DNA of 64,000 nucleotides from Rhodococcus sp. SMB37 (GTDB lineage: Bacteria; Actinomycetota; Actinomycetes; Mycobacteriales; Mycobacteriaceae), in assembly GCF_004345605.1 (NCBI RefSeq), contig NZ_SLVY01000009.1, positions 124,001 to 188,000 on the forward strand. Direction: 5' to 3'. This document shows positions 1-64,000 of this stretch, piece by piece (within the stretch, counting starts at the first letter, position 1; the number at the start of each line of letters is the position of its first letter). The notes under the pieces were generated by a model, which saw only the letters and a program-made list of their open reading frames with translations, did not search any database and was not told the DNA's origin. Position numbers and translations under genes: made by a program.

Positions 1-24
1 AATCGGATGGCAGGAGGAGACAAC

Positions 25-3000
25 TCAGAAATCGACATCGACGCCGAGTTCTTCGAGCCGGGCGCGATACTGCTCGACGGAGCGCAGCTTGACGTCCTCG
101 TAGCCGCGCACCATGTCCGGAAGTTCCGCGATCCGCACGGCACGGTCGTACGAGCCAGCACACAGATCGGCGACGACCTGCTCGATCACGGCGGTGTAGT
201 GCGCGAGCAGTGCACGTTCGGTCCGCCGGACGTGGGCGTAACCGAACGGATCGAACCGGGTGCCGCGCAGGCGCTTCGCTTTGGCGAGCATCCGCAGGGT
301 CGAATGCGACTTCGGTCCGAATCCGACCTTCCTGCTGCGTCCGAGCGCCCGCAGCACAGGCGGATGCAGGCGGTAGGTGAGCTGGTATCCACCAGGCACC
401 TGAGCCTGCACGTCGTCGACGAAAGCGGGATCGACGAGCATCCGTGCGACCTCGTACTCGTCCTTGTAGGCCGTGAATTTGAAAAGGCCTCGGGCCACGG
501 CCTCACTGAGGTCGGTGCGGTCGGTAAGACGACGTTCGGCCACCCACACGGAGTGCACCCGCCCGATGTACCGCGCCGCGAGCGCCTCGTCCTGGAAATC
601 GATGAGAGCGGCAGCGCGGATCTTCACCAGTCGCTGCACTTCACCGTGAAAGGTGGTGCCGTCGAACAACCGGTCGGGCGCCACTGTCACGACGCGGTCG
701 CGGCGTGACGGTTCGGTCGCAGCGCGGAATGAATCAGGATCGGCGATCGCGGCGCGCCCCCACCGGAATGCAGCGATGTTGGTTGCCACCGCGACACCGT
801 TGATCTCGATCGCCTCCTCGACAGCGGCGGCCGGGATCTGCAGTCCGCCGAGTTGGTGCGCCGCTCCCACGATCAGGAAGTTCGCCGCGGCCGTCTCACC
901 GAACAGCGCCTGCGATGCGGCGAGCGCGTCGAACGAGGCCAACTCGCGAGTGGTCGCCTCGAGCCGCGCGAGCAGACCTTCCTCATCGGGATGATGGATC
1001 GACCGGTCGTACACCATGTCTCCGGTGGGCGTGCGGCTCGTCGACGCGACCGCGACGGTCGCGGCGGTGTCGGCGTAGGCAAGATTCTTCGGATCGGTGG
1101 CGGTGAGCAGATCCAGCGCAAGCAGGCAGGATGCCCCGCCGGTGCCGACGCGATTACCCGGTTCGAGGTCGCCCACGGCGAAACGCAGGTGGGAGACCAC
1201 CGGACCGGCCTTCTGGCTCATCCCGATCTGGTCGAGCGATTCGACCTCGAATCCGGCACGCAGCGCCGCAGTGGCGAGCACCTGGTTGACGGTGACGATG
1301 CCGGTGCCCCCGATCCCGGCGAGGAGGACGTTGCTGGTCCCGGCCGGAACGTCACCGGCGATGTCCGGTACGGCGGGCGGTGTCGGGTGGGCACGTCGCT
1401 CGAGCGTGCGCTCCGGTGCTGCCTCGACCGTCACGAAGGACGGGCAGTCCCCATCGAGGCACGAGTAGTCGGTATTGCACGACGTCTGGTCGATGCGCGT
1501 CTTGGATCCGAATTCGGTGTCCACCGGCTGGACCGACAGGCAGTTGCTCTTGACGCCGCAGTCTCCGCATCCCTCACAGACCGCCTCGTTGACGACCACG
1601 CGGGTGGTGCGGGTGGGCAGAGTGCCGCGCTTACGCTGACGACGCGCATCGGCCGCGCAGTGCTGGTCGTAGATGAGCACCGTGACGCCCGGAACCTCAC
1701 GCAATAGTTTCTGCGCTTCGTCGAGCCTGTCGCGGTGCCACACCACGGTGCCGCGCGCGAGGGACCGCTTACGATGCCGCGTGGGGTCGTCCGAACAGAT
1801 GATGATCTTACGAACGCCTTCGGTGGTCAGCTTGTGTGTCAGGTGGGGGATCTTCAAGGCACCCTCGGCGTCCTGCGCGCCCGTCATCGCAACGACGTCG
1901 TTGTAGAGCAGCTTGTAGGTGATGTTCACCCCGGCCGCGACACACGCCTGGACGGCAAGCTGACCGGAATGGAAGAAGGTTCCGTCGCCGACGTTCTGGA
2001 ACATGTGCCCGATGTCGGTGAAGGGCGCCTGCCCGATCCATTGAGCACCCTCCCCACCCATCTGGGTCAGGCCCGTCACCGCACTGTCGGTGCGACCGGA
2101 CAGGGTGACGAGAGTGTGGCAGCCGATTCCGCCGCCGCCGATCGAACCCTCGGGCAGGGCGGTGGAGCGGTTGTGGGGGCAGCCGCTGCAGAAGTACGGG
2201 GTGCGCGAGGTGGAGAGGACTTCGAGTGGCAGTTGCGGGAGGGGCCCCGGCCCGAGTTCGATGTACTTGCGCAACACCCGACGCAGCGGTCCGCGGATCC
2301 GCCCGGCGGTCAGCTCACCGTCGAAAGGCATGAGCGGACGCCCATCGACATCCTTCTTTCCGAGGATGCGCGGTGCGGATTCCGTGCCGTAGAGGATCTC
2401 GCGGATCTGGGTTTCGACGAAGGCCGTCTTGTCCTCGACGACGATCAGCTCGTCGAGTCCGCGCGCGAAATCACAGACGAGGTCCGGACCGAGGGGGTAG
2501 GGCATTCCTATACGCAGCAACCGGATTCCCGCGCGGTGCAGGTCCGCATCGGCGACCCCGAGGTCGAGCAATGCCTGCCGCATCGCGTCGAAGGTGGTTC
2601 CGGTGGCCGCCAAGCCGATCCGAGAGTGCGGTGGGTCGATCTCGATGACGTCGAGTGCGTTGGCCTTGCCGTAGGCCAGGACGGTCTTCCATCGCGGACC
2701 GTACAGGTCTGCCTCGGCGATCACGCTGTCGCCGGGTGCCGCCATGGGGCGCTGACGGTACGTGAACGGTCTTCCCTCCCACTCGATGTCGGGCACGGTG
2801 ATGGACAGATCCGACACCAACCCATCGATCGACCAGGCTCCGTCGGCGACATCGGCGACGATTTTGAGTGCGACCACACACCCCGACGCGCGCGACAAGG
2901 CGACACCGTGAAGTCCCATCGTGACGATCTCGGCGGCGTTGCGCGGGAACAGCACGGGGATTCCCAGTGCCGCGAGGGATCGTTCACTCACGGCGGGCAC

Positions 3001-3486
3001 GGTGGAGGATTTCGACGCCGGGTCGTCTCCGACCATCAGCAGCATTCCGCCGTTCGGGTCGACGCCGTACATGTTGGCGTGACGTAGCGCGTCCGTTGCG
3101 CGGTCGAGTCCGGGCCCCTTGCCGTACCAGACGCCGACCACTCCGTCGTGGGTGCGCGTACCGGCTCCGAGCTGCCCCTGACTTCCCCATACCGACGTCG
3201 CTGCGAGTTCCTCGTTCAATCCGGGGGTGAAAGTGATGTCGTGTTCGGCGAGCACCTTCGGCATGCCGTGCAGCATCTTGTCGAGGCCGCCGAGTGGGCT
3301 GCCTTGGTACCCGGAGACGAATGTGGCGACGCGGCGCCCGTCGCGGATGTCGCGCACGTGCTGTTCCACGAGTTGCCGTGCAATCGCCTGCACTCCGGTG
3401 AGCAGCACCGTGCCCGAGCCGGATCGGTATCGGTCGTCGAGATCGTAGGGATGTCGTTCACTTCCGCGGATCACGGTCTCCGTCAT
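25..3486 (-). CDS. indolepyruvate ferredoxin oxidoreductase family protein
   Basis: A 1,153-residue fused 2-oxoacid:ferredoxin oxidoreductase that would decarboxylate aryl-pyruvates such as indolepyruvate to acyl-CoA, using TPP and iron-sulfur centres in the cytoplasm. The N-terminal half has the TPP-dependent pyrimidine/core region. A cysteine-rich stretch near residues 635-690 (CEGCGDCG, then CNTDYSCLDGDC) fits iron-sulfur ligands. It is followed by a gamma-type domain starting LLAGIGGTGIVTVNQVL and a C-terminal extension (DUF6537-like) typical of the single-chain actinobacterial form. Full length for the family. Start is the ATG at 3486. It stands alone, divergent from a small secreted protein. 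The substrate is inferred from the family only. Confidence 0.9.
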   Translation of the reverse strand: MTETVIRGSERHPYDLDDRYRSGSGTVLLTGVQAIARQLVEQHVRDIRDGRRVATFVSGYQGSPLGGLDKMLHGMPKVLAEHDITFTPGLNEELAATSVWGSQGQLGAGTRTHDGVVGVWYGKGPGLDRATDALRHANMYGVDPNGGMLLMVGDDPASKSSTVPAVSERSLAALGIPVLFPRNAAEIVTMGLHGVALSRASGCVVALKIVADVADGAWSIDGLVSDLSITVPDIEWEGRPFTYRQRPMAAPGDSVIAEADLYGPRWKTVLAYGKANALDVIEIDPPHSRIGLAATGTTFDAMRQALLDLGVADADLHRAGIRLLRIGMPYPLGPDLVCDFARGLDELIVVEDKTAFVETQIREILYGTESAPRILGKKDVDGRPLMPFDGELTAGRIRGPLRRVLRKYIELGPGPLPQLPLEVLSTSRTPYFCSGCPHNRSTALPEGSIGGGGIGCHTLVTLSGRTDSAVTGLTQMGGEGAQWIGQAPFTDIGHMFQNVGDGTFFHSGQLAVQACVAAGVNITYKLLYNDVVAMTGAQDAEGALKIPHLTHKLTTEGVRKIIICSDDPTRHRKRSLARGTVVWHRDRLDEAQKLLREVPGVTVLIYDQHCAADARRQRKRGTLPTRTTRVVVNEAVCEGCGDCGVKSNCLSVQPVDTEFGSKTRIDQTSCNTDYSCLDGDCPSFVTVEAAPERTLERRAHPTPPAVPDIAGDVPAGTSNVLLAGIGGTGIVTVNQVLATAALRAGFEVESLDQIGMSQKAGPVVSHLRFAVGDLEPGNRVGTGGASCLLALDLLTATDPKNLAYADTAATVAVASTSRTPTGDMVYDRSIHHPDEEGLLARLEATTRELASFDALAASQALFGETAAANFLIVGAAHQLGGLQIPAAAVEEAIEINGVAVATNIAAFRWGRAAIADPDSFRAATEPSRRDRVVTVAPDRLFDGTTFHGEVQRLVKIRAAALIDFQDEALAARYIGRVHSVWVAERRLTDRTDLSEAVARGLFKFTAYKDEYEVARMLVDPAFVDDVQAQVPGGYQLTYRLHPPVLRALGRSRKVGFGPKSHSTLRMLAKAKRLRGTRFDPFGYAHVRRTERALLAHYTAVIEQVVADLCAGSYDRAVRIAELPDMVRGYEDVKLRSVEQYRARLEELGVDVDF

Positions 3487-3971
3487 CGCGCACCACCATT
3501 CCTTCGTGCGACACGCGTGCTCAATGTGCCGCTTCGATCAGATCATTTGGTGCAGCAATAGTGGGTTTAACTACCAGATCAAGTCAATAGATGAACATAC
3601 AACGGATCAAAATGTCCATATGTGATCCACGGCACATTACCAAGGTGCGCACCGTGATCAGCTACCACACTCTCGACCTCGCCGACGACGGGTCGGCCCA
3701 CACTCACGAAAATCACTTGCACACGCGCGTACAGTCAGTGATGTACGACACATTTTGCCGAAAGCCCTGGCAAAATTGTCGAGGGTGCGTTAATTCTCCC
3801 TACTTCTTGCGGCCGAGGGGGGTCTGCGCTCGCGTGGAGGCGGGAGGTCAGCGCATCCGGTCGCCAGATGGACGCATCGTCGCTCTGCCGACCCAGATCA
3901 CCGGGCACGCCGGGTACCGGCACGCCTGGGCAGAGCACTGAATACCGACCTGTCTCCGAAAGGAGGCCGTC
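3487..3971. other. intergenic region, 485 bp
   Basis: Divergent intergenic region between the oxidoreductase and the small secreted protein, with visibly more A+T than the flanking genes. It should hold both promoters. An open frame at 3591-3941 has no ribosome binding site and no family resemblance, and I do not consider it a gene. A short palindrome (GCCGG-GTA-CCGGC) lies near 3909-3921. I see nothing else I can name. Confidence 0.4.
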
Positions 3972-4301
3972 ATGCGTACGACTCTTTCGGCCGCGGCGTG
4001 TGCAGCCGCCGGCGCCCTGCTTCTGAGCCCTCTGGCGGCGGGGATTGCAACAGCACAGAATGCACCGAACACCGTGGGAATGTCCCAGGAACAGGCCACC
4101 AGGACGTTGACCGACGCAAATGTGCCCTGGCGCATCATCAGCCGCGCCGGCAGCACCCTTCAGGATTGCACGGTGACCGAGCAACGCGACCGCGGATACG
4201 CCACCGAGACCGACTACGAATGGGACTACGACAAACAGGAATGGAAGAAGGTGGAAACCGAGGTGTGGCGGGGTGTCGGGCTGATCATCTTGTGCAACTG
4301 A
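3972..4301 (+). CDS. small secreted PASTA-like protein
   Basis: A 109-residue protein with a clear Sec signal peptide (MRTT, then an Ala/Leu-rich core, cleavage near the AxA at residues 26-29). The mature part begins PNTVGMSQEQATRTLTDANV, the pattern of a single PASTA domain (peptidoglycan or beta-lactam binding in larger proteins), followed by charged, Trp-containing sequence and two cysteines that may form a disulfide. The ribosome binding site AAAGGAGG lies 7 bases before the ATG. Function unknown; cell-wall binding is inferred from the domain. Confidence 0.7.
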   Translation: MRTTLSAAACAAAGALLLSPLAAGIATAQNAPNTVGMSQEQATRTLTDANVPWRIISRAGSTLQDCTVTEQRDRGYATETDYEWDYDKQEWKKVETEVWRGVGLIILCN

Positions 4302-4343
4302 AGACGCGGTGCGAGGCCGAATCGCTCGGCCGCTGACGACACC

Positions 4344-5453
4344 TCACAGCTCGCGAAATCTCGGAATCAAATGCTCGGCAACGTACTTCGCCTCGTCGAT
4401 GAGCGGCCAGCCGGCCAGAATCAGGGACGTAAGCCCCGTCTTGTCCCGTAGTGTCCGCACGTGCCCGGTGATCTCGTCGGGCGTGCCCGCGTAGTACACC
4501 GCCGACGAGCCGGTCGCGAAGATGTCCAGCGGCGACCATGCCGTGATGCCGGCATAGAGTCCGTCACCGAGGTACAGATCGTCGGGCTCGGGCAGCTTTC
4601 CGGCGTTGATCGTGTCGACCCATCCCTGACGCTGCGCATCGCGCGCGGTGAAAGTCGTGAGATCCTGCTGCCCGTGGGTTCGGCGCCGAACCGCATCGTC
4701 AAGCACCTCGCGGATCCGGTCGATGCCGGCGTTTTCGAACAACGACCGGAACCGGTCGAGCGCCTCGGCCTGGGTCGGCCGCACGATGACACCCGACAAC
4801 GCACCGAAATCGGTGTATTCGCGCCCTTGGGCTGCCGCGGACTCACGGGCTGCAGTGAACTTGGCATCGACGAAGGTCGTCTCGCGCAACATGATCAGGT
4901 AGGCGTCGAGCACCTTGCCGGCGTTCTCCAGCCCGGCCGGTGAATCGCCGGTGCCCCACAGCGGTACCGTATGACCGCAGGATGGCGGGTCGATGCGCAG
5001 CGGCGTGTTCGGGAAGTTCGATTCCGTGCCCTCGGCGTAGATCCGATGGAAGTCGGCCCAGTACTGCTCGCCGAGTTCGTAGCGCCGATCGTGCTCGACG
5101 TTCATATCGTACTTGGTGAGGATGTTCTCGCGCCCGTTGACGGAGTTGATCATCAGTCGGCCACCGCTGAAGGCGTCGAAGGTGAGCGCCTTCTCGGCGA
5201 GCAACCGGGCCGGTGTCATATTGGCGTACACCGCGACGAGGAACTTCATTCGGCTGGTGTGCGCGGCAGCCCAGGTCGCGGAGATGAACGGATCGTTCGG
5301 CCAGGTCGCGACGAGCGCGCCGTCGAAACCACCCTCGTCGATTGTCTCGGCGAGCTCGATCTGCCGTGTCCCGTCGACGGGAAACAGCCCGTTGTGGCTC
5401 CACGGATAATCACCGTCGGCCTGGGTGAGATACCAGAAAGTCTTGATGCCCAT
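4344..5453 (-). CDS. LLM-class flavin-dependent monooxygenase (SsuD-like)
   Basis: A 369-residue luciferase-like (bacterial luciferase/SsuD family) TIM-barrel enzyme expected to use FMNH2 and O2. The sequence MGIKTFWYLTQADGDYPWSH, the internal ATWPNDPF and FSGGRLMINSVNG motifs and the C-terminal SLILAGWPLIDEAKYV match alkanesulfonate-monooxygenase relatives. I start it at the ATG at 5453 rather than the longer in-frame extension, because that ATG overlaps the thiM stop by one base (TGATG) and AAGGA lies upstream, so translation is probably coupled. Last gene of a sulfurtransferase-thiM operon, which suggests a sulfur-containing, perhaps thiazole-related, substrate (inference). Confidence 0.85.
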   Translation of the reverse strand: MGIKTFWYLTQADGDYPWSHNGLFPVDGTRQIELAETIDEGGFDGALVATWPNDPFISATWAAAHTSRMKFLVAVYANMTPARLLAEKALTFDAFSGGRLMINSVNGRENILTKYDMNVEHDRRYELGEQYWADFHRIYAEGTESNFPNTPLRIDPPSCGHTVPLWGTGDSPAGLENAGKVLDAYLIMLRETTFVDAKFTAARESAAAQGREYTDFGALSGVIVRPTQAEALDRFRSLFENAGIDRIREVLDDAVRRRTHGQQDLTTFTARDAQRQGWVDTINAGKLPEPDDLYLGDGLYAGITAWSPLDIFATGSSAVYYAGTPDEITGHVRTLRDKTGLTSLILAGWPLIDEAKYVAEHLIPRFREL

Positions 5454-6307
5454 CAGTTCTCGTCCTTCTTCGGCAGTTCGAATGCCTCGACACGGGCGTG
5501 GTGCCGCAGAGTGTCGGCGTCGACCGTGTACAGCGCGTCGAGGTAGGCCACAGCGAACGACCCCGGGCCGGTCGAGTTCTGCTCGGCGATCTCGGCCGCG
5601 ACGGCGACGTGCGTGTGTGCCGCGGCCAGACCGATCAGTGCGGTGGGCGCGACTGCAAGGTAGGCCGCGACGAGGCCACCGAGCGAGCACCCGGTGGAGG
5701 TCACGCGGGGCAGCATGGCGCTACCGCCCGCGATGCGGAGTCCGGTGACCGCACCGTCGCCACCACGACCCACGAGGTAGTCGACCGGTCCCGACGCGGA
5801 CACCGCATCGGAATACTCGAGCAGAGCGAGCGCCGCCGGGATCGCCGCCGCCGCTTCGTCGGCGCTGTCGACACCGCGCGTGTCGCCGCCCTGACCCGCG
5901 AGCGCGATGATCTCGGACGCGTTGCCGCGGATCGCGGTGGGACGATAGGCGAGCAGGTCCGCGGCGAGTCCGGTGCGCCACGGTAGCCCACCGACACCGA
6001 CGGGGTCGAGCACCCATGGTGTCCCCGCGTCGTGTGCGGCTTCTGCCGCGGCGGTGAAGGCAGCAGCGGTTCCGTCGTCGGGTGTCCCGAGGTTGACCAG
6101 CACTCCCCCTGCGATACGCGCGAAGCTGCCTGCTTCGTGCACATTGTCGATATGGGCGTTGCTGGCACCCGCCGCGAGCAGAACATTGGTCAGGAAGTTC
6201 GCGGACACGATGTTGGTCAGCGACTGCACGAGCGGGGTTCGTGCACGTAGCGTGCCGAGAGCATCTGCGAGGTCATCGATCGTCGGCGCGTTCGTCGTGG
6301 AGGTCAT
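5453..6307 (-). CDS. thiM: hydroxyethylthiazole kinase
   Basis: A 284-residue ribokinase-fold kinase that phosphorylates 4-methyl-5-(2-hydroxyethyl)thiazole for thiamine salvage. Family motifs are visible: PLVQSLTNIVSANFLTNVLL near the N terminus, HIDNVHEAG, WVLDPVGVG, IRGNASEIIAL and the phosphate/anion-hole segment RVTSTGCSLGG with the catalytic Cys. Start chosen at the ATG at 6307, which overlaps the stop of a 31-codon ORF by four bases (ATGA). The next gene starts inside its stop (TGATG). No THI-box/TPP riboswitch is visible just upstream. Regulation is more likely through the divergent GntR gene (inference). Confidence 0.92.
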   Translation of the reverse strand: MTSTTNAPTIDDLADALGTLRARTPLVQSLTNIVSANFLTNVLLAAGASNAHIDNVHEAGSFARIAGGVLVNLGTPDDGTAAAFTAAAEAAHDAGTPWVLDPVGVGGLPWRTGLAADLLAYRPTAIRGNASEIIALAGQGGDTRGVDSADEAAAAIPAALALLEYSDAVSASGPVDYLVGRGGDGAVTGLRIAGGSAMLPRVTSTGCSLGGLVAAYLAVAPTALIGLAAAHTHVAVAAEIAEQNSTGPGSFAVAYLDALYTVDADTLRHHARVEAFELPKKDEN

Positions 6308-6399
6308 GAGGTTCCTGTCACAGAGGTGTCGGGTCTGGCTGGACGTCGGAATCGGCACGCACGGCCGCGAGGACATCGCGGGGCGGGGTACGGCGTCAT
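6304..6399 (-). CDS. 31-residue ORF linking sulfurtransferase and thiM
   Basis: A 31-codon ORF (MTPYPAPRCPRG...VTGTS) that exactly bridges two operon genes. Its ATG overlaps the sulfurtransferase stop in ATGA, and its stop overlaps the thiM start in another ATGA. It has a strong Shine-Dalgarno, GGAGG, 7 bases before the ATG. The peptide is Arg/Pro-rich and matches no family I know. It could be a real micro-protein, or a ribosome relay that couples thiM translation to the upstream gene. Nothing in the protein itself proves expression. Confidence 0.45.
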   Translation of the reverse strand: MTPYPAPRCPRGRACRFRRPARPDTSVTGTS

Positions 6400-7286
6400 G
6401 GGTTTCCCTCCTCGTCCGAGATCATCGGCAGCGCCGGATCCGCAGTCCACTCGGCGAGGGATCCGTCGTACACCGCGACGTCGTCGTGACCGGTCCGCAC
6501 CAGAGCGAGCGCGACCAGGCACGCGGACACCCCGCCGCCGCAGTAGACGATGAGGGGGTGCTCAGCCTCGGACACCACGGCCTCGGCCAGGGCGGCCAGT
6601 TCCGTGTGAGGACGAAGAACTCCGGCACCGAGGAGGCTCTTTGCCGGCAGGTTCCGGCTGCCGGGAATACGGCCGCGCCTGGCGTAGCGCGTCGTTGCGA
6701 TGCCCGCGAAGTGCTCGGGATCGAGTGCGCAGAGCAGCGTTCCCGATTCCGAACCCGCACTGATCCCGAGGACGTCGTCGCGGTCGCGCCAGAGGCCGTG
6801 GTCGGCGACCTCCGCGGGCTCGATTGCCGCCGGCGGTGCGGACTCCTCCGAGGAGAGTGGAAAACCGAGTTCTGTCCAGCGTGCGAGCCCGCCGTCGAGG
6901 ACCCGCGCGCGAATGCCGATGTTGCGGAGCATCCACCACACCCGCGATGCCCAGGTCATCTCGCCCGCGTCGTACACCACGATGTCGGTGCCAGGCCCTA
7001 CACCGATGCGGGCAAGCTCAGCGGAGAGGTGTTCGGGTTCCGGTCGCGTGAAGTGCAGCGGACCGTCCGGCGCGCTGAACTCGCCGAGCAGATCGATGTG
7101 GACGGCGCCCGGTATGTGCGCTCGAGCCCAGGTGGAGTGCCCTGATTCGGGGCGGTAGTCGCCGTCGAACCGCGGTTTCGGAAACGACACGGTGGCATCG
7201 AGCACCACGGCAGCTGCGAGGTCGCGCGCAAGGTCCTCGGCGGCGACCACTACGTCGTCGCTGCGGGAATCGCAGCCCCGCGCCAT
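6396..7286 (-). CDS. thiosulfate/3-mercaptopyruvate sulfurtransferase (tandem rhodanese)
   Basis: A 296-residue protein with two rhodanese domains. The N-terminal one is inactive-type (VVYDAGEMTWASRVWWML, no Cys), and the C-terminal one carries the catalytic Cys loop in IVYCGGGVSACLVALAL. The family moves sulfane sulfur from thiosulfate or mercaptopyruvate to an acceptor. Start set at the ATG at 7286, with GAGGAGAAG 8 bases upstream; an in-frame extension would run into the divergent GntR gene. First gene of a four-frame overlapping operon with thiM and an LLM monooxygenase. That context suggests supply or handling of thiazole sulfur (inference). Confidence 0.88.
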   Translation of the reverse strand: MARGCDSRSDDVVVAAEDLARDLAAAVVLDATVSFPKPRFDGDYRPESGHSTWARAHIPGAVHIDLLGEFSAPDGPLHFTRPEPEHLSAELARIGVGPGTDIVVYDAGEMTWASRVWWMLRNIGIRARVLDGGLARWTELGFPLSSEESAPPAAIEPAEVADHGLWRDRDDVLGISAGSESGTLLCALDPEHFAGIATTRYARRGRIPGSRNLPAKSLLGAGVLRPHTELAALAEAVVSEAEHPLIVYCGGGVSACLVALALVRTGHDDVAVYDGSLAEWTADPALPMISDEEGNP

Positions 7287-7332
7287 CCTCGGCTTCTCCT
7301 CGATCACATCAGCGACGCTAAACGACGAATAA

Positions 7333-7340
7333 CGTATACG
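7333..7340. promoter_or_regulatory. candidate GntR operator palindrome
   Basis: The palindrome CGTATACG sits in the 118-bp region between the divergent sulfurtransferase operon and the GntR-family gene. FadR/FCD-type GntR proteins often bind short GTATAC-like palindromes, and these regulators commonly control the neighbouring divergent operon. Assignment is by position and resemblance only. Confidence 0.35.
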
Positions 7341-7404
7341 CAAGTATCCGATTGTTGACGGTGGCATAATCTCCGCATACACGGAACCTCTCGACAGGAG
7401 CGCA

Positions 7405-8094
7405 ATGACCGACCGGGGCACCACGGCCGACCTGACCGGCTCATTGCTCGGAGAACTTCCCACCGGACGCGATGATCAGACGTCGAAGCAGTACCTGAGG
7501 CTGCGCGCCGACATCCTCGCGGGCAAGTTCCCGAGCGGCGCCGCACTGCACGAGACCCAGCTCAGCGAGACCTACGGAGCTTCGCGCACCCCCATCCGGG
7601 AAGCCCTGAACTGGCTCGCCCACGACGGACTGCTCGAACGCGCCACGCGGGGATTCCGCGTCAGGTCGGGGACCCCGGAGGACGTCATCGAGATCTACGC
7701 CGCGCGCGTGGCCCTCGAATCCGAAGCCGCCGGAGCCGCCGCGATCCGCCACACCGAACTCGACCTGGCCCGACTCGAACAGCTCCATGGCTTCTGCTGC
7801 TCGGCCTCCGACGACACCGAGGTCCGGGCAGGAAACTTCCGATTCCACGAGGCGCTGTGGCAGGCTGCGCACAATGCCACCATCACCGCACTCCTCATCC
7901 GGCTGACCACGCAGCTACGGATCTACGATTCGGGCCCGCCATCGACCTATGGCGAACCCGACATACTCAACGACGAACACGACCTCATCCTGAAAGCGCT
8001 CCGCGCGCGCGACGAGTCGGCAGCCCGCAAGCACATGCGGATGCACCTCGAACGCAGCCGCGAACAGCGCATCAAGATGTTCGCGGGAGGTTGA
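7405..8094 (+). CDS. GntR-family transcriptional regulator, FCD type
   Basis: A 229-residue regulator. The N-terminal winged helix has the GntR signature (LRADILAGKFPSGAALHETQ, then YGASRTPIREALNWLAHDGL), and the all-helical C-terminal FCD domain has acidic and His residues that could hold a metal or small carboxylate ligand (FRFHEALWQAAHN; EHDLILKALRARD). The ATG at 7405 has AGGAGCG just upstream. It is divergent from the sulfurtransferase-thiM-LLM operon, which it probably controls (inference from position). Ligand unknown. Confidence 0.88.
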   Translation: MTDRGTTADLTGSLLGELPTGRDDQTSKQYLRLRADILAGKFPSGAALHETQLSETYGASRTPIREALNWLAHDGLLERATRGFRVRSGTPEDVIEIYAARVALESEAAGAAAIRHTELDLARLEQLHGFCCSASDDTEVRAGNFRFHEALWQAAHNATITALLIRLTTQLRIYDSGPPSTYGEPDILNDEHDLILKALRARDESAARKHMRMHLERSREQRIKMFAGG

Positions 8095-8111
8095 GGGTCG
8101 GCGCGAATGGT

Positions 8112-11100
8112 TCAGTGCCCGTTCGTTTCCCCACCGAATACCCGCTCGACAACGGCTCGCGCACGACGCGTGACCCGCAAGTAGTTGTCGAGGAACTCGG
8201 ACGCGTCATCGCTGTGTTCGCCTGCTGCGCTCGCCACGGCCGCGAGCTGCCGACCCGGCCCCGGAAGCTGATCACTCGGCTTTCCCCGCACCAGAACGAG
8301 GGCGTTGCGCGCACGGGTCGCGGTGATCCACGCGTCCCGGAGCAAATCGACGTCGGCCTCGCTGATGAGCTCGGCCGCACCGATCGCGTCGAGCGTCTCG
8401 AGAGTCGACGTATTGCGCAGCGACTCGATCTCGTGCGCGTGCTGGAGTTGCAGCAATTGCACGGTCCATTCGACGTCGGACAGTCCGCCACGACCCAATT
8501 TCGTGTGGGTGGCAGGATCGGCGCCACGCGGAAGCCGTTCGGAGTCCATCCGCGCCTTGATCCGCCGGATTTCCCGCACCGCTTCCTGGGTGACCCCGCC
8601 TTCGGGGTAACGCACGCGGTCGATCATGTGGAGGAACCGGAGCCCCAGGTCGGGGTCGCCCGCGACAGTATGAGCACGCAGCAACGCCTGGACCTCCCAC
8701 GTCTCTGCCCACTGTGTGTAGTAGGCCTCGTAGGATTTGAAGGTGCGCACCAGCGCCCCGCTGCGCCCCTCGGGACGTAGGTCGAGATCGACTTCGAGCG
8801 GTGGGTCGGTGCTCGGAGCCCCCAGGAGTCTACGGACGTGCTCGGCAACGGACACCGCCCATTTCACTGCGACGGTCTCGTCGGCGTCGGGAAGCGGTTC
8901 GCAAACGAACAACACGTCGGCATCCGATCCATAACCGAGTTCGGCGCCACCGAGCCGGCCCATGCCTATCACCGCGATTCGTGCCGGCGCCGGGCCCTTC
9001 TCACGCTCGGATCCCCGGATCACCGCGGCCAGTGCCGCTTCCAGTACCGCCGACCAGACGAACGAGAGCGCTTCGCACACTTCGGGAACCGACAACATCC
9101 CGAGAAGGTCAGCACTCGCGACCCGCGCGAGTTCCGCGCGACGCAGTGAACGGGCCGCAGCGATCGCACGAGACGGATCGTCGTAACGGGACGACGACGT
9201 GACGATCGCCTTCCCCACCTCGGCGGGTTTCGGTTCGAGGAGGCGTGACCCCGTGGAGGCATCAGCGTAGAGCCGGATGACATCGGGTGCCTTGATGAGC
9301 AACTCGGGCACGTACGCCGACGTTCCCAGCACCTTCATCAGGCGTTCCGCGACCGACGGCTCGTCGCGCAGTACCCGCAGGAACCACACCGTGTCGTACA
9401 GCGCGTCGGACAGTCGCCGGTAGGCGAGCAGGCCACCATCCGGATCGACTGTCTCACCGAGAGATTCGAGCAGCTGCGGAAGCAGCAGAGCTTGGATCCT
9501 TGCCTTGCGCGACGCGCCCCCGGACAGCGCGGTGAGATGCTCGAGGGCATGCTCGGGTGCGGTGTAGCCGAGGGCTGCGAGCTGCCGAACAGCGGCGTCG
9601 GGCGACAAACGCACTGCGTCCTTGTCGAGCCTGGTCACCGATTCGAGCAGCGGCCGATAGAACAGCCTCGCATGAAGTCGGCGGATGCGCGCCGAGTTGC
9701 GTTTGATCTCGGATTGGAGGACGCCGAGCGAATCCTTCCGTCCGTCCGGCCGCATGTGCGCCGCGCGTGCGAGCCAACGCAGGTTCTCGCGGTCGTCCGG
9801 AGGCGGGAGGGTATGGGTGCGCTTGAGTCGCTGCAGTTGCAGGCGGTGTTCGAGCAACCGGAGGAATTCGTACGACGCGCGCAGGTTCGCGGCATCGTCA
9901 CGCCCGACGTATCCGCCGTCGGCGAGCGCGGACAGGGCCTCCACGGTGTTGGGAACGCGCAACGATTCGTCGGTACGCCCGTGCACCATCTGCAGCAGTT
10001 GTACGGCAAATTCGACGTCGCGCAGACTGCCTTTTCCGAGTTTGAGTTCCCGTTCCCGCAGATCCGCGGGGACGAGTTCTTCGACCCGTCGGCGCATCGC
10101 CTGCACCTCCGGCACGAAGGCTTCGCGCTCTGAGGCCGTCCACACCAACGGACTCAAGGCTTCGATGTAGCGGCGCCCCAGGTCGAGATCGCCGGTCATC
10201 GGCCTGGCCTTGAGGAGTGCTTGGAACTCCCACGTCTTGGCCCACCGGTTGTAGTAGGCCACATGAGATTCGAGGGTACGCACCAATTCGCCGCGTTTAC
10301 CCTCGGGACGCAGCGCGGCGTCGACTTCGAAGAACGCCGACGTTCCGATCCGCATCATCTCGCCCGCGATACGGCTGGCTCTCGCATCGGCCGGTTCGGC
10401 GACGAAGATCACATCGACATCGCTGACGTAATTGAGTTCGCGCGCACCACATTTGCCCATTGCGATCACCGCGATGTCAGTGGGGCAGGGTCCGTCCGGG
10501 ACGACGGTGGCGAACGCCACCGCGAGCGCCGCGGTCAACGCGGCGTCGGCGAGGTCGGCCAGCCTCTCCCCGACTTCGAGGTACGGCACGACGGGTTCGT
10601 TCTCGACGGTCGCGGCGAGGTCGGCTGCTGCGATGAGCATCAGCTGATCGCGGTAGGCCGTCCGCAACGCCGCAACGGCCTCCGGGCCTGTGATCCCGGC
10701 TCGGTGAATCAGCCGATTGGTGCGCCCTCCGGTCTCCGGAACCGACTCGACGCTGTCGAGCATCCGAACCGTGAACGTGTGTCGGTCGGGTAGTTCGAGA
10801 GATCCCGCGAGCATCCGCCACCGGTCGGGGTGCGCGACGACGTGGTCGCCGAACGCCGCTGACGAGCCGAACAGGGCGAGCAGTCGCCCCCGGAGGCCCT
10901 TGTCGGTTCGCAGCGCCGCGTCGAGTTCGGCCCACCCATCCTCGCCGAGCACGTCGGCGAGGCGGCTCATGGTCCGCAACGCGAGATCGGCGTTGGGAGC
11001 CCGGGACAACGCCCACATCAACTCGATGCTCTCGACGTCCGTCCACCCCAATTGCGCCAGCTCGTCGGCTGCCGTGCGTTCGACGAGTCCGAGCCGGCCG

Positions 11101-11141
11101 GGGCCGGGTACGGCGGAGCGCGCAGACGGCGGCTTCACCAT
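8112..11141 (-). CDS. glnE: bifunctional glutamine synthetase adenylyltransferase/deadenylylase
   Basis: A 1,009-residue two-headed nucleotidyltransferase that adds AMP to, or removes it from, glutamine synthetase in response to nitrogen status. Both halves show the duplicated catalytic signature with two aspartates: [19 protein letters not shown] near residue 233 and [19 protein letters not shown] near residue 730, each followed by the [16 protein letters not shown] loop. Start chosen at the ATG at 11141, six bases below the end of glnA2; the longer in-frame extension lies inside glnA2. The glnA2-glnE order matches mycobacteria. Confidence 0.95.
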
Positions 11142-11146
11142 GGCGT

Positions 11147-12502
11147 CTACAGCCCCAGGTACTGCTCGAGCTCGAACGGGGTCACCTGGCTCCGGTAGTT
11201 CTCCCATTCCCGCCACTTGTTGCGCAGGAAGTAGTCGAACACATGCTCGCCCAGAGTTTCGGCTACCAGTTCCGAATTCTCCATCTCACGCAACGCTATG
11301 TCGAGGTCGGTGGGCAGCTCCTTGTACCCCATCGCCCGGCGTTCGGCGGCCGTCAGTGACCACACGTCGTCCTCGGCCTCGGGCGCGAGGGTGTAGCCCT
11401 TCTCGATGCCACGCAGACCGGCCGCGACGAGCACCGCGAAGGCAAGGTACGGATTGCAGGCAGAATCCGGGGTCCGGATCTCGACTCGGCGCGACGACGC
11501 CTTGTTAGGGGTGTACATCGGAACGCGGACGAGCGCCGACCGGTTGGACGGACCCCAGCACGCTGCGGTGGGGGCCTCGCCGCCGTGCACGATGCGCTTG
11601 TAGGAGTTGACCCACTGATTGGTCACCGCGCTGATCTCCGGGGCATGCTCGAGAATGCCGGCGATGAAGGCCTTGCCCGTAGCCGAGAGCTGCAACGGAT
11701 CGTCCGGATCGTGGAAGGCGTTGGTCTCGCCTTCGAACAGCGACATGTGGGTGTGCATCGCCGATCCCGCGTACTGCTGGAAGGGCTTGGGCATGAATGT
11801 CGCCCGCACGCCCTCCGCCATCGCGATCTCCTTGACCACATAGCGGAAGGTCATCACGTTGTCGGCCATCGACAACGCGTCGGCGTACCTCAGGTCGATC
11901 TCCTGCTGTCCGGGCGCGGTCTCGTGATGGCTGAACTCGACGGAGATTCCCATCGATTCGAGTGCATCGATGGCGTGGCGACGGAAGTGCGGCGCCGAAC
12001 GGTGGACCGACTGGTCGAAGTAGCCCCCGTCGTCGGCCGGAACCGGCGGTGCGCCGGGTTCGCCGTTCTCGACGAGGAAGAACTCGATCTCGGGGTGCAC
12101 GTAGCAGCTGAAGCCCAGATCGCTCGCCTTGTTGAGCTGGCGACGCAGCACGTGCCGCGGGTCGGCCCAGCTCGGGGTACCGCCCGGCATGGTGATGTCG
12201 CAGAACATCCGCGCCGAATACTGGTGTCCGCGGTCATCGGTCCAGGGCAGCACCTGGAAGGTCGTGGCATCGGGGCGCGCGACCATGTCGGCCTCGGAGA
12301 TGCGGGAGAAGCCCTCGATGGCCGAACCGTCGAAGCCGATGCCCTCTTCGAAGGCACCCTCGAGTTCGGCAGGGGCGATCGCCACGGATTTGAGAGTCCC
12401 GACAACGTCGGTGAACCACAGGCGCACGAACCGAATGTCGCGCTCTTCGAGGGTGCGGAGCACGAACTCCTTCTGGCGATCCATATCGGCGAGCGTAGGC
12501 AT
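11147..12502 (-). CDS. glnA2: type I glutamine synthetase (GlnA2-like)
   Basis: A 451-residue GS-I enzyme (ATP-dependent Glu + NH3 to Gln). Visible motifs: beta-grasp [13 protein letters not shown], metal and ATP residues around PEIEFFL and [22 protein letters not shown], glutamate-binding NSYKRI, and [20 protein letters not shown]. Near residues 375-400, the usual GS-I-beta adenylylation loop (NLYDLP) is replaced by [16 protein letters not shown], so the target Tyr seems absent although glnE is the next gene. Ortholog by position and sequence of mycobacterial glnA2, which is involved in Gln or D-Gln/polyamine-linked metabolism in some species. Confidence 0.93.
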
Positions 12503-12568
12503 GATCCGTTAATTCCGTGTTACATCGGCCGTTCCCGTTCGTGGCGTGTCGGTCACACCGGCGCCGGG

Positions 12569-14119
12569 TCAGCAGTGAGGGTCGGTCTCGGGCACCTCGA
12601 CATCGATGAAATACCTGGTCACAACGTCGTCGACACAGGGGATCCCGTCCAGCACCACGGTGTGCTGGTTTCCGTCGAAGCTCACCAGCGCACCCCCGAG
12701 CTGACGCGCCAGATCCACCCCGGCCTGGTACGGCGTGGCGGGATCACCGGTTGTCGAGACCACGAGTACCGGAGCGAGCCCCGGCACGTCGGGGGTGTGC
12801 GGTTCCCCGGTCGCCGGAACGGGCCAGAATGCGCACACGTCGAGGGGAGCCTCCCCGGTTCCGCGTCCGTCGTCGAGGAAGGGGGCCGTCTGCCGGAAAC
12901 GCATGTCGAGTTCACCGGCCTCGGCGCGTTCGGTGACCGGCTGGTCGTCGACGCATCGGACGGCATTGAACGCGTCGTTGATGTTGCTGTAGGTGCCGTC
13001 GTCCTCGCGGCCCTCGTACAGGTCGGCGAGTCGGAGCAGTGTGTCGCCGTTACCGTCGGCGAGGGAGCTCAGCCCACCTCGCAGCGACCCCCAGAATGCC
13101 GACGAGTACAGACCCTGTTGCACTCCGGTGATCGCGTCGCGGTAGCTCAGGCCGCGCGGATCAGTGGTGCCGGCGGGCTCCGCGATCAGCGGATCGACGA
13201 TCTGATGGAACCGGGCCGACGCCTGCGCAGGGTCGTTACCCAGCGCGCAGTCGCTGCGAACGGCGCAGTCGGCAGCGAACTCGTCGAACGCCTTCTGGAA
13301 TCCTTCGGCCTGAAGCACGATCTCCTCGACCGGGTCCTGCTCGGGATCGATAGCGCCGTCGAGGACCATCGCGCGGACGCGATCCGGGAAGGTTTCCGCA
13401 TAGACGGTGCCGAGTCTGGTTCCGTACGAGTATCCGAGGAAATTCAGAGAGTCGTCTCCGAGCACACCCCGGATGACATCCATGTCCCGTACCACGTCCG
13501 CCGTACCGACATGCGCGAGCAGATCCTCGCCGGTGCGTTCGGCGCACAGCTGCGCGTACTCGCGGTTGCGTTTCTCGGACGCCTCGATTCCTTCGGGACT
13601 GCGATCTCCGTCGTCGACAGCGCGATCGGCATCGGTCTCGGCGGCGGTCAGGCAGCGGACCTGTGGATCGGAGGAACCGATGCCTCGCGGATCGAATCCC
13701 ACGATGTCGAACTGTCCGGCCAGCTCGGTGCCTGCCGCAGCGAGCACGGTGGACAACCCCGATGCGCCGGGTCCGCCGGGGTTGACCAGGATCGATCCGA
13801 TCCGCTCGTCGTCGGCCTCGATCCGCGACATCGCGAGGGTCGCCGTCGGCCCGTCCGGGTCGTCGTAGTCCAGCGGCACCGAGATCCGACCGCACTGTGC
13901 ACCACTCCGAGCCAGAATCGGGCCGTCGACGCCGAAGCCGCCGCAGTCGCCCCACTCGACGCCCTGTCGATAGAACTGCGCCAGCTCCTCCGGCACCGCA
14001 ACGGTGGACGGCGCTCGCTCGTCGGTGGCGGTGCCGGCGCATCCCGCCAGCACCAGAGCGCCCACAGCGGCGAGGACAGCGGACAGACGACGGGAGCGCA
14101 CACGCGTGGAAACCGGCAC
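12569..14119 (-). CDS. alpha/beta-hydrolase lipoprotein, Hip1/CaeA-like
   Basis: A 516-residue exported serine hydrolase. A GTG start at 14119 gives a lipoprotein signal peptide ending in lipobox VLAGC. The catalytic triad is visible: nucleophile in GYSYGTRLG, Asp in TTGDPATP and His in GNQHTVVL; the oxyanion segment is NPGGPGASG. C-terminal TAP-like region present. It matches the mycobacterial Hip1 (CaeA, Rv2223c/Rv2224c) cell-envelope protease/esterase in sequence and location (next to glnA2, divergent from panB). Only one copy is seen here, whereas M. tuberculosis has two. Upstream in-frame codons run antisense to panB and are not part of the gene. Confidence 0.9.
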   Translation of the reverse strand: MPVSTRVRSRRLSAVLAAVGALVLAGCAGTATDERAPSTVAVPEELAQFYRQGVEWGDCGGFGVDGPILARSGAQCGRISVPLDYDDPDGPTATLAMSRIEADDERIGSILVNPGGPGASGLSTVLAAAGTELAGQFDIVGFDPRGIGSSDPQVRCLTAAETDADRAVDDGDRSPEGIEASEKRNREYAQLCAERTGEDLLAHVGTADVVRDMDVIRGVLGDDSLNFLGYSYGTRLGTVYAETFPDRVRAMVLDGAIDPEQDPVEEIVLQAEGFQKAFDEFAADCAVRSDCALGNDPAQASARFHQIVDPLIAEPAGTTDPRGLSYRDAITGVQQGLYSSAFWGSLRGGLSSLADGNGDTLLRLADLYEGREDDGTYSNINDAFNAVRCVDDQPVTERAEAGELDMRFRQTAPFLDDGRGTGEAPLDVCAFWPVPATGEPHTPDVPGLAPVLVVSTTGDPATPYQAGVDLARQLGGALVSFDGNQHTVVLDGIPCVDDVVTRYFIDVEVPETDPHC

Positions 14120-14290
14120 CCGTGGATCGTGCCATGTCCACCACTCCGTCTCGATGTGTGACCGCACAGCGTTCGTATGTGACCAACCCCACCGCCCCGG
14201 GGCCTTAGCGGCAGCCGAGCCCGGTGGCACACTGAGACTGTCATCACCCGCCCGGGGACCCTCAGAAGGGCCTCGAGGAAGAAAGAGACA

Positions 14291-15145
14291 ATGATGTCGG
14301 AAAATGTGACGTCCGTGTACGGTGGCGGCTCCGCCCCGGCCAACACCCCCCAGCGCAAGACGCGAGTCCACCATCTGCAGGCAATGAAGGCCGAAGGCGC
14401 CCGCTGGGCAGAGCTGACCGCGTACGACTACTCCACCGCACGCATCTTCGAAGAGGCCGGGATTCCGGTGCTCCTGGTCGGCGACTCGGCCGCCAACGTC
14501 GTCTACGGCTACGACACCACGGTGCCGGTGACCGTCGACGAACTGCTCCCGCTGGTCCGCGGCGTCGTACGCGGTGCTCCGCACGCTCTCGTGATCGCCG
14601 ATCTGCCCTTCGGCACCTACGAGGCGTCCCCCGAGCAAGCCCTCGCCACGGCCATCCGGTTCATGAAGGAAGGCGGCGCACACGCCGTGAAACTCGAGGG
14701 CGGCGAGCGCATCGCACCTCAAATCGCCGCACTCACCGCAGCCGGTATCCCCGTACAGGCCCACATCGGCTTCACTCCGCAATCCGTCAACACCCTCGGC
14801 GGATTCCGGGTGCAGGGACGCGGCGACGGCGCCGAGCAACTCATCGCCGACGCCATCGCAGTCCAGGAAGCCGGAGCATTCTCCGTCGTGATGGAGATGG
14901 TTCCCGCCGAACTCGCCGGCCAGGTCACCCGCAAGCTGACCATTCCCACCGTCGGCATCGGCGCCGGCAACGAATGCGACGCGCAGGTCCTCGTCTGGCA
15001 GGACATGGCCGGGTACACGAACGGCAAGACCGCAAAGTTCGTCAAGAAATTCGGGTCTGTCGGCGACGAGTTGCGTAATGCCGCAGCGCAGTACGCATCG
15101 GAGGTGGCCGGCGGGAGCTTCCCCGGCCCGGAACATTCCTTCTGA
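14291..15145 (+). CDS. panB: 3-methyl-2-oxobutanoate hydroxymethyltransferase
   Basis: A 284-residue TIM-barrel enzyme making ketopantoate from 2-ketoisovalerate and methylenetetrahydrofolate, the first committed step to pantothenate and CoA. Diagnostic stretches: [35 protein letters not shown] (Mg-binding Asp), [24 protein letters not shown] and [10 protein letters not shown]. Two adjacent ATG codons begin the frame (14291, 14294), preceded by a purine-rich AGGAAGAAAGAG. Monocistronic, divergent from the Hip1-like gene, as in mycobacteria. Confidence 0.96.
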
Positions 15146-15198
15146 GACCACTCGTCCGACACAAGCGCTGACGACCCCGCGAGGGTAAATTGCGGGTA

Positions 15199-17937
15199 AT
15201 GAGTACGCCGTGGCACGCGCTCGAGTCGGGTGAGACCCTCACTCGACTCGACGCATCCGCCGCGGGTCTCGATTCGGCCGAGGCCGCTCGCCGACTCGCA
15301 GAGCACGGCCCGAACAGTCTCCCCACCCCCCGCTCGGACCGCTGGTGGTGGCGTCTGCTGCGCCAGTTCCACAATGTCCTGTTGTACGTGATGATGGGCG
15401 CGGCCATCGTCACGTCGTTTCTCGAACATTGGATCGACACCGCCGTCCTGCTCGGCGCCGTCGTCGTCAATGCGCTGATCGGCTTCATCCAGGAAGGTCG
15501 AGCAGAATCGGCGCTCGACTCGATCCGATCGATGCTCGCACCACACACACGGGTTCGCCGGGACGGCAGGATCGTCGACATCGCGGCGGTGGATCTCGTA
15601 CCCGGCGATGTGGTCCGGCTCGTGTCCGGCGACCGGGTCCCCGCAGATCTGCGTCTGATCCGCGCCCGTGATCTCCGCATCGACGAGGCCGCACTGACCG
15701 GCGAATCCCTCCCCGTGGAGAAGTCGACCTCGCCCGTCGACGAAGACAGCGAACTCGGTGACCGCCGCTCCTCCTGCTATGCCGGGACGGTCGCGGTGTT
15801 CGGTCAGGGCGACGGGGTGGTCGTCGCCACCGGCACCGACACCGAACTCGGCCGCATCAACGCGCTGCTGACAGGCATCGACACCACCACCACACCTCTG
15901 CTGCGTCAGATCGCAGGTTTCGGCCGCTGGCTCGCGGCAGTGATCCTGGTCGCTGCGGCCGCCACGTACGCCTTCGGGGTGGTCGTACGTGGCGAGACCC
16001 CGGCCGAGATGTTCACGATGGCCGTGGCACTGGCGGCCTCCGCAATTCCCGAGGGACTACCCGCGGTCATGACGGTGACGCTCTCTCTCGGCGTCCAACG
16101 CATGGCGCAACGCCACGCCGTCGTGCGCAGGCTCCCGGCTGTCGAGACGCTCGGTTCCGTCACGGTGATCTGTTCCGACAAGACGGGCACCCTCACCCGC
16201 AACGAGATGACCGTCCAGAAGGTCGTGGGCGCCCGCCGCACGATCGATGTGGGTGGAGTCGGCTATGCGCCCGTCGGCACCTTGACCACCGGGGATGGAA
16301 CCACCGTCACCAGAGAGTCTTCCGCTGCGCTGGATCTCGCCATCCGGACCGGGGTGCTGTGCAACGACTCGAAGGTGTTCGAGGCCGACGGGTCGTGGGA
16401 GATCGACGGTGATCCCACCGAGGCCGCGTTGCTGGTCCTCGGCAGGAAAGCAGGCCTGCGCGCGGACGCAGCCACCGCCGCGTGGCCGCGTCTCGATGTC
16501 GTCCCGTTCGAGTCCGAACACCGGTTCATGGCAACCCTCCACCGTCACGACGACGGACGACGCGAACGGATCCTTCTCAAAGGCGCCCCCGAAAGTGTGC
16601 TCTCTGCATGCACACACCAACTCGACGACAGAAACGACCGACACCCCGTCGAGATCGCATACTGGGATCGTCGCGCCAGGGAGGTTGCCGCACAGGGATT
16701 GCGGTTGCTGGCGCTGGCGTACCGCGACCGCGAGCCCGCGACAGGAACACTCGAATTCGAGGACGCGCACCAGGGCTTCACCTTTCTTGCGCTCGTCGGC
16801 ATCATCGACCCGCCCCGCGAGGAGGCCGTCGTCGCAGTGCGCGAATGCCATCGCGCCGGGATCGAGGTCAAGATGGTCACCGGCGACCACGCCGATACGG
16901 CCGGAGAGATCGGCGCTCAGATGGGCCTGGGCGTCGGTAGGGCACCAGTGACAGGCGCTCAGATCGAGACCCTCGACGACACGGCATTGCGCCACGTCGT
17001 CGCCGAGACCGACGTATTTGCACGCGCGAGCCCCGAACACAAGTTGCGTCTGGTCCGCGCCCTGCAGGACAACGGCGAGGTCGTGGCCATGACCGGCGAC
17101 GGAGTCAACGATGCTCCCGCTCTCACTCGCGCCGACGTCGGTGTCGCAATGGGTGAGGGCGGCACCGAGGCGGCCAAGGAATCGGCCGACATGGTGCTCG
17201 CGGACGACAACTTCGCCAGCATCGCAGCCGCCGTGCACGAGGGCCGCGGGGTCTACGACAACATCAAGAAGTTCGTGTTGTTCATGCTGCCCACCAACGG
17301 CGGCGAAGCACTCGTGGTCATCGCTGCCATCGTGTTCCAGCTGACCCTTCCGATGACTCCCGCCCAGGTGCTGTGGATCAACCTCGCCACCGTGAGCACC
17401 CTCGGTCTCGCATTGGCTTTCGAACCCACCGAGAAGACAGTGATGCAGCGTGCGCCTCGTCCACCGGGACAGTCGCTGATGACCCCGTTCTTCGTGTGGC
17501 GGGTGGCGATGGTGTCTGCGCTGATGATGACCGGCTCCCTCGGGTTGTTCCTGTGGGAGCTCGAATCCGGTACCTCGGTCGAGGTCGCCCGCACCGTCGC
17601 GGTCAACGCGATCGTCGTCGCCGAAATGTTCTACCTGTTCAACAGCCGCCGCATCTACAACTCCGTACTGGACCGCGAAGGAATGCTCGGAAGCCCCTAC
17701 GTCCTCGGCGCCGTCGCGGTGTGTGCACTGCTGCAGTTGCTCTTCACGTACGCGCCGTTCATGCAGGCGGTTTTCGGTTCGGCGGCACTGACTCTCGCCG
17801 ACTGGGGCAAAGTACTCGGCGCGGGTCTGCTGGTGTTCGTGGTTGCGGAATTGGAGAAATGGGTGGTTCGCCACGTCCGCCGCTCACGGATGCACGAGCG
17901 GTCATCGGCGTCTGCACTGTCACGATCGGCGTCATAG
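15199..17937 (+). CDS. P-type cation-transporting ATPase (P2 type)
   Basis: A 912-residue membrane ATPase. It has the N-terminal cation_ATPase_N segment, the A-domain TGESLPVEKS, phosphorylation motif SDKTGTLTRNEMTV (Asp near residue 329), nucleotide-binding KGAPESVL, hinge TGDGVNDAPAL and a C-terminal six-helix membrane domain. Overall like Ca2+/Mg2+ or monovalent-cation P2 ATPases, and I cannot settle the ion. Start uncertain: the ATG at 15199 has GAGGG 13 bases upstream, while a TTG at 15190 has it at 4 bases. Convergent with the CBS-domain gene, overlapping its end by six bases. Confidence 0.9.
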   Translation: MSTPWHALESGETLTRLDASAAGLDSAEAARRLAEHGPNSLPTPRSDRWWWRLLRQFHNVLLYVMMGAAIVTSFLEHWIDTAVLLGAVVVNALIGFIQEGRAESALDSIRSMLAPHTRVRRDGRIVDIAAVDLVPGDVVRLVSGDRVPADLRLIRARDLRIDEAALTGESLPVEKSTSPVDEDSELGDRRSSCYAGTVAVFGQGDGVVVATGTDTELGRINALLTGIDTTTTPLLRQIAGFGRWLAAVILVAAAATYAFGVVVRGETPAEMFTMAVALAASAIPEGLPAVMTVTLSLGVQRMAQRHAVVRRLPAVETLGSVTVICSDKTGTLTRNEMTVQKVVGARRTIDVGGVGYAPVGTLTTGDGTTVTRESSAALDLAIRTGVLCNDSKVFEADGSWEIDGDPTEAALLVLGRKAGLRADAATAAWPRLDVVPFESEHRFMATLHRHDDGRRERILLKGAPESVLSACTHQLDDRNDRHPVEIAYWDRRAREVAAQGLRLLALAYRDREPATGTLEFEDAHQGFTFLALVGIIDPPREEAVVAVRECHRAGIEVKMVTGDHADTAGEIGAQMGLGVGRAPVTGAQIETLDDTALRHVVAETDVFARASPEHKLRLVRALQDNGEVVAMTGDGVNDAPALTRADVGVAMGEGGTEAAKESADMVLADDNFASIAAAVHEGRGVYDNIKKFVLFMLPTNGGEALVVIAAIVFQLTLPMTPAQVLWINLATVSTLGLALAFEPTEKTVMQRAPRPPGQSLMTPFFVWRVAMVSALMMTGSLGLFLWELESGTSVEVARTVAVNAIVVAEMFYLFNSRRIYNSVLDREGMLGSPYVLGAVAVCALLQLLFTYAPFMQAVFGSAALTLADWGKVLGAGLLVFVVAELEKWVVRHVRRSRMHERSSASALSRSAS

Positions 17938-19206
17938 GTCGTTGTTCTTCTCGTCGTCGACCGTGACCAGCCGAACACTCGCGACCCGGCGGCCGTCCAG
18001 CGCATCGACGATCAGCCGATAGCGGCCGACGACGACGCTGTCTCCCACGACCGGGAGATGTTGTAGTCGCTCCTGCACGAACCCCGCCACCGTCTCGTAG
18101 TCTCCGTCTGGCAGTACGACCCCGGTCTCCGCCGAGAAGTCCTCGACGATCATCAAACCGTCGACGCACCCCGCATCCGAGTCCGACTCCCTCCTCGGAT
18201 TCCGATCGCCGATCTCACCGATGATCTCCTCGACGATGTCTTCGAGGGTGACGATCCCGGCCGTACCGCCGTACTCGTCGACGACGACCGCAAACTGCTC
18301 GTCGCCGAGCCGCAGATCGTGCAGCACCGTCAACGCAGGGATGGTCATCGGCAGGTGCAACACTTCGCGGCACACGTCACGGACCGTCGCGTCGGGATCG
18401 GCGAGAATCAGATCGCGGACGTGGACGACCCCGACGACGTCGTCGAGTGATCGTCCCGTCACCGGATATCTGATGTGCCCACCGTGGAGTGCGTCGTCAC
18501 GCGCGTCGACAATCCGAGCCGACGCCTCGAGAAAATGCACCTCAGTACGCGGCAACATCACCTCGGCCAGCGACCGTTCCACCGCGTCGAACACCTCCGA
18601 CAACAGCATCCGCTCGTGCTCCGGAATCGCCGTCTGGTGGACCATGTCCCGAAGATCGTCATGGGTGACCTCCTCGCCTCGCGCGGCAGGGTCTCCGCCG
18701 AGGGCCCGCACCACCAGATCCGTGGACGCGGACAACAACCGGATCACCGGGCGCATCACGAACGCGAACTTGTCGAGGACGGGCCCGGTCAGGAGAGCCA
18801 CACTCGTGGCGCGCTGGAGGGCGATCCGCTTGGGCACGAGTTCACCGAGCACCAGCGACAGGTATGAGATCACGAGCGTGGTGAGGACGAGCGCGATCGC
18901 CGAGGCCGCACCGTTCGGCAGCCCCCAACCGTTGAGTATCGGCTCCAGTCCAGGTGCGATCGCCGAAGCACCGTATGCCGCGGAGAAGAAACCTGCGACG
19001 GTGACACCGATCTGGACGGCCGACATGTATCGGTTCGGATCCCGCGCAAGCGCGCCGACCCGGGCGGCCCGGCCACCTCGCCGTTCGAGCGCCCGGATCC
19101 GGCCTGCGTTGAGTGACACCAACGCGATCTCGGTTGCGGCGAACACTCCGCCCAGCAGGATGAACGTGAGGACGAGTGCGGAATTGCCGAGAACGGACGC
19201 GGTCAT
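17932..19206 (-). CDS. hemolysin C/CNNM-family protein with CBS domains
   Basis: A 424-residue membrane protein: an N-terminal DUF21/CNNM transmembrane region (about residues 1-180, four hydrophobic helices), two CBS domains (about 205-330, with YPVTGRSLDDVVGVVHVRDL and DEYGGTAGIVTLEDIVEEIIGEI) and a C-terminal CorC/HlyC (FAD-binding-like) domain. Family members are linked to Mg2+/Co2+ efflux or regulation. Its 3' end overlaps that of the P-type ATPase by six bases, so the two transcripts collide. The ATG at 19206 is the natural start. Confidence 0.88.
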   Translation of the reverse strand: MTASVLGNSALVLTFILLGGVFAATEIALVSLNAGRIRALERRGGRAARVGALARDPNRYMSAVQIGVTVAGFFSAAYGASAIAPGLEPILNGWGLPNGAASAIALVLTTLVISYLSLVLGELVPKRIALQRATSVALLTGPVLDKFAFVMRPVIRLLSASTDLVVRALGGDPAARGEEVTHDDLRDMVHQTAIPEHERMLLSEVFDAVERSLAEVMLPRTEVHFLEASARIVDARDDALHGGHIRYPVTGRSLDDVVGVVHVRDLILADPDATVRDVCREVLHLPMTIPALTVLHDLRLGDEQFAVVVDEYGGTAGIVTLEDIVEEIIGEIGDRNPRRESDSDAGCVDGLMIVEDFSAETGVVLPDGDYETVAGFVQERLQHLPVVGDSVVVGRYRLIVDALDGRRVASVRLVTVDDEKNNDL

Positions 19207-19375
19207 GTGCCGATTCCGTCCGGTCTGCGTAGCAGTGCGAAATCGGCCATGTCACCTGACTCCTCGACGGTCGGACACGATGGACCCAGCTTAGAAGGGC
19301 GCTCATCGGCGTTTCAGGATTCGATGGCACACTCGACGGCGACCACGACCACCGAACCGTGAGGTGCGCTCCCCC

Positions 19376-19795
19376 ATGACCCGATTCCGACGCGTCCCTG
19401 TCGCTGCTGCCGCAGCCGCAGCCATCATCGGCCTGCTCGGCGCGTGCGCCCCCGGAACCACCTCGGATCCGACGCCGTCGAACACCCCGGCACCGCCGGC
19501 ATCCGAACCCGTGCAAGCACCTGGTGGTGTCACCGAGGCCCAGGCGGCCGACCTGTGCACCCGCATCGAGGGCCAACTGCAGAGCTGGCGCACCTATACG
19601 CCGTCCGTGGGGAAGGGTGGCCTGAACATCCTCGTCGGCGAATGGGGTGCGGCAAACGGAATCGACCTGATCGCACTGGCCGGGGATCGTGCGCGCGTCG
19701 ACACCATCACCTCCGAGCAGTGCTCCCAAGTGCGCGACGAGACGTTGACCGCCCTGCAGATTCCCGACCTCGCCTCGGCCCTCGTCGGGTTCTAG
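19376..19795 (+). CDS. small lipoprotein of unknown function
   Basis: About 139 residues. A short basic N terminus (MTRFRR), Ala-rich hydrophobic core and lipobox LLGAC indicate a lipid-anchored exported protein. A Pro/Thr-rich linker follows, then a globular domain with two cysteines (DLCTRIEGQL and SEQCSQV) that could form a disulfide. I prefer the ATG at 19376 to an in-frame GTG four codons earlier because it puts the basic residues first. It is followed after three bases by the prolyl aminopeptidase gene, so probably co-transcribed. No recognised function. Confidence 0.7.
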   Translation: MTRFRRVPVAAAAAAAIIGLLGACAPGTTSDPTPSNTPAPPASEPVQAPGGVTEAQAADLCTRIEGQLQSWRTYTPSVGKGGLNILVGEWGAANGIDLIALAGDRARVDTITSEQCSQVRDETLTALQIPDLASALVGF

Positions 19796-19798
19796 GCG

Positions 19799-20761
19799 AT
19801 GGCCGACCGACGCAAACCTTATCCCCTGATCGAACCGTACGACCACGGCTTCCTCCCTGTCGGCGACGATCAGCAGGTGTACTGGGAGGTCAGCGGAAAC
19901 CCGGACGGCAAGCCCGTTGTGTTCCTGCACGGCGGGCCGGGTGGCGGTACGTCGCCGCAGCAACGCCGGTTCTTCGATCCCGAGGCCTACCGGATCGTGA
20001 TGTTCGACCAGCGAGGGTGCGGGCGGTCGCGGCCACATGTTGCCGACGGGGCCGACCTGTCGGTCAACACGACCGACCACCTACTCGCCGATATCGAGCG
20101 GCTACGTGCATTCCTGGATATCGAGCGCTGGATGGTGTTCGGCGGATCGTGGGGGTCGACACTCGCGCTGGCGTACGCGCAACGTCACCGCGAGCGCGTC
20201 ACCGAATTGGTGCTGCGCGGAATCTTCCTGCTGCGCCGCAGCGAGATCGACTGGTACTACAACGGCGGAGCCGGGGCGGTGTTCCCGGACCTGTGGGAAG
20301 GCTTTCTCGCACCGCTGGCCGGCGCCGGACCCGGGGAGCACCCGGTCGACACCTACCACCGGTTGCTGCACTCCCCCGATCCGGACGTCGCCTTACGCGC
20401 AGCGGTCGCGTGGTCGACGTGGGAGGGCGGAACGAGTTCGCTGCTACCGCATCCCGACCACGTCGCCGACACCGCGGAGCACCGCTTCGCACTCGCCTTC
20501 GCACGGATCGAGAACCACTACTTCTACCATCGTGGTTTCCTCGACGAAGGGCAGTTGCTGCGGGATGCGCATCTCCTGCACGGTATCCCGGGCGTGATCG
20601 TGCAGGGTCGCTACGACGTGGTGTGCCCCGCGACGAGCGCGTGGGATCTCCACCGCGCATGGCCCGGCTCGGCGTTGCACATCGTCGATGACGCCGGACA
20701 CTCGGCGCACGAACCCGGCATCACCCACCATCTGGTGGAAGCGACCGACCTCTTCCGATAG
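19799..20761 (+). CDS. pip: prolyl aminopeptidase (proline iminopeptidase)
   Basis: A 320-residue alpha/beta hydrolase of family S33 that removes N-terminal proline from peptides. The N-terminal LIEPYDHGFLPVGDDQQVYW, oxyanion HGGPGGGTSPQQRRFFDP, nucleophile elbow GGSWGSTLALAYAQ, Asp in QGRYDVVCPATSAW and His in DAGHSAHEPG are all present. Full family length. Starts three bases after the lipoprotein gene and converges on the CHAP-domain gene 28 bases downstream. Confidence 0.95.
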   Translation: MADRRKPYPLIEPYDHGFLPVGDDQQVYWEVSGNPDGKPVVFLHGGPGGGTSPQQRRFFDPEAYRIVMFDQRGCGRSRPHVADGADLSVNTTDHLLADIERLRAFLDIERWMVFGGSWGSTLALAYAQRHRERVTELVLRGIFLLRRSEIDWYYNGGAGAVFPDLWEGFLAPLAGAGPGEHPVDTYHRLLHSPDPDVALRAAVAWSTWEGGTSSLLPHPDHVADTAEHRFALAFARIENHYFYHRGFLDEGQLLRDAHLLHGIPGVIVQGRYDVVCPATSAWDLHRAWPGSALHIVDDAGHSAHEPGITHHLVEATDLFR

Positions 20762-20789
20762 CACGTGCTGCCCCGATATCACCGCGTCG

Positions 20790-21392
20790 CTACGGGAGCC
20801 GGCCGAATCCCACCACCGCCGAGTCGTCCGACCAGTCCAGCGTGTGGACGCGGATTCGGCCGAACTCGTTGCCGCCGACGGTAATCGCCTCGTCACCGCC
20901 GACCGCGACGACGATGTTGGTGTGCTGCCCGAAACCGGCGGTGTTCTCGTACAGGACGACGTCGCCCACCCCGGGCCGGTAGCCGGAGTCCACCGATTCG
21001 AAGCGATCGTGCTGCTCGTAGTACTCCTGCAGCGTGTACACCCCGGGGATCCGCCAGTGCCCGGAGTGCGGATTCGACAGTGGCATACCGGCTTCCCGCA
21101 TGATCCAGCTGACGAAGTCGGCACACCACTGTTCTTCGATACCCTCCGAGTAGAAGGTGCCAGGGCGCTGCGTCCGGTGTTCGTCCTCGAGGAGTTGCAC
21201 GACGGTCGCCTGCTCCGCCGACAACGCTTCGGTGTCGACGGCAGGGAACGACGCGGTGTCCCAGGGCAGGTATCGGCTCGGCGCCCACCACCACACGGCG
21301 GCGACGAGCATCAGCGCGAGCGCGGCGAGCACCACCACGATTCTCGTCGCCGCACGCCTGCCGCCGCCCGCCTTCCGGGTCTCGGTGCTCAT
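20790..21392 (-). CDS. membrane-anchored CHAP-domain protein
   Basis: A 200-residue protein with one N-terminal transmembrane helix (about 17-38), followed by a CHAP (Cys/His amidohydrolase) domain: catalytic Cys in EEQWCADFVSWIMREAG and His in FGQHTNIVVAVGG, with the VGDVVLYEN strand. Likely a cell-wall-facing peptidoglycan amidase or endopeptidase. I start it at the ATG at 21392, where ATGA overlaps the stop of the upstream RNB ribonuclease. Longer in-frame sequence is antisense-coding noise. The pairing of a wall hydrolase with an RNase by translational coupling is unusual. Confidence 0.82.
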   Translation of the reverse strand: MSTETRKAGGGRRAATRIVVVLAALALMLVAAVWWWAPSRYLPWDTASFPAVDTEALSAEQATVVQLLEDEHRTQRPGTFYSEGIEEQWCADFVSWIMREAGMPLSNPHSGHWRIPGVYTLQEYYEQHDRFESVDSGYRPGVGDVVLYENTAGFGQHTNIVVAVGGDEAITVGGNEFGRIRVHTLDWSDDSAVVGFGRLP

Positions 21393-22807
21393 GCCCGTGC
21401 GGGCTCGTACGTGAAGTGCACCTTCCGGGCGGCAGGATCCGCACGGGTCAGACGGACGGTGACGCGCTCGCCTTCCCGCGGTTCCCCTGCGCACGGTGCG
21501 ATGACGGTCTCCGCCTCCACGAACACTTCGGCGTCGCGACGGTCGGTGGCGTCCTTGATCACTGTCGCGTCGAACTCCTGCCCGACCCTCGACGAGAGCA
21601 CGATGGCCTCCGTGAGGTCGATGCATGCGCGCCCGACCTTTCCCGACAACGAATCCGTCGACGACATGATCTTCGGCAGCACAGGCAGCGTGTCGCGGAT
21701 GTGCGACGGGATCGCGGCGCCCGCGGACACCGCGAGACACACTTCGGTCGTGTACCTGTCCGACAGGCGGCGCAGCGGAGCGGTCACATGCGCGTAGGGT
21801 GCACCGATCGCACCGTGCAGGCTCGATTCGGGTAGTTCACCGTCGAACGTCGCATACGACGCGCCGCGCAGCAGGGTCGGAGCCTCGCTCATGAGCACGA
21901 GCGTCGACGGCGTGTTCGCGTCGAGACCGGCAAGGAACGCACCGACCTGCACATCGTCGGGCCACGGCACCCCCAAGGCGGTCGCCGTGCGACGCAACGC
22001 CGCGACCGCGTCCTCATCCGCAGGCGGCAATGTCCGCAACAGGCCCACCTTCGCTTCGAGCATCAGCTGCGCCGCGCACATTCCGGTGAGCAGCGACACC
22101 TGCGAGTTCCAGTCGTCTGTATCCGTGCGGGGTTGCACCGTCAGTGCCCAACCGTCCTCGAGGGGTGTCACGTCCTGCTCGGGTAGACGCAACTCGATGG
22201 CTCCCCGTCCGAGTGCCGCCGCTGCCCGCAGCCGACCGAATTCGGGTAACGCTGCAATGGACGGATGCAGTGCCTCGGCCTCGGCGTCGCGTTGCACGCC
22301 CGTGTAGTCGAGTCGCGCGACGGTACGGATCAGCGCACGACGCACCGTGACCGCCACGGGTTCGGAGCGTTGGTCCATCTCGATCCGCCAGAGCACCACG
22401 GGACGGATCGCCTCGGGGAGCAGGCTCGCCGTACCCTCCGACAGTTCTCGCGGGTGCAGCGGAACGGACCCGTCGGGAAGGTAGAACGTCTGCCCCCTGC
22501 GATGCGTTTCCGCTTCGAGCGCACCGCCGGGTTCGACGACGGCGTACACGTCGGCGATCGCGTAGTGCAGAACGAAGCCGCCCGCCGTGCGCTCGAGGTG
22601 GAGCGCTTGGTCCAAGTCCATGGAGCCCGGGGGGTCGATGGTCACCAGCGGTAGGTCGGTGCGGTCCTCACGGTCGCCGCCGAACCTGTCCGTGCACGCG
22701 CGGGCTTCTGCGAGCGCATCCGCCGGATATCCGTCGTCGAGACCGAATTCGGAGCGTACGGATGCGAAGTCGATCGCAGGTGCGACGACGAAGGGTGCTG
22801 TCACCAC
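21389..22807 (-). CDS. RNB-domain ribonuclease (RNase II/R family)
   Basis: About 472 residues. The RNB catalytic core shows TIDPPGSMDLDQALHLERT (metal-binding aspartates), HYAIADVYAVVEPGG, YLPDGSVPLHPRELSE and the C-terminal PLRRLSDRYTTEVCLA. It is a 3'-5' exoribonuclease type, of the short actinobacterial form without obvious N-terminal cold-shock domains. Start is one of two adjacent GTG codons (22807 or 22804), giving VVTAPFVVAPAIDFASVRSE; a longer frame reads through low-complexity Arg/Thr sequence. No clear ribosome binding site. Follows the 59-residue gene by 43 bases and overlaps the CHAP gene. Confidence 0.88.
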   Translation of the reverse strand: MVTAPFVVAPAIDFASVRSEFGLDDGYPADALAEARACTDRFGGDREDRTDLPLVTIDPPGSMDLDQALHLERTAGGFVLHYAIADVYAVVEPGGALEAETHRRGQTFYLPDGSVPLHPRELSEGTASLLPEAIRPVVLWRIEMDQRSEPVAVTVRRALIRTVARLDYTGVQRDAEAEALHPSIAALPEFGRLRAAAALGRGAIELRLPEQDVTPLEDGWALTVQPRTDTDDWNSQVSLLTGMCAAQLMLEAKVGLLRTLPPADEDAVAALRRTATALGVPWPDDVQVGAFLAGLDANTPSTLVLMSEAPTLLRGASYATFDGELPESSLHGAIGAPYAHVTAPLRRLSDRYTTEVCLAVSAGAAIPSHIRDTLPVLPKIMSSTDSLSGKVGRACIDLTEAIVLSSRVGQEFDATVIKDATDRRDAEVFVEAETVIAPCAGEPREGERVTVRLTRADPAARKVHFTYEPARA

Positions 22808-22850
22808 TGGCGCAGTTCTACGCGTTGCAGCCCTCGTGCGTGCCGCAGTG

Positions 22851-23030
22851 TCAGTTGTTCCACTCGTCGTCTGCCTTGTCCGCCGCCTTGGTTCGCTCGG
22901 CCGCGATCTGCAGGGCGCGTTCGGCGGTGTCCTTGTCGGGATACGGCCCCATGCGGTTGAGGGCACCCGGATCCTTGCCCTGACTGACCTTGCCTGTGCT
23001 CACGTCGTAGTACCAGCCCTCATCGCTCAT
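22851..23030 (-). CDS. 59-residue SPOR-like conserved actinobacterial protein
   Basis: Translates as a short acidic/basic protein beginning MSDEGWYYDVSTGKVSQGKD and ending ADDEWNN. The central RMGPYPDKDTAERALQIAAE is the pattern of the small actinobacterial proteins often labelled SPOR-domain or, wrongly, methionine aminopeptidase. No signal peptide or membrane helix. Same strand as, and 43 bases before, the RNB ribonuclease, so possibly its operon leader gene. Function unknown. Confidence 0.8.
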   Translation of the reverse strand: MSDEGWYYDVSTGKVSQGKDPGALNRMGPYPDKDTAERALQIAAERTKAADKADDEWNN

Positions 23031-23139
23031 GATTCAAGTGTGCCCGAACAAGGTCGACTTTTTGCCGCTACACGCGGTACCGCACGGCTGGTACCGTCGG
23101 CCCGGCACCACAGACCGTCACCAATGAGGAGCCGAACAC

Positions 23140-23232
23140 ATGTCGTACATTCTCTTCGACACCCTTCTTCCGTACATCGGGCCTGAAGCCGCCTCGCACT
23201 GGGCACATCTGCTGGTCGTCGGACCGCTGTGA
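23140..23232 (+). CDS. 30-residue hydrophobic micro-ORF
   Basis: A 30-codon ORF starting MSYILFDTLLPYIG and ending LLVVGPL, with GAGGAG 8 bases before its ATG. It is hydrophobic/aromatic and could be membrane-associated or a leader peptide. It stops just before the degenerate TnpB element and is divergent from the 59-residue gene. No known family. The good ribosome binding site is the only evidence for expression. Confidence 0.4.
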   Translation: MSYILFDTLLPYIGPEAASHWAHLLVVGPL

Positions 23233-23240
23233 TCGACAAT

Positions 23241-23700
23241 TGACGTCCTCTCCGGCCTGAAGGCCAAGGATTCCTGCCAGCGCCGGTGTGGGTGCTCTCG
23301 GTGGGTTCCTGTGCTCCCCACCCACACGGGAGGCTTACCGTCTCTCCACAGGTGTTTCGCCTCTCCCCCGTCCGGCGGCGAGGATGTTTCGTGCGGCATT
23401 CAGATCGCGGTCGTGGACTGCCCCACACGGACACGACCATGATCTGATCGACAACGGGTTCTTCCCGTCGGCCCGGCCGCACACCAAGCATGTCTGGGAC
23501 GACGGGAAGAACTTGTCGACCTTCACGACCGTCCGCCCGTATCGGGCGGCCTTGTCCTCGATCATGCCCAGGAACTGGCCCCCGGGCAGCGTCGTGGACG
23601 GATTTCGCGAGGCGGGTGCGGGCACGCTCGGCCCTTGGCGGGCCTCCGCGTGTGCTTTCACCTCCGCCGTGAACGACGGAGCACTAGCGCACATGCTGGT
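23241..23700 (-). mobile_element. degenerate IS200/IS605-type (TnpB) element remnant
   Basis: The remnant of a TnpB element on the minus strand. The right-end hairpin (GGCCTTCAGGCC, then GAGGACGTCAA) at about 23241-23266 follows the tnpB stop and is the usual end of actinobacterial TnpB elements, where the omega-RNA scaffold would finish. The 5' two thirds of tnpB and the left end are missing, so the element cannot move. It lies between rnpB and a micro-ORF. Confidence 0.75.
23335..23690 (-). pseudogene. tnpB: truncated, frameshifted tnpB (C-terminal end)
   Basis: Encodes the TnpB/IS605 OrfB C terminus: [20 protein letters not shown], then the zinc finger [17 protein letters not shown] ... 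[22 protein letters not shown], which includes the last RuvC aspartate. The preceding homologous segment ([15 protein letters not shown]) is in another frame, implying an extra base near 23590. The N-terminal RuvC residues are gone. Not functional as a nuclease. Confidence 0.85.
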
Positions 23701-23738
23701 AACAGCACCCCGGCAGCGAATATCCAGAGGCAGAGCGG

Positions 23739-24160
<422 letters not shown>

Positions 24161-24214
24161 GCTCGAACAGACTAGCCTCCCGACTGTCACCGACGCGAAC
24201 TACGGTCTGTAAGC

Positions 24215-24736
24215 ATGACTCGATACGTAGCCCTGCTGCGCGGAATCAACGTCGGCGGCGTCAGGATCAAGATGGCCGATCTCGCCGCGCTGTTCACCGG
24301 CATCGGCCTCGCCAATGTCCGGACGGTCCTGGCCTCGGGAAATGTGTTGTTCGACGCAGACGGCACTGCTACCGATCTGAAGGCTCGGATCGAACACTCA
24401 TTGTCCGACACGTTCGGGTACGACGCGTACGTGTTCGTCCATCCGCAGTCATACCTGTCGGCCGTCGCCGAGGCGTACCCGTTCGACGAGGACGTCGACG
24501 GCCGGCACTCGTACGCAGTGTTCGTCGCCGATGATTCGGTACTCGGTGAACTGGCCGGCCTCGGCAACACTCTCGATCCGACGGTCGAACAGATCGCGCT
24601 CGGTGACGGCGTCGTCTACTGGGAGGTCCAGAAGGGCGCGACCATCGGCAGCGACTTCAGCAAGAAGATCGGCGCGGCCAGGTACAAGCCGGTGACCACC
24701 AACCGCAATATGCGGACGGTGCGCAAACTGCTGTGA
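24215..24736 (+). CDS. DUF1697 family protein
   Basis: A 173-residue cytoplasmic protein with the DUF1697 signature at its N terminus (MTRYVALLRGINVGG) and ASGNVLFD, ending NRNMRTVRKLL. Complete for the family, which has no established function. Divergent from rnpB, 55 bases away, and convergent with the next gene. Confidence 0.88.
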   Translation: MTRYVALLRGINVGGVRIKMADLAALFTGIGLANVRTVLASGNVLFDADGTATDLKARIEHSLSDTFGYDAYVFVHPQSYLSAVAEAYPFDEDVDGRHSYAVFVADDSVLGELAGLGNTLDPTVEQIALGDGVVYWEVQKGATIGSDFSKKIGAARYKPVTTNRNMRTVRKLL

Positions 24737-24764
24737 GTTCACGCTGCTGTGAGTCCCTGCCGCG

Positions 24765-25280
24765 CTAGCAGTGGTATCGCCGGTAGTGCCCGTGATGTGG
24801 GTGGGTGGGCCACTGCTGCATGTGCTGTGCGTACTGGTGGTGCTGCGCACGCGGCTGTTGTGCGTTCGGCGCGATCCACGGCTGCTGCGCGGCGGGGCGG
24901 TAGTACGGAATCGGTTGCGGGAGCGGCGCCGGCTCGGTCGGGAATCCGTAGATTCCCCGAGGATCACCATTGAGGTACGCCTGATGCTGTGCGTCGGCGC
25001 GAGCGACGATGGCCGCTTCCTCGCGGCGACGCTCGTCGCGGGAGCGCCGGCGGCTCCCTGCCGCGACCACAGCGAGTAGGACAACAAGCATCACCGCAGC
25101 GACCGCCGGTTCCTCCTGAGCGAACCCGACCAGCCACAGCACCCCCAAGGTGGTGAGGATCGGGTGGCGTCTCCACCAAGGTCGGCGATCCACCACGAAT
25201 TCCGGGGCGGGCGAGACAGCGAACGGTGCGGGGGCAGGGGCAGGGTGGGCCGCGTACGCATGAACCTGATAGCCGCTCAT
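24765..25280 (-). CDS. membrane protein with proline/glutamine/histidine-rich tail
   Basis: A 171-residue protein. A Pro/Ala N-terminal segment is followed by two close hydrophobic stretches (about 40-75: HPILTTLGVLWLVGFAQ and VAAVMLVVLLAVVAAG), a basic RRRSRDERRREEAAI linker with short helical character, and a low-complexity tail rich in Pro, Gln and His. Start is the ATG at 25280, with AGGAGGA 6 bases upstream; the longer frame is spurious. The His-rich end could bind metal. No family assigned. Confidence 0.7.
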   Translation of the reverse strand: MSGYQVHAYAAHPAPAPAPFAVSPAPEFVVDRRPWWRRHPILTTLGVLWLVGFAQEEPAVAAVMLVVLLAVVAAGSRRRSRDERRREEAAIVARADAQHQAYLNGDPRGIYGFPTEPAPLPQPIPYYRPAAQQPWIAPNAQQPRAQHHQYAQHMQQWPTHPHHGHYRRYHC

Positions 25281-25432
25281 CACTGTTCCTCCTGCTCGCG
25301 TGATGAACCCATCTTGGCAGAGCTCGCCTGTTCCCTGCCATAACGACGTCGTCACATGCTGGTCCGAGAACTCCCGAGAAAGATTTTCGGAATCTGTGTA
25401 ACGAGCCGAGCGCGCAGCCGATACACGTGATG

Positions 25433-25478
25433 AGTGGCCGCGCAGGCACACCCCCGACATGTCTGCGCGGCCACTTTT
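25433..25478 (+). terminator. strong GC hairpin followed by TTTT
   Basis: A 13-bp perfect stem (AGTGGCCGCGCAG pairing with CTGCGCGGCCACT) around a 17-nt loop containing CCCCC, followed by a short T run on the plus strand. It lies 3' of the RNase H gene (minus strand), yet the U-tract is on the plus strand, where no gene is seen upstream. It may end a short unannotated plus-strand RNA or act on both strands. Confidence 0.6.
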
Positions 25479-25496
25479 CGCTTGCGGTCGCGATTG

Positions 25497-26600
25497 CTAC
25501 AGATACGACGTGTCGTTGACCAGGCGCACAGATGATCCGCCGTCCGGATAGAACTCGGCGATGCTCAACGACGCCAGATCCAGATGCAGGCGGTACAACA
25601 GCGACGGACCAGAATCCAGGGCGAACTGCAGCAGCGTCTTGATCGGTGTCACGTGCGAGACCACGAGCACGTTCGAGCCCGGGTACTGGGTCGTCAGGTC
25701 GTCCCGGACGCCCGCGATGCGCGTACGCACGTCGTCGAAGCTCTCTCCCCCGGGCGGCCGCACCGATGTGTCGCCCAGCCAGTTCTTGTGCAGATCGATG
25801 TCGCGCTCGGCAGCTTCCTTGAAGGTGAGGCCTTCCCACTCGCCGAAGTCCGTCTCGATCAGCCCCTCGTGGACTGTCACCGGAAGGTTCAATGCGTCGG
25901 CGGCAGCGGCGGCGGTCTCTCTGGCCCGGCCGAGCGGCGACGACACCACCGCGGAAACGCCACCGCGCCCCGCGAGCATCTGCGCAGCCGCAGACGCCTG
26001 GCCCCGGCCCAGCTCGGTGAGCTCAGGATTTCCGCGACCCGAGTAGCGGCGTTCCACCGACAACGGGGTCTGGCCGTGACGCAGGAGCAGCATCCGTGTC
26101 GGAGCGCCGGTCGCACCGGTCCATCCGGGTGCCTTCGGTGTCTCAGGCTTCGGTGTCGTCGGTGCCTCGGCCTTCTCGGTGGCTCCGACCGGGTTCGCGG
26201 CTGCGTCCATCGCTTCGTTCGCGAGCCTGTCGGCGTATCCGTTCTGTGCGCGCGGCACCCACGTGTAGTTCACGTGCGAGAACCTCGACGCCAACTCCCG
26301 CGCCTGCGTGGCGAGCGGAATCATGTCGGGGTGCTTCACCTTCCAGCGCCCCGACATCTGCTCGACGACGAGCTTCGAATCCATCCGCACATCGACCTCG
26401 GCGGCACCGAGTTCGGCCGCCGCAGTCAACCCTGCGATCAACCCCCGGTACTCGGCCACGTTGTTGGTGGCACGGCCGATGCTCGCCTTGCGTTCGGCGA
26501 GCACCGCTCGGTGGTCGGAGTCGAACACGACCGCACCGTAGCCGGCAGGCCCCGGATTTCCGCGAGAACCGCCGTCGGCCTCGACGACGACCCGACTCAC
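25497..26600 (-). CDS. bifunctional RNase HI / histidine-phosphatase protein
   Basis: A 367-residue fusion. The N-terminal RNase HI domain (about 1-140) has the catalytic carboxylates in EADGGSRGNPGPAGYG, NVAEYRGLI and DVRMDSKLVVEQ. The C-terminal phosphoglycerate-mutase-like domain (about 165-367) has phospho-His motif LLLRHGQTPLSVERRYSGRG and the distal SHVTPIK His. Orthologous to Rv2228c, which combines RNase H with an acid/alpha-ribazole-phosphate-type phosphatase. The GTG start at 26600 overlaps the upstream stop by four bases (GTGA), so translation is coupled to the zinc-ribbon gene. Confidence 0.93.
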   Translation of the reverse strand: MSRVVVEADGGSRGNPGPAGYGAVVFDSDHRAVLAERKASIGRATNNVAEYRGLIAGLTAAAELGAAEVDVRMDSKLVVEQMSGRWKVKHPDMIPLATQARELASRFSHVNYTWVPRAQNGYADRLANEAMDAAANPVGATEKAEAPTTPKPETPKAPGWTGATGAPTRMLLLRHGQTPLSVERRYSGRGNPELTELGRGQASAAAQMLAGRGGVSAVVSSPLGRARETAAAAADALNLPVTVHEGLIETDFGEWEGLTFKEAAERDIDLHKNWLGDTSVRPPGGESFDDVRTRIAGVRDDLTTQYPGSNVLVVSHVTPIKTLLQFALDSGPSLLYRLHLDLASLSIAEFYPDGGSSVRLVNDTSYL

Positions 26601-27334
26601 AGACCCGATTCCTTGGTACGGACCATGATCGCGTTGCATTCCGGGCAGTGGACGACCGCGTCGGCCGGCGCGGCCGTGATGCGGGCTATCTCGCCACGAT
26701 CCAATTCGATGCGGCACGCGCCGCAACGACGGGCCTGCAGCAGCGCCGCGCCGATACCCGACCGCTCACGCTGCTTCTCGTAGACGGCCACCAACTCGGC
26801 AGGCAACGCCGCGACCAGGGTTTCACGGTCGCTACGGCAACGACCTTCGGCAACTTCGATGTCGGCGAGAGCCTCGTCTCGGGCGCGGGTCGCGTCGCCG
26901 AGCTGCTCATCGATCTGCGACACCTGCGCACCGGCGTGATCGTGGTCTGCCTTCGACGCCTCGCGCCGCTCCATGACCTCCAGTTGGTCGTCCTCGAGCG
27001 CAGCCTGGCGGCGCTCGAGGCTGCCGAGCTCGTGCTGTAGTTCGGTCAACTGCTTGGAGCCGACGCTGCCGCCCTCGAGCAGAGCGCGGTCGCGCTGCGC
27101 GCGCTGGCGCACAGCCTCGATCTCGCCCTCGATCTTGCGGATGTCACGGTCGAGGTCGTCGAGCACGATCTCGACGGCGACGGCCGCGTCCTTCCGGGAC
27201 GCCCGCTCGGCCTGGAGCCGGTCCACCTCCTGCTGTTCCGGCAGGGTGCGGCGACGGTGCGCGAGACGGTTGAGCTCGTTGTCCACGGAGGCGATGGAAA
27301 GGAGCTTTGCCTGCACTGCGGGTTCGACGTTCAC
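26597..27334 (-). CDS. zinc-ribbon, coiled-coil protein (Rv2229c-like)
   Basis: A 245-residue protein: a long N-terminal coiled coil (about 5-175, heptad-rich with Arg/Glu/Gln), then a C4 zinc ribbon, ARRCGACRIELDRGE ... VHCPECNAIMV. This architecture recurs next to the RNase H/phosphatase and Nif3-like genes in Actinobacteria. Proposed roles in nucleic-acid-related processes are unproven. Starts 93 bases after the Nif3-like gene and overlaps the next gene by four bases. Confidence 0.88.
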   Translation of the reverse strand: MNVEPAVQAKLLSIASVDNELNRLAHRRRTLPEQQEVDRLQAERASRKDAAVAVEIVLDDLDRDIRKIEGEIEAVRQRAQRDRALLEGGSVGSKQLTELQHELGSLERRQAALEDDQLEVMERREASKADHDHAGAQVSQIDEQLGDATRARDEALADIEVAEGRCRSDRETLVAALPAELVAVYEKQRERSGIGAALLQARRCGACRIELDRGEIARITAAPADAVVHCPECNAIMVRTKESGL

Positions 27335-27427
27335 TCGGGTGGTTCCTGCTTTCGGGTTCTGGACTCGGGAATGGCTGCGACTGCGGCCCTGGTCGCGGCC
27401 GGACCGCGACGACGGTCTCGTAGCTGA

Positions 27428-28567
27428 TTACCGTACCGCGCGGGCCGCTGTCGTCCAGGGATCGGTGCGCAGGTCCGTGACGCGGGACTGCCATCCGTCG
27501 CGCTCACCGAACGCTTCGTCGAGGATCGCGCTCGCCTGCGCGCACCACGGTTGTTCGCTGGCCCAGTGTGCGACGTCGACGAGCGCAGGCCCACCGGACC
27601 GCAGGTGTTCGTCTGCGGGGTGATGCCTCAGGTCGGCCGTCACATATGCGTCGACGCCCAGGGCAGAGACCTTTCCGAGGAACGAGTCGCCTGATCCGCC
27701 GCACACCGCCACCGTCCGGATCGGAGTTTCGGGGTCGCCGGCACCGCGCACACCCCACTCGGTGGGCGGCAGCGCCGCCGCGACCGTCTCGGTGAATTCG
27801 CGCAGTGTCTGTGGGTGCGGCAACTCTCCCACGCGCCCGAGACCACGGTTGCTCGGCAGCTCGGCGAGCTCGAACACGTCGAACGCCGGTACCTCGTAGG
27901 GATGTGCGCTGCGCAGCGCCGCGAGCACCGTGGCGCGCGCCCGGCGAGGGGCGATCACCTCGATGCGGTCCTCGGCCACCTGCTCGAGTTCCCCGACCGC
28001 ACCGATCGACGGGTCGGCGCCGTCGACGGGACGAAACTGTCCTGTGCCCGACGCCGTCCAGCAGCATTCTCGGTAGTTGCCCAGGGCACCGGCTCCTGCC
28101 TCGAACAACGCAGCACGTACGGTGCCGGATGCCCCGCTCGGCACCATCACCACCCACTTGTCGGTGGCCGGTTCCGGCTTCGGATCGATCGGCCGCAACC
28201 CTGTCAGGCCCAGCGCCTGCGCCAACGCATCGGATACGCCGGGATCGGCACGATCGGCGTTGGTGTGCGCGGTGAACAGTGCGCAGCCACCCCGGATCAG
28301 GCGGTGGATGAGCGCGCCCTTGGGTGTATGTGCGCCGACGGTGTCGACGCCGCGAAGCAGCAGCGGGTGATGCACGAGCAGCAGGTCGGCGCCCCATGCG
28401 AGGGCCTGGTCGACGACGGCCCCAGTAGCGTCGACCGCGAGCAGCACCTTGCGGACCGGGTCATCGGGATCGCCCGCGACCAGCCCCACCGAATCCCACG
28501 GCTCCGCCAGCGACGGCGGATACGCCGTGTCGAGTACCTCGATCACCTCACGAAGCGTCGCTGTCAC
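27428..28567 (-). CDS. Nif3-like dinuclear metal centre protein
   Basis: A 379-residue NIF3/GTP-cyclohydrolase I type 2 family protein. Metal-ligand histidines and acids are visible in [39 protein letters not shown] and [10 protein letters not shown]. The central CutA/PII-like insert (about 140-240) is typical of the long form. Its biochemical role is unsettled. Ortholog of Rv2230c; the cobC-like gene that follows in M. tuberculosis is not present here. Divergent from the HAD gene. Confidence 0.9.
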
Positions 28568-28661
28568 GAATCCTCCTGCGTTCGGTCGCGTTACTCACAG
28601 TCCTGATGTGCCGCCGACGACCCTACGCTGCGGTTCTTCGGGAACCGGGGACAATGGCCGG

Positions 28662-29360
28662 GTGACTCTCCTCGCCGCTCCGCACCCGCTGTTGCTGCCC
28701 GCCCCGGTCGTCTTGTTCGATCTCGACGGCACCCTGACCGATTCCGCGACGGGCGTGATCAACGGTTTCCTCCATGCCGCCGAGACTGTCGGTTTCGCCG
28801 TTCCCGACGGGAACCTCGAGTGGCTGCTCGGACCTCCCATGCGCGACACATTGCGCTCGTTCGGCCTCGGCGACGACGAGATCGAGCCGGGGTTGGCGGC
28901 CTACCGCGAGTACTACACCACCACAGGCTGGTCCGAGAACGCCCTGTTCGATGGCGTCGGCGCGATGCTCGCGGCCGTCCGCGGCACCGGCAGCCGCCTT
29001 GCGGTGGCGACCTCCAAGAACGAGTCTGCTGCTGTGCGGATTCTGGAACACTTCGGGATAGCGGACCACTTCGAGTTCATCGGCGGGGCCAGTGAGGACG
29101 GTGTCCGGCGCGCGAAGGCCGACGTAGTCGCGCACAGTCTCGCCGCGCTCGGTGTCGAAGCAGTCGATGCCGCGCAAGGCGGCACCTCCGATGTCGTGAT
29201 GGTCGGCGACCGAGAACACGACATCCACGGGGCCGGCCGGTTCGGGATTCCCACTCTGTTCGTCGAGTGGGGCTACGGCACCGAAGCCGAGGGGGCCGCA
29301 GCCGCGAAGACCGTTGCCGCCGTCGACGACCTCCAGCACCTCCTGACCGGCAAGCACTGA
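28662..29360 (+). CDS. ptkA: HAD hydrolase, PtkA-like
   Basis: A 232-residue haloacid-dehalogenase fold protein. Motif I is VVLFDLDGTLTDSATGV, motif II VATSKNE and motif III/IV VMVGDREHDIHGAGRFGI. In M. tuberculosis the syntenic HAD protein PtkA (Rv2232) acts as a tyrosine kinase on PtpA. Whether this one does is inference. Start is the GTG at 28662 (VTLLAAPHP), lacking the long N-terminal extension of the mycobacterial protein. One base separates it from ptpA. Confidence 0.85.
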   Translation: MTLLAAPHPLLLPAPVVLFDLDGTLTDSATGVINGFLHAAETVGFAVPDGNLEWLLGPPMRDTLRSFGLGDDEIEPGLAAYREYYTTTGWSENALFDGVGAMLAAVRGTGSRLAVATSKNESAAVRILEHFGIADHFEFIGGASEDGVRRAKADVVAHSLAALGVEAVDAAQGGTSDVVMVGDREHDIHGAGRFGIPTLFVEWGYGTEAEGAAAAKTVAAVDDLQHLLTGKH

Positions 29361-29361
29361 T

Positions 29362-29865
29362 ATGACTGGAACAAGCGACATGCCTGGGACAGGCGTGACC
29401 GGGGCACGCATGCTGCATGTGACGTTCGTCTGCACCGGCAACATCTGCCGCTCGCCGATGGCCGAGAAGATCTTCCTCGAGCACCTGCGACGAGAAGGTC
29501 TCGACGACCGGGTCCGAGTGAGCAGCGCAGGCACCCACGGTTGGCACATCGGCTCCGACGCCGACCCCCGCACCGACGCCATCCTGCAGAGGCACGGATA
29601 TCCGACCGGGCACCGCGCCGCGAAACTCGGCGACGACCATCTGTCGGCCGATCTGGTGGTGGCGCTCGCGACCGGCCACGACCGCGAACTCGCGGTGCTC
29701 GGCGTCCCGAACGAGCGTCGAGTGTTGCTACGTCTCTTCGATTCGGACGCCGACGACGACTCGGTTCCCGACCCGTATTACGGCGGGCTTGCCGCATTCG
29801 AGCAGGTACGGGAACAGATCGAAGCGTGCATGCCCGGTCTGCTCGACTGGGTGCGACAGCAGTGA
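29362..29865 (+). CDS. ptpA: low-molecular-weight protein tyrosine phosphatase
   Basis: A 167-residue phosphatase with the CX5R P-loop in TFVCTGNICRSPMAEKIF and the general-acid Asp in DPYYGG. A possible alternative start is the ATG 16 codons in (MLHVTFVCTGN), which matches the family's usual N terminus better. Co-transcribed with the PtkA-like HAD gene, as in mycobacteria, where PtpA is secreted and attacks host targets. No export role can be read from this sequence. Confidence 0.92.
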   Translation: MTGTSDMPGTGVTGARMLHVTFVCTGNICRSPMAEKIFLEHLRREGLDDRVRVSSAGTHGWHIGSDADPRTDAILQRHGYPTGHRAAKLGDDHLSADLVVALATGHDRELAVLGVPNERRVLLRLFDSDADDDSVPDPYYGGLAAFEQVREQIEACMPGLLDWVRQQ

Positions 29866-29893
29866 GATACGCATCACGGTCTACCGTGGACCT

Positions 29894-30778
29894 GTGCGTC
29901 GACTGTCATTTCTCCTCCGCCCGAGCTGGCTTGTCCTCGCTCTGGTAGTGGTTGGCTTCGCATACGCATGCTTCACAGTGCTGGCGCCGTGGCAGCTCGG
30001 CAAGAACACGAGCACAGGTGAACGCAACGAGCGCATCGCGGAGTCCGTGTCGCAGAACCCGGTGCCCGTGGGCGAACTGTTCGGCGACGGCGGTGCGACC
30101 GTCGAGACCGAATGGCGGCGGGTGATCGCAGCGGGGAGTTACGTCCCGGATTCGGATGTCCTGGTGCGGCTGCGGAGCAGCGAGTCCAAGCCTGCCTACG
30201 AGGTCCTCACCCCGTTCGTGCTCGACGACGGAAGGACCGTCCTCGTCGACCGCGGCTACGTGCGTCCTGTCGAGGGCACTGCGGTGCCCGAGATTCCTGA
30301 GGCACCGACCGGATCGGTCGCTCTCGAGGCACGAATCCGCATGTCGGAGGGCACCGTCGAAGAGCGAGATCCCTTCACCGACGCTGGTTATCTGCAGGTC
30401 TACTTCATCGACTCGGGCCAGATCGCAGAGGCGTCGGGGCTCGACCTCGTCGACGGATACCTTCAGCTCGATCCGGAGCAACCCGGCGTCCTCGAGGCGA
30501 AGGCGCTGCCTCAACTCGATGCCGGCCCCTACCTGTCCTACGGGTTGCAGTGGCTCGCATTCGGCATCATGGCGCCCCTCGGGCTCGCATACTTCGTCTG
30601 GGCGGAGATTCGGGAACGTCGCAAGGCGAAGGCGCGGGACACCGATGAGGCCGCCCCCGCCGTGCCGGAACCTCCGTCGAACGACACGACGATCGTGCGT
30701 TCGGGTTCGGTGCGTTCCACCTCGACAGCTCGTACCACCAGCGACAAGCTGGCCGACCGATACGGCGGGCACCGGTGA
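29894..30778 (+). CDS. SURF1-family protein
   Basis: A 294-residue membrane protein with two transmembrane helices bracketing an extracytoplasmic domain: RPSWLVLALVVVGFAYACF near the start and SYGLQWLAFGIMAPLGLAYF near residues 220-240. Inside are the SURF1 landmarks LAPWQLGKN and VLVDRGYVRP. SURF1 proteins assist cytochrome c oxidase assembly. The GTG at 29894 gives a proper N-in hydrophobic start, and Rv2235 is the positional equivalent. The C-terminal cytoplasmic tail is low-complexity. Confidence 0.9.
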   Translation: MRRLSFLLRPSWLVLALVVVGFAYACFTVLAPWQLGKNTSTGERNERIAESVSQNPVPVGELFGDGGATVETEWRRVIAAGSYVPDSDVLVRLRSSESKPAYEVLTPFVLDDGRTVLVDRGYVRPVEGTAVPEIPEAPTGSVALEARIRMSEGTVEERDPFTDAGYLQVYFIDSGQIAEASGLDLVDGYLQLDPEQPGVLEAKALPQLDAGPYLSYGLQWLAFGIMAPLGLAYFVWAEIRERRKAKARDTDEAAPAVPEPPSNDTTIVRSGSVRSTSTARTTSDKLADRYGGHR

Positions 30779-30831
30779 CCACGTCCTGCCACACGGCACT
30801 GCCCGGTGCTTCACCACACGAGGAGTTCCCG

Positions 30832-31206
30832 ATGTACTCGACCGTCGACGACTACCTGGCCGACAAGGACCCCGCGGCCGTCGACGCATTCCGGAAATTC
30901 CGCACCCTGGTCCTCGCGCTGGGTGACGACGTCGAAGAGACGGTGCACACCTCGGAGATCTCGTGGGCTCGGGCGTCCTCATCGACGCCGAGAGTGTTCG
31001 CAGCAGCATTCCTGTACGCCACCCGCCTCGAAGTGGCCCTGGACCTCTCCCGGCGCGTCCACCACCCGACCTTGCGTGAGGCGTACCCCACGACGGGCAG
31101 GGTCACCACTCATCGCTTGAGTCTCTCGTCGGCAGACGACTTGGACGACGGGTTCTGCGCTCTGCTGGCAGAGGCATACAACACTGCCTCGATCACCGCC
31201 GGGTAG
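30832..31206 (+). CDS. DUF5655-like small protein
   Basis: A 124-residue soluble protein (MYSTVDDYLADKDPAAVDAF ...). Its core, EETVHTSEISWARASS..VFAAAFLYATRLEVALDL, fits the DUF5655/DUF1801-like group of unknown function. The ATG at 30832 has GAGGAG 7 bases upstream, so it is preferred over an in-frame GTG overlapping the SURF1 stop. Probably co-transcribed with the SURF1-like gene. Confidence 0.65.
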   Translation: MYSTVDDYLADKDPAAVDAFRKFRTLVLALGDDVEETVHTSEISWARASSSTPRVFAAAFLYATRLEVALDLSRRVHHPTLREAYPTTGRVTTHRLSLSSADDLDDGFCALLAEAYNTASITAG

Positions 31207-31243
31207 TTCGGAAGATCCGGCGCGCCGGCGACGTCCTCCGCTG

Positions 31244-31978
31244 TTACGGTCGCCCCAGCCGCGTCTCGAGTCCGTCCAGGATCAACTCAAGCCCGAATTC
31301 GAAGTTCTCCTCCCAGGTGGAATCGAACGTGTTCTCGGACAGCTCTGCCATTGCCGGGAATCGTCCCGAGCTCATCACTCGATTCAAAGTGGGCAGCTGG
31401 TAGGTCCAGAACTCGTCGTCCGACATTCCCGACTCCGACGATGCGTTGAGCCACAGGAGTTCCTGCCGCACGGTGCCGGTGACGTAGGAGTCGATCACCG
31501 TCGCAAGGTTCATCTTCTCCTGGTCACTCAAGGACAAGTTCTTCACTCCGGTCAAGAACAGATTCAGGTCCGCGACACTGTTGGGCCCCAATACCGGTCG
31601 GCTCCAGTTCACCTGCAGCGCCCACGAATGGGTGATGTAGAGCTTTCGTGCCTCGCGAGCAGTAGTGGACAAGAACTCCCGCCACCCCCGCTCAGCGGCG
31701 GTCCTCCTCGCTTGCGAAGGGCCGACCACGGCATCGAGCATCAGGTCCAGCAGTTCCGCCTTCGAGGGCACGTAGCGATACAGCGACATGGTGCCCACGT
31801 CGAGTTTCTGTGCCAGTTTTCGCATCGACAGCGCTTCGATTCCGTCGGTATCCGCGAGTTCGATGCCGGCGGTGACGATCTGCCCCAGCGTGAGCCGGGA
31901 CTTGGGGCCCTTCGCCCGCTCAGGAAGGCCTTCCCACAACAGTTGAAGGCTCCTGGCCAGCGGATTCCGATCGGTCAC
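31244..31978 (-). CDS. TetR-family regulator of the ABC exporter
   Basis: A 244-residue regulator. N-terminal HTH: LGQIVTAGIELADTDGIEAL, then SMRKLAQKLDVGTMSLYRYV and PSKAELLDLMLD. The large C-terminal domain resembles the TetR_C class found beside drug exporters. I choose the GTG at 31978 because AGGAG lies 5 bases upstream; a GTG two codons earlier would overlap that site. Divergent from the ABC genes, with a perfect palindrome between them, so it very likely represses the exporter. Confidence 0.88.
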   Translation of the reverse strand: MTDRNPLARSLQLLWEGLPERAKGPKSRLTLGQIVTAGIELADTDGIEALSMRKLAQKLDVGTMSLYRYVPSKAELLDLMLDAVVGPSQARRTAAERGWREFLSTTAREARKLYITHSWALQVNWSRPVLGPNSVADLNLFLTGVKNLSLSDQEKMNLATVIDSYVTGTVRQELLWLNASSESGMSDDEFWTYQLPTLNRVMSSGRFPAMAELSENTFDSTWEENFEFGLELILDGLETRLGRP

Positions 31979-32048
31979 GAACACTCCTAGCGTTAAACCC
32001 CTTGCTTACTGCGCACACCGTACGCTACCGTGCTGCGTGCATCGCATG

Positions 32049-32063
32049 GCGTACGTCGTACGC
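32049..32063. promoter_or_regulatory. TetR operator palindrome
   Basis: GCGTACG-T-CGTACGC, a perfect 15-bp inverted repeat located 22 bases before the exporter ATG, in the region shared with the divergent TetR gene. A related imperfect stretch (CACCGTACGCTACCGTG) lies about 30 bp upstream and may be a second site. Size and location suit a TetR dimer site. Confidence 0.65.
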
Positions 32064-32085
32064 AACAATGAGGGGAGATGCGGAG

Positions 32086-33051
32086 ATGAATTCAGGACCG
32101 GCCGTCCAGGCCACCGGCCTGATCAAACGGTACAAAGACAAGATCGCGCTCGATGGAGTCGACCTCCTCGTACCCCGTGGAACAGTCCACGGTCTACTCG
32201 GCCCCAATGGCGCGGGCAAGACCACGACGGTGCGAATCCTGGCCACCCTCACCGACGCCGACGGCGGTACCGCCACCGTGGCGGGATTCGACGTGGCGAA
32301 CCAGCCCCGCGAAGTCCGCCGCAGAATTGGGTTGACAGGCCAGCAGACCGCCGTGGACGACCTGATGACGGCGCGCCAGAACCTCACCATGTTCGGCAGA
32401 CTCTTCCGGCTCGACAAGACGGACGCTCAGCGCCGCGCCGACGAGCTACTGGATATCTTCGGACTCACCGACGCCGCCGGCCGATCACCCAAGAAATTCT
32501 CCGGTGGCATGCGCCGCCGACTCGACCTCGCAGCCTCGATGATCCTGGCCCCCCAGGTCCTGTTCCTCGACGAGCCGACCACCGGTCTGGACCCCGCCGG
32601 GCGCCGGGAGGTGTGGGAGGCAGTGCGGAACCTGGCGGACGCGGGCACAACCGTGCTGCTGACAACCCACTATCTGGATGAAGCCGACAAGCTGTGCGAC
32701 CGGATCAGTGTGATCGACCAGGGCCGGAACTTCATCGAGGACACCCCTGCTGCGCTGAAACGGCGGATCGGGGACGAGCGACTGGAGCTGGTTGCCCACG
32801 ATCCGACCGAACTGGCCAGGGCCGCCGAAGTCATCGTCCGCGTCCTGGACGCCGCCGCGGACGTGGAGGAGGCCGAGGGGCGCCTGAGCATCCCGGTGCC
32901 CGACGGCGTCGCCGCGCTGACATCAGTGGCTGCCGCCATCCGGGCCGAAGACATCGACATCGCCGACATCGGACTGCGCCGTCCGACTCTCGACGAGGCA
33001 TTCCTGTACCTGACTTCCGCCGCAAGAGGCACTCTCGAGGAGACGCGATGA
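32086..33051 (+). CDS. ABC exporter ATP-binding subunit (DrrA-like)
   Basis: A 321-residue ATPase. Walker A GPNGAGKTTTVRIL, Q-loop TGQQTAVDDLMT, signature FSGGMRRRLDLA, Walker B VLFLDEPTTGLD and switch His TTHYLDEADKL are intact. The C-terminal extension (LRRPTLDEAFLYLT) is typical of DrrA-type drug/polyketide exporters. The ATG at 32086 has GGGGAG upstream; an ATG at 32068 is an alternative. Its stop overlaps the permease start (ATGA). Substrate unknown, probably a hydrophobic toxic compound. Confidence 0.92.
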   Translation: MNSGPAVQATGLIKRYKDKIALDGVDLLVPRGTVHGLLGPNGAGKTTTVRILATLTDADGGTATVAGFDVANQPREVRRRIGLTGQQTAVDDLMTARQNLTMFGRLFRLDKTDAQRRADELLDIFGLTDAAGRSPKKFSGGMRRRLDLAASMILAPQVLFLDEPTTGLDPAGRREVWEAVRNLADAGTTVLLTTHYLDEADKLCDRISVIDQGRNFIEDTPAALKRRIGDERLELVAHDPTELARAAEVIVRVLDAAADVEEAEGRLSIPVPDGVAALTSVAAAIRAEDIDIADIGLRRPTLDEAFLYLTSAARGTLEETR

Positions 33052-33908
33052 CCACCACGACACCCGCGCTCGCCGAGACCACAGCTCCGGAGACCACCGG
33101 TTCACGTCTGATCTGGGCCGCACGCGACTGCTGGACCATTGTGCTCCAAGAGTTCACCCACCTGATCCGCCAGCCCAGCACGTTCGCCTGGCAAATCGGC
33201 TTCCCGGTGGTGATGGTGCTGATGTTCGTCTACGTTTTCGGGTCGGCGATGGACGTCACCGGCCAGGGCGCCGGTGAAGGCTATGTGGATTTCGCCATGC
33301 CCGGAATGTTTGCCATGACAATGGCGCTGGGGTTCATGGACACTGCCTATGCGGTGACCCACAACAAGGAGAAGGGCTTCATGGATCGATTCCGGTCGAT
33401 GCCGATGTCTCCTTCCGCGCCTGTGACCGGGCGCGCACTGTCCGATGTCATCCGAGCGGCGCTGGACCTGGTGATCATCGCCGGGGTGGCTTTGCTGATC
33501 GGCTGGCGATCGGGCGGCAGTCTCGGAGCAACGTTGCTGGCCTTCGCGCTGCTGCTCTGGTTGAGGCTGGCTTTGATACTCGTGGGCATCTACCTGGGGC
33601 TGTGCATCACCAATACCGAAACCGCTGGAATGCTCTTCGCAGTGGCATTTCCCTTGGGATTCATCTCGTCGGTCTTCACCCCGCCGGAGATGATGCCCGG
33701 CTGGCTGGGCGCGATCGCGGCGTGGAATCCGGTTTCGTCGACGGCGACAGCGATCCGCGAACTGTTCCAGACCCCTGGCATCGACTATCTGGAGCCGGCC
33801 TACTGGATCGACGGCCACGCTCTGCCGGCAGCCATCATCTGGCCTGTGGTGATCATGTTGATCTTCGGGCCGTTGGCGGTCCGCCAGTTCAAGTCGCTGA
33901 GCCGGTAG
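33048..33908 (+). CDS. ABC-2 exporter permease (DrrB-like)
   Basis: A 286-residue ABC-2 type permease with six predicted membrane helices. Motifs: FTHLIRQPSTFAWQIGFPVV, YVFGSAMD, the amphipathic KGFMDRFRSMPMSPSAPVTG loop and VFTPPEMMPGWLGAIAAWNP, all typical of DrrB-like exporters. Starts within the ATPase stop codon (ATGA) and is followed by a strong terminator hairpin. Partner of the preceding ATPase. Confidence 0.92.
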   Translation: MTTTTPALAETTAPETTGSRLIWAARDCWTIVLQEFTHLIRQPSTFAWQIGFPVVMVLMFVYVFGSAMDVTGQGAGEGYVDFAMPGMFAMTMALGFMDTAYAVTHNKEKGFMDRFRSMPMSPSAPVTGRALSDVIRAALDLVIIAGVALLIGWRSGGSLGATLLAFALLLWLRLALILVGIYLGLCITNTETAGMLFAVAFPLGFISSVFTPPEMMPGWLGAIAAWNPVSSTATAIRELFQTPGIDYLEPAYWIDGHALPAAIIWPVVIMLIFGPLAVRQFKSLSR

Positions 33909-33948
33909 GTCACCGACGAGCGGGGCCATCCCCGAGGAGCGTGTCCGA

Positions 33949-33982
33949 AGTGTGTCCACGAATGCAGTGTGTCCACGAATGC
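33949..33982 (+). repeat. perfect 17-bp tandem repeat
   Basis: AGTGTGTCCACGAATGC occurs twice without a gap, just after the permease gene and directly before the terminator hairpin, about 50 bp outside the prophage junction. It may be a recent slippage duplication or a protein-binding array. Nothing shows which. Confidence 0.8.
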
Positions 33983-33983
33983 T

Positions 33984-34021
33984 GGAAGGGCACCTCCCGG
34001 TTTCCCGGAAGGTGCCCTTCC
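33984..34021. terminator. terminator hairpin after the ABC operon
   Basis: A 12-bp perfect inverted repeat (GGAAGGGCACCT with AGGTGCCCTTCC) with a 14-nt loop, placed 75 bases after the permease stop. No long T run, as is usual for high-GC actinobacterial terminators. It would also lie just past the 3' end of the tRNA gene that served as the phage attachment site. Confidence 0.75.
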
Positions 34022-34034
34022 CCTGCACTGACAC

Positions 34035-34057
34035 TGGTGGGCGCGGAGGGTTTCGAA
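34035..34057 (-). other. attL: candidate prophage attachment site: displaced tRNA 3' end
   Basis: Read on the minus strand, this 23-bp segment is the 3' end of a tRNA: T-loop TTCGAAA, T-stem half CCCTC, acceptor half CGCGCCC, then ACCA. The sequence 5' of it (GTGGT) does not pair with CCCTC, and no tRNA body follows. That is what remains at one prophage end when integration restores the tRNA at the other end, which lies beyond the window. The anticodon cannot be told. Confidence 0.7.
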
Positions 34058-34215
34058 ACCACTCGCTACCTGGGACTATGCGCTGATCGGAGCGTTGCAC
34101 CCCGGCTGGCCTGATGGATCGATCCACCCTCATATGACGGCAACTATCCGGTTCTGTCGTCATCGCCCGCCCCCACTGTCCGGAAACTGTCCGAACAAAT
34201 GGAGGGACCACTCTC

Positions 34216-34881
34216 GTGAAGACACTTCGTGTATCGCCCAGTGACACTGTCTTGATCTACGGGCTCGGTATCGCCGCACTCGCCTTGTCCTATACCGCGC
34301 TCGCCGACCTCGCAGCCCGGGCCGGACTCGGCGACTGGCAGTCGGCGGTGTGGCCGCTCGTCGTCGACGGACTCATCATTGCCGCGACCAGAGTGGTCGT
34401 GACGCTCGTCGACGGGGACGCACGCCGGTACGGATGGGTGTTGCTGTGGTCCGCGGTCGTGGTCTCGATCGCAGGGAACGCCGCGCACCTACTCCTGCCG
34501 CCGGGGCCGGTGCATCCGGCGGTCGCGACGGCGGTGGCGGTGGTGCCGCCGGTGGCTGCACTCGCGGTGACGCACCTGGCGATCGTGCGGGCGAGGGCGC
34601 GCGCACACGTCGAAACCGGGGGTGAAAGTATGCCAGAAAATATGCCAGCGACGGTGGATGACGCACTCATGACGCATGCGTCAGCGCAGCTCAGCGTCGT
34701 ATCCGAGGAACCCGCTCCCCCGCCGGCCGACGAGGCTGACGCACCGACCGACGCGGGTGACGCACTGCGTCATCGCGCGCGCCAGCTCCGCACCGAAGGG
34801 TGGAGCAACTACGCGATCGGCGAAGAGATCGGGAAGTCAGAGGCAACAGTTCGGCGGTGGCTGGCGACAGCTGCGTCGTAG
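34216..34881 (+). CDS. DUF2637 membrane protein with C-terminal HTH
   Basis: A 221-residue protein. About four transmembrane helices in residues 8-120 (SDTVLIYGLGIAALALSYTA, then VWPLVVDGLIIAATRVVV and others) form the DUF2637 region often found in actinobacterial phages, plasmids and ICEs. The cytoplasmic C terminus ends in an HTH-like segment (RQLRTEGWSNYAIGEEIGKS, then EATVRRWL). Such proteins may link DNA transactions to the membrane; function unproven. GTG start at 34216 with GGAGGG 9 bases upstream. First gene inside the prophage end. Confidence 0.8.
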   Translation: MKTLRVSPSDTVLIYGLGIAALALSYTALADLAARAGLGDWQSAVWPLVVDGLIIAATRVVVTLVDGDARRYGWVLLWSAVVVSIAGNAAHLLLPPGPVHPAVATAVAVVPPVAALAVTHLAIVRARARAHVETGGESMPENMPATVDDALMTHASAQLSVVSEEPAPPPADEADAPTDAGDALRHRARQLRTEGWSNYAIGEEIGKSEATVRRWLATAAS

Positions 34882-34956
34882 CCGTCGTCCGCCCCACTGC
34901 TTGCCGAATCCACTGCGGCTTCTCCACCACTAGGTGACAACCTGAGCCGAATAGAC

Positions 34957-34991
34957 GTAACAGAAGACGTTACAGAAGGGATTATCCGGGC
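34957..34991 (+). promoter_or_regulatory. conserved 35-bp leader element, copy 1
   Basis: The 35 bp before the DUF4236 gene begin GTAACAGAAGACGTTAC and end TCCGGGC directly before the ATG. A copy of the same length, about three quarters identical, precedes the membrane protein gene at 54856. GTAAC/GTTAC half-sites suggest a bound regulator or a shared promoter. The common ending at the ATG also fits a leaderless or short-leader start. Confidence 0.55.
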
Positions 34992-35426
34992 ATGGCACAG
35001 TTCAGGAAGTCGAAGAAGTTGGGACCCATCCGGATTACAGCATCCAAGCGCGGCCTGAGCACCTCCGTGGGCGCCGGCCCGCTACGTGTCAGCCGCGGCG
35101 CAGACGGAAAGACCCGCCGCACCGTGCGAGTCCCCGGCACCGGCGTGTACGACACAAAGGTCGTCGGCGGGAAGAAGTCGGCACCTCAACGGTCGAACTC
35201 GGGAAGTGCAGCACCCACTCCGCAGCGGACCATCGACCCCAACTCGGGGGTGGAGAAACTCCTCGCCGTCATCGGTTGGGTTGTCGTGGCCGTCGCAGTG
35301 ATCATGCTGATCGCCGGTATTGCAGATGGGGCGTTCGGGGTGATTGTCGTCGGGTTGATTCTCGGCGGCCTGGGTCGGTTGGTCGTTGCGAGGCGGCGGA
35401 AGTCGAAGATTGAGCATTCTGACTGA
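34992..35426 (+). CDS. DUF4236-domain membrane protein
   Basis: A 144-residue protein. The N terminus FRKSKKLGPIRITASKRGLS followed by TSVGAGPLRVSR is the DUF4236 signature. The C-terminal half has two hydrophobic helices (VIGWVVVAVAVIMLIAGIAD and FGVIVVGLILGGLGRLVV) and a basic tail. Function unknown. Preceded by the 35-bp element also found at 54821 and followed by a structured hairpin, so it looks like an independently expressed prophage accessory (moron) gene. Confidence 0.75.
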   Translation: MAQFRKSKKLGPIRITASKRGLSTSVGAGPLRVSRGADGKTRRTVRVPGTGVYDTKVVGGKKSAPQRSNSGSAAPTPQRTIDPNSGVEKLLAVIGWVVVAVAVIMLIAGIADGAFGVIVVGLILGGLGRLVVARRRKSKIEHSD

Positions 35427-35460
35427 GCTGGTTTGCCGTTCCCGGTAGCCTGGCTTCTCG

Positions 35461-35500
35461 CGTGGGCGGTGGGGCTTCGGCCCGGGAAGCACCGCCCACG
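35461..35500 (+). ncRNA. structured RNA motif, copy A (GGGAAG bulge, UNCG loop)
   Basis: An 11-bp outer stem (CGTGGGCGGTG with CACCGCCCACG) encloses a 4-bp inner stem GGGC-TTCG-GCCC and a 3'-side bulge GGGAAG. A second copy at 56324-56367 keeps the bulge, the outer stem length and a UNCG tetraloop while both stems differ by compensating changes. The UNCG loops argue for transcription on the plus strand. It sits 35 bases after the DUF4236 stop. I do not recognise it as a known family. Confidence 0.6.
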
Positions 35501-35520
35501 TCCAACGCTATGATCATGAC

Positions 35521-35572
35521 GCCCCGGCGGGTGGAGTCTCTCTGACAAGTGCTCCCTGGTTCCCGCCGGGGC
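35521..35572. terminator. long-loop GC hairpin after the repressor gene
   Basis: GCCCCGGCGGG pairs with CCCGCCGGGGC across a 30-nt loop, directly beyond the stop of the minus-strand HTH gene (35577). Probably the terminator of that gene. It could also serve the opposing plus-strand DUF4236 transcript. Confidence 0.6.
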
Positions 35573-35576
35573 TCTC

Positions 35577-35792
35577 CTACTTCCTGCGTCCGTCGCGGAT
35601 CTGATACATGCGCGGTGCAGAGAGGCCTGCGGCCGCGGCCATCTTCGATGCCGTAAGGCCGGCGTCGAATCCGTCCCTGACGAGATGTCTGATCTCGGTG
35701 TCGATCTCGGCGAGTTCGGCTTCCAGTCGGGCCTTCTTATCTCGCTGCTCGGCGAGCTTCGCAATGATGTCCACCTGGTGAATATAGCGCAC
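35577..35792 (-). CDS. small HTH protein, probable phage repressor
   Basis: 71 residues. The N-terminal two thirds is a predicted helix/coiled coil (IIAKLAEQRDKKARLEAELA), probably for dimerisation, and the C terminus is a helix-turn-helix, TASKMAAAAGLSAPRMYQIR. Start at the GTG at 35792, or a GTG six codons later; no strong ribosome binding site. It faces a 34-bp palindrome containing promoters for both directions, so it probably represses the rightward small-gene operon and itself (inference). Confidence 0.7.
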   Translation of the reverse strand: MRYIHQVDIIAKLAEQRDKKARLEAELAEIDTEIRHLVRDGFDAGLTASKMAAAAGLSAPRMYQIRDGRRK

Positions 35793-35814
35793 TTACATTA
35801 CTTGCCCTGCTGGG

Positions 35815-35851
35815 TTGCACTTCAAACTATAGCGCGCTATAGTTTGAAGTG
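35815..35851. promoter_or_regulatory. 34-bp perfect palindrome with overlapping face-to-face promoters
   Basis: 35818-35851 is a perfect palindrome with half CACTTCAAACTATAGCG. On the plus strand TTGCAC (35815) is 17 bp from TATAGT (35838), a near-consensus promoter for the gene at 35881. On the minus strand the symmetric TATAGT (35831-35826) is preceded by TGACAC at 17 bp (or CTGACA at 18), a promoter for the repressor. A related half-site ATAGCGCACTT lies near 35783. This looks like the operator of the left-arm switch. Confidence 0.8.
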
Positions 35852-35880
35852 TCAGAGAGACCAGCACCAAGGAGCCCAAC

Positions 35881-36054
35881 ATGATCGCCAGCATCCGCAC
35901 CGACATCCGCAACGCCTACGACGCCATCGCCACCGGCGACGAGCACCGCGTCACCCAGTACGCACGGGCCGCACACTCCGCCATCACCGAAGCCGCCCTC
36001 ATGGGCGACACCGAAGCTGCCAGCCTCGCCTGGATGGTCGAAGACCTGATCTGA
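35881..36054 (+). CDS. 57-residue phage protein
   Basis: Starts MIASIRTDIRNAYDAIATGD and ends WMVEDLI, an alanine-rich helical protein. AAGGAG lies 6 bases before the ATG at 35881. First gene controlled by the palindromic promoter, 31 bases downstream of the operator. No family assigned. The position of a first rightward gene suggests a regulator or early function, which is inference only. Confidence 0.65.
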   Translation: MIASIRTDIRNAYDAIATGDEHRVTQYARAAHSAITEAALMGDTEAASLAWMVEDLI

Positions 36055-36123
36055 CCGGGACCGGCCCCCGCTCCGGCGGGGGCCACCCAGCCCCACCCCA
36101 CCACCTCAGACAGGACGAACACC

Positions 36124-36321
36124 ATGACCGCACCGCAGATCAGCACCGAGACCCTCATCGCCAGCCTCGACCACATCATCGACCAGGCCCGCGACGACAT
36201 GCGCACCCTCGCCCGGACAGCCACCCTCCGACCCCTCACCGAGGACGAGCTCGACGACTACGAACTCTTCGGCCGGACGATCAACCACCAGACGCTGCAG
36301 CGGGAGAAGTTCCTCCCCTAG
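36124..36321 (+). CDS. 65-residue phage protein
   Basis: An acidic helical protein (MTAPQISTETLIASLDHIID ... TINHQTLQREKFLP). The ATG at 36124 has AGGAC about 9 bases upstream. Same operon as the 57-residue gene and ended by the repeated phage terminator hairpin 19 bases after its stop. No known function. Confidence 0.65.
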   Translation: MTAPQISTETLIASLDHIIDQARDDMRTLARTATLRPLTEDELDDYELFGRTINHQTLQREKFLP

Positions 36322-36339
36322 TAGCTCAGAGACAACGAT

Positions 36340-36367
36340 GCGCCCCACCTCGACCGAGGTGGGGCGC
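36340..36367. terminator. phage terminator hairpin, copy 1 of 5
   Basis: GCGCCCCACCTCG pairs with CGAGGTGGGGCGC. The same stem recurs at 37058, 37497, 55520 and 57598, each time after the last gene of a transcription unit. Followed by TTGG, not a long T run. Confidence 0.85.
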
Positions 36368-36398
36368 TTGGTTGCGCAGACTGCCAACCCCTCCGGTG

Positions 36399-36427
36399 TT
36401 GCACTATGATTCTTTAAAGTGTATAGT
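36399..36427 (+). promoter_or_regulatory. prophage promoter TTGCAC-17-TATAGT
   Basis: Both hexamers and the 17-bp spacing are identical to the plus-strand promoter in the 34-bp palindrome, but the spacer differs (it contains CTTTAAAG). CTATGA and TCATAG flank it as an inverted repeat and may be an operator. It drives the three small genes from 36460 to 37035; ribosome binding site and ATG follow about 30 bases downstream. Confidence 0.8.
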
Positions 36428-36459
36428 CATAGGTACAACAGCAGAGAGGAGGTGAGCGG

Positions 36460-36588
36460 ATGACCGAAAGCCGATTGGCTCTCATCCTGACGGGCCTGAC
36501 CCTGATCGTGAACTCGATCATGGCCTGGCAGAACCGGAAGGCGAGACCGAAAGGCAAACATCGGAAGCGGAAGCCTCGTAAGAGGTAG
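36460..36588 (+). CDS. 42-residue membrane micro-protein with basic tail
   Basis: MTESRLALILTGLTLIVNSI begins a single transmembrane helix (about 4-23), followed by a strongly basic tail (RKARPKGKHRKRKPRKR). Strong Shine-Dalgarno GGAGG 7 bases before the ATG at 36460, directly downstream of the TTGCAC/TATAGT promoter. It could be holin-like, a superinfection-exclusion peptide or a membrane toxin; no evidence decides. Confidence 0.7.
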   Translation: MTESRLALILTGLTLIVNSIMAWQNRKARPKGKHRKRKPRKR

Positions 36589-36598
36589 CCCCTGAGAA

Positions 36599-36629
36599 GG
36601 GACCGGGGTGAAGGAGTCACCCCGGTCCC
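36599..36629 (+). terminator. hairpin between two micro-protein genes (possible attenuator)
   Basis: A 13-bp perfect stem (GGGACCGGGGTGA with TCACCCCGGTCCC) and 5-nt loop, ten bases after the 42-residue gene and 42 bases before the next ATG. No T run follows, so it may be a partial terminator, an RNA-stability element or a processing site within the operon. Confidence 0.6.
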
Positions 36630-36671
36630 ACTCAGAGGATAAGCCCCCAACCTGAACAGAAAGGACAGTCA

Positions 36672-36821
36672 ATGCTCCGACGCAACTACGACATCGTCGC
36701 GACCATCGGCAGCGGCGCAATCCTCACCGCACTGGGAGCACCGTGGCCCATGTGGATCGTCTGGGGCGGGATCGTCGTATTCATCACCCAAGATCGAATC
36801 CGGGCAGCTCGCAATGCCTGA
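36672..36821 (+). CDS. 49-residue membrane micro-protein
   Basis: MLRRNYDIVATIGSGAILTA begins a protein with two hydrophobic stretches split by a Gly-Ala-Pro-Trp turn (up to PMWIVWGGIVVFITQ) and a short basic end. AAGGAC precedes the ATG at 36672. It overlaps the following HTH gene by eight bases, so the two are probably translationally coupled. No family known. Confidence 0.65.
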   Translation: MLRRNYDIVATIGSGAILTALGAPWPMWIVWGGIVVFITQDRIRAARNA

Positions 36822-37035
36822 TGTGTACCTGTCCCGACAGCAGGTCGCCGACCGCATCGGTGTCGCGGCCGGCGCCCTGTCCCGGTACAAGCTGCCACCG
36901 CCGGATGTAATTGTAGGGCCAGTGGATGAGGACGGAACCGTGCCTCGCGGGAGCGTTCGAGGGTGGTTGCCCGAGACGATCGACACGTGGAACGCAAATC
37001 GCCCCGGCCGGGGCGCTAGAACCGACCTCCACTAG
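36814..37035 (+). CDS. AlpA/MerR-like HTH protein
   Basis: 73 residues. YLSRQQVADRIGVAAGALSR, then YKLPPPDVIVG, is the compact winged-HTH pattern of AlpA/excisionase-like phage and plasmid proteins, followed by RGWLPETIDTWNANRPGRG. Likely a small DNA-binding protein such as an excisionase or transcriptional regulator. Last gene of the TTGCAC/TATAGT operon; a terminator hairpin follows 22 bases later. Confidence 0.75.
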   Translation: MPDVYLSRQQVADRIGVAAGALSRYKLPPPDVIVGPVDEDGTVPRGSVRGWLPETIDTWNANRPGRGARTDLH

Positions 37036-37057
37036 CCCGCTCCAGGAACGACGAAAT

Positions 37058-37090
37058 GCGCCCCACCTCGCATCGCATGAGGTGGGGCGC
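37058..37090. terminator. phage terminator hairpin, copy 2 of 5
   Basis: GCGCCCCACCTC pairs with GAGGTGGGGCGC around a 9-nt loop, after the AlpA-like gene. Confidence 0.85.
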
Positions 37091-37209
37091 ATTCCTATCG
37101 GATCGAGCGTTCGGGGGTCGCTCGAGCCGAACCGACCGTATCAACGACAGCCGAGCAGACTGGCTACGGGGTGAACGCGCCCCCATCGACACGACAGAAC
37201 GGAACCGAC

Positions 37210-37422
37210 ATGACTACCTACCGCGTGAACGTCACCCGCGAAGGCAAGTGGTGGATGGTCGCAATCCCCGAGCTCGACGAACTCACACAAGCACGCCGAA
37301 TCGGCGAAGCCGAAGCGATGGCCCGCGACCTCATCGCACTCCGAACGATCACCGCACCCGCCTCCTTCAACATCGACATGCACTACATTCCCGAGGCCAA
37401 TGCCCGCGCCGAGAAGGGTTGA
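37210..37422 (+). CDS. HicB-like antitoxin-fold protein (orphan)
   Basis: 70 residues. MTTYRVNVTREGKWWMVAIP, then ELDELTQARRIGEAEAMARD, follows the partial RNase H fold of HicB/DUF1902-type proteins (beta-beta-beta-alpha-beta). Real HicB antitoxins pair with a small HicA toxin; none is seen on either side, so this is an orphan. The ATG at 37210 is preferred over an upstream frame that includes the previous leader. Converges on the holin gene, with a terminator hairpin between. Confidence 0.65.
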   Translation: MTTYRVNVTREGKWWMVAIPELDELTQARRIGEAEAMARDLIALRTITAPASFNIDMHYIPEANARAEKG

Positions 37423-37496
37423 ACGGCAGGAACTCGCCGAATCGAAGGTCCTCGCATGTGAAATCGCCGACCACCATGCGCCTGCGCTCACACACT

Positions 37497-37525
37497 GCGC
37501 CCCACCTCGAAACGAGATGGGGCGC
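37497..37525. terminator. phage terminator hairpin, copy 3 of 5
   Basis: GCGCCCCACCTCG pairs with CGAGATGGGGCGC (one mismatch). It lies between the converging HicB-like and holin genes and so can end both transcripts. Confidence 0.8.
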
Positions 37526-37590
37526 AGGGCGCTGTGACCTAGCAGGCGGGGACCAGTCAGGCCACGGCACTCAGCCTAACCACGCAGAGA

Positions 37591-38082
37591 TCACCGCCCG
37601 ACCGGGGGCAGCCCACCTGACCGCTCAGCCTTCGGCGGACTGACCAGACGTTGAATGTAGGCGGCGACAGCCATCACCGCAGCGGTACCTCCTGCAGTGG
37701 CTGCTGCCTTCCAGGAATCCCAGGTGAGCAGATCGAAATCCGGAGCGGCGACCGCAGTTACGAAGGCAGTGATCACCGCGAGGACCACAGTCACAACGAA
37801 ACCCTGCACGAGGGTTCGCCACGCCCGATCCCTCGCGTCCGACTTCGCGTCAGGTTGTTCGTCGAGCACCAGCTCCCCCGTCACCGGGACAGGAACGGCC
37901 TGCTGTGCCGCTCGGATCGCGATCGTCGGGATGTCGGCGACCGCGGCGTCGATGCGTCTCTGTGCCTCGATCTGTACCCGCTCGCTGACTGCCTGGACGG
38001 CCGCCTGGGTACGTGCTTCGATCTCGTCGCCGACCTTCTCGATGACGTTCCTGGCGATGATGTCCACGACGTTGTCCGACAT
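37591..38082 (-). CDS. probable holin / lysis-cassette membrane protein
   Basis: 163 residues. The first 90 residues are a charged helical region (MSDNVVDIIARNVIEKVGDE ...), followed by two transmembrane helices (LVQGFVVTVVLAVITAFVTA and WKAAATAGGTAAVMAVAAYI) and a basic C terminus. It starts two bases after the endolysin gene, with GAGGAG upstream. Position and topology suggest a holin or lysis-cassette protein. The last gene of the late operon. Confidence 0.7.
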   Translation of the reverse strand: MSDNVVDIIARNVIEKVGDEIEARTQAAVQAVSERVQIEAQRRIDAAVADIPTIAIRAAQQAVPVPVTGELVLDEQPDAKSDARDRAWRTLVQGFVVTVVLAVITAFVTAVAAPDFDLLTWDSWKAAATAGGTAAVMAVAAYIQRLVSPPKAERSGGLPPVGR

Positions 38083-38084
38083 GG

Positions 38085-39602
38085 TCAGATCTCCTCGGTG
38101 GTGATGGCGTCGAAGCCCGGACGCTCGTGAGTACCGACCGTGCCGTCGGCGGACCACGTGATTCGACCGCCCTCGAAGTTCTGGTATCGGACGGTGCCTG
38201 TGCCATCGGCCCAGATCTCGTCTGAGATGGGCCATCCGAACCGACCGTTCTCGTAGCCGGATCGATCCCAGAATGCGCGGATCATCCCCGTGACGACGTG
38301 CCCGCCGTAGCCGTTCTTCCGGTAGATCGCTCCACCCTGGAAGCCCTGCACCACACCGTCCGGCAGCTCCGTGTGGCGTCCTACCGGGAAGCCGACGTAG
38401 GACTGTTCCCACCGCAGCGCTTCGTACGGCTCCATGATCGCCGCGGGAATGGCCCAGGCCCCGGTGGACGGATGCCAGTAGACCGAGCCGTGCTCGAAGT
38501 GGGCGTACTTCCCGCCGTCGACCGCTTCACCTTCCCCTGCGGTGATCCGCTCGCCCAGCCACGGGTTCGCATCCGCCTCGACGTCGACGGCGTTGACCAA
38601 CGGCTCCGGGACCGCGGGCATCTCTCCGCTCGCCCAGTGGTGGACGCGCTCCTCGAAGACGTCCCACGGGAAGTTCGGGCCGACGTCGGTGTGGTTGCCG
38701 ATCTTGAGCCCGTACGTGATCCCGGAGTGATCGCACACGCCCTGGACCTTCCGCGCGATCTTGTCGTAATCCTGCCCCAGGACCCGGATCTCGATGCCGT
38801 ACTGGATGCTGTCCCGGACCGCTACCTGCGCAGCGAGATCGATGGCATTGCCGAACCGGTCGAGCCACTCCTGCCGGGACTGCCCCGCGCGGGACCCGGC
38901 AAAGCACAGGTTGAGGGTGTACGGGTTCGCATCGAGCACCGACCAGGCCGCTCGGTCGGTGTTGACCGATCCGATCAGGGTCTTGTTGTCGACGGTGTAG
39001 TGGTAGGAGACCTGCGCGACCTTGAAGTAGTTGTGCAATGACTCCGCGGTGCCGTTGCCCTCCTGGGTGTGCAGCACGAACAGCCACGGGCGAGCCCCGT
39101 TGCGGGAGCTGTGCGAGCTGTGCGACCCGGTGAGGTCGATTTCGTTCATCGTGTACGCGGGCACCATGGCCCCTTCCGTCTCGGTGGAGGTGATGTGTTC
39201 GTAGAGTGCGGTCGCCTCGCCGATGCGGGTGTCGTACCGATCCGGGAACGAGGAGCGTTGGACCGCCTGCGCGTACCAGCCAGGCGACCGTGCACCGGTG
39301 TCGTACGGGAGTTTCCTCAGCTCGGTGAAGAACAGCACCGCAGATTGGTACGGGTCCATCCGCTGCGCGACCGTGCCCCACCACGGCGGCTGCTGCTGAA
39401 AGAGGCCGGACGATTTCGAGTCCTTCCCGATCCGCTCGTGCGGGTACTCGAGCGATTCGGGGTCCGCGCGGTTGGCGTGCATGATCCAGTCGCATTCGAC
39501 CGAGACCGTGGCGAATCCGATGATGATTCCCTGCCGGGTGATGCCGAGGTCGCGGCCAGCGCGGAGCACCTCGCGTGCATAGAAGTCCCGTTTACCAGCC
39601 AT
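38085..39602 (-). CDS. lysA: endolysin (lytic domain + amidase + LGFP repeats)
   Basis: 505 residues in three parts. Residues 1-135 are a glycosidase/transglycosylase-type domain (SVECDW with a candidate catalytic Glu; SGLFQQQPPWWG). Residues about 165-320 are an N-acetylmuramoyl-L-alanine amidase/PGRP domain (FVLHTQEGNGT; IGNHTDVGPNFPWD as zinc/catalytic histidines). Residues about 365-490 are LGFP-type repeats (YVGFPVGRHTELPDG; GRFGWPISDEIW), which bind the mycolyl-arabinogalactan wall. It should degrade host peptidoglycan at lysis. No separate LysB esterase is next to it. Confidence 0.88.
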   Translation of the reverse strand: MAGKRDFYAREVLRAGRDLGITRQGIIIGFATVSVECDWIMHANRADPESLEYPHERIGKDSKSSGLFQQQPPWWGTVAQRMDPYQSAVLFFTELRKLPYDTGARSPGWYAQAVQRSSFPDRYDTRIGEATALYEHITSTETEGAMVPAYTMNEIDLTGSHSSHSSRNGARPWLFVLHTQEGNGTAESLHNYFKVAQVSYHYTVDNKTLIGSVNTDRAAWSVLDANPYTLNLCFAGSRAGQSRQEWLDRFGNAIDLAAQVAVRDSIQYGIEIRVLGQDYDKIARKVQGVCDHSGITYGLKIGNHTDVGPNFPWDVFEERVHHWASGEMPAVPEPLVNAVDVEADANPWLGERITAGEGEAVDGGKYAHFEHGSVYWHPSTGAWAIPAAIMEPYEALRWEQSYVGFPVGRHTELPDGVVQGFQGGAIYRKNGYGGHVVTGMIRAFWDRSGYENGRFGWPISDEIWADGTGTVRYQNFEGGRITWSADGTVGTHERPGFDAITTEEI

Positions 39603-39632
39603 GACGCATACGGTAGGGACGCACCGTGCAGA

Positions 39633-39940
39633 CTATTTCAGCCCGCCGGCCACTGCCTCGAACGCAGCGAACGCGTCGAGTTGCTCATCCTCCTCGAACC
39701 CGACCGGCTTCTCCGACGGATCCGGCCGGTACATCTGGAAGTTGAACTTGTCCCGATCCTCCGTCGACATCTGCTCAGTCGCCGACGCCTCCACCACATC
39801 CAACAGAGCGTGTAGATCCGGCAGCTCCCGCAGCGGATCCGTAATCCCCGCCAGGATCAGCTTCGCCCGGATCGTCCGCCAGTAATGCCCCGTCGCCTGC
39901 GCCAGCGAGACGACCGCACGGTAGGGCGGGCGGTGCCCAG
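39633..39940 (-). CDS. tail chaperone GT extension (-1 frame)
   Basis: The -1 frame relative to the preceding chaperone reads HRPPYRAVVSLAQATGHYWR, TIRAKLILAGITDPLRELPD, LHALLDVVE and ends AFEAVAGGLK, the typical T-like extension of actinophage GT chaperones. There is no start codon or ribosome binding site in this frame near the junction, so it is expressed only by frameshifting, most plausibly around CTGGGCACCGCCC near 39920-39935. No classic X-XXY-YYZ heptamer is obvious. Boundary approximate. Confidence 0.65.
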
Positions 39941-40291
39941 CGTTGCTATCCGCCGCATCACCTCTCCCAGCGAGGCCGCGGAGAACGACTGCTCCGGATC
40001 CACCATCCAGACAAGGATCATTTCCCAGTCGGCCGGGTGCAGGTGATGCTGCACGAACAGGGTCATCGAGTCCTTCCGGAGCTCCGCTGACGACCCTTTC
40101 CCGGTTGCGGCGTTGAGCGCTTTGATCGCGGTCGGCTGCGGTTTGCGGACCCGCAGTGTCGCGCCTTCGACGGTGATGGTGTGCCACCGATCGCCGCCCT
40201 CGAGGATGTCCTCGACCTGGGAGATCAGATCGTCGAACCCCGTCGGTGCCTCGAAGGCAGGAGACGCAGCGGGAGGTGTATGTGAGGCCAC
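39857..40291 (-). CDS. tail assembly chaperone G-like (zero frame)
   Basis: 144 residues in the zero frame. FDDLISQVEDILEGGDRWHT, VRKPQPTAIKALNAATGK and ASLGEVMRRIATLGTARPT match actinophage tail-assembly chaperones and also, almost without gaps, the protein encoded at 52254-52721. The GTG at 40291 is likely the start (AGGG upstream). Past codon ~125 the zero frame turns Arg-rich, while the -1 frame continues with a conserved chaperone sequence, so a programmed frameshift is likely. Confidence 0.75.
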   Translation of the reverse strand: MASHTPPAASPAFEAPTGFDDLISQVEDILEGGDRWHTITVEGATLRVRKPQPTAIKALNAATGKGSSAELRKDSMTLFVQHHLHPADWEMILVWMVDPEQSFSAASLGEVMRRIATLGTARPTVRSSRWRRRRGITGGRSGRS

Positions 40292-40301
40292 GGCCGGCAC
40301 C

Positions 40302-40925
40302 CTAGCTAATGGCCGGGTACGTGAAGATGTCGAACTGGGTCGCTCCCGAGTTGAACTCGGATTCCGTCTCCGTATCCCCGTTGTGGATTGGCAGCGACTC
40401 CCAGTGCTCGGAGATGAATCGGAGCGCGGCGGACACCTTGAACGTCTCCCCGGGCTGCACCAGCAGCGTGTCCCCGACCAGCAATGTGCGCTCACCCATC
40501 CGCACCTCGAGGATGCCGTAGTACGCCTCGTTCGCGGCGGTGACACCGCGCGAGTAGCCGACCCCGAACCTCGATATCGTCGTCGACGCTGTCGGGTCCG
40601 CTGGAGCCACGCCGACGACCTGTCCGATGTTGGTCCGAATGTAGGCCCGGGACTGCGCCTGCATGATCATCTTCGTCCCGCCCCGGGTCATCAGGGCGTA
40701 CACGTTCTGGGCCAGCGGGGTGTCGTTGGTCCACTGCGCGTTGAGCGAGTGCACCGCCACATCCTTCGCGGTGCCGTCGTTCGGGTCGAACGCCCTCGTG
40801 ACCGCGTTGGCGTAGTTGGTGGCGACGTGCCGCCACTGGAGATGATCCCTCGGCCGGATGTGGGTGCCGTCGACCATCGTGAAGTCGTCCGGATCCACGC
40901 ACGGGACCACGATCGGTTCGGTCAT
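40302..40925 (-). CDS. minor tail protein, tandem paralog 3
   Basis: 207 residues (MTEPIVVPCVDPDDFTMVDG ... FDIFTYPAIS). It shares a layout with the next two upstream genes: a WTN motif (AQWTNDTPLAQNVYALM), a central bulky strand region, and PGETFKVSAALRFISEHWES near the end. Probably a beta-rich minor tail/appendage protein. Its ATG overlaps the upstream stop (TGATG). Confidence 0.65.
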   Translation of the reverse strand: MTEPIVVPCVDPDDFTMVDGTHIRPRDHLQWRHVATNYANAVTRAFDPNDGTAKDVAVHSLNAQWTNDTPLAQNVYALMTRGGTKMIMQAQSRAYIRTNIGQVVGVAPADPTASTTISRFGVGYSRGVTAANEAYYGILEVRMGERTLLVGDTLLVQPGETFKVSAALRFISEHWESLPIHNGDTETESEFNSGATQFDIFTYPAIS

Positions 40926-41518
40926 CAGATACTCCCCTCCACCCACGGCGCGCCCCACAGGCGCAGCCTGCACCAGCGCGCATACATTTCGTGCCGGGCT
41001 GAGGACCCGGTCCGCCACTGCCCCGGCGTGGAGAACAACGCCCGGTACCGGAAGTGCACCGTCTCCCCCGGTTCGATCAGCCCGATGTCCACGTTGGTCA
41101 CCCAGTCCGGGATGTCCCGGAAGAACCGGCCGAACAAGACCGACGTCGACGTCGAGCGGTTCGCCTTGAGCCGCGCACCGAACCCGTTGTCCGTGACCGC
41201 GGCCAGCGGAGCCGACGGGGACACTGCCACGTCGAAGCTGTACGCGTCGTCGATCGTGACCGTGTTCGGGTTGGACGTGACCAAGGATCGGGACGCCCGA
41301 TGGACGCTCATGTGCAGGTGCATCGGGTCGTCGGACGTGTTGGTCCACAGGATGTCCGTGTCGATGAACGGGACACCGTCGGGCGCCCGGTCGACTTGGC
41401 CGTCGCGTCCGGACGTGGCCATGCGTTCCGCGAGGAGACTCGGCAGCCAAGACGGCGCGAACCCGGTGCCTTTCGACGTCGAGAGCATGAACTCTGCTGT
41501 GCAGACGCGTAGGGACAT
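40925..41518 (-). CDS. minor tail protein, tandem paralog 2
   Basis: 197 residues. It contains ILWTNTSDDPMHLHMSVHRA, SNPNTVTIDDAYSFDVA and IEPGETVHFRYRALFSTPGQ, which align with WTNTS ... PN..I.D ... PGE in the neighbouring genes. The stop overlaps the following start by one base (TGATG), and its own start overlaps the stop of paralog 1. Structural role inferred from context. Confidence 0.65.
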   Translation of the reverse strand: MSLRVCTAEFMLSTSKGTGFAPSWLPSLLAERMATSGRDGQVDRAPDGVPFIDTDILWTNTSDDPMHLHMSVHRASRSLVTSNPNTVTIDDAYSFDVAVSPSAPLAAVTDNGFGARLKANRSTSTSVLFGRFFRDIPDWVTNVDIGLIEPGETVHFRYRALFSTPGQWRTGSSARHEMYARWCRLRLWGAPWVEGSI

Positions 41519-42138
41519 CAGCCCATCACCTCCTCATCCTGGACCGGGAACACCATCAACTGGATACGCACCGGGTCGAGCGTGCACTCATGCAAGGGGA
41601 CACCACCGTTGGCGTTGTTCGACCACGGCGGTGGTGTCCACAGGGTGCAGCGGTACCAGAATTTGAAGTCCTCCCCCGGCGGGATCGGACCGAACCAGTC
41701 CTCGGTGATCATGGCGTCGTCCCAGATCCACGCGAGACCGGCCCACGGCAGCGTGGTGGTTCGGGTGGACATGTCCACACCGCCGCCGGACGCGCCCTGG
41801 TACTGGTTCGACACGTCCGGGGTGCGGGGATCGCTGCTGCCGATGGAGGTGGTCCACCGGTCCCGGATCTGCACCAGGTTGGGAGCGGACACTGTGAAGT
41901 ACCGGCTGCCGCGCTGCACCCGCAGGAGGATCTGCGCGGGCAGCGGCGACGTGTTCGTCCACGATTGCACCCCGGAGTCGATCATCAACTTGCCCGGCAG
42001 GTTGGTTTGCGCGGTGAAAGGCCCGTTGCCGACGGAGGCGAACGACTGGTCGTACACATGCCGGGGCACCGACCACGGTTGGATGGCCAGCTCGCCGGTA
42101 GAGATGTCCAGATTTCGAGAAACACAGACTTGCGCCAT
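41518..42138 (-). CDS. minor tail protein, tandem paralog 1
   Basis: 206 residues. The start is the ATG at 42138 (MAQVCVSRNLDISTGELAIQ); a longer frame runs into the upstream gene. Contains SWTNTSPLPAQILLRVQRGS, APNLVQIRDRWTTSIG and IPPGEDFKFWYRCTLWTPPP, the same ordered blocks as paralogs 2 and 3. Two bases follow the upstream stop. Confidence 0.65.
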   Translation of the reverse strand: MAQVCVSRNLDISTGELAIQPWSVPRHVYDQSFASVGNGPFTAQTNLPGKLMIDSGVQSWTNTSPLPAQILLRVQRGSRYFTVSAPNLVQIRDRWTTSIGSSDPRTPDVSNQYQGASGGGVDMSTRTTTLPWAGLAWIWDDAMITEDWFGPIPPGEDFKFWYRCTLWTPPPWSNNANGGVPLHECTLDPVRIQLMVFPVQDEEVMG

Positions 42139-42140
42139 GG

Positions 42141-42806
42141 TCACGTTCCGATCGGTAGACGGAGCAGGGACAGGGAAGTGACATCGGACGGAACAGTGTT
42201 CGACGGACCCACCGTGTAGTTGCCACCACCGGACAACCACGCCGTGCAGTACAACTCCGACCCGGCAGAGACCGAGAACGTCGAAGAACACAGGATCGTC
42301 GGCTCAGACGCCGTCCCGGACGGTTGATGCCGGCCCGACACCACAGGGGAACCGTCGAGATAGATGCGCCCCGTAGCGGCCACGGCGGAGTTCAGCCCAT
42401 ACCGGACGTTGTAGGTCATCAACCAGATACCGGAATCCGGGAACACCAGCGTCGACGAACCAGTCGCCACGTTCCAGTCGTCGGTCGAGGTGTCCACCGT
42501 GTCCCACTCGATGGGGATGTGGTTGCCCGCGGACAGGGTCTGCGGGTTCTGCCGGGACACCTTCAGATGCGACCACCCCGACGCCACGACATCCGCATCC
42601 CCGCCGTCCTCCGGTTCGTTGGCGATCACCACCGACCCGCCGTTGACGTTGGAGGCGATCAGATCACCGGTGTCCGAGTCTGTGGACAGCACCCAGTTCC
42701 CGATCCGCGACGATGCCGGATGCTCCACCTGCTCGAGCCGACGCTGCGTGTTCCGAGCCCACTCCGCGTCGTCCTTCGCCGGTTTGACCTTCGCTGTACC
42801 TGTCAT
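42141..42806 (-). CDS. minor tail protein with C1q/TNF-like C terminus
   Basis: 221 residues. A short helical N terminus (WARNTQRRLEQVEHPASSRI) precedes a beta-rich domain with PQTLSAGNHIPIEWDTVDTS, FPDSGIWLMTYNVRYGLN and SVSAGSELYCTAWLSGGGNY, the pattern of C1q-like jelly-roll domains found on phage tail appendages that bind host surfaces. The stop overlaps the 574-residue gene's region by ATGA coupling. Receptor binding is inferred. Confidence 0.65.
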   Translation of the reverse strand: MTGTAKVKPAKDDAEWARNTQRRLEQVEHPASSRIGNWVLSTDSDTGDLIASNVNGGSVVIANEPEDGGDADVVASGWSHLKVSRQNPQTLSAGNHIPIEWDTVDTSTDDWNVATGSSTLVFPDSGIWLMTYNVRYGLNSAVAATGRIYLDGSPVVSGRHQPSGTASEPTILCSSTFSVSAGSELYCTAWLSGGGNYTVGPSNTVPSDVTSLSLLRLPIGT

Positions 42807-44527
42807 GCCAACTCCGCCAATTCTGTCTTGTTCTCCATCGAGATCAGGGTGAGGGTGACATCGAACGACGCCGGGGTCGCGGACACCTGCATCTGGTCGA
42901 TCATCATCAAATTCGAGACCCCAGCTGCATTGACCCGCACCACCCGGCCCGGGATCAGATCGTCGAGGTCGATGTCCGCCTCCGGATGCAGCGACGCACC
43001 GGACGGGATGACCAGCACATCGCGGATGGACGCGACGTCCTCCGCGTACAACTGCGCAGCCCGCTGAATGTTGGACACGCCGAACACGTCATCGAGCGAC
43101 ACCAGAGTTTGCAGCCGCAATCCGGCCAAAGGTGCCGTCGCCGTCTGCGCCCAGTTCTGCCCCTGCACCCGCACGTCGTTGAACGTCGCCGTGCCATCCC
43201 GCAACCGCTGGATCTCCACCAGGAAATCGCATTCGTACAGCTCCGCGATCGGCTCCCGCGTGAACGGCCCGAGGATGAACCGGCCTGCGTGCACAGTCCA
43301 CTCCAAACCCAGCTTCACCAGGTCGTCGAACATCTGGTGCATCATCCGCGAGTCCGCAGTCGCCGAATAGGTGAACGCCTGCGACACCGCCGGAATGACC
43401 ACCGGCGCCGCTGTCAGCTGATGCAACTCGTTCATCGATCGCACCGCCGAGTCCGCGATGGACGTCGGGTCTGTGTCCGCCCACGTCCGGGTGACCGGCA
43501 CCCGGGTCCGCCACATGAACGTCGACGGGTCTTTCGCTGTGATCGTGGTGAGTGTCCGGCCGAGCGTGGCCTTCTGGATGGGCCCTGACCACACGGGCCG
43601 GTCTGAGTACCAGACCGTCACCCAGTGCACCCACGGCCGGATGTCCTCCATCAACTCCGGGTCCGCCTGGGTCAGCGCGGTGATATCGCAGGTGGACACC
43701 TCCAGCCGCTCCCGACCCCAGATGATGCCTTCGAGTCCGTTGCACAGCAGCGCTCCGAGGACTCGCCCGTCGCGGGTGTGAATAGAGACGGTGGTGGTCT
43801 CCCACAGGACACCGGGAGGCTCCACCTTCCGGATGTGCTCGAGCTCCGCCTCGACGGCCCAGCCGATGTCGGTCTCGACGTCGAAGTAGCGCGCCACACC
43901 GTGCGCCGTCTCCGCTTCTGCGGACCAGCCGATGACCGGCGCGGCGCCGAGGAACTTCTCCCCTCCGTGGTAGAAGTCCGCGTCTACGGACCAGCCGATG
44001 TCGGCGGGCGCGTCGATTGTGTTGTCCAGGCCCAGCCCGGCGGTGGCCGACCAGCCGATGTCTGCCTCGGCACCGACGTGCCGCTCCACCTCGGCGGCGG
44101 TCTGCGTGAACCAGCCGATCTCCGGGGAGCCCGACGCCGGATGATCCTGCGTCGTTTGGTCGAACGTGAGGTACCCGCCCGTGACGTTGCGCCGCTGCGT
44201 GAACAGCGAGTTCGTTTGGTACTGGAGTTCGAGGGTGTCCCCGGCGGACACGGACACCCCGGGCACGGTGCCGATAGCGTCCTGGTTGGCCGGAGAGCCG
44301 AGGACTTCCGATCCGTTGCGGACGACCCGGAACTGCTGGACGTCGCCCGTGAGCTGCACGGTGCCGGAGAACGCGATGTCCCCGACACCGGGCGCGTTCA
44401 TCACCAACGTGCTGTCGGAGATGACCGTATCCGGGTACCCGGGTCGAACAACGAAGCCGGTGAGCTTGTTCCACGTGTTCTGGGTGGTCGCCTGGGACCC
44501 GGACTTGTCCATGCCCATTGACGACAC
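42803..44527 (-). CDS. baseplate/minor tail protein with DIGWS repeats
   Basis: 574 residues. The N-terminal ~130 residues form a beta-rich domain. Residues about 134-230 are five repeats of roughly 20 residues beginning (E/D/V)IGW(S/F/A). The C-terminal part (VLWETTTVSIHTRDGRVLGA; IIWGRERLEVSTCDITALTQ; AAQLYAEDVASIRDVLVIPS) resembles siphovirus Gp37-like/tail-hub proteins of Rhodococcus phages such as ReqiPepy6. It starts with ATG at 44527 and overlaps the next gene by four bases. Confidence 0.7.
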   Translation of the reverse strand: MSSMGMDKSGSQATTQNTWNKLTGFVVRPGYPDTVISDSTLVMNAPGVGDIAFSGTVQLTGDVQQFRVVRNGSEVLGSPANQDAIGTVPGVSVSAGDTLELQYQTNSLFTQRRNVTGGYLTFDQTTQDHPASGSPEIGWFTQTAAEVERHVGAEADIGWSATAGLGLDNTIDAPADIGWSVDADFYHGGEKFLGAAPVIGWSAEAETAHGVARYFDVETDIGWAVEAELEHIRKVEPPGVLWETTTVSIHTRDGRVLGALLCNGLEGIIWGRERLEVSTCDITALTQADPELMEDIRPWVHWVTVWYSDRPVWSGPIQKATLGRTLTTITAKDPSTFMWRTRVPVTRTWADTDPTSIADSAVRSMNELHQLTAAPVVIPAVSQAFTYSATADSRMMHQMFDDLVKLGLEWTVHAGRFILGPFTREPIAELYECDFLVEIQRLRDGTATFNDVRVQGQNWAQTATAPLAGLRLQTLVSLDDVFGVSNIQRAAQLYAEDVASIRDVLVIPSGASLHPEADIDLDDLIPGRVVRVNAAGVSNLMMIDQMQVSATPASFDVTLTLISMENKTELAELA

Positions 44528-44560
44528 AGCTCACCGCCTCCCTTCTGTGCTGGTCGTGGG

Positions 44561-44944
44561 TCAGGCGGCGATCGGAGTGTTGCCGATAACGAGGGAAGTC
44601 ATGGTCAACGTGTCACCGTTAGCCACGGAGCGCGGGGTGGTGAGCTGCGCGGAGATCAGGAAGTTCCCGGCGGTCGTGGCATCCCACACCGAGATGTGTG
44701 TGATGGTCTCCGCCGTCGTCATCGCCCAAGACCCCGACATCGCATTGAGCGTGATCGACCCGCCGGCTGCGGCGTTCATCGTTGCCTGCCGACGCGTGGT
44801 TACCGCCGACGGGAACGTCGTCCCATTCGCTCCGGGGTTGTCGGTATGCAACTTCACGTACAGGCCGGGGACCGGTGCGGGAGCCTCGCCGCGTAGCCAG
44901 TCCAACACTTCATTCGCCGTATATACGGCCACACCGGCAGGCAT
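44561..44944 (-). CDS. phage tail fibre-type protein
   Basis: 127 residues. VAVYTANEVLDWLRGEAPAP, LYVKLHTDNPGANGT and ITHISVWDATTAGNFLISAQ are the pattern of short actinophage tail-fibre proteins (beta-sandwich). The ATG at 44944 overlaps the previous small gene's stop (TGATG). Confidence 0.75.
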   Translation of the reverse strand: MPAGVAVYTANEVLDWLRGEAPAPVPGLYVKLHTDNPGANGTTFPSAVTTRRQATMNAAAGGSITLNAMSGSWAMTTAETITHISVWDATTAGNFLISAQLTTPRSVANGDTLTMTSLVIGNTPIAA

Positions 44945-45054
44945 CAGTTACCACCCTCGTCGTCGTCTTGCGTCGCCATCGCTTCGGCCCACAGATCAGG
45001 ATCGGAGGACTTCTCGACCTCAGCCGTCGCCTCCATCCCCATCGGAATGTTCAC
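44944..45054 (-). CDS. 36-residue acidic phage protein
   Basis: A short acidic protein (VNIPMGMEATAEVEKSSDPD ... DDDEGGN). The GTG at 45054 overlaps the upstream stop in GTGA, with AGGGA upstream, and its stop overlaps the next start. The unbroken overlap chain makes it likely to be translated. Function unknown. Confidence 0.55.
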   Translation of the reverse strand: MNIPMGMEATAEVEKSSDPDLWAEAMATQDDDEGGN

Positions 45055-46310
45055 GAGTCCCTGCCCCTCATCTCGACAATCACCGTGTACTCCGCACCCG
45101 GAGCGGACTCGGCGACCAGCTCCCAGCACAACATCGTGTCCAGCATTGTTGCCTGCCACGGTGCACCCGTCGGCGTGGTGATAATCCCGACCTGACGCTG
45201 CCTCTGACCGTTGTTGTCGATGTACGGACGACCCGTGATCGAGTCCGCCACCACCGTCATCCCCGCCGGCAACCCGGACACCGTCAGCGGATACACCCGA
45301 TCGCACGCCTCATCCGACCCGCACGGACGCCAGAAGAAGTTCACCGTCAACGGTTCGGTCTCCGAGGTGTTGTTCACCCGGATGGACACCGTCGTCTCAT
45401 CGCATGCCGTCGCCACATCCCCGGTCAGCTGCCACGTCCGCCGTTCGATCGAGCACAACGGCAAACAGCCACCGCACACAGGGATCTGCGCAGGCTCCAG
45501 ATTGATGACCGGCGGCGCACACTCCGCGTTGTAGATCGTCGGCAGATCGCAACTGCCCATGTCGTCACAGTCCGGGGCGTGCGCCCACGTGATCGACTCC
45601 TCCACCGTCGTGTCCCACCCGACCACCGACGTCGTCGTGGCCCCGTACAGGTACGGGTTGGTGCACGCCATCTCCCAGTCCACCCGGAAGATCGAGGCCT
45701 GCCGGTGCCGATTGGAGCCGCCCTTACCCGCGTAGTCCGACACCGTCGGGGCGGAGGTGAGCACCGTCCCGAACGAGGTCCGATACAACGACGCCGGGGA
45801 CGCGGACGTGTCATCCGGATGCGCCCGGTAAAACGCCAGATCCACACCACCCCGGATGTTGCCCTGCCTCAGAACACAGGACAGCCAGTTCAGCCCGTAC
45901 CGGGCGCCGGCGTTGGTGCACGACACGATCAACGCCGAGAAGGACAGGTTCCGGGAGGTGTCCCGCGCCCACGATGCGACACCACCCGCGCAGATGGCCT
46001 GCGAGATGTCCCGCTGCACCGGCACCGTGTCCATCCCCTGCACATCCAGCAGCCACACCCCAGCGAACTCGAGTGACTCCGGGCGGGATGCGTCGTACCA
46101 CGGGGCATTGTCCAGCGTGTACGGGCCGTTGTTGAGGACGTCGATCAGGCCGGGCCACGTGTCGTCGTACGGCACCGTGATGTCGCACGCGCACGGCATC
46201 TGCATCCCGATCTGGTCATCACTCACCGGGGCGCTGCGCTGCAGGTGCGACACCAGGCGCGACGAGTTGGACAGCTCCTGCCCGTTCAGCTCTAGCCATC
46301 CGCGGAACAT
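45051..46310 (-). CDS. distal tail / minor tail protein, cysteine-rich
   Basis: 419 residues starting MFRGWLELNGQELSNSSRLV, the usual N terminus of the minor tail protein after the tape measure. Cysteine clusters in the middle (DDMGSCDLPTIYNAECAPP; VCGGCLPLCSIERRTW) are consistent with disulfide or metal-stabilised virion proteins. It follows the tape measure by seven bases. Probably the distal-tail hub protein (inference from position). Confidence 0.75.
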   Translation of the reverse strand: MFRGWLELNGQELSNSSRLVSHLQRSAPVSDDQIGMQMPCACDITVPYDDTWPGLIDVLNNGPYTLDNAPWYDASRPESLEFAGVWLLDVQGMDTVPVQRDISQAICAGGVASWARDTSRNLSFSALIVSCTNAGARYGLNWLSCVLRQGNIRGGVDLAFYRAHPDDTSASPASLYRTSFGTVLTSAPTVSDYAGKGGSNRHRQASIFRVDWEMACTNPYLYGATTTSVVGWDTTVEESITWAHAPDCDDMGSCDLPTIYNAECAPPVINLEPAQIPVCGGCLPLCSIERRTWQLTGDVATACDETTVSIRVNNTSETEPLTVNFFWRPCGSDEACDRVYPLTVSGLPAGMTVVADSITGRPYIDNNGQRQRQVGIITTPTGAPWQATMLDTMLCWELVAESAPGAEYTVIVEMRGRDS

Positions 46311-46317
46311 CGGACTC

Positions 46318-49300
46318 CTAACTGTTCAGCAGGGACAGGAGGTGATCGGCGGACTTTTCCGCCGCCTGAGTACCGTGGACATTTACCGACCCGACGTGCA
46401 CCGACTTGTTGCCGCCACCGCCGATACCGCGGGCGTCGAGCAAATCCACCAACCGATCGAACGACGCGGTCTGACGCGGGGAGAGCACACGCTCCGGGGC
46501 GATCGTGTTCTTCGGCATGATGCCGATCCCGTTCGCGACACCACCCTCATCGAACGAGTCGATAGCGGCAGCTGCGCCGAGACCCACCGACCCGATGACC
46601 CCGGCCGCCACCGCCGACAACGCCAACCCGACCACGGCACCCAACGCTGCGCCGATCGCCAAACCGATGGGGCCGGCAATCATCGCGCCGATAGCCGCAG
46701 CCACCAGAGTGACCGCGATGGTGATCAGCGCCGTCAACAGTGCAGACAGGACCGGCAAGAGGACATTCACCATCAGGTACCGCATCACCGACTTCATCAG
46801 TTCACGGTTGATGCGGTTCTGCTCCGCGAGCACCATGTCCGTGCTCGAGGCGGACCGCTCCAGCATCGAGGCGGTGTCCGAGAGCAACTGTCCGGTCTCG
46901 TCGAACGTTTGGAACTGGTCACCCCGGAACGCCTTCACATCCTCTGCGACCGCGTAGATGGTGTCCCGGATCTGGATCTCCACACCGGTGAGCCGGACGA
47001 TGGTGTCGATCAGGGTGCCGCCGGAGTTGTCCTCGTCGCCGAGCACACCGCGAGGATTGTCGACCTCGGACTTCTGCTGCTCCAACGCTGCCTTCGCGAT
47101 GTCCATGCCGACCTGCATGAGGGCGTCCGAGGCGGTGTTCGCGACCGACACCACCATGTCGGACAACTCCGCTGCCAGATCGAACGCGGAGCCGGGCGCA
47201 CCGAACGGAGGTTCCGGGTCGTCCCCGGCCGTGTCGATCCCCTTGACCGCCTCGGTGGTCTCACCCTGCGCGGCGGTGACATCCTCGGTCGCCGCCACCA
47301 GAGCTTTGTTGACCACCCCGAGGGCGGACTGCATCGCCGTCTGCACCACCGGACCGAGGACCCCGGAGGACAGCCGGTTGGAGACATCCAGCACCTGGTC
47401 CTCGAGCTGCCGGTACTGCTCGGCGAGGACCTGCGCATGGGAGGACTGGCTACGGCGGGCCTGCGACTCGGTCGACGAGATCAGCTCACCCTGCTCGTTG
47501 AACTCCTCACGCAGGTCATCGAGGAAGTTCATAAGGTCCGGACTGACCTGCTCGATCTTCTCCCGGGGAGAAGGACCGAGAGCCTCGATCAGATCCACCG
47601 CGACCTTGGAGGCACTGTTGCCCAACGCTTCGATGGTGTCCGTGGCGACCTTGACCGCGTTCTCGTCCAGCGCCACCACGGCGTCCCTCACGTCCAGCAC
47701 CGCGTCGATGACCGGGTGATCCTCCTGGATACCGAACCGGGCCATCGTGCCGTCGTAGTCGCCGTCCCGCACCAGGGTGTCAATCGAGGCGGCGACTTCA
47801 CGCACCGACAGCACCGCGTCGACGATCCCGTGGTCTTCCTCGATACCGAACCGAGCCATCGTCCCGTCGTAGTCGCCCTTGTTCACCAGCGCGTCCACCG
47901 AGGTGGCGACCTCCTGCATGGTGAGCGCAGCGTCGACGATCGCCGAGTCCTCTTCGATCCCGACCCTGCTCAGACCGCCGTCATAGTCGCCCTTCGACAG
48001 GGCCTGGAGGGACGTCACCAGGATCTCGAACAGCTTGGTCTGCTCCGGCGACAGCACCCGCTCCGGCGCAATGATGTTCTTCGGCATGAAGCCGATACCG
48101 CGTGCCATGCCGCCGGAGTCGAACGGGTTGAGTGCGTCAAGGACGTTCCCGCCGATGCTCTTCGCCGACGACCAGGCCGACGAGAGCAGGCCACCGAGAC
48201 CGTCGATCACGACTGCCGCGCCGTCGGTGATCGCGTCGACCCCGCCGTCGAGGAACTTCGGGGGCACCGCGTACCACTCCGGCGGAGGTGTTCCCACCTT
48301 CGAGGCGAACAGTCCTTTGATCGGATCGGTGATCGACGTGAGCACGTCGTGCACCTTGTCCACAAGGAACGAGCGCTGTTCGTCCGGGGACGGGCCGACC
48401 GTTCCCCCGATGCCGGGCTGGAAGAATCCGTTGGCTCCGATCGGGAGGTGGTACTGGCCGAGGAACGACATCACGTCCGGGCCGGCGCCGTACTGCACAC
48501 CGCCACTGCCCGAGGATTCGACACGGGTCACGGGGAACATGCCGGGCACTGCGCCGAGCACACCGGCGGTGTGGCCACCACCCGGTCCGCCCGGGTCGTC
48601 GGTGACGCCGATGGAGAATCCCGCATCGACGCCGGGGACGAAGCCCTGCGGACCGCCCGGCCCCTGACCACGTCCGAACGATCCGGTGTACCAGTACCTC
48701 TGCCACACGTTGCCACCGAGGATTGCTGCGGCGATGGAGGCCATGTACCCGGAGCAGTCGAACGAGCTTCCGAGGCCGGACGGTCCCGCCCACTGGTAGG
48801 GCTTGCCGGATTGGGATTGCGCGAACTTGTGGCCTTCGGCGAGCTGCAGCATCCACGGCTCGAGGACGATCGCACCGCCATCCTTGTAGCCGGGCAGGAG
48901 TGCGTCGAACAGTCCTTCGGGGTTCACGTTGCCGAACCCCTGACGTTGCACCGCTGCGCCGTAGCGGGACATGTTGTTCTCGCCGACCTTGGAGACGACC
49001 CGACCGCCGTCCCACTCGAAGGGGATACCGCGGGCGATCATGTCGCGGATCGCGTACAGGACGTTGTGGCCGCCGGCGCGCATGACTTCCTTGGCGGTGA
49101 CCATGTGCTCGCCGTTGGAGCCCCACATCAGCACGTCGTCGGACGTACCGGTGCCGGGACCGCGGATCGGGCCACCGGTCGCGTGCTCTGGGATCGGCGC
49201 GATGTCCGGGGCGGGTTCTAGGTTCGGGATGAAACCGGCGATCGCGTTCCATGCCTTCTGGATGCCGTCCCGGTACACGGTGTTGATCATGAAGTTGATC

Positions 49301-52020
49301 GGCTTCGCGAGGATGCTCCGAAGCCCATCCCAGACTGTCCTGATTCCACCGACTACGGTCCCGAAGAAGTCTCCGACCGACTGCAGCGCAGACTTCATCC
49401 CATCCCACGCCGGTTTGATGACGTTGTCGATCACCCACCGGATCGCGTCCCCGATCCCGGTCCAGACCGGGGTGATGACGTTGTGCCACAACCACGTCGC
49501 GGCATCACCGATCGCGAACATCCCAGCCTTGATGCCGTCGAACACCGGCATGATCAGGTTGGTCCAGACGAACGAGATCGTGGAGGCGATGCCGTTCCAC
49601 ACCGGCATGATGACGTTGTTCCACAGCCAGTTCGCCGCCACGCCGATGGCGTCCATCCCGGCACGGAACGCCGTGAAGATGACGTTGATGACCGTGTTCC
49701 ACACGGTGGAGATGATCGACCCGATCCCGTTGAACGCGGGAGCGATCACCGAGTTCCACAGGAACATGATGATCGGGATCAAGACTCCGGTGATCATCGT
49801 GTGCCAGAAGTTGAAGATCGGCGATATGACGTTGTTCCACACCGCCGAGATGACCGCGCCGATGGTGTCGAACACCGTGGTCACGACCCCGACAAGCGCG
49901 TTGAACGCTCCGACCAGGAACGTGGAGACGAAGTCCCAGATGCTCTGCAGGATCGGGGAGATGAAGTCCCACGCCGCCTGGAACGCGCCCTTGATCGTCT
50001 CCCACGAGGAGGACAGGAAGTCGACGAAGCCCTGCCATATCTGCTGGCCCAGCTCCGTCTTGGTGAAGAACAGGACGAGGCCGGCCACCAGCGCGGCGAT
50101 CGCGATGACGATCAGGGTGATCGGGTTGGCGGAGATCGCGGCATTGAACGCCCACTGCGCGGCTGTGGCGATCCCGGTCGCGGCGGCACCAGCGAGCTGC
50201 GCGCCACGCATCACACCGGACGCGATCGCAGCCGCACCCATGGCGAGACGGTTGGCTGCGATAGACGCTGTGCTCGCCCCGGTCGCCGCGGTCTGGATAC
50301 CGAGGGCGATGGAGTTGAGCGCGGATGCTGTCCGGACGGCAGCGTAGGCACCGACAAGTCCGAGGAGGGCACCGCCGAGAATCTTGGCGACGTCCTGGTT
50401 CTCCTGGAAGTACCCGACCACCGCCAACAGGGCGTCCGTCAGTTCCCCCTTGATCTGACGGGTGAGCTTCTCCAGTGCCACACCGGGCCCGGACTGGAGG
50501 GTGTCCCCCATCTCCTGCGCACGCCCGGACACATCACCGAGAGCAGAGTCCGCGTTGGACAGGCCCGCGAGGAAGTTGGGAATCTTCGTCTTGTCGAGGT
50601 CCTCCAGCGGCGTACCGAACAACGCGGTCGCCGCTGCTGCCTGCGCCGCCGGGTCCTCGATCCCCTGCAGACCACCGACGATCTTCTGGAAGGCTTCCTG
50701 CGCGGTGTCTCCACCTGCCAGCAGAGCGTTAGCCATGTCGGAGGCGACGAAGCCCATACCCTCCAGCGCTTCCATGGCCCCGGTGTCCCCGAGGTCGGTA
50801 GCGCGGATGCCGAACTCCTTGAGCGCGTCCCCGGCCTTGTCCATGCCGATGGCGCCGTTCTGCGACGCATTGACGATCATGCCCATGGCCTCGGTGCCGT
50901 CGAACCCGAGGGACTGGAAGTACGTGGCGTACTCGTCCATGACCGGGAAGATCTCGTCCCGCGCCATCGCCGGAACGCCCTGCATCGCGGCAGTGATCAG
51001 ATCGAAAGCCTCGGCCCCGTCCTTCGCCAGGCCGTTGCGAATCATCATGTTCGCCGTCTGCGCGGACTGCCCGACGTCGACCTCGAATGCCTTCGACAGA
51101 CCGAGCGCGGACTCCGTGAGACCAGCGATCTCCTGCTCGGACATGTCCGTCATGTTTCCGAGGGAGGACACGACGCCACCGATGGCGTCGTTGACGCCTT
51201 CCATCGACTCGCCGTACCCGTCACGGAACAGACCACCCGCGATCCGGCCGGCCTTCGCGGCCTCCTCCGGGTCCATGTTGAGCTGGGCGGCGAGCTTGTT
51301 GTTCATCTCCTTGCCCTCGATGGCGCCCATCGCGATGTCCATCGCGCCACCGATCGCGACGAGCCCGCCCGCCACCCCGGCGAGTTTGCCGACGAGGCCG
51401 TCCCCGGCGGCACCGAACCGGTCGAACGCGGAGGCAGCCTGGTCCGTCTCGTCGTCGATCTCACCGACGCCCTGCTCGACGTCCCGGATCTGCCGGAGCA
51501 GACGCTCCAGCGAGGCAGCATCGAGCTGCCCCAGGGAGCGTTCTGCCTGGGAGGCGCCGGCGCCGATCTCGTTGCCGATGTTCTGCCCGGCCCGGTTCAC
51601 TTCCTGGGTCAGGGCCTGGAGCTGCCAACGGTCCAGCTGCTGGAGGTGATCCATCGCGTCATCGGCCCCGGCGGCGATCCGCTGAATGGCGGTGGCGTCG
51701 ATCCGGGACATCGCCGTGTTCGCCGATCGTGCTGCCCGGGTAGCGGTGTCGCCGACCTGCTGGGTGGCCTGGTTCATCGAGTTCGTCGACTGCTGCGCTG
51801 CTTGCTGGGCCTGTTGCGCGGCCTGTTGCGCTGCTTGTGCGACCTGGTTGAAGCCGGATGTGTCGATTCCGCTGATGGCGCCCTCGACCTGCGTCATGCT
51901 GGACCGGACGGTGCTGAGGACCCCGGACATGGCGGACTGCACAGCCTGGGTGATCTCGGTGGAGAGATCCCCGGCATCGATGGTGATGCCGATTCCGATG
52001 GAGCCGCTGGGTGCCGTCAC
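46318..52020 (-). CDS. tape measure protein with NlpC/P60-type domain
   Basis: 1,900 residues, the ruler of the tail tube. Residues ~1-130 are Gln/Ala-rich coiled coil. A long middle part (~600-950) has hydrophobic helices and tape-measure repeats with N-x-(I/V)-x-P-V-W cores. Near residue 1087 is an NlpC/P60-like cysteine peptidase block (KPYQWAGPSGLGSSFDCSGY; His in GGGHTAGVLG), probably for local wall opening at DNA entry. Residues ~1340-1440 have three GDYDG repeats, and a GFMPKNIIAPERVLSP segment near 1313 reappears near 1837. GTG start at 52020. Confidence 0.93.
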   Translation of the reverse strand: MTAPSGSIGIGITIDAGDLSTEITQAVQSAMSGVLSTVRSSMTQVEGAISGIDTSGFNQVAQAAQQAAQQAQQAAQQSTNSMNQATQQVGDTATRAARSANTAMSRIDATAIQRIAAGADDAMDHLQQLDRWQLQALTQEVNRAGQNIGNEIGAGASQAERSLGQLDAASLERLLRQIRDVEQGVGEIDDETDQAASAFDRFGAAGDGLVGKLAGVAGGLVAIGGAMDIAMGAIEGKEMNNKLAAQLNMDPEEAAKAGRIAGGLFRDGYGESMEGVNDAIGGVVSSLGNMTDMSEQEIAGLTESALGLSKAFEVDVGQSAQTANMMIRNGLAKDGAEAFDLITAAMQGVPAMARDEIFPVMDEYATYFQSLGFDGTEAMGMIVNASQNGAIGMDKAGDALKEFGIRATDLGDTGAMEALEGMGFVASDMANALLAGGDTAQEAFQKIVGGLQGIEDPAAQAAAATALFGTPLEDLDKTKIPNFLAGLSNADSALGDVSGRAQEMGDTLQSGPGVALEKLTRQIKGELTDALLAVVGYFQENQDVAKILGGALLGLVGAYAAVRTASALNSIALGIQTAATGASTASIAANRLAMGAAAIASGVMRGAQLAGAAATGIATAAQWAFNAAISANPITLIVIAIAALVAGLVLFFTKTELGQQIWQGFVDFLSSSWETIKGAFQAAWDFISPILQSIWDFVSTFLVGAFNALVGVVTTVFDTIGAVISAVWNNVISPIFNFWHTMITGVLIPIIMFLWNSVIAPAFNGIGSIISTVWNTVINVIFTAFRAGMDAIGVAANWLWNNVIMPVWNGIASTISFVWTNLIMPVFDGIKAGMFAIGDAATWLWHNVITPVWTGIGDAIRWVIDNVIKPAWDGMKSALQSVGDFFGTVVGGIRTVWDGLRSILAKPINFMINTVYRDGIQKAWNAIAGFIPNLEPAPDIAPIPEHATGGPIRGPGTGTSDDVLMWGSNGEHMVTAKEVMRAGGHNVLYAIRDMIARGIPFEWDGGRVVSKVGENNMSRYGAAVQRQGFGNVNPEGLFDALLPGYKDGGAIVLEPWMLQLAEGHKFAQSQSGKPYQWAGPSGLGSSFDCSGYMASIAAAILGGNVWQRYWYTGSFGRGQGPGGPQGFVPGVDAGFSIGVTDDPGGPGGGHTAGVLGAVPGMFPVTRVESSGSGGVQYGAGPDVMSFLGQYHLPIGANGFFQPGIGGTVGPSPDEQRSFLVDKVHDVLTSITDPIKGLFASKVGTPPPEWYAVPPKFLDGGVDAITDGAAVVIDGLGGLLSSAWSSAKSIGGNVLDALNPFDSGGMARGIGFMPKNIIAPERVLSPEQTKLFEILVTSLQALSKGDYDGGLSRVGIEEDSAIVDAALTMQEVATSVDALVNKGDYDGTMARFGIEEDHGIVDAVLSVREVAASIDTLVRDGDYDGTMARFGIQEDHPVIDAVLDVRDAVVALDENAVKVATDTIEALGNSASKVAVDLIEALGPSPREKIEQVSPDLMNFLDDLREEFNEQGELISSTESQARRSQSSHAQVLAEQYRQLEDQVLDVSNRLSSGVLGPVVQTAMQSALGVVNKALVAATEDVTAAQGETTEAVKGIDTAGDDPEPPFGAPGSAFDLAAELSDMVVSVANTASDALMQVGMDIAKAALEQQKSEVDNPRGVLGDEDNSGGTLIDTIVRLTGVEIQIRDTIYAVAEDVKAFRGDQFQTFDETGQLLSDTASMLERSASSTDMVLAEQNRINRELMKSVMRYLMVNVLLPVLSALLTALITIAVTLVAAAIGAMIAGPIGLAIGAALGAVVGLALSAVAAGVIGSVGLGAAAAIDSFDEGGVANGIGIMPKNTIAPERVLSPRQTASFDRLVDLLDARGIGGGGNKSVHVGSVNVHGTQAAEKSADHLLSLLNS

Positions 52021-52050
52021 ACGGTCAGGCTAGAGAGCGGCGGTGCAGCG

Positions 52051-52257
52051 CTATTTCTTCTGAATACCTGCAGCCGCAACCGTCTTGACGACCTCCAGAG
52101 CAGCGCCGGAAGGCATACCGCCCTGAGTCAGGCCACGGTAGACACCGGCGAGCATGGTGCCGAGGGTGATGCCACCGGCCAGCACCGTCGCCCGGTCCGC
52201 TGTCTCATCGGAGACGATCGAGGAGATCATCTTGCCGAGGTCGTCCTCGGCGCTCAT
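52051..52257 (-). CDS. 68-residue protein upstream of tape measure
   Basis: MSAEDDLGKMISSIVSDETA, then a hydrophobic Gly-rich segment (TVLAGGITLGTMLAGVYRGL). The ATG overlaps the chaperone stop in ATGA (-1 relationship). It occupies the place of the usual GT extension but does not look like one, so it may be a separately translated small protein. Thirty bases upstream of the tape measure. Confidence 0.65.
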   Translation of the reverse strand: MSAEDDLGKMISSIVSDETADRATVLAGGITLGTMLAGVYRGLTQGGMPSGAALEVVKTVAAAGIQKK

Positions 52258-52721
52258 GACTCCACCGACTTGAGTTCATCACGGCCCAACAGGGCGATCT
52301 CGCGCATCATCTCACCGAGAGTAGCCGGGGTGAACGACGCATCGTCAGGGTCCATCAGCCGCTCGTACATGTGCTCGTGAGACTCTTCCGACATGTGGTT
52401 GCGAATGAACAACCCCACGAGGTCGTTCTGCAGCTTCTGCGGGACGTACTTGCCGGCGGCCAATGCGAATCCGGCGAGGGCTTGCTCGGTCGGCTTACGG
52501 ACTTCCCAGTCCTCACCGTAGAAGTCGGTGAGGAGCTCGTGCGCCCACGGTTCCTTCTCCGCGACCGCCACAGCAGAGGCAGCGGGAGCAACCTCCCCGG
52601 ACTCGTCGAGGTCGATCACCTCAGGAGCGTCGGACTTCTCCAGCCCGAGCTTGCGCTTACGTTCGGCGAGATCCGCCTCGTCGCGGGCGATCTTGGCGGG
52701 GTCGTCAGAAAATGCAGTCAT
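52254..52721 (-). CDS. tail assembly chaperone (upstream of tape measure)
   Basis: 155 residues; start at the ATG at 52721 (MTAFSDDPAKIARDEADLAE). The C-terminal 73 residues, from VRKPTEQALAGFALAAGK to LGEMMREIALLG, align with the G-like chaperone at 39857-40291 with one gap. Position directly before the tape measure is canonical for the chaperone that loads tail tube subunits. No frameshifted extension is evident here. Confidence 0.75.
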   Translation of the reverse strand: MTAFSDDPAKIARDEADLAERKRKLGLEKSDAPEVIDLDESGEVAPAASAVAVAEKEPWAHELLTDFYGEDWEVRKPTEQALAGFALAAGKYVPQKLQNDLVGLFIRNHMSEESHEHMYERLMDPDDASFTPATLGEMMREIALLGRDELKSVES

Positions 52722-52784
52722 GGAGGCCGTCCTTGGTAGTGCCAGCAGGTAACACCGGCAGGCTAGAGACGGACCGTGCACCGA

Positions 52785-53198
52785 TCAGGCGAGTCCATCG
52801 GCGCGCAGCACCTGCTCGACCGCGTTACGCAAGAACGGACGCGGCCTAGTCCCCGGATGATTCACCGACCGGACGAACACAGGCTGACCGTTGCTGCCGG
52901 GGAACTTCAAGTACTGCCCGTTACGCGCCCGGATCACGTGCGGACGTGTCCCGTCATGCACCGCCGCCGCATAGTCCGCGGTCGCCGTAACACCAGTCGT
53001 CACGCGGAAGGGCCCGGAGAACACGATCGGGTCCTCCTGGATGGAGCGGCCCAGGAACCCGGTGCGGACCGGGACGTTCGTCTTGGCCTGCGCCGAGATC
53101 CGGCGCGTGAGGGACGCGGCCTTGCGAGCCAGGATCGGCTGGACCTGCTGACCCAGCCGCCCCTGGTCGAGGTGAAGCTCGTAGCGTGCGTCAGCCAA
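52785..53198 (-). CDS. HK97 gp10-like tail completion protein
   Basis: 137 residues. RRISAQAKTNVPVRTGFLGR and YAAAVHDGTRPHVIRA, then PRPFLRNAVEQVL, are the gp10-family pattern (neck/tail terminator region). The TTG start at 53198 overlaps the upstream gene's last eight bases; no ATG is available. Joins head-tail connector and tail tube. Confidence 0.8.
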   Translation of the reverse strand: MADARYELHLDQGRLGQQVQPILARKAASLTRRISAQAKTNVPVRTGFLGRSIQEDPIVFSGPFRVTTGVTATADYAAAVHDGTRPHVIRARNGQYLKFPGSNGQPVFVRSVNHPGTRPRPFLRNAVEQVLRADGLA

Positions 53199-53517
53199 CG
53201 GTCTGACCGTGGTCGGCGTACCACAATTCGATCAGCTCATCGCGGCTGTGCTCATCGGTGAAGGGCACTTCCTGGAAGGTCAGGAACTTCGCCCAGGTGT
53301 CTCGGCTTTCGTTGCGTCCAGGCACGTCGATCTCCTCCACCACGGCAGCTGCCTTCGGGGCTGGCTGCGACTCGACCGCGTCGTCGGCGACCACGCGGAT
53401 GAACCCCTTGGAGATCAGTTTGTCGACGAACTCGGTCCGGGTGACCGTGCGCCGGGCGCCGGTCCCCAGGAACGTCGACGGGGTGATCGTGCCCTCGACA
53501 GTGATGCGCTGTGCCAT
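53191..53517 (-). CDS. connector-region protein with HeH/LEM-like C terminus
   Basis: 108 residues. Basic N terminus (MAQRITVEGTITPSTFLGTG ... TRTEFVDKLISKGFI), then DVPGRNESRDTWAKFLTFQE and TDEHSRDELIELWYADHG, resembling the HeH/LEM-type small helical domain often fused to phage head-tail proteins. Position between the terminator-like and gp10-like genes suggests a neck protein. Confidence 0.6.
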   Translation of the reverse strand: MAQRITVEGTITPSTFLGTGARRTVTRTEFVDKLISKGFIRVVADDAVESQPAPKAAAVVEEIDVPGRNESRDTWAKFLTFQEVPFTDEHSRDELIELWYADHGQTVG

Positions 53518-53518
53518 A

Positions 53519-54049
53519 TCAGACTCCTCCGTTCAATTGGACGTAGCCGGTGCCGATGTACGCCACCACGCCACCTTCTGGCCCGTAGGGCACGATCGAG
53601 TCGATCGCAGTGTTCAACCCGCATTCGGACTGCATGATCTTCGACATGGCCCGACACAAGGCGAGGTCGATCCGCCACGAGTCGTCGATGCCGATCTCCG
53701 CCTCGGTCGCGTAGTCATCCCACGACGGCTCCAACTCGACCACTGCGCAGCGTCCGACGCCGACCTCGATCGCGACCGCAGACGGCAGCCCGCACGGAGC
53801 CGGACCGACGAACGGGGCCGGGAATGCCTGTGTCCGGTATCGGCGGACGAGACGCACCCACAGGAACGGCTCACCGCAGTTGTCGCCACCTTCGGCGTGT
53901 GCGTTCCACGCTGAGAGTGGGATCGCGTCCCCGGCGAACACCCGGACGTGCTCGGTACCGCCGCCGAGCGGCGGATACTCCGAGCCCGGGGCGAATGCTT
54001 CCCGAAGCGCGGTGATCAGCGCGTTGATGACACAGTCGACGTCGTTCAT
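53519..54049 (-). CDS. tail terminator-like phage protein
   Basis: 176 residues from the ATG at 54049 (MNDVDCVINALITALREAFA), which overlaps the adaptor stop in ATGA. The body has EPFLWVRLVRRYRTQAFPAP and DDSWRIDLALCRAMSKIMQS. Size, position and the N-terminal helix fit a tail terminator/neck protein. The assignment rests mainly on gene order. Confidence 0.6.
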   Translation of the reverse strand: MNDVDCVINALITALREAFAPGSEYPPLGGGTEHVRVFAGDAIPLSAWNAHAEGGDNCGEPFLWVRLVRRYRTQAFPAPFVGPAPCGLPSAVAIEVGVGRCAVVELEPSWDDYATEAEIGIDDSWRIDLALCRAMSKIMQSECGLNTAIDSIVPYGPEGGVVAYIGTGYVQLNGGV

Positions 54050-54771
54050 CGCACCGTCGGCCTTTGCTGTAGCGCGGTCGGATTGACTGCGGCGAGCCAC
54101 AGGTCGATCTCCGAGAGACCGGTCTTACCGGAGGCGTAAATATCTTGCGGGTCCACCATCTGGTAGCTGACGTTGTTTCGCGTCATCGACTGCACACGCC
54201 GCGGCAGCCGGCACTTACCACCGGAACACGCTGCGAGGAACTCCTTCGTCAGCAACCCGACGAGCACCCCCACCCCGGCGGGTACGGGCACGCCACGTGT
54301 GTAGGTGACCGACCACGTGCCATCACTCCCTGACGGGGCGCTCAAGTCTTGGTTGGGCCAGTCCGGGCCGTCGACGCGGTACAACCGATCACCCTCGAGC
54401 CGGTACGCAGCCTCGTCGAGGGTGACCCCAGCGACCGTGACCGAGAGGATCTCACCGACCGGTCCGGGCAGGTGCACGACCCGCGGTCCGGACGCGGTGC
54501 AGGAGCCGGGGCAGTTGCAGGTGATGTTGCGCCACTGCCCGTCGTCGAACACCGGGAACCAGCCAGGACCATAGGTGCCGCTGGTCGTTGAGCATGCCTG
54601 CGGGCACGGACGTGCGATCACCGGGCACTGCCCGAACTGTCGGCCGGACAGCGCCCAGAGCACCGACACGGCGAGGTCCTCAGCGAGTCGTTGCTTCACG
54701 CGCTCCTCGGGGGTCGCTGCCTCGGGGAGGCAGGACCGGTCGATGGGCCAGGTGCAGGACATGGTGGTCAC
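54046..54771 (-). CDS. head-to-tail adaptor
   Basis: 241 residues. RVKQRLAEDLAVSVLWALSG near the N terminus, a cysteine-rich stretch (CPVIARPCPQACSTTSG ... CNCPGSCTAS), HLPGPVGEILSVTVAGVTLD and the C-terminal SYQMVDPQDIYASGKTGLSE match actinophage head-to-tail adaptors. Start at the 54771 GTG/ATG cluster. It is the first connector gene after the accessory island, so it needs its own promoter or read-through across the island. Confidence 0.75.
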   Translation of the reverse strand: MTTMSCTWPIDRSCLPEAATPEERVKQRLAEDLAVSVLWALSGRQFGQCPVIARPCPQACSTTSGTYGPGWFPVFDDGQWRNITCNCPGSCTASGPRVVHLPGPVGEILSVTVAGVTLDEAAYRLEGDRLYRVDGPDWPNQDLSAPSGSDGTWSVTYTRGVPVPAGVGVLVGLLTKEFLAACSGGKCRLPRRVQSMTRNNVSYQMVDPQDIYASGKTGLSEIDLWLAAVNPTALQQRPTVR

Positions 54772-54820
54772 GGTAGAGATCCGCAGTGCAGACCATCTGG
54801 GTGTTACGGCAGGTCACGGA

Positions 54821-54855
54821 GTAACGGAAGATGCGACGGATGGGATGTTCCGGGC
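54821..54855 (+). promoter_or_regulatory. conserved 35-bp leader element, copy 2
   Basis: GTAACGGAAGATGCGAC through TCCGGGC, same length and about three quarters identical to 34957-34991, again ending directly before the ATG of a membrane-protein gene. An upstream GTTAC (54803) forms an inverted pair with GTAAC. Confidence 0.55.
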
Positions 54856-55497
54856 ATGACCAATCCTCAGCCTGAATCGGGCAAGAAGAAGCGCTGGCCG
54901 CTCGTCCTCGGCGGCGTTGTGGCGGTGTTCGTCGGCCTCATTGTGCTCGGGTTGATCGTCGGCCCTCAAGAGGAGGAAGAGCCGGCACCTGCTGCGGCGG
55001 CCACAACGGAGGCCACGACTACGCAGGTGGAGCGCACCACCACGGCGCCGACCAGCACCAGCACATCAACAGCAGCGCCCACAACGACCACCGCAACCAC
55101 AACCACGACCACCGAGGCTCCCCCGCCCCCCGCTACAACCACCGCGGTGGCAGCACCGGTCGCGCGCTTCACCGATCCACGCTGCGCCCCCGCCGACCCC
55201 GGGATGATCGAGTGGATCAAGGCTGGCCTCACCGATTCGACCCTCATCCTCGACAACACGGCCGTGATCGACGACGGCGGACTTCTGTTCATCGGTGCAT
55301 CCACGGTGCGGCCGGATGGGAAGTTCGAGAACCGGTCGGATGTGTGGATCGTGCAGGACTCGATGCCGTTCTCGTCCACAGGTGGCGCACGCTCCACGAC
55401 GTCGTGGCCGAAGGCGAGCGACGTTCTGGGGATCTCTCCGGGAGATGAGCGGGTCCAGGCTGTGGATTCGTGTGTCGTAGAGCTCTCTCGCGGTTGA
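54856..55497 (+). CDS. membrane-anchored Thr-rich accessory protein
   Basis: 213 residues. A basic N terminus (SGKKKRW) and one transmembrane helix (PLVLGGVVAVFVGLIVLGLI) are followed by a ~70-residue Thr/Ala/Pro-rich extended linker and a C-terminal extracytoplasmic domain of about 100 residues with two cysteines. This is the layout of a surface-exposed stalked protein. Plus strand, opposite to the structural genes; its own leader element and the repeated terminator hairpin make it a moron. Superinfection exclusion is possible, unproven. Confidence 0.72.
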   Translation: MTNPQPESGKKKRWPLVLGGVVAVFVGLIVLGLIVGPQEEEEPAPAAAATTEATTTQVERTTTAPTSTSTSTAAPTTTTATTTTTTEAPPPPATTTAVAAPVARFTDPRCAPADPGMIEWIKAGLTDSTLILDNTAVIDDGGLLFIGASTVRPDGKFENRSDVWIVQDSMPFSSTGGARSTTSWPKASDVLGISPGDERVQAVDSCVVELSRG

Positions 55498-55519
55498 TTT
55501 TCCAACGCCCAATAGCAAG

Positions 55520-55550
55520 AGCGCCCCACCTCACGAAGAGGTGGGGCGCT
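55520..55550. terminator. phage terminator hairpin, copy 4 of 5
   Basis: AGCGCCCCACCTC pairs with GAGGTGGGGCGCT around ACGAA, 22 bases after the Thr-rich protein gene. Confidence 0.85.
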
Positions 55551-55608
55551 ACGCTTGATGCGCCCCAAACCTATTTTAATTAGGTCACAGTTGCAGTATG
55601 GTCTGGGA

Positions 55609-55718
55609 TAGTCGCGCGCGCCCCCCTGTTTCGCGCGACCCTGTTCCACCGTTCACCCCCCGAGCGGTGAAACCCAGCCCCGCCGCCCCGTGACTTCATA
55701 CCGGGACGGCGGGGCTTT
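55609..55718 (+). ncRNA. 6C-like small RNA with promoter and terminator
   Basis: Two successive hairpins each expose six cytosines. The first has stem GTCGCGCG/CGCGCGAC (55611-55639) with CCCCCC at 55621. The second has stem CACCG/CGGTG (55647-55669) with CCCCCC at 55656. This is the defining layout of actinobacterial 6C RNA. A terminator follows (AGCCCCGCCG/CGGCGGGGCT, 55676-55716, then TTT). A -10-like TATGGT at 55597 places the RNA start just before the first hairpin. No open frame overlaps. Confidence 0.65.
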
Positions 55719-55812
55719 CGAAATATCCAGACAGTAGGGGCATTTCATGTGACCATGAGCGTTGTCGGTCTGTGCGCCCGCAGGGGGATGCACAGACCGT
55801 CGCCACGAAACG

Positions 55813-56010
55813 ATGATCACCGAAGCAAACCGATCACATCGAAACAGACCAAAGGGTTTGATTGAGATTGTGACCCCAAAGCATTGGCGATGGACACGCG
55901 ACGAGCCGCTGTTCGACGATTCCAAATCTCCACTCGGTGATGTGGTCATCCTGGTGGCAACAGGCATCACCATCGCATTGATGGTGCTTGCGTATTACCT
56001 GGCACGGTAG
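55813..56010 (+). CDS. small C-terminally anchored membrane protein
   Basis: About 65 residues (MITEANRSHRNRPKGLIEIV ...). A soluble, basic/aromatic N-terminal half ends in one transmembrane helix (DVVILVATGITIALMVLAYY) and LAR. Start uncertain: no good ribosome binding site precedes the ATG at 55813; a TTG at 55762 would add 17 residues, and shorter forms are possible. Follows the 6C-like RNA in the accessory island. Confidence 0.5.
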   Translation: MITEANRSHRNRPKGLIEIVTPKHWRWTRDEPLFDDSKSPLGDVVILVATGITIALMVLAYYLAR

Positions 56011-56073
56011 ACCCATTGGCGCCGCAACAGCCATTGGACGGATCGGCCACTGCATCGATGCGGTAAGCGGCCG

Positions 56074-56277
56074 TCACTCAGACCACTGCACCCCGAACCA
56101 CCGCGGACCGACGTGCGGCGGCCGTTCAATCACGGCGTCGCACAAGCGGCACTGGTACGTGCGATGCCCCGTCGCGTCCGGCGTGCAGGTGCACGGCACC
56201 CATCCAACGAGGACACGGTTCGGCCCGAGCGGGTGCCCGTTCGGACACTCAGTCGGTGCGCGCTCGATCGACAACAT
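56074..56277 (-). CDS. zinc-ribbon protein
   Basis: 67 residues from the ATG at 56277 (MLSIERAPTECPNGHPLGPN). Paired metal motifs CPNGHPLG, PCTCTPD and YQCRLCDAVIERPPHVG indicate a zinc ribbon, similar to small zinc-ribbon proteins found across actinobacteria. The frame is open further upstream to 56436 but overlaps the structured RNA motif and lacks a ribosome site. Function unknown; opposite strand to the toxSAS gene. Confidence 0.65.
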   Translation of the reverse strand: MLSIERAPTECPNGHPLGPNRVLVGWVPCTCTPDATGHRTYQCRLCDAVIERPPHVGPRWFGVQWSE

Positions 56278-56323
56278 TCCGTTATCGTCGCACGCGTGTT
56301 CGATTCGAGGTAGCGTTCCATGC

Positions 56324-56367
56324 GCGGGCCGGTGGGACTCTCCGGAGTCCGGGAAGCACCGGCCCGC
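56324..56367 (+). ncRNA. structured RNA motif, copy B (GGGAAG bulge, UNCG loop)
   Basis: Outer 11-bp stem GCGGGCCGGTG/CACCGGCCCGC, inner 6-bp stem GGACTC-TCCG-GAGTCC and 3'-side bulge GGGAAG. Same fold as copy A at 35461-35500 with compensating changes in both stems. Lies 150 bases upstream of the RelA/SpoT-like gene (plus strand) and 47 bases upstream of the zinc-ribbon gene (minus strand). Confidence 0.6.
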
Positions 56368-56476
56368 ACTCTTCAACCCGGCGTGCTCGAGCATCCCCAT
56401 GAACCGCAGCAATATCTGTACGTCCTCGGCATCCATGTCTGGTTGGACGCAGCGCGCGGACGATCGGTTCCCCCTC

Positions 56477-56508
56477 TATCCCACACCACCCATCGCCTGG
56501 GATATAGG
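56477..56508 (+). promoter_or_regulatory. promoter with inverted repeat, leaderless start for the toxSAS gene
   Basis: TATAGG (56503-56508) lies 8 bases before the GTG start, so transcription should begin at or next to the start codon (leaderless). TATCCCA (56477-56483) and TGGGATA (56498-56504) form a 7-bp inverted repeat overlapping the -10, a likely operator, perhaps for autoregulation by the toxin/partner pair. Confidence 0.5.
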
Positions 56509-56516
56509 CTGCGTCA

Positions 56517-57353
56517 GTGCTGCTAACGGACACTCCAGCCTGGTCGAAAAAGAAGCTCGGGAGGCTCGGGCGCGCCTTAGCTGACGGCTCGGTACCACCC
56601 GAGAATTGCCCCGCCTACGACGACGTCATGCTGTGGCATCACGAACTTGCCGCCACGATCGCCGACGAGGTCGCCTCCCGCCGTTGGGAATCGTCCGCGG
56701 GCATCGAGCTAGAGGTTTCGTCTCGCGGTAAGACAATCGACACCCTGATCCAGAAGCTACGTCGCCCCCCACTCATCCCACTCGACCAGGTTCAGGACCT
56801 TGCCGGCGTACGCGTAGACGCGGATATGACGCTCAGTCAGCAGACTGCGTTCGCGCACGAACTCGCAGCGCACTACGAGGTCGAAGAGCGATGTCACCGG
56901 GACCTTCGCGCAGACCCACACAGCGGCTACCGCGCCTACCACCTATGGCTACGGGTGCCTGCTGGTCGCGCCGAAATCCAGATCCGCACGGAAGGCCAGA
57001 GCGCCTGGGCCAACACCTACGAACGCATGGGAGACACATTCGGTCGGGGGATCCGATACGACGAAGCTCCCAGCAACAGGAATGTCCAGAAACTCGTCGA
57101 GATAATGCACTCCATGTCTGAGATGCTCATGCGCATCGAAACGCAGCGGGACGAACTGAGCTATGGCCAGCAGGAGGCAGAGGCGAGGGCCGTACTGGAT
57201 GAAAGCCCTCACCCAGAACTTCACGTAGGTCTGGCCATCACACTGGAGTCGATCGAGCGGAGGCGTCGCGATTATGACCAGCTCCACGCCGACCACCTGG
57301 CTCAGATGGACAAGATCCGTCGTATGATCGAGGACCTGGAGGAGGTGTCCTGA
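56517..57353 (+). CDS. RelA/SpoT-type alarmone synthetase-like protein (toxSAS candidate)
   Basis: 278 residues with one RelA/SpoT nucleotide-transfer domain and no hydrolase, TGS or ACT domain. Expected catalytic sites are present: ATP-binding SSRGK (R70, K72), metal Asp D94 in VQDLAGVRV, G-loop GYRAYH (Y138/H142) and EIQIRT (E153, Q155). The C-terminal ~100 residues are helical, coiled-coil-like. Phage RelA/SpoT proteins of this kind (e.g. Phrann gp29 and other toxSAS) pyrophosphorylate nucleotides or tRNA and abort infection. GTG start, probably leaderless. The next gene abuts it. Confidence 0.82.
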   Translation: MLLTDTPAWSKKKLGRLGRALADGSVPPENCPAYDDVMLWHHELAATIADEVASRRWESSAGIELEVSSRGKTIDTLIQKLRRPPLIPLDQVQDLAGVRVDADMTLSQQTAFAHELAAHYEVEERCHRDLRADPHSGYRAYHLWLRVPAGRAEIQIRTEGQSAWANTYERMGDTFGRGIRYDEAPSNRNVQKLVEIMHSMSEMLMRIETQRDELSYGQQEAEARAVLDESPHPELHVGLAITLESIERRRRDYDQLHADHLAQMDKIRRMIEDLEEVS

Positions 57354-57578
57354 GTGCCTAGTTTCGTCATCGAGTTCAATCGTCGCACTCGCGATCGTCG
57401 GGTCACTGAGTTCAACGGCCCCACTTCGAGTCGGGATGCGATGCGCCGTCGCCTCGAACTGGAGCATGCAGGACGCGAGAAGGATGTGGAGATCGTGGCT
57501 CTGACCAGTGGATCTCTTAAGATGCTGAAGAAGACACACGCCCGATATTTCACCGGACGTGAGTTGATCAGCCATTGA
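57354..57578 (+). CDS. small partner of the RelA/SpoT-like protein, candidate antitoxin
   Basis: 74 residues. The GTG start follows the toxSAS stop with no gap (TGAGTG), and GAGGAGG lies upstream within the toxSAS end. The sequence FVIEFNRRTRDRRVTEFNGP ... VEIVALTSGSLKMLKKTHAR is an alpha/beta mix with basic character; no family I can name. Toxin-first order with immediate coupling is common for toxSAS-antitoxin pairs, so antitoxin is the leading guess (inference). Confidence 0.65.
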   Translation: MPSFVIEFNRRTRDRRVTEFNGPTSSRDAMRRRLELEHAGREKDVEIVALTSGSLKMLKKTHARYFTGRELISH

Positions 57579-57597
57579 TCCGCTCCCCTGACGACTG

Positions 57598-57632
57598 AAA
57601 GCGCCCCACCTCACGAAGAGGTGGGGCACTTT
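57598..57632. terminator. phage terminator hairpin, copy 5 of 5
   Basis: AAAGCGCCCCACCTC pairs with GAGGTGGGGCACTTT (one mismatch) around ACGAA; T-flanked on the plus strand and A-flanked on the other, so it can act in both directions. It separates the toxSAS pair from the converging zinc-ribbon gene. Confidence 0.88.
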
Positions 57633-57641
57633 GTTTGCGTG

Positions 57642-57845
57642 CTACCAGCTCTCGCGAGCCGTGAACACGTTGCGGCCCGTCGCAGGGCACTGAGTGGTGA
57701 TGTAGGTGTCGCCACGACGGTCCTGGAAGTTGTGCTCTACGAACACCCACGGGCTGGTTCGCTCGTCGGTGATCTGTTCGGTTCCGTCGTGGCGCATCGC
57801 AATGTGTTGCCTGCATCGGGGGCACGTCTGAGTTGTCATGCTCAT
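57642..57845 (-). CDS. small zinc-binding protein
   Basis: 67 residues. TQTCPRCRQHIAMRHDGTEQ, then FVEHNFQDRRGDTYITTQCP, has a CxxC, histidines and a further Cys, as in short actinobacterial/phage zinc-finger proteins. Start among GTG 57848, ATG 57845 and ATG 57839; no clear ribosome binding site. Edge gene of the accessory island, same strand as the structural genes. Confidence 0.6.
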   Translation of the reverse strand: MSMTTQTCPRCRQHIAMRHDGTEQITDERTSPWVFVEHNFQDRRGDTYITTQCPATGRNVFTARESW

Positions 57846-57912
57846 CACATACTCAATACCTGCCGCGGCGTTACCGGGCCACCTATAGGGATGCGTTACG
57901 AGCGGGTGTGGC

Positions 57913-59631
57913 TCAGGCCCAGCCGCCAGCGACCAGAGCGTCCCGCCACGCCTTCGAGGCGAGCGCGTACGCGTAGTCGTTCATGTGCAGCTGGTCGCCC
58001 TTCAATCCGGGGATGCCCTCGTTCGGCTGCACCGGCAGTACACCCAGTGCGGTCCGCAGGTTCGCACCGGGAATCACATCGGGATTGCTCGTGAAGTGAT
58101 CGAGCGCATCCTGCCAGCCCGGCATCAACTCGCTCTGATACCAGTCCTCGAGACCCGTGGTCGCGCCGTAGCAGGTGAAGCCCAACGCGACCTTAAACCC
58201 ACGGTCCAGCCAGAACTGGGTGGCGTTGATGAGTGCCTGCGCATACTTGGCGCGGGGGGCGTTCATCGTCTTGTCGCCCTGGCCGATGGAGATGATCGCC
58301 CACTTCTCGTCGTAGTCGACCGAGCGTCCCGCGACCTGCGCGGTGGCCGCTGCGAAGTATCCGTTCGGGTCGAACCGACTATCCCCGTCCTTGTAGACGT
58401 ACCCCTCGACCTCGTGCGCAGCCGGGACTCCGATGTACACCCATGGCACCGAATCCGCACCGGTCACATCTGATGTTCCAGTCGGGGCAACGGTCGAGTT
58501 CCCCGCCGTACCGGCCGGGTAGTTGCACTTCCACAGTCCACCACCCGACAGGACATAGGAGCCGCGGCCCACCGCGATACCCGACACCCATGCGCGGATG
58601 TGCCCGCACCACGACGATGTCGCCGAGGTGGAGCCGACCGCAGTGTTGACCACGTCCGTCCACACACCGAGCTGCCCGAGCAGATCGGACAGCAGGGGCC
58701 ACCACGACCGCGATGCGGCCCCATTCGGGGCGACCGGGTCGATCAGCGGATAGCCGTACTCGGTATTGAACGAGCGCCACAGACCAGAGCCGACCTCGTT
58801 CGACTGGCCGGGTCCGACCGCGATCAGGACAGACTTGGAGGTGGACAGGAACTCGGCCTGCGAGATCGGCGAGGACGGATTCTCGTACAGCTTGCGGGCC
58901 ACCTGCCCGATGTTCGAGGGCAATCCGGCATCCTCGAGCACCATCAGATGCAGACCCTTGAGCTTGGACGCCATCGTGGTCGCGGCGTTGATGACGTTTC
59001 CGGACGAGCCGAAGTTCCACGTCGATGACGGTGCGGTCGTGCCCGTGTAGTAGTTCGGGTACGACCCCGCCAGGAGCCCGTCGATGAACACGAACACCGA
59101 GCGGGTGGGGGCGTCGATCGCAAGGACGACGTGGTGATCGGTACCGTCGAACACGACCGGGGTCGGCATGATCAGGGCCGACACGAGCCCGCTGGAGGTC
59201 GTGATCAGGACCCGCACCTGTCCGGTGCTGCGCGCCGAAATGTAGACGCCCTGCCTGGTCGAGGCGTCGGCGTTCCCCATCAGGGGCGGATTGCCGGCGG
59301 GCTGCGCAGCGTTGACCGTGAACGCGAGAATCAACGAGTCCGTGGCGAGATCGAACGTGGTCTTGTCTGCGGAGATGCACACGCCCTTGCCGGTGCCGTC
59401 TCCGGTGCTGATGTACCCCTTGTTCGCCCACAGTGCGGTGGGGCTGTAGGTGGCGGCAGGAATGATTGCGTCTGCGCCGTTGCCGGATCGGTCGATCACA
59501 GACGTTTCGATGGCCTGCGTTCCGGTCAGGAGGAATCGGTACGGGGTCGCGGGAGTGGACATCGACAGCTTGTCGACGTACTTGCGGCGGGCGTCAGCCT
59601 TCGCCATGCCGAGGGTCACGGGATCCATCAC
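57913..59631 (-). CDS. tail protein with LamG-like and SGNH/esterase domains
   Basis: 572 residues. Residues ~40-240 form a concanavalin/LamG-type beta-sandwich (SLILAFTVNAAQPAGN; HHVVLAIDAPTRSVFVFIDG). Residues ~270-570 are an SGNH-type hydrolase: nucleophile block VGPGQSNEVGSGLW and catalytic His near GDQLHMNDYAYALASKAW. Probably a virion enzyme that cuts an esterified surface glycan during adsorption. The start overlaps the previous gene (ATGA). Confidence 0.78.
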   Translation of the reverse strand: MMDPVTLGMAKADARRKYVDKLSMSTPATPYRFLLTGTQAIETSVIDRSGNGADAIIPAATYSPTALWANKGYISTGDGTGKGVCISADKTTFDLATDSLILAFTVNAAQPAGNPPLMGNADASTRQGVYISARSTGQVRVLITTSSGLVSALIMPTPVVFDGTDHHVVLAIDAPTRSVFVFIDGLLAGSYPNYYTGTTAPSSTWNFGSSGNVINAATTMASKLKGLHLMVLEDAGLPSNIGQVARKLYENPSSPISQAEFLSTSKSVLIAVGPGQSNEVGSGLWRSFNTEYGYPLIDPVAPNGAASRSWWPLLSDLLGQLGVWTDVVNTAVGSTSATSSWCGHIRAWVSGIAVGRGSYVLSGGGLWKCNYPAGTAGNSTVAPTGTSDVTGADSVPWVYIGVPAAHEVEGYVYKDGDSRFDPNGYFAAATAQVAGRSVDYDEKWAIISIGQGDKTMNAPRAKYAQALINATQFWLDRGFKVALGFTCYGATTGLEDWYQSELMPGWQDALDHFTSNPDVIPGANLRTALGVLPVQPNEGIPGLKGDQLHMNDYAYALASKAWRDALVAGGWA

Positions 59632-59975
59632 TGCACCTCGATCTCGGTCAGGTTTCCGGCTGTGTCGTAGGTGTAGGTGCGGGTCACTCCAGCGCGGGTG
59701 TCCGTCGCCACCGATCCGTCCGGGTTGTACGTGTAGGTGGTGGTGATGCCGTCTTCAGTCACGGAGGACACGTTCTCGCCGTCGTAGACCACCGCAGTGG
59801 AGTCGGGGAATGCCCGCACATAAGTTGCGTTAAGGCTCGATTCCGAGAGCCGGCCGTCGAGCTCCTCATGAGCATCAACGATGCCCTGCTCAATATGCTC
59901 GAGATTCTCGGCCATGATCGGGGTCGACCGGTCCGGCAAGTTCTTCCAGTCTGCCCGCGAAGGTATATAAGCCAT
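59628..59975 (-). CDS. tail-fibre accessory protein with YD/Rhs-type repeats
   Basis: 115 residues from the ATG at 59975 (MAYIPSRADWKNLPDRSTPI), GGAGG upstream. The first half is the helix common in actinophage fibre proteins (MAENLEHIEQGIVDAHEELD). The second half has two YD-like repeats (TTTYTYNPDGSVATDTRAG and TRTYTYDTAGNLTEIEV). Confidence 0.7.
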   Translation of the reverse strand: MAYIPSRADWKNLPDRSTPIMAENLEHIEQGIVDAHEELDGRLSESSLNATYVRAFPDSTAVVYDGENVSSVTEDGITTTYTYNPDGSVATDTRAGVTRTYTYDTAGNLTEIEVQ

Positions 59976-60041
59976 GATCGGAGTCCTCCTCCACAACGGC
60001 CCCGAACCAACAAGGTCCGGGGCCGTCGCAGTGCAATTGAT

Positions 60042-60575
60042 CTACGGGGTTTCGAGTGCGACGACACGCGCAGCGAGCGCTGACAATGCGGCCTGTAGCG
60101 TGCCCACCTCGATGCCGTTGGTGGCATCAGCGGCGACATTGACCTGCGCTGCTGTGTGCGTGTGCGAGGCAGGGGCCGCCCCGACCTGTGCGGCGGTGTG
60201 CGTGTGGTCGCCCGCCGCCGCCGTGGTGCCCGTGGTGCCCAGCGCCAGATTCGAGTTGCCGGTGCCCGCGCCGATCGCGGTACGTGCAGCGGCGGCGTCC
60301 GCCCCAGCAGCGACCACAGCGGGCTTACCGCTGATGTTCGCCCACGTTGCCGCCGCTGGAATTGGGGTGTTGCCAGCGAGCGCTGTGGTGGCGGTGGTGC
60401 CGATCACGGGCGGGAACGTCGACGGCTTACCCGACACCGACCCCCACACCGCCGTCGACGCTGCCGCCGTCACAGCGGACTGCGCCGCCACAATCGCAGC
60501 GTCCCGCTCGTTCAAACGCTCAGCCGACAGTGGTGTCCCACCAGCCTGACCGTTCTGCCAATCATTGAGAGCCAT
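60042..60575 (-). CDS. tail fibre protein with HTHT metal-binding repeats
   Basis: 177 residues; AGGAGG precedes the ATG at 60575. N-terminal MALNDWQNGQAGGTPLSAER, Gly/Ala/Thr-rich beta-helix-like middle with two SGKP motifs, then DHTHTAAQVGAAPASHTHTA (HxH pairs that bind iron/metal in fibre tips) and a C-terminal Ala/Leu coiled coil. Likely a trimeric fibre or spike. Confidence 0.75.
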   Translation of the reverse strand: MALNDWQNGQAGGTPLSAERLNERDAAIVAAQSAVTAAASTAVWGSVSGKPSTFPPVIGTTATTALAGNTPIPAAATWANISGKPAVVAAGADAAAARTAIGAGTGNSNLALGTTGTTAAAGDHTHTAAQVGAAPASHTHTAAQVNVAADATNGIEVGTLQAALSALAARVVALETP

Positions 60576-60636
60576 ACTCAGTTACCTCCTGGGTAGAGCG
60601 CCGCGCCGGGGAAGGTATCCGGTCCCGGCACGGCCG

Positions 60637-61452
60637 CTAAGGGGTGGAAACACACACGGCCGGGTCACCGGCAATGTCGGCAGCGGGTTCGGCAGCGGGG
60701 CCACCGAAGTAGTAGTCCGGTGCGGTGAACATGGTCGGGATGTCCAGCGGGCAGCATTCCTCGCCCGGGGTCGGCTCCGGAGGAGCGACCGGGGTGCGCT
60801 GGATGACCAGATGCTGATCATCCGTGACTGGGGTGAGCAGGCGACCCGGCGTGTTCGCGGCATCGGTGGGGACAACGTTCCACGGGCCACGGCCCCACTG
60901 CGGACCGGCGAAGGTGATGCCGGTGAGCGTGAAGTTCGCGACCGACGCCGCGATCTCAATGTCACCGAGCGTGAACTCAGTACCGAACGTCAGGAAGTAG
61001 CCGTACGACTTCCCCGTCGACGCCGACGCGAAGATCGAGTCATCCTCCGGGGTCGGGCAGTCGTCCCCGGCCTTACCGCCGGCCCACACCTCGAGCGCGA
61101 CACCGTAGTCGGACTCGACACGACGCTGGTCACGGACACCAACGGCGTTACCTTCCCAGTCGAGTTCCTGCTCCCAGCCGTTGAACAGCGTGATCAGGCA
61201 CGTGTTTACCTGGCAGAGGGTCAGGGTGAGGTTGTAGTACTTGCGTTCGGGCGGGGTGCGCTCGGCAACACAGACGCGGCCTTCCGCGTTGCGCTGCTCC
61301 AGCTCTTCCGCTTCCTGCATGACGGGGGAGATTGCGAGGGACACCCAGCCGTTCGTCACCGCGTAGTTCGCGGCGCCAGACACTGGGAGACCACACGAGT
61401 TGACCTTGGTGGCCCGCAGGCGTGTGCCCTTGACCACTGGGAAAACAGCCAC
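60637..61452 (-). CDS. probable major tail protein
   Basis: 271 residues; GTG start at 61452 with AAAGGAG upstream. TRLRATKVNSCGLPVSGAAN, GWVSLAISPVMQEAEELEQR, LITLFNGWEQEL and GYFLTFGTEFTLGDIEIA are the tail-tube pattern seen in actinophages. A Pro/Cys-rich C-terminal extension (PEPTPGEECCPLD) follows. It lies upstream of the head-tail connectors, an unusual order, so a decoration or other tube-like role is possible. Confidence 0.65.
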   Translation of the reverse strand: MAVFPVVKGTRLRATKVNSCGLPVSGAANYAVTNGWVSLAISPVMQEAEELEQRNAEGRVCVAERTPPERKYYNLTLTLCQVNTCLITLFNGWEQELDWEGNAVGVRDQRRVESDYGVALEVWAGGKAGDDCPTPEDDSIFASASTGKSYGYFLTFGTEFTLGDIEIAASVANFTLTGITFAGPQWGRGPWNVVPTDAANTPGRLLTPVTDDQHLVIQRTPVAPPEPTPGEECCPLDIPTMFTAPDYYFGGPAAEPAADIAGDPAVCVSTP

Positions 61453-61526
61453 AACGGGCTCCTTTACGGTATGCGTGTAGGAACGGTGAGGCCGTCAGTT
61501 CGACACAGTAGGGCGGCGGGGTGCAG

Positions 61527-61901
61527 TCACTTCCTCAGCAGGAACAGGAAGTTCAAAGCCCCGAGGATGCACACCAAATACAGCAGGCCGCGGATCGGAT
61601 GGAACCACTCGATTCCGCCGGTCCAGTAATAGACGGCGAGGAAACTGCACAGCGACGCGAGCGCGACCATCGCCGCCATCAGAGCCTTGCCTTCGCTGAA
61701 TTCGGTCCACTGGATGCGGGAGTACCCGAGGACGAACATCCACAGCGACACGGCGAGCGAGGTGATCAGGATGTTTGCGGCGGTCTCGGCGCCGGCCATC
61801 GGAAACAGGAGTAGCCCGATCGCGAATACGGCTGCCGCGGTGAGATAGCGGGGTGTAAGCCACCTATCCAACCCGCGGGTCAGCCACCTATATCGCTCCA
61901 T
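61527..61901 (-). CDS. four-helix membrane protein
   Basis: 125 residues, start at the ATG at 61901 with GGAGGAG about 6 bases upstream. Four hydrophobic helices (e.g. YLTAAAVFAIGLLLFPMAGA; ILITSLAVSLWMFVLGYS; ALMAAMVALASLCSFLAVYY; GLLYLVCILGALNFLFLL). Overlaps the upstream gene by 14 bases. A phage inner-membrane protein of unknown role in a structural operon. Confidence 0.7.
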   Translation of the reverse strand: MERYRWLTRGLDRWLTPRYLTAAAVFAIGLLLFPMAGAETAANILITSLAVSLWMFVLGYSRIQWTEFSEGKALMAAMVALASLCSFLAVYYWTGGIEWFHPIRGLLYLVCILGALNFLFLLRK

Positions 61902-62082
61902 CAGCATCTCCTCCGAACAGTTTGGCGAGACGCTCACCGATATGGTTCTTCTGCTTGATCCGCTGATGGCGCACCGTCACCTCGTCGACGAGCGACCAGG
62001 CCGACCGCACGTCGTCGAGGATTTCTCGGGCATCGGCCGCGCCGGCCTGCGCGGCGGCGACGGCGAGTTTCGATCTACGCAT
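61888..62082 (-). CDS. 64-residue helical phage protein
   Basis: MRRSKLAVAAAQAGAADARE followed by ILDDVRSAWSLVDEVTVRHQ, a basic helical protein. The ATG at 62082 has GGAGGG 7 bases upstream and overlaps the previous stop by eight bases (ATGCGTAG). A longer reading frame exists but lies inside the neighbouring gene. Confidence 0.6.
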   Translation of the reverse strand: MRRSKLAVAAAQAGAADAREILDDVRSAWSLVDEVTVRHQRIKQKNHIGERLAKLFGGDADGAI

Positions 62083-62350
62083 CGGGCGACCCTCCATCAG
62101 CAGGGACTCGAGGTAGTGCTTCCAGAACTCTCGCGCCGCCATCGGCATGCGTGAGAAGGTGCAAGACTTGCTTCTGCGACTCGGACAGCGCTTCACGCAG
62201 GTAGAGGTTCTCGTCCTCGCGATACTTGAGCGCCTTGTCCATTCGGGTTCCCGGGACGAGACGGTCGGTGACGACTGCGATGAACACGCCGACGAGGAGC
62301 ACGGTCGCCCCGGTGTCGACCAGAGGGAAGCCGAGGACAGTGAGGTCCAC
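62075..62350 (-). CDS. single-helix membrane protein with charged tail
   Basis: 91 residues: one N-terminal transmembrane helix (VDTGATVLLVGVFIAVVTDR), then a charged coiled segment (KALKYREDENLYLREALSES). GTG start at 62350 three bases after the upstream stop, with GGAG in that gene's end. Together with the next genes it forms a small membrane cluster in the head region. Confidence 0.65.
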   Translation of the reverse strand: MDLTVLGFPLVDTGATVLLVGVFIAVVTDRLVPGTRMDKALKYREDENLYLREALSESQKQVLHLLTHADGGARVLEALPRVPADGGSPDA

Positions 62351-62353
62351 GGG

Positions 62354-62668
62354 TTACTCCGTCGGGGGCTGTGTGAGTTCGGGCTGGTCTGCAGTCTTGG
62401 CGGGTGCAGCCTTCTTGGCTGGTGGCTTCTTGGTTTGGGCAGACTTCACTGGTACCGGCTTCTCGTCGAGAAGACCAGCCTCACGGGCGTCCTGCTCGAG
62501 CACAACGTACGACCGGCGGGTGCCGGATGTGTCGGTGCGGATCAGGCTCGGATGGTCGACAGCGGCGAGCAGCGCTCGGAGCACGTGGCCGCGTTGCGTG
62601 CTGTCGGGGGTGACGGTGGCGAAACCGTCCTCGATGACGATCTCCACTCCTGCGGGCATCGGGATCAC
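62354..62668 (-). CDS. small head-region protein with basic tail
   Basis: 104 residues. VEIVIEDGFATVTPDSTQRG, HVLRALLAAVDHPSLIRTDT form a compact domain; the C terminus is Lys/Pro/Ala-rich (KKPPAKKAAPAK), like capsid-interacting or nucleic-acid-binding tails. GTG start overlaps the upstream stop (GTGA). Confidence 0.65.
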   Translation of the reverse strand: MIPMPAGVEIVIEDGFATVTPDSTQRGHVLRALLAAVDHPSLIRTDTSGTRRSYVVLEQDAREAGLLDEKPVPVKSAQTKKPPAKKAAPAKTADQPELTQPPTE

Positions 62669-63513
62669 GCTCCAGTCTCGTCAGGAAATACGTCACCGGC
62701 GGGGAACAAGTCGTCACCGGGGAACGGGGCACCGCCGTCATCTCCGCCAGCGGCCACGGTGACGGCTGTGACGAGGCATTCGTAGCCGATGACCAGACCG
62801 CGTTCGGCGATCGCAGCCTTGATGTTGTGCCGTTCGTCGAGCGTGGACCGGACCACCAGAGGGTCTCGCCACACGGTGACCGGACCCGTCGCCACCAGTG
62901 AGGCTCCGAGGGTGTCCTCGTATCCAGCGCCGAACGCCCACGTGTGACCGAGAGGCGTGCGCAGGATCGGGGATCCGGACGAGCGGATGATCAGGTTGGC
63001 TTGCGCGGCGAACGCGGCGAAGCGGGCCGAGGCGTGGATGGTGCCGTAGAAACCGGCTTCACCGAGAGCGACCTCAAGGGCGCCGACGGCGGCGACGATG
63101 CCGGCCACCGTGGTCGGGGTCGCATCGGCGGCGAGCCGTGCCCCGAAGTGCGCTTCGGCCAAACCTTGTTCGTGCAAGCGTGCGTTCTGGAGGGCTCGTT
63201 CTTCGTAGGCGGTGAAGTCTTCCAGCGGACCACACTCGTCGTAGCCCCAGATGACGAGGGGCTCGAACGGTTCACCGGGCTGGGGGCGGTCGCCGGATTT
63301 GAGGGCATCCATTGGAGGGGTGGCACACGGGTCTGCGAGCCAGGTGCCCCAGCCGGTGGCGCAGTTGCGGGGCCGGATCTCGACGCCGCCGGACAGGAAC
63401 CGGGACGGCCCTGTCTCATCGATGAGGGTGGCCGCCGAGTACAGCCCGACCCCGATCGGATTGACCGGAGGCGCGTCGTAGTCGACGGGGAGGAGAGAGG
63501 TCGGTGCAGTCAC
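62665..63513 (-). CDS. virion protein downstream of the capsid gene
   Basis: 282 residues, GTG start at 63513 with AGGAG upstream. YDAPPVNPIGVGLYSAATLI, then a Trp/Cys region, FEPLVIWGYDECGPLEDFTA and HTWAFGAGYEDTLGASLVAT. Seen next to the capsid gene in related actinophages, so probably a second capsid-region structural protein; exact role unknown. Confidence 0.6.
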   Translation of the reverse strand: MTAPTSLLPVDYDAPPVNPIGVGLYSAATLIDETGPSRFLSGGVEIRPRNCATGWGTWLADPCATPPMDALKSGDRPQPGEPFEPLVIWGYDECGPLEDFTAYEERALQNARLHEQGLAEAHFGARLAADATPTTVAGIVAAVGALEVALGEAGFYGTIHASARFAAFAAQANLIIRSSGSPILRTPLGHTWAFGAGYEDTLGASLVATGPVTVWRDPLVVRSTLDERHNIKAAIAERGLVIGYECLVTAVTVAAGGDDGGAPFPGDDLFPAGDVFPDETGA

Positions 63514-63631
63514 AGCAGGCTCCTGGGGATGTCGGGAGGGTGGATCCCGGAACGGGTGCGGGACGGCCTCACGTGCCGCACCCGTTCCGAGTCACAGCCC
63601 CGGCGACCTTCCGGTCACCGGGGCGGTCCTA

Positions 63632-64000
63632 TCAGGGAGTGACGACCGGCGTGTTGCAGGCAATCGTCTGGCGTTCCCCGATTGCGCCCGACGGGCAGAT
63701 CGGCACAGTCACGTTCAGCGACTGGTTGCAGCGCTTACCGACGGCGATGGCGTCCTCGGTGAAGAACTGCGTGTAGCGGTTCACCTGGAGCTGTTCCTTC
63801 GGGTACATCACACCCAGCTCGATGACGTTGCTCAGCGACCGGAACCAAGTTCCTGCCGGGTAGAGCAGCACGTTCACGGTGCCGGGGTAGATGACCGTCT
63901 GAAGGTTGCCGGGCTGGCCCACACCGCGGGTCTGCCAGTCACCGACGAACTGGAGCGCGATGTTCCGCGCTGCCAGCCAGCCGTCGATCTGGGCGTCGGT
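63632..64000 (-). CDS. major capsid protein (C-terminal part, cut by window edge)
   Basis: The last ~122 residues, open to the window edge. DGWLAARNIALQFVGDWQTR, TVIYPGTVNVLLYPAGTWFR, SLSNVIELGVMY and LNVTVPICPSGAIGERQTIA match C termini of Rhodococcus/actinophage major capsid proteins. A hairpin-rich 118-bp gap separates it from the next gene. Confidence 0.8.
   Translation of the reverse strand, partial: TDAQIDGWLAARNIALQFVGDWQTRGVGQPGNLQTVIYPGTVNVLLYPAGTWFRSLSNVIELGVMYPKEQLQVNRYTQFFTEDAIAVGKRCNQSLNVTVPICPSGAIGERQTIACNTPVVTP

Follow-up and report, generated by a model that had tools for sequence, protein, structure and literature searches.

The closest described systems to the locus analysed here are a toxin-antitoxin pair and a small RNA. 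Phrann gp29/gp30 is a published prophage-borne defence according to passages of PMC9262239, and tRNA pyrophosphorylation, neutralisation and phage defence are reported for homologues. The RNA B11 acts through C-rich loops, as stated in a portion of PMC10470900. Here, we report an island that combines a relative of the first with an RNA resembling the second, found in a 64,000-nucleotide stretch of Rhodococcus sp. SMB37 (contig NZ_SLVY01000009.1; hereafter, the window), in the structural module of an integrated temperate phage whose structural genes place it in the Rosebush-type group.

The island is real and lies in a slot that repeatedly carries cargo in Rosebush-type structural modules, bounded by the major tail protein (MTP) and the head-tail adaptor. 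In window coordinates, the features are as follows.

54046..54771 (-): head-tail adaptor, slot border (PHROG 783, E 1.8e-99; 834 phage records match)
54856..55497 (+): Thr-rich one-helix membrane protein; C-terminal domain (aa ~104-213) common to other proviruses
55520..55547 (+): terminator-like 28-base repeat, copy 1 (exact repeat; fold z -7.1; T-richer tail on the - strand)
55597..55602 (+): TATGGT, a -10-like box ahead of the RNA's first C hairpin (read from the sequence)
55605..55724 (+): putative C-rich-loop sRNA (fold z -5.3; match to model R2)
55611-55639 and 55647-55669 (+): C6-loop hairpins of the RNA (C6 double-hairpin scan)
55676-55716 (+): predicted intrinsic terminator of the RNA (fold)
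55764..55801 (+): G-rich-loop hairpin, loop GCAGGGGG (fold z -3.4; spacing from the RNA as in relatives)
55870..56010 (+): one-helix membrane protein of 46 aa (homologue at locus L076, 52% identical)
56074..56436 (-): zinc-ribbon-like protein, 120 aa (PHROG 12017, E 1.8e-8)
56322..56370 (-): GC-rich hairpin (fold z -4.3; Rfam at chance level only)
56517..57353 (+): predicted PhRel-type toxic small alarmone synthetase (Pfam RelA_SpoT, E 1.1e-10; PHROG 4773; PADLOC PDC-S33)
57354..57578 (+): predicted ATphRel-type antitoxin (PHROG 22117, E 1.8e-24; PDC-S33, match to its C-terminal portion)
57600..57627 (+): terminator repeat, copy 2 (exact repeat; T-rich tail)
57642..57848 (-): small CxxC protein, putatively zinc binding (PHROG 16186, partial match, E 3e-4)
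57913..59631 (-): large protein on the structural strand, which we take to be SGNH-like by motif only
60637..61452 (-): MTP, the other slot border (PHROG 792, E 7e-120)

Slot length varied widely among the 86 slots measured, some of which are duplicate records: 34 were ≤150 bp, 28 were 151 to 1000 bp and 24 were >1000 bp. The best open reading frame (ORF) lay on the opposite strand in 25 of the 44 slots >400 bp (rough calling), and opposite-strand genes are also seen in the slot of GenBank phages. A same-genus prophage (G008) that shares both flanks (MTP, 86% identical; adaptor, 76%) carries different cargo, which is the comparison that a preliminary description of this DNA had proposed. That description had placed an accessory island of mixed-strand genes among structural genes, with the head-tail adaptor as one flank; all of this was borne out, the flanks being common to many phages and the cargo varying. 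The phage would carry cargo genes in this slot, often opposite in strand to the late operon.

Gene identity of the toxin-antitoxin pair, described beforehand as a RelA/SpoT-like synthetase with an abutting partner, is established by homology: both proteins are homologous to Phrann gp29/gp30, the split CapRel-type toxin-antitoxin known as PhRel:ATphRel. The toxin scored 42.2 bits against PF04607 (cut-off, 27), is 44% identical to Phrann gp29 over 97%, and retains the motifs HSGYR, QIRT and WANTYER, invariant relative to the Phrann and WST1 homologues. The antitoxin, whose start (57354) abuts the toxin end (57353), is 59% identical to Phrann gp30 (range over gp30 and its WST1 counterpart, 59-62%), and the same pair occurs in three same-genus genomes (partner, 55-58%). 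As judged by homology, the defence core is not new; the pair adds one more member to an established kind of toxin-antitoxin. From Phrann gp29/gp30 and CapRel, we infer that the antitoxin would keep the alarmone-synthetase-like toxin inactive, that infection by a second phage would release it, and that the released toxin would pyrophosphorylate tRNA and block translation, aborting the infection.

The remaining protein genes are more heterogeneous. The C-terminal domain of the Thr-rich protein recurs at seven other IMG/VR loci (six at 60-61% and one at 42% identity) and sits near the ends of other proviruses. The small one-helix ORF has an alternative ATG at 55813 that would give 65 aa. The zinc-ribbon-like ORF has two partial matches, with aa 45-120 matching Rhodococcus phage ReT1v-1 at 55% and aa 1-37 matching another locus (L074) at 51%, beginning at its start codon. 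These three genes agree with the preliminary description, which had named a Thr-rich membrane protein, a one-helix membrane protein and a zinc ribbon; its second zinc-binding protein and its SGNH tail protein were not upheld, the former having its partial PHROG match and the latter no supported Pfam or PHROG family and no phage match. SGNH, esterase or phosphoesterase genes do occupy the slot of three other phages. The uncatalogued hairpin it mentioned has two candidates, of which 55764-55801 recurs beside the RNA in relatives and 56322-56370 lies inside the zinc-ribbon coding sequence.

The two copies of the 28-base repeat are identical, with no third copy in the 6.2-Mb genome at ≤3 mismatches. 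The repeated terminators proposed earlier stand as an exact repeat, although copy 1 has no T run on the + strand. Paired terminators were also considered as the ends of a mobile cassette; the 25-base core has one further occurrence, in provirus L061, and the 10 kb of that provirus show no close match to the island's proteins, so the repeat was treated as a generic terminator. Separate expression signals for each unit, as had been suggested, were not found: the island held 0 sigma70-type promoters against 0.6 expected by chance, and a -10-like box of the type seen in relatives precedes the RNA alone.

The "6C-like" label given to the RNA fits its shape and not its family. It has the feature that Rfam describes for 6C (two hairpins with C-rich loops) followed by a terminator, and gave no match to RF01066 at gathering or up to E 10. 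A scan for two C6-loop hairpins within 90 nt, which recovers the host's true 6C, gave a single site in the window and none in any of 40 Markov-1 copies of the window. Searches with the RNA as DNA returned nothing significant in phages and no accepted relative in 301 host-family genomes, the best foreign match (G287; E 1.2e-4, one genome) looking like coding sequence that shares one hairpin. Because a model made from the window RNA alone (R1, whose two rows are identical) failed to distinguish relatives from a GC-rich background, a model of a single C hairpin plus terminator (R2) was built from relatives with the window excluded. R2 matched the second C hairpin and terminator of the window RNA, the first hairpin falling outside the model, at 35.1 bits (E 0.014, whole genome), a weak match that is nonetheless the best in its own genome, where another place scores 32.7 bits. 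For comparison, the top score not counted as a copy was 23.4 bits in the same search, and the highest in 72 other loci (791,546 bases) was 21.2 bits. A stricter R2 search (201 genomes, E 1e-3) missed the window's own genome and six other same-genus genomes listed. On this evidence, the window RNA seems to be a divergent representative of a family of C-rich-loop sRNAs that is uncatalogued.

That stricter search found the family in 8 of the 201 host-family genomes, all of the host genus and some with several copies. Copies lie in related prophages (in or near slots), on Rhodococcus plasmids (11 records, all Rhodococcus) and at chromosomal sites; some stand beside sugar-transferase and histidine-kinase genes, so the family is not limited to mobile elements. 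One further locus (L090) appeared to be a copy by eye and by descriptor and is not found by R2. The layout is a C-rich-loop hairpin and a terminator, often with a -10-like box upstream and a G-rich-loop hairpin downstream. Recurrence, covariation and this fixed architecture are established in the relatives, where 96.8% of cells in the C hairpin and terminator pair (40-52% after sliding), both sides have changed in 12 cells (a number reached by 0 of 500 shuffles), and the loops retain their C run while the stems change, both-side changes included. Three alignments (A5, A6 and A10) with stems out of register or wrong ends were left out, and an arm-swap test (own arms, 94/96 pairs; swapped, 562/1056) was not counted because choosing the hairpins for pairing biased it. 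Of 35 copies, 24 have TANNNT in the 32 nt upstream, where the background is 3.8%; the window was scored among the misses, since in its case the region scanned preceded the second hairpin. In this set several copies are one place under two locus names (e.g., L160/L181 and L165/L173), L181 and L182 are misplaced by a fixed offset, and counts are given as obtained. Seven loci with relatives or candidates had no Rfam 6C match at gathering, no Rfam 15 match was accepted in the searches, and a literature search found no description; by these comparisons, the family is uncatalogued in Rfam 15 and seems new. By analogy with 6C/B11, its probable role is repression through C-rich loops: we infer that the RNA would be made from its own promoter, end at its own terminator, present its C-rich loops to G-tracts in 5' leaders and repress translation by pairing with them.

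The G-rich-loop hairpin was counted in 18 of the 35 copies, including the window (a raw count from a search of 60-260 nt, with no background rate); 17 of the 18 lie 134-147 nt from the start position used. In relatives, 24 GU against 6 AC cells favour the same strand as the RNA, which lowers an opposite-strand reading. Complementarity between C loop and G loop is 8 to 16 bp in 13 relatives and 14 bp in the L160/L167-type unit, and the unconstrained RNAalifold structure of relatives joins the C-loop core to the G loop; the window has 8 bp, a value reached by 1238 of 2000 shuffles. The hairpin is probably a partner or decoy of the RNA.

We put the combined account (slot cargo, a PhRel:ATphRel abortive defence, and a C-loop sRNA repressing through G-tracts with a G-loop partner or decoy) at a probability of roughly 0.7. 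For the RNA part, the C-rich hairpins could instead belong to a compound transcription terminator, in keeping with the GC-rich terminator with T-rich tails that directly follows; the upstream TANNNT boxes, the conserved C runs above covarying stems, and plasmid copies at places to which an incomplete gene table assigns no gene make this unlikely. It is somewhat more doubtful that the C-loop RNA and G-loop hairpin form a two-part switch of kissing-loop partners, by which Rhodococcus mobile elements would rewire or hijack 6C-type G-tract control and which would here govern the one-helix protein or the PhRel unit. Since the C-loop RNA, G-loop hairpin and small one-helix ORF are consecutive in the window and two other loci (L076 and L110), and the RNAalifold pairing arose unprompted, a type I toxin-antitoxin might also be imagined, with the one-helix protein as toxin and its G-loop leader blocked by the RNA. 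That reading is lowered to an improbable one because the plasmid and genome copies scanned have no small one-helix ORF after the RNA; in addition, the window complementarity is no better than chance.

Toxin-antitoxin pairs are able to stabilise mobile elements, and PhRel:ATphRel might serve prophage maintenance instead of phage defence. Among characterised homologues the nearest is Phrann gp29/gp30, for which passages of PMC9262239 describe defence in the prophage state, and we regard maintenance as the less likely function, if the least unlikely of the alternatives. Furthest from the data is a reading of the island as plain late genes of its type of phage. On the structural strand the slot does hold minor-tail, fibre-like and SGNH-like genes, but the comparison of relatives already contradicts this reading, through the opposite-strand cargo, the 34 slots of ≤150 bp and the PhRel count. 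PhRel was found in 0 of 98 other slot loci searched (12 stop short of the MTP), which sets it apart from the ordinary late genes of the phage group, contrary to what one would find were the same genes late genes in all relatives. Returning to the combined account, the suggestion of a prophage-borne anti-phage system is retained, by homology to the pair treated in parts of PMC9262239, for the RelA/SpoT pair. As one anti-phage system, the whole combination is unsupported. Its parts travel separately in the stretches compared: of 42 loci around RNA copies and related slots, one has a PhRel homologue (L187, the same place as L006 in G001), PhRel in the Phrann and WST1 stretches is unaccompanied by an RNA-model match, and the Thr-rich domain sits near the ends of other proviruses. 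No link to defence was found for the other island cargo.

For annotators of Rosebush-type phages, the MTP-adaptor slot is a place to seek lysogenic and defence genes. The RNA family would join the loop chemistry of 6C to another sequence and, often, a neighbouring opposite loop, and offers a compact system for testing whether mobile elements imitate a regulatory RNA of their host, and how.

Compared with known systems, the slot genes of Rosebush-type phages (Bclasvirinae and others; Oosterbaan 19-21, Godines 22-23 and prophi79-1 7-13) share place and opposite strand with the island, but have other annotated products, mostly hypothetical, and no PhRel. The pair resembles Phrann gp29/gp30 in toxin (44%), partner (59%), gene order and prophage carriage, and resembles CapRel in that the single PADLOC model PDC-S33 covers both proteins, as it would a fused one; gp29/gp30 lie beyond the lysis genes, whereas the window pair, known from sequence, lies in a slot among structural genes. 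The RNA shares C-rich-loop hairpins and a terminator with sX13 (RF02232), a Xanthomonadaceae family to which its match is weak (26.2 bits, E 0.035; gathering score, 50). With 6C (RF01066; B11 of Mycobacterium) it shares two C6-loop hairpins followed by a terminator, but it does not match that model, to which the host's true 6C elsewhere scores 78 bits; the new family also differs in having several copies in some genomes, in occurring on mobile elements, and in being often followed by a G-loop hairpin.

The window spans positions 124001-188000 of G000 contig 9. The element it contains is listed in IMG/VR as a 53,338-bp provirus (L046), which by arithmetic runs from window position 34216 to contig position 211553. 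An excisionase-like open reading frame (ORF) starts at the first of these ends and an integrase-like ORF finishes at the second, which makes the element a prophage with integration genes. Its late genes lie on the minus strand in the order major tail protein (MTP), head-fibre-like, minor-tail-like, SGNH-like, island, head-tail adaptor and, further on, tape measure. The features discussed here are as follows (window positions).

54046-54771, minus strand, head-tail adaptor, one border of the cargo slot
54856-55497, Thr-rich protein
55605-55724, C-loop RNA, two C6-loop hairpins plus terminator (by folding)
56517-57353, PhRel-type toxin, homologue of Phrann gp29 (44%)
57354-57578, ATphRel-type partner, homologue of Phrann gp30 (59%)
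60637-61452, minus strand, MTP, the other border

The slot between MTP and adaptor was compared across 12 annotated phage records. It was gene-free in Wooper and prophiT49-1, held ∼570 bp without annotation in NTR1, was occupied by late-strand SGNH, esterase or phosphoesterase genes in ReqiPine5, StorminNorm and OneinaGillian, and contained opposite-strand genes in Skermania SPI1 (4), prophi79-1 (7), Oosterbaan (3), Godines (2), Athena (1) and CRB2 (1). Both borders were present in 86 of 98 slot loci (own copies excluded); slot lengths in these 86, some records being duplicates, were ≤150 bp (34), 151 to 1,000 bp (28) or longer (24). The nearest within-genus relative, the G008 prophage (MTP, 86%; adaptor, 76%), carries 4.2 kb of different cargo. 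The preliminary description had called the stretch between the SGNH-like gene and the adaptor an accessory island and proposed a comparison of relatives; the common flanks and differing slot contents support that claim. Within the G008 slot (L038, 10400-11700), several small genes seem to have a common repeat just 5′ of their start codons.

The RNA had been described as 6C-like (for 6C and its Mycobacterium member B11, see PMC6789036, PMC6582537 and PMC10470900). Two C6-loop hairpins followed by a terminator are indeed present, but the RNA gave no match to Rfam 6C, and the host's true 6C is located elsewhere in the genome. A C-loop hairpin plus terminator recurs inside the slots of L076, L108 and L110. 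In L072 and L073, whose contigs stop short of the other border, it is found on the upstream side of the adaptor, and at the L006 locus of G001, a genome of the same genus, its neighbour is a weak homologue of PhRel. Three units each were counted in L072 and L110. When the L110 stretch was used as a BLAST query, 5 of 401 family genomes and 11 plasmid records had a relative; all of the plasmids were from Rhodococcus, one being the L110 element itself, and the 50,697 phage records yielded none. Genomes carrying the unit were of the same genus only, and together with the plasmid records this makes Rhodococcus the probable host. Six of the other plasmid copies were inspected, and in four a Fic-family gene lies nearby. 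A literature search, with most subscription journals outside its coverage, turned up no publication describing an RNA of this kind from Rhodococcus.

A sequence 100% identical to the L110 stretch is present on L172 (NZ_CP090444.1), which is recorded as a circular “plasmid” of 68 kb from Rhodococcus sp. DMF-1; the element catalogued in IMG/VR as provirus L110 may accordingly be a phage-plasmid. The L172 RNA has genes of the SocA-domain antitoxin and MazF-like types no more than ∼2 kb away.

R2, a covariance model of one C hairpin plus terminator built from relatives without the window copy, scored that copy at 35.1 bits. Five other copies outside its training scored 36.4 to 44.4 bits, the next candidate (L108) 27.4, the top sequence not counted as a copy 23.4, and the best in 72 other loci (791,546 bases) 21.2. 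The window copy ranked first in the whole host genome (E, 0.014) and was missed by a stricter search of 201 family genomes (E ≤ 0.001), which found 20 places in 8 genomes, all same genus, and none in 7 further same-genus genomes listed, the host's included. Some places are deep within chromosome-size contigs (G006 C1, G009 C1 and G013 C2). Five matches in same-genus genomes (L180, L184, L185, L186 and L189) have a shorter loop, CCCCTGC, and look like a separate group; a bacterial sugar transferase gene lies beside the L184 and L189 copies. The host's second-best match (G000:C6:176994-177065, L194; 32.7 bits) is on another contig, outside the prophage. A second C-rich-loop hairpin in the window (37053-37130, minus strand; loop ACCCCCGAA), downstream of an endolysin-like gene and with a strong terminator directly after, was not reported by R2.

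In 13 units (C hairpin, terminator and G-loop hairpin), 92.4% of cells pair, versus 38.9 to 46.9% when slid, with both-side changes at 7 pairs (equalled by 7/500 shuffles) and in 11 cells (0/500). The C hairpin and terminator alone (12 sequences) gave 96.8% paired cells, 5 both-side-changed pairs (7/500), 12 such cells (0/500) and a covariation score of 0.243 versus 0.153. Further pair types did not exceed shuffles (391/500 for the 13 units, 170/500 for the 12 sequences), and, by the tool's own caveat, kinship alone may lift sequences above shuffles without structure. Given the 13 units, RNAalifold did not choose separate C and G hairpins but joined the C-loop core to the G loop through 13 mostly invariant pairs; separate hairpins and a C-G duplex are therefore alternatives. 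The excess of GU over AC cells (24 to 6) speaks for a G hairpin encoded on the RNA's own strand. The window's G-loop hairpin stands 136 nt from the start used (134 to 147 in 16 other copies), its C-G complementarity of 8 bp is no better than chance, and a TATGGT box lies 8 nt 5′ of the first hairpin.

R2 did not recover a candidate unit in L090, and the window's first hairpin falls outside the model. These two points slightly lower the probability of a PhRel:ATphRel defence pair with a C-loop small RNA as slot cargo, to about 0.70, and that of a two-part C-loop/G-loop RNA switch, which is unlikely; they slightly raise that of an element that is a terminator only, also unlikely but a little more probable than the switch.

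Among other island parts, relatives were found in seven proviruses for the C-terminal domain of the Thr-rich protein, in ReT1v-1 for the zinc-ribbon protein (with L063, L064, L069 and L074 each matching one of its parts), and in L076 for the one-helix protein. The Thr-rich domain also sits close to the termini of other proviruses (L063 to L069), together with a zinc-ribbon relative in L063, L064 and L069. DNA just past the SGNH-like gene (57895-57906, GTTACGAGCGGG) also stands after the RNA unit in L072, giving the impression that an insertion brought PhRel and the genes around it in between the RNA and the SGNH gene.

The defence pair bears out the earlier reading of a RelA/SpoT-like synthetase with an abutting partner. 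Homologous pairs occur in WST1 (toxin, 52%; partner, 62%) and three same-genus genomes, with a weak pair in a fourth (30% and 35%); the toxin was matched in 5 of 18 same-genus genomes, the host's own counted. A sequence search of solved structures returned housekeeping-type synthetases only for the toxin and no credible match for the partner. PADLOC model PDC-S33 matches the toxin over its positions 5 to 232 and the partner over 266 to 329, as would be expected of a split CapRel. In published work, the trigger for CapRel-SJ46, kin of PhRel and ATphRel, is a capsid protein (PMC9712102), PhRel binds tRNA, with donor-site neutralisation predicted for tRNA-targeting toxSAS (PMC11782079), and Phrann gp29/gp30 protects M. 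smegmatis lysogens from several phages, Tweety among them (PMC9262239). By homology, abortive infection would be the expected mechanism of the window pair.
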